From contig CAKZXL010000893.1 of the NCBI GenBank assembly GCA_937883885.1, positions 1 to 8,193 of the forward strand: a stretch of DNA of 8,193 nt, read 5' to 3'. The notes below the pieces were generated by a model. That model did no database searches, was not told the origin of the DNA, and saw only the letters and a program-made list of their open reading frames with translations. This stretch comes from an uncultured Aquincola sp. (GTDB taxonomy: Bacteria; Pseudomonadota; Gammaproteobacteria; Burkholderiales; Burkholderiaceae). Numbering within the stretch: the first letter of the stretch is position 1; every line of letters starts with the position of its first letter. The translations under genes and the position numbers were made by a program. Shown piece by piece: positions 1 through 8,193 of this stretch.

Positions 1-480
1 CAAGGCTTTCACCGCCGCCCGGGTGCTGGCCTTCCTGAGCTGCCTACACGGCAGTGGACTCCGAACATCGCCATCGACACATTCAGCGGCTCTTCCTGAG
101 CTGCCTACACGGCAGTGGACGTTTGGGTGACGTTGGAAGGCGTGCCGACGATTTCCTGAGCTGCCTACACGGCAGTGGACCTGCGCCTGCAGCGACGAAA
201 GGCCCGCATCGCTTCCTGAGCTGCCTACACGGCAGTGGACGGCCAGGTCGAAGGGCTGGCCGTTGGCATCCATTCCTGAGCTGCCTACACGGCAGTGGAC
301 GAGGCCACGCAGGACGATCTGCGCGCCATCGATTCCTGAGCTGCCTACACGGCAGTGGACGGTACGTGGATCACCGCGGCGAACCTCAACCATTCCTGAG
401 CTGCCTACACGGCAGTGGACGAATACTGCACTCCACTCACGGAGGTGCAGATTTCCTGAGCTGCCTACACGGCAGTGGAC
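1..480 (-). CRISPR. Type I-F CRISPR array, 8 repeats visible, continues beyond the left edge
   Basis: Eight identical 28-nt repeats lie at 32-59, 93-120, 153-180, 213-240, 273-300, 333-360, 393-420 and 453-480. On the minus strand each contains the hairpin CTGCCGTGTAGGCAG (5-bp stem, 5-nt loop) followed by the 8-nt handle CTCAGGAA. This is the canonical I-F repeat architecture recognised by Cas6f. The seven complete spacers are 32 nt, except 60-92, which is 33 nt; 1-31 is a spacer cut by the window edge. The handle orientation places the transcribed strand on minus, the same strand as the cas genes, with the leader on the 481 side, so 421-452 is the most recent spacer by position. All visible repeats are identical, and no degenerate terminal repeat is seen, so the distal end lies outside. 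Cas6f cleavage after each hairpin would give about 60-nt crRNAs with an 8-nt 5' handle. Confidence 0.98.
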
Positions 481-609
481 TACGCCAACAAGATTGCAAG
501 TCCTTGACTGTAAAGGCGAATCCCAAGAACAAGCGGCCGACCCCCTTCCGGGAGGTCGGCCGCTAAGTGCTTGATTTTTCGAGCTCTTTACGTAGCCCGC
601 GGAAAAGGG
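481..609 (-). promoter_or_regulatory. Leader-like region between cas6f and the array
   Basis: This 129-bp stretch separates the cas6f stop from the first (leader-proximal) repeat. It is partly AT-richer than the genes around it and contains the strong hairpin at 533-563. About 52 bp lie between the hairpin and the array, so any array-specific promoter would have to sit there; I see no convincing -35/-10 pair. Assignment as leader rests on position and on the repeat orientation. Confidence 0.55.
524..563 (-). terminator. Probable intrinsic terminator of the cas operon
   Basis: A perfect 10-bp GC-rich inverted repeat (GCGGCCGACC at 533-542 with GGTCGGCCGC at 554-563) encloses an 11-nt loop that can add three more G-C pairs. 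Read on the minus strand it is followed at once by TTGTTCTT, giving a moderately T-rich tail. On the plus strand the nearest T run (575-579) is 11 nt away, so minus-strand termination fits better. It would separate the csy1-csy2-csy3-cas6f transcript from the array. Confidence 0.55.
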
Positions 610-1176
610 TCAAAACCAGGGCACGGTGGCTTCGGCGCTCAATCCATAGCTGCTGAAATGACCTTCCGTGGCCTCGCGCTGCAGGGGGCCGTGCCGGACA
701 AAGAGCCGAAACGATGGCTGGCGGGTGCTGATGCTGCCGATGGTGACGAAGGGCAGCGCCAGCAGTTCCTGTGCGGAGTCCGGGATGCGCTGCGCTGCTT
801 CGTCTGCGCTGTAGCCGTGGCGCTTCATGGCTCGACGACGCAGACGGTCGACACCGCTCTTGGCCTGCACGCGGCTCACCACCCGGTAGCTGCACCCCTC
901 CGGTGCGGCTGCCCTCGGCTGCACGGTCAGATAGTCGTCGAAACGGCGCAACCATCCTGTCGCCTGTAACGCATCCAAAGCCGCATCGCTGCCATGCAGA
1001 CGCAGCACGGCGCCCAGTGTCGGCCGGCGGTCGTCGTGCTCAGGAAAGCTCACGCCGATGTCCTGTCGGGCCGTCTGCACCAGCGCTATATGCAAGCGTC
1101 CGAACAAGGCGTTCATCAGCTGATGTCTCGCCATCTCGGAGTCGGGCCGCAGCCGCAGATCGATGTAGCTGCGCAT
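610..1176 (-). CDS. cas6f: Cas6f (Csy4) CRISPR RNA endoribonuclease
   Basis: This 188-aa protein is essentially the length of Pseudomonas aeruginosa Csy4 (187 aa). Cas6f binds the repeat hairpin in pre-crRNA, cuts just 3' of the stem and stays on the crRNA 3' end as a subunit of the Csy complex. Visible signatures: N-terminal YIDLRLRPD, His29 in LFGRLH and Ser148 in LPFVTIGSIS at the same numbering as the catalytic His29/Ser148 of P. aeruginosa Csy4. Also present are SRVQAKS (101-107, with Arg102 and Gln104), an arginine-rich helix at 111-120 that would lie in the RNA major groove, RLFVRHGPL, and the family-typical C-terminus YGLSAEATVPWF. I chose the ATG at 1176, 4 nt after the csy3 stop, because it reproduces family numbering. 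An in-frame ATG at 1191 overlapping csy3 is the alternative. No obvious Shine-Dalgarno, suggesting translational coupling to csy3. Confidence 0.97.
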   Translation of the reverse strand: MRSYIDLRLRPDSEMARHQLMNALFGRLHIALVQTARQDIGVSFPEHDDRRPTLGAVLRLHGSDAALDALQATGWLRRFDDYLTVQPRAAAPEGCSYRVVSRVQAKSGVDRLRRRAMKRHGYSADEAAQRIPDSAQELLALPFVTIGSISTRQPSFRLFVRHGPLQREATEGHFSSYGLSAEATVPWF

Positions 1177-1180
1177 GGCA

Positions 1181-2209
1181 TCAGCCGGCATCGCCAAACA
1201 CGCCACCACGAATGACCGTGGCCACCACGAAGTGCTGCTGCTCCACCGGGGGCACCTTGTCTTTGAGCACCCAGGCGTCCAGCAGGTTGTAGAAGTCTTG
1301 TTTGTCCTTGGGCTGGCGGTAGGCCTTGCCCTGCGTGGTGACAGAGCCGTAGGGCTCCACCGCAATCGGGCCGTTCTCGTCAGCGCCGGGGTACCAGGTG
1401 TCGATGGTGCGCAGCGCGTTGCCGATCTTCTGAGAGTGGATGGCCGCTACCTCATGACCTGCCTCGCCGACCACATACAGTGTTTTGCTCTTGGATGAAC
1501 GCGCCTTGTCAAGGATCAGCTCCTGAGACGGAAACACCTCCTGCCCGGCACCTATGCGGACGAAGGCCGTCACCTGCAGCAGCACATGCCCTTCGCCGGA
1601 CAAACCGGACTCCAACAGCGCTGCCAGCGGCGCCAGGTCTGCCGGCGCCACCATGTCGCGCAGTGATCGGTCCAGCGCCTGGAACGTCCACTGGGCAGCG
1701 GCCTGACCGTCGCGCAGGTGCGCAACCCGTACCTCCACCTGCTCGGCGCCGACGCGGTTGCGCCACAGGAACCGACCATTGGTCAGGTTGGCCGCATAGC
1801 GCTGCGCCAGGGCGCCCAACCCCTGCTGCTGCACGTAGCCTTGCACCGTGCTCATCAGCTTGGCGCGGTAGGCCGCGTCGTTGCAGGCCGAGGGCTGACC
1901 CACGCCCGCGAGCACGCGCAAGGTGAACTGCACCTTCAGCGTGTCGGCTTCCGCGGGCAATGCAGCCACGTCCACGGTCTGCAGGTTGGGGTTCTCGATC
2001 AAGGCGTCCAGCTTGGCCGGGTCCTGGTCCTTGGTCTTGAGGCGGTTGGAGATGGTGCCGCGCACCGACTTCTCGCGCACACGAACGGGTGCCCAAGCCG
2101 CAGGCCCATCGCGGTCGGCCCAGTTGCCGGCAAAGAACAGCGCATCGGAAGGGTCCAGCTTTCGTTCGAACGCCAGCACGGTGGCGGTTTTGAGCTTGTC
2201 GTCAGCCAT
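1181..2209 (-). CDS. csy3: Csy3 (Cas7f), Cascade backbone subunit
   Basis: This 342-aa protein has the same length as P. aeruginosa Csy3. Six copies form the helical backbone that holds the crRNA guide and displaces every sixth base from pairing with the target. Recognisable segments are [19 protein letters not shown] near the N-terminus (9-26), [12 protein letters not shown] (45-56), [13 protein letters not shown] (140-152), FPSQELILD (226-234) and [14 protein letters not shown] (261-274), followed by GGVFGD at the C-terminus. The start at 2209 is supported by an AAAGGA ribosome-binding site 6 nt upstream (2216-2221); a longer reading frame extends back into csy2 but has no support. The gene lies 23 nt after the csy2 stop and 4 nt before cas6f, so it is in one operon. 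The short RBS-bearing gap fits the need for many more Csy3 copies than Csy1 or Csy2. Confidence 0.97.
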
Positions 2210-2215
2210 GGTGAT

Positions 2216-2221
2216 TTCCTT
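2216..2221 (-). promoter_or_regulatory. Ribosome-binding site of csy3
   Basis: The purine run AAAGGA on the minus strand sits 6 nt before the ATG at 2209. It is the best Shine-Dalgarno inside the operon and fixes the csy3 start over the upstream in-frame alternatives that run into csy2. Confidence 0.7.
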
Positions 2222-2232
2222 TCGCGGGTAGG

Positions 2233-3252
2233 TCAGTCGTCGTCGCCCCAGGCGTCGATCAGTTGGGTGTCGTTGGACGGCACGAAGTCGTTGCGACAGC
2301 GGTAAAGCCCGGCGTCGGGCGCATAGTCCGCATACCAGAGCAGTTGTTCCACGGCTTGCAAATGGTGCGGTGCAATCCACTGCCCGACCGAATAGACGCT
2401 CTCGGTAAATCGGAACGGTGTGGTCGCATCGCGCGCGTTGGCCACGGCGCCCGGTGCATGCAGCTCGCCCAGCGCGCCGTAGCCCACCGGGATGGGTACC
2501 ACCCAGCCCAGTCCTTTCCTGTCGTGCTGCCAACTGCCAGGCGCTGACTTGTCGTCTTCTTGAGCGCTGGGGTTCCAGCGCCAGTTCATGCGCGAGAGTG
2601 ACAGCCACGCGTCCAATGGGGTGCTCTCTGGCTGCGTGGTGCGCAGCTCGGTCAACCGCTTGTCCAGCAGGTCTTCTCGCAGCACCAAGGCAAACCCCGG
2701 CAGCAGGAACTGGCGCAGGCCGCGGAAGGCCTGGGCTTTGTCGTCCAGAGTGCCTGTCCAGGGCAGCACCACCGGCCGCTTGCGCCGGCCAGTGCCAGCG
2801 ACTGGCAGGCAGCTGCCGCCAGCCACGCGTAAACCGCCCAGCAGCTCAGTCAGCTTCGTCAGATCAGCCTCTGCCGCGGCTGCATCAGGGGCAGACATCC
2901 AACACTCGCTGCTGACCGCCAACACCAGGCTGATCGTGAGGTGGATGCGCCCTTCCTCCACGATGGCCGCGGTGCTGCCATCTTTGTCGACAGGGTTGCG
3001 CGTGAGGTGGAAGTTCTTGACGTAGCGATCTCCGCTTACCTGCTCTTCATGGTCATGGCAAACCACGCCCACGCCCTTGATGCGCAGGTCAAGACCAGCG
3101 GCGCGAGCCTTACGTTCCAGTGCCCATGACAGGCCCATGAAGGCGGTGATCGACGGAAACCCATGCGTCAGCGGACTGGATATGGCGTTGGCGTTCTGCA
3201 CACGCAGGCGAGGCAGCACGACCAGATGGTCGAAGGTGGGGCAAACGGTCAT
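2233..3252 (-). CDS. csy2: Csy2 (Cas5f), Cascade subunit
   Basis: This 339-aa protein is slightly longer than P. aeruginosa Csy2 (about 327 aa). Csy2 pairs with Csy1 to form the tail of the Csy complex that caps the crRNA 5' handle and the PAM end of the target. The family signature [20 protein letters not shown] (11-30) is clear, followed by [30 protein letters not shown] (81-100), a LRVAGGS glycine segment (141-147), a [10 protein letters not shown] stretch, [15 protein letters not shown] and [13 protein letters not shown] motifs and a C-terminal [20 protein letters not shown] also match the family. The ATG overlaps the csy1 stop by 4 nt (ATGA), implying translational coupling. No frameshift or missing block is seen. 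Confidence 0.96.
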
Positions 3253-4595
3253 GCTGCCCCTTCGCTGACGCGCCGCTTCATGGGCATCGGCCAGGCCACG
3301 TTGACCAGTGCTTGCCTAGCCCAGTGCCGCAGCTCAGCGTCGCCCACCGCAGTGATGCCTGCTGCGCGCAGCCAGCCGTTGACCCAGTGGCCGAAACGTT
3401 CGGCCACCTGATCGGCCCAGGTGCCTGCCGCAAAGGCCGCGTTGAACGCCAGGTCGTCGGCGAGGAAGTCGTCTCGCGGCGGCAGCTCCGCACGATCTGG
3501 GTCAAGCCAGAGTTGTTCTGCCAGCGGCAGCTCGCAGTCGGTGGCGCGCGTCCAGCCTGCTTCGTGCCGCACCTGCACCGCGGCAGCGAAGACCGGCAAT
3601 TGCTCACCCAGCGCAAGGCCCAGACTGTCGCGTTGCCGCCGTGTTTCCATGGTGGGGTCTGGATCGGCGCGCAACAGGTCGATGAGTTGGCGCTTCAGGG
3701 TACGCACCTCACCCAACCAGCCCAGACAGTCCATCGCAGAACCGCGGCCCCGCATGTTGAACCCTCCCAAGTCCTGCCAGAGCGGTGGCAGTGACTCCAA
3801 GAGGTAGTTGACGCCGCCACGCTCGCTATTGAGTTGCGACACGTTTTGGGGCTTCGAGCCACCAAGCTTGCGGACTGCCAGTCCCTTGTATTCGGCGTAC
3901 CCGACGTCGTGGGCTTGCTTCTTCCATCGCGCTTCGCGCGCCGCTTTGGCTTCGTCACCAAAGCGCGCGTCTTGAATGCTGGTGTGCACTGCCTGCGCCA
4001 AGCTGCTGGAGAACATAGGCTGCAGCAGGTGGTAGCCGGTGTCGTCGGCGGGGTCGCCATCCACCAGCCAATACACCTGTTTGGCCAGTGCGTGCGAAGT
4101 GGGCTGCGGGTCATCTCGCAACAGACCGCAGAAGGCAGCCATCCAAGTCTGAGCGGTGGCTGCGTCGGCGTGCAGAGCGCGCTGCAGGTCGGCGTCTCCG
4201 GCCTGCATCCAGTCGAGCAGGCGGCGACCCTCGACTTCGACCTTGAGGAACTTGAAGACGTCCAGCGCGGCGGCGTTGCCGACCACGTCTTCAGCGAATG
4301 ACACACCCAGAGCGTGTGAACTGACCTCAACCCTGTCCGGCAACTTGTCGGGTGGCGCATGCAAGCTGCTGCCGCGGGCGTCGGGGTGGGTGGCCTTCAA
4401 CACGTGCGTCACGGCTTGGATCTGCGTCACGCGGCGGGCAGCGTCGGCCAGCCATGAGTCAGGCACGTAGCGCGATGCGGCTGGGTCGTCGTCGTCCTGC
4501 GACTTCAGTTTGGCCTCACGCCGCCCGTCGATGAACGCGACGATGGCGGCTCGGAAAGCGGCGGACCGCGGTCCGGGCTGGTCTTCTTCGGGCAT
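3249..4595 (-). CDS. csy1: Csy1 (Cas8f), Cascade large subunit
   Basis: This 448-aa protein (about 434 aa in P. aeruginosa) recognises the PAM and begins target unwinding, together with Csy2. Motifs: GNAAALDVFKFLK (106-118), KQVYWLVDGDP (172-182), GYHLLQPMFSSSLAQAVH (187-204) and the hallmark LGGSKPQNVSQLNSERGG (244-261). Asn107, Lys248 and Asn251 fall where P. aeruginosa Csy1 has Asn111, Lys247 and Asn250, residues tied to CC/GG PAM recognition in that protein (correspondence by eye). I chose the ATG at 4595 because AAGGGGGAG lies 5 nt upstream; a longer frame back to 4670 (GTG) would start beside the proposed promoter and adds residues with no family match. First gene of the csy1-csy2-csy3-cas6f operon; unlike many I-F loci it is 242 bp from cas3 and seems to have its own promoter. 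Confidence 0.96.
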   Translation of the reverse strand: MPEEDQPGPRSAAFRAAIVAFIDGRREAKLKSQDDDDPAASRYVPDSWLADAARRVTQIQAVTHVLKATHPDARGSSLHAPPDKLPDRVEVSSHALGVSFAEDVVGNAAALDVFKFLKVEVEGRRLLDWMQAGDADLQRALHADAATAQTWMAAFCGLLRDDPQPTSHALAKQVYWLVDGDPADDTGYHLLQPMFSSSLAQAVHTSIQDARFGDEAKAAREARWKKQAHDVGYAEYKGLAVRKLGGSKPQNVSQLNSERGGVNYLLESLPPLWQDLGGFNMRGRGSAMDCLGWLGEVRTLKRQLIDLLRADPDPTMETRRQRDSLGLALGEQLPVFAAAVQVRHEAGWTRATDCELPLAEQLWLDPDRAELPPRDDFLADDLAFNAAFAAGTWADQVAERFGHWVNGWLRAAGITAVGDAELRHWARQALVNVAWPMPMKRRVSEGAA

Positions 4596-4600
4596 GGGCA

Positions 4601-4609
4601 CTCCCCCTT
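4601..4609 (-). promoter_or_regulatory. Ribosome-binding site of csy1
   Basis: AAGGGGGAG on the minus strand ends 5 nt before the ATG at 4595. This decides the csy1 start in favour of 4595 over the upstream in-frame GTG at 4670. Confidence 0.7.
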
Positions 4610-4673
4610 GAGCATTCGAGCTTGCTTGTCCGATCCGTCGCCGGCCGCGCTTTAGCAACGGTGCCGACACCTC

Positions 4674-4702
4674 AATGTAGGTAGCCAGGTGACAAGATGC
4701 AA
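4674..4702 (-). promoter_or_regulatory. Candidate promoter of the csy1-csy2-csy3-cas6f operon
   Basis: On the minus strand TTGCAT (4702-4697) is followed after 17 bp by TACATT (4679-4674). These match the sigma-70 -35 in 3 of 6 positions and the -10 in 4 of 6, with ideal spacing. Transcription would start near 4667, leaving about a 70-nt untranslated leader before csy1. The boxes are weak on their own. Support comes from the otherwise unexplained 242-bp gap, its lower G+C content here, and the crRNA-like target site whose PAM begins 3 bp from the -35 box. Confidence 0.45.
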
Positions 4703-4704
4703 TG

Positions 4705-4724
4705 CCATGCTTTGCTCAGTATTC
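4705..4724 (+). promoter_or_regulatory. Putative target (operator) of the mini-CRISPR RNA, with CC PAM
   Basis: CC at 4705-4706 is followed by ATGCTTTGCTC (4707-4717). The guide of the mini-CRISPR at 4783-4793 reads ATGCTGTGCTC. Positions 1-5 and 7-11 are identical and only position 6 differs, a position left unpaired in type I-F complexes; beyond that the match decays (13 of 18 overall). CC on this side is the established I-F PAM. A Csy complex bound here would cover DNA directly upstream of the proposed -35 box of csy1. Seed-only pairing is what is expected of a repressing, non-cleaving target. Confidence 0.75.
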
Positions 4725-4754
4725 ACCACGTTAAGCTTGCCGACGGCTGCGCAT

Positions 4755-4782
4755 TGCCACTGCTGAAGAGGCAGCTCAGGAA
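4755..4782 (+). repeat. Degenerate I-F repeat 1 of the mini-CRISPR
   Basis: It is 28 nt long and 22 positions equal the main-array repeat. Differences are at repeat positions 1, 2, 10, 12, 13 and 14, that is the 5' end, the closing pair (C-G changed to T-G wobble) and the loop. The whole 3' half from the second stem arm through the 8-nt handle (4769-4782) is unchanged, which is the part that becomes the crRNA 5' tag. Confidence 0.85.
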
Positions 4783-4800
4783 ATGCTGTGCTCGGCCTTT

Positions 4801-4828
4801 TGTCACTGCCGGAAAGGCAGCTTGCAGC
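4801..4828 (+). repeat. Degenerate I-F repeat 2 of the mini-CRISPR
   Basis: GTCACTGCC (4802-4810) and AGGCAGCT (4815-4822) match the array repeat with one base deleted near the start. The stem CTGCC/GGCAG is perfect with loop GGAAA, while everything after CT at 4822 has diverged. It keeps what Cas6f needs to bind and form a 3' end. It ends 9 bp from the cas3 stop codon. Confidence 0.75.
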
Positions 4829-4837
4829 TGGGAGACG

Positions 4838-7800
4838 TCAGTCGCGTCGCGCGAACCCTAGCCACGGGTGCCAGCGCCATCCCTGTGTACTTGCGGGCAC
4901 CTGCGTAGTTGCCAGCCGCTCCGCACAGCGGCGCAGCGGCAGGTCGAGGTGCTCCGACTGCTCGATCAGCAGCGCCAGCAAATCGAATTCGGCCCAGGGC
5001 CCGATGCGTGGCCCCAGCTCCAGGGCGATGCGATGGCAGCGGCCGTCGTCCGCCGGGTAAAGGTTCCGCTGCGGTCCCCGGCTCCGATCAGTCTCGATGC
5101 GGTGCAGCGCCAACGCCTCGCCGTCCTCGTCGGGCAAGAACACCACGGTTTCGGTCGGCTGCGTCTGTTCGCGGAAGGGCTGCTGCTGCGGTAGTACGCC
5201 GCTCAGGTGCACCCGGGGCGCCTGCCAGCAGGCGCTGGCGTTGAACTCGTCGGCGTTGCGGGGCAGCGCCTCACTGCGCGGCTGCATCGTGCGTTGCATG
5301 CGTTCGTGCTCCAGGTCCACCAGTCGCCGGGTGGGCAGTCGCAGGGAGCGCTCTCGTGGCCTTACACGCGGCAGCGCGTTGATGACCTCGTACTCCTCGG
5401 GCAGCAGCAGGTCGTGGAGCCAGGGTGTCTCCAGGCGCAGTGCATACGGCGGCTCTGCGCTGGCCGTCTCAAAGCCCGGGCGCAAGAAGACTGGGGCCTT
5501 CTTTCCGCCGTTGGCAAAGTAGCGCAGGTTCGTGTCAAACACGCGCATGTTCGGCAGGCTGCAGGTCTTGGCGCGATGCCGCTGCACACGCCCGGCCAGT
5601 TGGATGAGCGAGCGCATGGACGAAGGCTCCACCACCGCCCAGTCGGCGTCCCAGTCGCGACCAACCTCGCACACCGGCGAAGCGAGCACTACGAACAGAT
5701 GCTCGCCCTCTGCATGGCCGTCCAGCAACGCGCGCACCTCCGGTCGCCGATACACGGCTGCGGGCTCTCTGCGGTTGAAGGTGCTGTCCAGCAGGTGCTC
5801 GATGGCCGAGCGCTGTACCAACGGAAAACGGGCGTGATAGACGCACAGATGCAGGCGAACACCCTCAGGCGCACCAAGCCGGTAAAGCGCCTCGGCCACG
5901 GCGATCAAGGGGCCGATGTTGGCCATGCGCACCAGCCCGAAGCTGACGCGCTTACCCGTGAACGGATCGACCTCGGCGTGGTCGTGGTGCAGTTGCAGGC
6001 AAGCCTCGCGCACGTCTGCGGCAAAGGCTGCATGCCGTGCCGTCTCCGGTTGGTTGGGTTTCAAGCTCAGTGGCTGCAGCACCGCGCGACGCAACACGGG
6101 TGCCTTGACCAACTGCTGCGCGCGGCGCGCAACGAACTCTTGATGGGCGTTGCGCAGTGCCTTGGCATCCGCACATGCCGCCGTCTGCACACCGTATTCG
6201 TCGGTCCACAGGCAGGGCACAGCCAGCACATCTGCCCCTTGGCCACCGTGGAGGCCGCGGTTGCGTTGGTAGGCCACACGGCCACTGCGGTAGGCCATGA
6301 ACATGCCTTCCACCAGCTTGGGCGGCAGCGTGGCAGACGACAGCACGACTCGTGTGCCCAGCATCCCAGCCCATTGCACCAAGCGGGTGAGGGCAGGCAG
6401 GTCGGCCAGGTCGAAATCGTCAAGTTCGTCCAGCACCAGGTCGCCACTGAGCAGGCGCAGCATCGGCGCGATCTGGCGGCCGGCACGCACGGCCTCCGTC
6501 GCGGGCGTCAGGTGATCGACCGTGCACACCAGCAGGGGCGCGACCAGGAGCTTGCGGACGTCGGGGTCGTCGAGCGCCCGCGTGAGCAACGGATGGTGGG
6601 TCGGATCCCCCTCATACAGAACATGGCTGTCTTCCTCCAGGAGCTTCTGCGCTGAGGCCGAGCCGCTGGCTTCCTTTTGCTGTTCGTAGAACTCGAAGAG
6701 GTCGCGATTGGCCGAGCCGCCCACCAGCACTGCCAGGTCGTCATCGCGCAGTTGCAGGTCATCGCGGTAGCTTCGCCCGGTCTGCAGGGTCAACGTGCGC
6801 AAGCCCAGCGCGTAGGTGGCGCGCAAGCCCTGCTGAGGGTCCGCCAGCGCGTACAGCAGGCGCGCGTTGGCGAGGGTCTTGCCGCAACCGGTGGACGCCA
6901 TGTTGACGATGAAGGCGCCGCGCTCCTGCGCAGCCTGCCTCATGGCCGCAGCGGCATCTGCCGCTTTGTCTTGCCAGGCAAAGCGTGGCTGTGCGCTGCG
7001 TTTGCGCAGCCCTTTGTGCTGCGCAATGGCCGGCAGCTCGCGCACGAAGCTTGGCAATGCGTGGGCAATCAGCGAGGCTTCGTGGGCTACGCCCAACAGG
7101 TGTTCGTCCAGTGGCTGCTTGAGTCCCTTGGTGTCGGTGTTGGCGTACAGGTTGCTGCCCGCGTCGCCGGTCACTCTCAGCGGTGAGTGCCGGTCGAGCG
7201 CCGAGTAGTGGTGGTCGGCCAGCATCAGACACAGGCGAGCCAGGTGCATGACATAAGGGTCGTCGAGCCAGCCGGCCGGGTGCTGTGCGTGTAAGGCCAG
7301 CAGGCGCTTGGCGACACGGGCGGCCTGGCCGCACCACTTCGGCGCCACCACCGGCAAACGGTCCGCCGGCTGCCAGTACGCCAGCGTCTCTTCTGCGCTG
7401 GCGTTGGGTGCGAGCTCATTCCAGGCATGGCTGACGCCTGTCAACGGATCGCTGAGCCAGACCGGCTTGAACTCGGGCACGCGCCTGCCCCACCGGGGCC
7501 GAGGCTCACCGGGCGGCGCCGTGGTCGGCACGGCAGGAAGCCGATGGTGGGTGACGACCAGCCAGGCCACCGCGGCCGCCAGGGGCGGCAGTTCGCGAAA
7601 TGGGAACGGTCTGACGTCGGGATCGACGCCGTCACGCTGGTACCGGCCAGGCTCCACCCACAAAGACTCATCGGCCGCGTCGGCGTTGGACAAGCGGCGC
7701 AGCCAGCCTTCATCGTCGTCGCTGCCAACGAAGGACTGAAACATGCGCAAAGACACCCACTCGTGGCGGTAGAGGTTTCGTTCGGTCAGTTGCCCACGCA

Positions 7801-8047
7801 GCCGGCGCTGGAAGGCGACGCTGGCCTTGCCCAGGTCGTGCAGCAGGGCCGCGAGTTGGGCCAGCAGCCGGATGGGCTGCGCACTGTGCCAGTCGTTCTC
7901 GTTCGCGTGTCGAAAGGCGTCCGGGCGTGGGGTGTCGTTCGGGCCAGCGGCATGCGCGTCGGATCGCAGTTCGTCCATGGGTGGCAGGTGCGCGGCTGTG
8001 CGGAGTCGTTGGCCCAATCGTAGTGCGCCCTTCCCACCCCAAAACAA
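4838..8047 (-). CDS. cas3: Cas3 nuclease-helicase of type I-F, lacking the usual N-terminal Cas2 domain
   Basis: This 1069-aa HD nuclease and superfamily 2 helicase is recruited by the target-bound Csy complex to nick, unwind and degrade DNA. HD domain: NDWH (His54), LLHDLGK (His70-Asp71), YRHEW (His95), VVTHHR (His167-168) and LADHH (278-280). Helicase: Walker A ASTGCGKT (384-391), DELD (540-543), SAT (571-573), SFGLVRMANIGPL (702-714) and QLAGRVQRHR (816-825). The C-terminus TQGWRWHPWLGF matches I-F Cas3. In I-F the Cas3 HD domain normally follows a Cas2 domain of roughly 100 residues; here only about 50 unrelated residues precede NDWH, and the frame upstream of 8047 shows no Cas2-like sequence. 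The start is uncertain: TTG at 8047 lies behind a G-rich purine tract, while ATG at 7978 (1046 aa) has no good RBS. It is divergent from flgG and 242 bp from csy1, so probably a separate transcript. Confidence 0.95.
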   Translation of the reverse strand: MFWGGKGALRLGQRLRTAAHLPPMDELRSDAHAAGPNDTPRPDAFRHANENDWHSAQPIRLLAQLAALLHDLGKASVAFQRRLRGQLTERNLYRHEWVSLRMFQSFVGSDDDEGWLRRLSNADAADESLWVEPGRYQRDGVDPDVRPFPFRELPPLAAAVAWLVVTHHRLPAVPTTAPPGEPRPRWGRRVPEFKPVWLSDPLTGVSHAWNELAPNASAEETLAYWQPADRLPVVAPKWCGQAARVAKRLLALHAQHPAGWLDDPYVMHLARLCLMLADHHYSALDRHSPLRVTGDAGSNLYANTDTKGLKQPLDEHLLGVAHEASLIAHALPSFVRELPAIAQHKGLRKRSAQPRFAWQDKAADAAAAMRQAAQERGAFIVNMASTGCGKTLANARLLYALADPQQGLRATYALGLRTLTLQTGRSYRDDLQLRDDDLAVLVGGSANRDLFEFYEQQKEASGSASAQKLLEEDSHVLYEGDPTHHPLLTRALDDPDVRKLLVAPLLVCTVDHLTPATEAVRAGRQIAPMLRLLSGDLVLDELDDFDLADLPALTRLVQWAGMLGTRVVLSSATLPPKLVEGMFMAYRSGRVAYQRNRGLHGGQGADVLAVPCLWTDEYGVQTAACADAKALRNAHQEFVARRAQQLVKAPVLRRAVLQPLSLKPNQPETARHAAFAADVREACLQLHHDHAEVDPFTGKRVSFGLVRMANIGPLIAVAEALYRLGAPEGVRLHLCVYHARFPLVQRSAIEHLLDSTFNRREPAAVYRRPEVRALLDGHAEGEHLFVVLASPVCEVGRDWDADWAVVEPSSMRSLIQLAGRVQRHRAKTCSLPNMRVFDTNLRYFANGGKKAPVFLRPGFETASAEPPYALRLETPWLHDLLLPEEYEVINALPRVRPRERSLRLPTRRLVDLEHERMQRTMQPRSEALPRNADEFNASACWQAPRVHLSGVLPQQQPFREQTQPTETVVFLPDEDGEALALHRIETDRSRGPQRNLYPADDGRCHRIALELGPRIGPWAEFDLLALLIEQSEHLDLPLRRCAERLATTQVPASTQGWRWHPWLGFARRD

Positions 8048-8127
8048 CCCCCTTTGCCCCCCTCTTTTCCCGCCGTCTCCGCCCTCAAGTCCGTCGGAAG
8101 ATGGCGCCGAGACTTCGGGAGCCCCGC
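8048..8127. promoter_or_regulatory. Divergent cas3-flgG intergenic region
   Basis: This 80-bp gap separates two divergent starts. On the plus strand GGGAG (8117-8121) lies 6 nt before the flgG ATG and is a credible ribosome-binding site. On the minus strand a G- and A-rich tract (8048-8069) precedes the cas3 TTG. No convincing sigma-70 promoter is seen for either gene, and no trace of a Cas2 or cas1 coding remnant is visible. Confidence 0.4.
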
Positions 8128-8193
8128 ATGATCCGATCCCTGTGGATCGCCAAGACCGGCATGGAAGCCCAGCAGATGCAGCTGGACAACGTG
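8128..8193 (+). CDS. flgG: Flagellar basal-body rod protein FlgG, N-terminal fragment
   Basis: The 22 visible codons read MIRSLWIAKTGMEAQQMQLDNV, the conserved FlgG N-terminus (E. coli FlgG begins MISSLWIAKTGLDAQQ). FlgG builds the distal rod of the flagellar basal body in the periplasm; this N-terminal helix packs into the rod core. GGGAG lies 6 nt upstream of the ATG. The gene runs off the right edge. In flg operons flgG normally follows flgF closely, but here the upstream neighbour is the divergent cas3, so the CRISPR-Cas locus either splits the operon or borders a rearranged copy. FlgG is preferred over FlgF because FlgF N-termini lack the SLWIAKTG block. Confidence 0.88.
   Translation, partial: MIRSLWIAKTGMEAQQMQLDNV

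What the first reader, a model, noticed from the sequence alone, without database searches (positions are those of the whole stretch)
4705..4724. Guide of the mini-CRISPR matches a PAM-flanked site at the csy1 promoter: predicted autorepression of the Csy operon
The guide seed ATGCTGTGCTC (4783-4793) and ATGCTTTGCTC (4707-4717) agree at 10 of 11 positions. The sole seed mismatch is at position 6 and the next at position 12, the very positions flipped out by Csy3. CC, the I-F PAM, precedes the site. Twelve specified bases matching by chance within about 240 bp is very unlikely. The PAM is 3 bp from the proposed -35 box. Pairing limited to the seed would allow binding without triggering Cas3. 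Such a loop would sense free Csy complex: when spacer crRNAs are scarce or anti-CRISPR proteins disable the complex, the operon is derepressed.
Basis: partly seen in the sequence, partly recalled or inferred. Interest (0 to 1): 0.95.

Follow-up and report, generated by a model that had tools for sequence, protein, structure and literature searches.

The report
CRISPR operon's self-repressing mini-guide
A tiny CRISPR-like gene beside a bacterial type I-F CRISPR operon carries a guide that matches a site at the operon's own likely promoter, and related bacteria carry different guides with correspondingly different sites, so the CRISPR complex is predicted to hold down its own production.

Summary
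A two-repeat mini-CRISPR (4755-4828, +) lies between cas3 and csy1 of a type I-F operon. Its 18-nt guide matches a CC-flanked site (4707-4723) at 13 of the 15 positions that are not every-sixth bases; the next best of the window's 1382 CC sites reaches 10. Of 200,000 shuffled guides, 6 did as well in the gap.

In 53 of 107 csy1 loci the locus's own guide matches a CC-flanked site upstream of csy1; the other 15 dinucleotides give 0-1 each. Positions 6, 12 and 18 match only as base composition predicts, while 1-5, 7-11 and 13-17 match at 73-100%. The PAM often abuts a TTGACA-like -35 box.

Autorepression of csy1 is therefore the best explanation, but it is untested and the window's own promoter match is weak. 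The kind is known: CreR elsewhere and, from recall, a type I-F1 mini-array.

In relatives, 37 of the 53 loci have a long leader before csy1, and at least 29 of these hold a mini-ORF with a rare codon pair, resembling CreT toxins. The window lacks one.

The parts
4755..4782 (+). psiR1, first degenerate repeat of the mini-CRISPR, with exact 8-base handle CTCAGGAA
   Evidence: 6 of 28 mismatches to the array repeat
4783..4800 (+). 18-nt guide
   Evidence: between the two repeats
4801..4828 (+). psiR2, second degenerate repeat with exact stem
   Evidence: 12 of 28 mismatches; stem exact, folds as the canonical hairpin
4705..4706 (+). PAM (CC)
   Evidence: CC precedes the site in 53 of 107 loci; the other 15 dinucleotides give 0-1 each
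4707..4723 (+). target site (protospacer positions 1-17)
   Evidence: 13 of 15 non-sixth positions match the guide
4697..4702 (-). predicted csy1 -35 box TTGCAT (weak)
   Evidence: placed by comparison with relatives; letters checked
4674..4679 (-). predicted csy1 -10 box TACATT (weak), 17-base spacer
   Evidence: consensus scan finds none
3249..4595 (-). csy1, first gene of the operon presumed to be repressed
   Evidence: NCBIfam TIGR02564 above cut-off; frame checked
2233..3252 (-). csy2
   Evidence: TIGR02565 above cut-off
1181..2209 (-). csy3
   Evidence: TIGR02566 above cut-off
610..1176 (-). csy4/cas6f, presumed processor of the guide RNA
   Evidence: TIGR02563 above cut-off
4838..8047 (-). 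cas3f (start codon uncertain)
   Evidence: TIGR02562 above cut-off
32..480 (-). canonical CRISPR array, eight identical 28-base repeats

Best explanation
The mini-CRISPR in the cas3-csy1 gap encodes a guide that matches a CC-flanked site just upstream of csy1, and its RNA is predicted to load into the Csy complex and bring it to that site, so that the complex would block the likely csy1 promoter and limit its own synthesis. Shown by sequence: the two degenerate repeats, the guide, the PAM, the three-block match, the gene order, and the same arrangement with different but matching guide-site pairs in about half of the main set of I-F loci examined. Inferred: transcription of the mini-CRISPR and cutting by Cas6f to an 8-nt handle + 18-nt guide + hairpin; Csy binding next to -35; repression; no Cas3 cleavage, because the R-loop stops near position 17; and release when crRNAs or anti-CRISPR proteins occupy the complex. 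In function this would be a type I-F CreR.
For: Window match 13 of 15, next best of 1382 CC sites 10; 6 of 200,000 shuffled guides as good in the gap. All 32 mini-CRISPRs that were found without looking at targets (31 of 80 loci, plus the window) have an own-guide CC site of at least 11 of 15. 58 of 112 loci against 2 of 335 swaps reach 12. CC only. Seed-only selection: 54 of 107 against 1 of 664 swaps, and unselected positions 13-17 match in 35-49 of 54 while 12 and 18 match in 10 and 6. Joint guide and site changes in near relatives, L038/L040 position 3 and L092/L094 position 8. -35/-10 score of 8 or more directly after the PAM in 23 of 53, 1.9 expected. Gap under 150 bases: element in 0 of 35; 150-700: 34 of 40; over 700: 15 of 26. 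16 short-leader loci, the window among them, have no toxin-like mini-ORF between site and csy1.
Against: No expression data. The window's promoter scores 7 of 12, reached by about 15% of shuffles, and the general scan finds none. psiR1 alone does not fold best as the canonical stem. The nearest held relative, L001, has a 43-base gap without the element. In a further set of 29 more distant loci only 3 were positive. Three loci with repeat-like handles (L052, L075, L101) reach only 11, and L111's best site is on the other strand. In 37 of 53 relatives the site lies before a CreT-like leader rather than directly before csy1. The guide's own promoter was not found.
Confidence: 0.78

Rival explanations
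1. CreTA antitoxin: the guide represses an RNA toxin gene (creT) lying between the site and csy1, and csy1 is not the purpose.
For: In Acinetobacter I-F a creA/creT pair sits in this same gap (PMC10097628 passages and sections 10-11). 37 of 53 relatives have long leaders, and the 29 scorable mini-ORFs hold rare codon pairs.
Against: The window's 110-base leader holds no ribosome-binding site plus mini-ORF of this kind; the only frame the loose scan reported there starts in the -35 region. Its fold is no better than shuffles.
Confidence: 0.1
2. The complex mainly represses the mini-CRISPR's own promoter, which overlaps the site, and csy1 is affected only by the way.
For: The site lies upstream of the guide in its direction of transcription, and in 10 of 53 loci it touches or overlaps the first repeat.
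Against: The conserved promoter elements next to the PAM face csy1; no conserved promoter position was found on the guide strand.
Confidence: 0.07
3. The mini-CRISPR is a decayed remnant and the match is chance or a no longer used leftover.
For: The window's psiR1 is degenerate and its promoter weak; presence of the element changes often on the csy1 tree (35 changes over three states).
Against: Swap, PAM and shuffle controls, joint guide/site changes, and mismatches in the window confined to 6, 12, 14 and 15 among positions 1-17.
Confidence: 0.05

Closest known systems
CreR, cas-regulating RNAs of types I-B, I-E and V-A (Liu et al. 2023, Cell Host Microbe; not held, known here through passages of PMC13131331 and PMC12737573)
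   Same: mini-CRISPR by the cas operon, guide partly matching a cas promoter, predicted autorepression
   Different: type I-F, CC PAM, pairing in 5-base blocks; no experiment for this locus
Regulatory mini-arrays of Shmakov et al. 2023, Nucleic Acids Res (title seen in reference lists; not held; content recalled: mini-arrays matching cas promoters, cas8 above all, and one type I-F1 mini-array tested)
   Same: same idea, and probably the same subtype and place
   Different: whether this locus or its relatives are listed there could not be checked
CreTA of Acinetobacter type I-F (PMC10097628)
   Same: same cas3-csy1 gap, two degenerate repeats, CC PAM, short guide, Csy-dependent repression
   Different: target there controls a toxin RNA and lies downstream of its promoter; no such toxin found in the window
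[quoted passage not shown]
   Same: degenerate repeats around a guide partly matching a nearby promoter; the long-leader relatives found here share a mini-ORF with doubled rare codons
   Different: type I-B in archaea; the window itself has no such mini-ORF

Membership tests
CreR (cas-regulating RNA) | mini-CRISPR with degenerate repeats beside the cas operon | tested here: met
   31 of 80 relatives as well
CreR (cas-regulating RNA) | guide with limited complementarity to a PAM-flanked site at a cas promoter | tested here: met
   match and PAM; the promoter itself is predicted and weak in the window
CreR (cas-regulating RNA) | Cas-dependent repression of cas genes | not testable with these tools
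   needs expression data
CreR (cas-regulating RNA) | release by competing crRNAs or anti-CRISPR proteins | not testable with these tools
   needs expression data
CreTA (type VIII toxin-antitoxin) | creA: degenerate repeats around a guide with a PAM-flanked target | tested here: met
CreTA (type VIII toxin-antitoxin) | creT: toxic RNA gene (mini-ORF with ribosome-binding site) behind the target | tested here: not met
   none found in the window's 110-base leader; found in most long-leader relatives
Type I-F CRISPR-Cas | cas3f, csy1-4 and 28-nt repeats | tested here: met
   NCBIfam equivalogs above cut-off, array; cas1 was not found in the window and would lie outside it

The most novel reading that the evidence does not exclude
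In type I-F systems the cas3-csy1 gap is a slot for one Csy-guided switch read in three 5-base blocks. In many lineages the switch sits over a promoter that makes a tRNA-starving CreT minigene in the csy1 leader, so that losing Csy releases poison and new Csy together. In others, such as this window, the toxin is gone and the same switch is a pure autorepressor. Toxin and toxin-less forms interchange repeatedly (at least 9 changes on the csy1 tree).
Probability: 0.5. Interest if true: 0.72.

Novelty: new member of a known kind. Interest (0 to 1): 0.52.

Why it matters
It turns one unproved match into a co-varying set of guide-site pairs in type I-F, with strict CC dependence and free sixth bases, and gives natural pairs for testing how far partial pairing binds without cutting. 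If true, an I-F immune system monitors its own free effector and refills it when phage inhibitors or many crRNAs tie it up. The same slot in relatives suggests that self-regulation and toxin addiction are two versions of one switch.

Tried and rejected
Chance match: rejected by swap, PAM and shuffle controls.

Selection for mismatches at positions 6, 12 and 18: these first looked depleted against 25%, but they are close to the composition expectation, so I claim only that they are free.

CreT in the window: not found. Window leader as a relic of the long-leader element: it folds no better than shuffles (z 0.40), so not claimed. Fixed promoter for the mini-CRISPR: no preferred TATAAT-like position.

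Similar DNA to the gap on plasmids: no match in 72,556 records. Csy1 searches gave 16 plasmid and 2 phage records, not followed further. Rfam at gathering threshold: 0 matches.

The first target search left 7 of 32 loci with weak best sites because I had cut out the 30 bases next to the mini-CRISPR; with these included, all 32 had a site of 11 or more. The swap control belongs to the narrower region (35 of 992 swaps at 11 or more, many between related guides); wider controls are. With all 17 positions scored (12 or more), 55 of 107 own loci against 13 of 655 swaps.

Further set: only 3 of 29 loci positive; 18 have no candidate handle and 8 a best score below 12. The csy1 start was only estimated there. 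L034 was left out of the mini-CRISPR counts because its gap holds an array. Loci L081, L082, L085, L086 and L087 were dropped as duplicates from counts out of 107.

The count of 34 of 37 long leaders with a mini-ORF includes at least one chance start inside the -35 box (L015); a stricter rule gives 32 of 37.

Full report
What is in the window. The window holds a type I-F system on the - strand: cas3f (4838-8047), csy1 (3249-4595), csy2, csy3 and cas6f, each above NCBI's cut-off for its family, and an array of eight identical 28-base repeats at 32-480. Between cas3 and csy1 lies a 242-base gap. On its + strand, opposite to the genes, are two repeat-like stretches, 4755-4782 and 4801-4828, around an 18-base spacer. 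The first keeps the exact last eight bases of the repeat, which become the 5' handle of a crRNA. The second keeps the exact stem that Cas6f recognises and folds that way; the first, folded alone, does not prefer the canonical stem (the roles of handle and stem are general knowledge of type I-F).

The match. The spacer ATGCTGTGCTCGGCCTTT resembles ATGCTTTGCTCAGTATTC at 4707-4724, which follows CC. Of positions 1-17, mismatches are at 6, 12, 14 and 15. Leaving out every sixth position, which Csy3 turns away from the target (general knowledge), 13 of 15 agree. Of the 1382 CC sites in the window the next best reaches 10. Among 200,000 shuffles of the guide, 6 reach 13 somewhere in the gap.

Relatives. 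A profile of 29 Csy1 proteins gave 80 loci in genome records, the best 80 of 376. A search for repeat pairs that did not look at targets found a divergent mini-CRISPR before csy1 in 31 of these 80, plus the window (L034, whose gap holds an array, was left out). All 32 have a CC-preceded site on the guide strand, between mini-CRISPR and csy1, with at least 11 of 15 matches to their own guide.

Controls. After removal of 5 duplicates, 53 of 107 loci qualify with CC before the site; AT, CA and CG give 1 each and the other twelve dinucleotides none. When sites are chosen on positions 1-5 and 7-11 alone (9 of 10 or better), 54 of 107 own loci qualify against 1 of 664 swapped pairs. The positions not used for choosing then show 49, 43, 48, 44 and 35 matches of 54 at 13-17, but 10 at 12 and 6 at 18. 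Over the 53 loci, positions 6, 12 and 18 match at 0.23, 0.15 and 0.12, where base composition alone predicts 0.20, 0.16 and 0.20. They are thus free. Agreement drops to about half at 19-23. Some near-copies remain; 46 of the 53 guides are distinct. Of loci with repeat-like handles that miss the mark, L052, L075 and L101 reach 11 and L111's best site is on the other strand.

Co-variation. In the near relatives L038 and L040, position 3 differs between the guides and differs the same way between the sites; among positions 1-17 the only other differences are in the site, at 6 and 17. In L092 and L094 the same happens at position 8, with guide-only differences at 12 and 17 and a site-only one at 6.

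Place of the site. On the csy1 strand the PAM reads GG. A hexamer with at least 5 of 6 bases of TTGACA begins 0-3 bases after it in 23 of 53 loci, and a combined -35/-10 score of 8 or more lies there in 23 of 53 against 1.9 expected from shuffles. The complex would thus sit directly upstream of, and against, -35. In the window the matching hexamers are TTGCAT (4702-4697) and TACATT (4679-4674) with 17 bases between. This is only 7 of 12, a score that about 15% of shuffles reach, and the general promoter scan finds nothing. The promoter is therefore argued from relatives, not from the window.

Gap size. Loci whose cas3-csy1 gap is under 150 bases have the element in 0 of 35 cases, those with 150-700 bases in 34 of 40, those above in 15 of 26; four positive loci had no cas3 found upstream. 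The nearest held relative of the window, L001, has a 43-base gap and no element. In 29 more distant loci only 3 were positive, against 1 of 297 swaps, so the element is common in some branches and rare in others.

Two forms. The 53 positive loci fall into 37 with a leader of 221 bases or more between site and csy1, and 16, the window among them, with 152 or fewer. Long leaders commonly carry a hairpin, then a ribosome-binding site with a mini-ORF (32 of 37 by the stricter rule), then a second hairpin ending in a GGGGATTCTA-like motif (30 of 37). In an alignment of 22 of them, 14 of 17 predicted pairs have at least one double change that keeps the pair. In the 29 mini-ORFs that could be scored (5 of the 37 had none that passed and 3 lacked a readable csy1 frame), the rarest codon pair was rarer than in any of 2000 random csy1 stretches of the same length. 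In 17 of 29 it is a doubled codon: AGA AGA in 10, TTA TTA in 4, TCA TCA in 2, ATA ATA in 1. Non-coding DNA also contains rare codons, so that test alone is weak, but the doubling, usually at codons 8-9, is not expected from it. H. hispanica CreT carries two consecutive AGA codons and H. hubeiense CreT two AUA codons, and both starve the cell of a rare tRNA (PMC8501985 passages). The long leaders are therefore most likely CreT toxins. No such mini-ORF was found in the window.

Mechanism. The simplest account is that the mini-CRISPR RNA, cut by Cas6f, loads into Csy as a short crRNA; that the complex binds the site because PAM and three 5-base blocks pair; that Cas3 is not called because the R-loop does not extend; and that RNA polymerase is kept from -35 of csy1. 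Only the sequence features are shown. In the Acinetobacter I-F CreTA, a similar RNA with 17 of 20 bases paired represses its target in a Csy-dependent way and needs positions 2-5, 7-9 and 13-17 (PMC10097628 passages), which fits the three blocks seen here; there, however, the site lies downstream of the promoter.

Evolution. On a csy1 tree of 105 rows, the three states (no element, long leader, short leader) need at least 35 changes, and long and short forms interchange at least 9 times (quick tree, 24 of 101 inner branches drawn open for low support).

Known or new. CreR autorepression is described for I-B, I-E and V-A (PMC13131331 passage; PMC12737573 passages). From recall, Shmakov et al. 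2023 reported mini-arrays matching cas promoters and tested one of type I-F1; the paper is not held and only its title was seen in reference lists. Ten literature searches listed no paper whose title or abstract start describes I-F csy1 autorepression by a mini-CRISPR, but most subscription journals are outside the library. I therefore rate the window as a new member of a known kind.

Noticed in passing
Long-leader relatives, e.g. L006, L009, L035, L041, L050, L072, L076, L078, L103, L106, between the guide's site and csy1: Leaders of 221 bases or more with covarying hairpins and a mini-ORF holding rare, often doubled codons (AGA AGA, TTA TTA, TCA TCA, ATA ATA), resembling tRNA-starving CreT toxins but in bacterial type I-F.
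   Followed up: partly
L030:5034-5698 and L002:5029-5711 (- strand); similar antisense sequence seen by eye in L020, L033 and L066: A FitA-like antitoxin and PIN-domain toxin gene pair inside the cas3-csy1 gap (Pfam PF22513 and PF01850 for L030 and L002).
   Followed up: partly
L006, L016, L024, L035, L036, L060, L061, L079: Two tandem CC-flanked sites for the same guide, about 15-25 bases apart.
   Followed up: no
L034, about 5670-5940: The cas3-csy1 gap holds a CRISPR array of five repeats on the opposite strand instead of a mini-CRISPR.
   Followed up: no
L010, L013, L015, L022, L027, L028, L066, L088, L089, L109: The target site touches or overlaps the first repeat of the mini-CRISPR itself (10 of 53 loci), so guide promoter and csy1 promoter probably overlap.
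   Followed up: no
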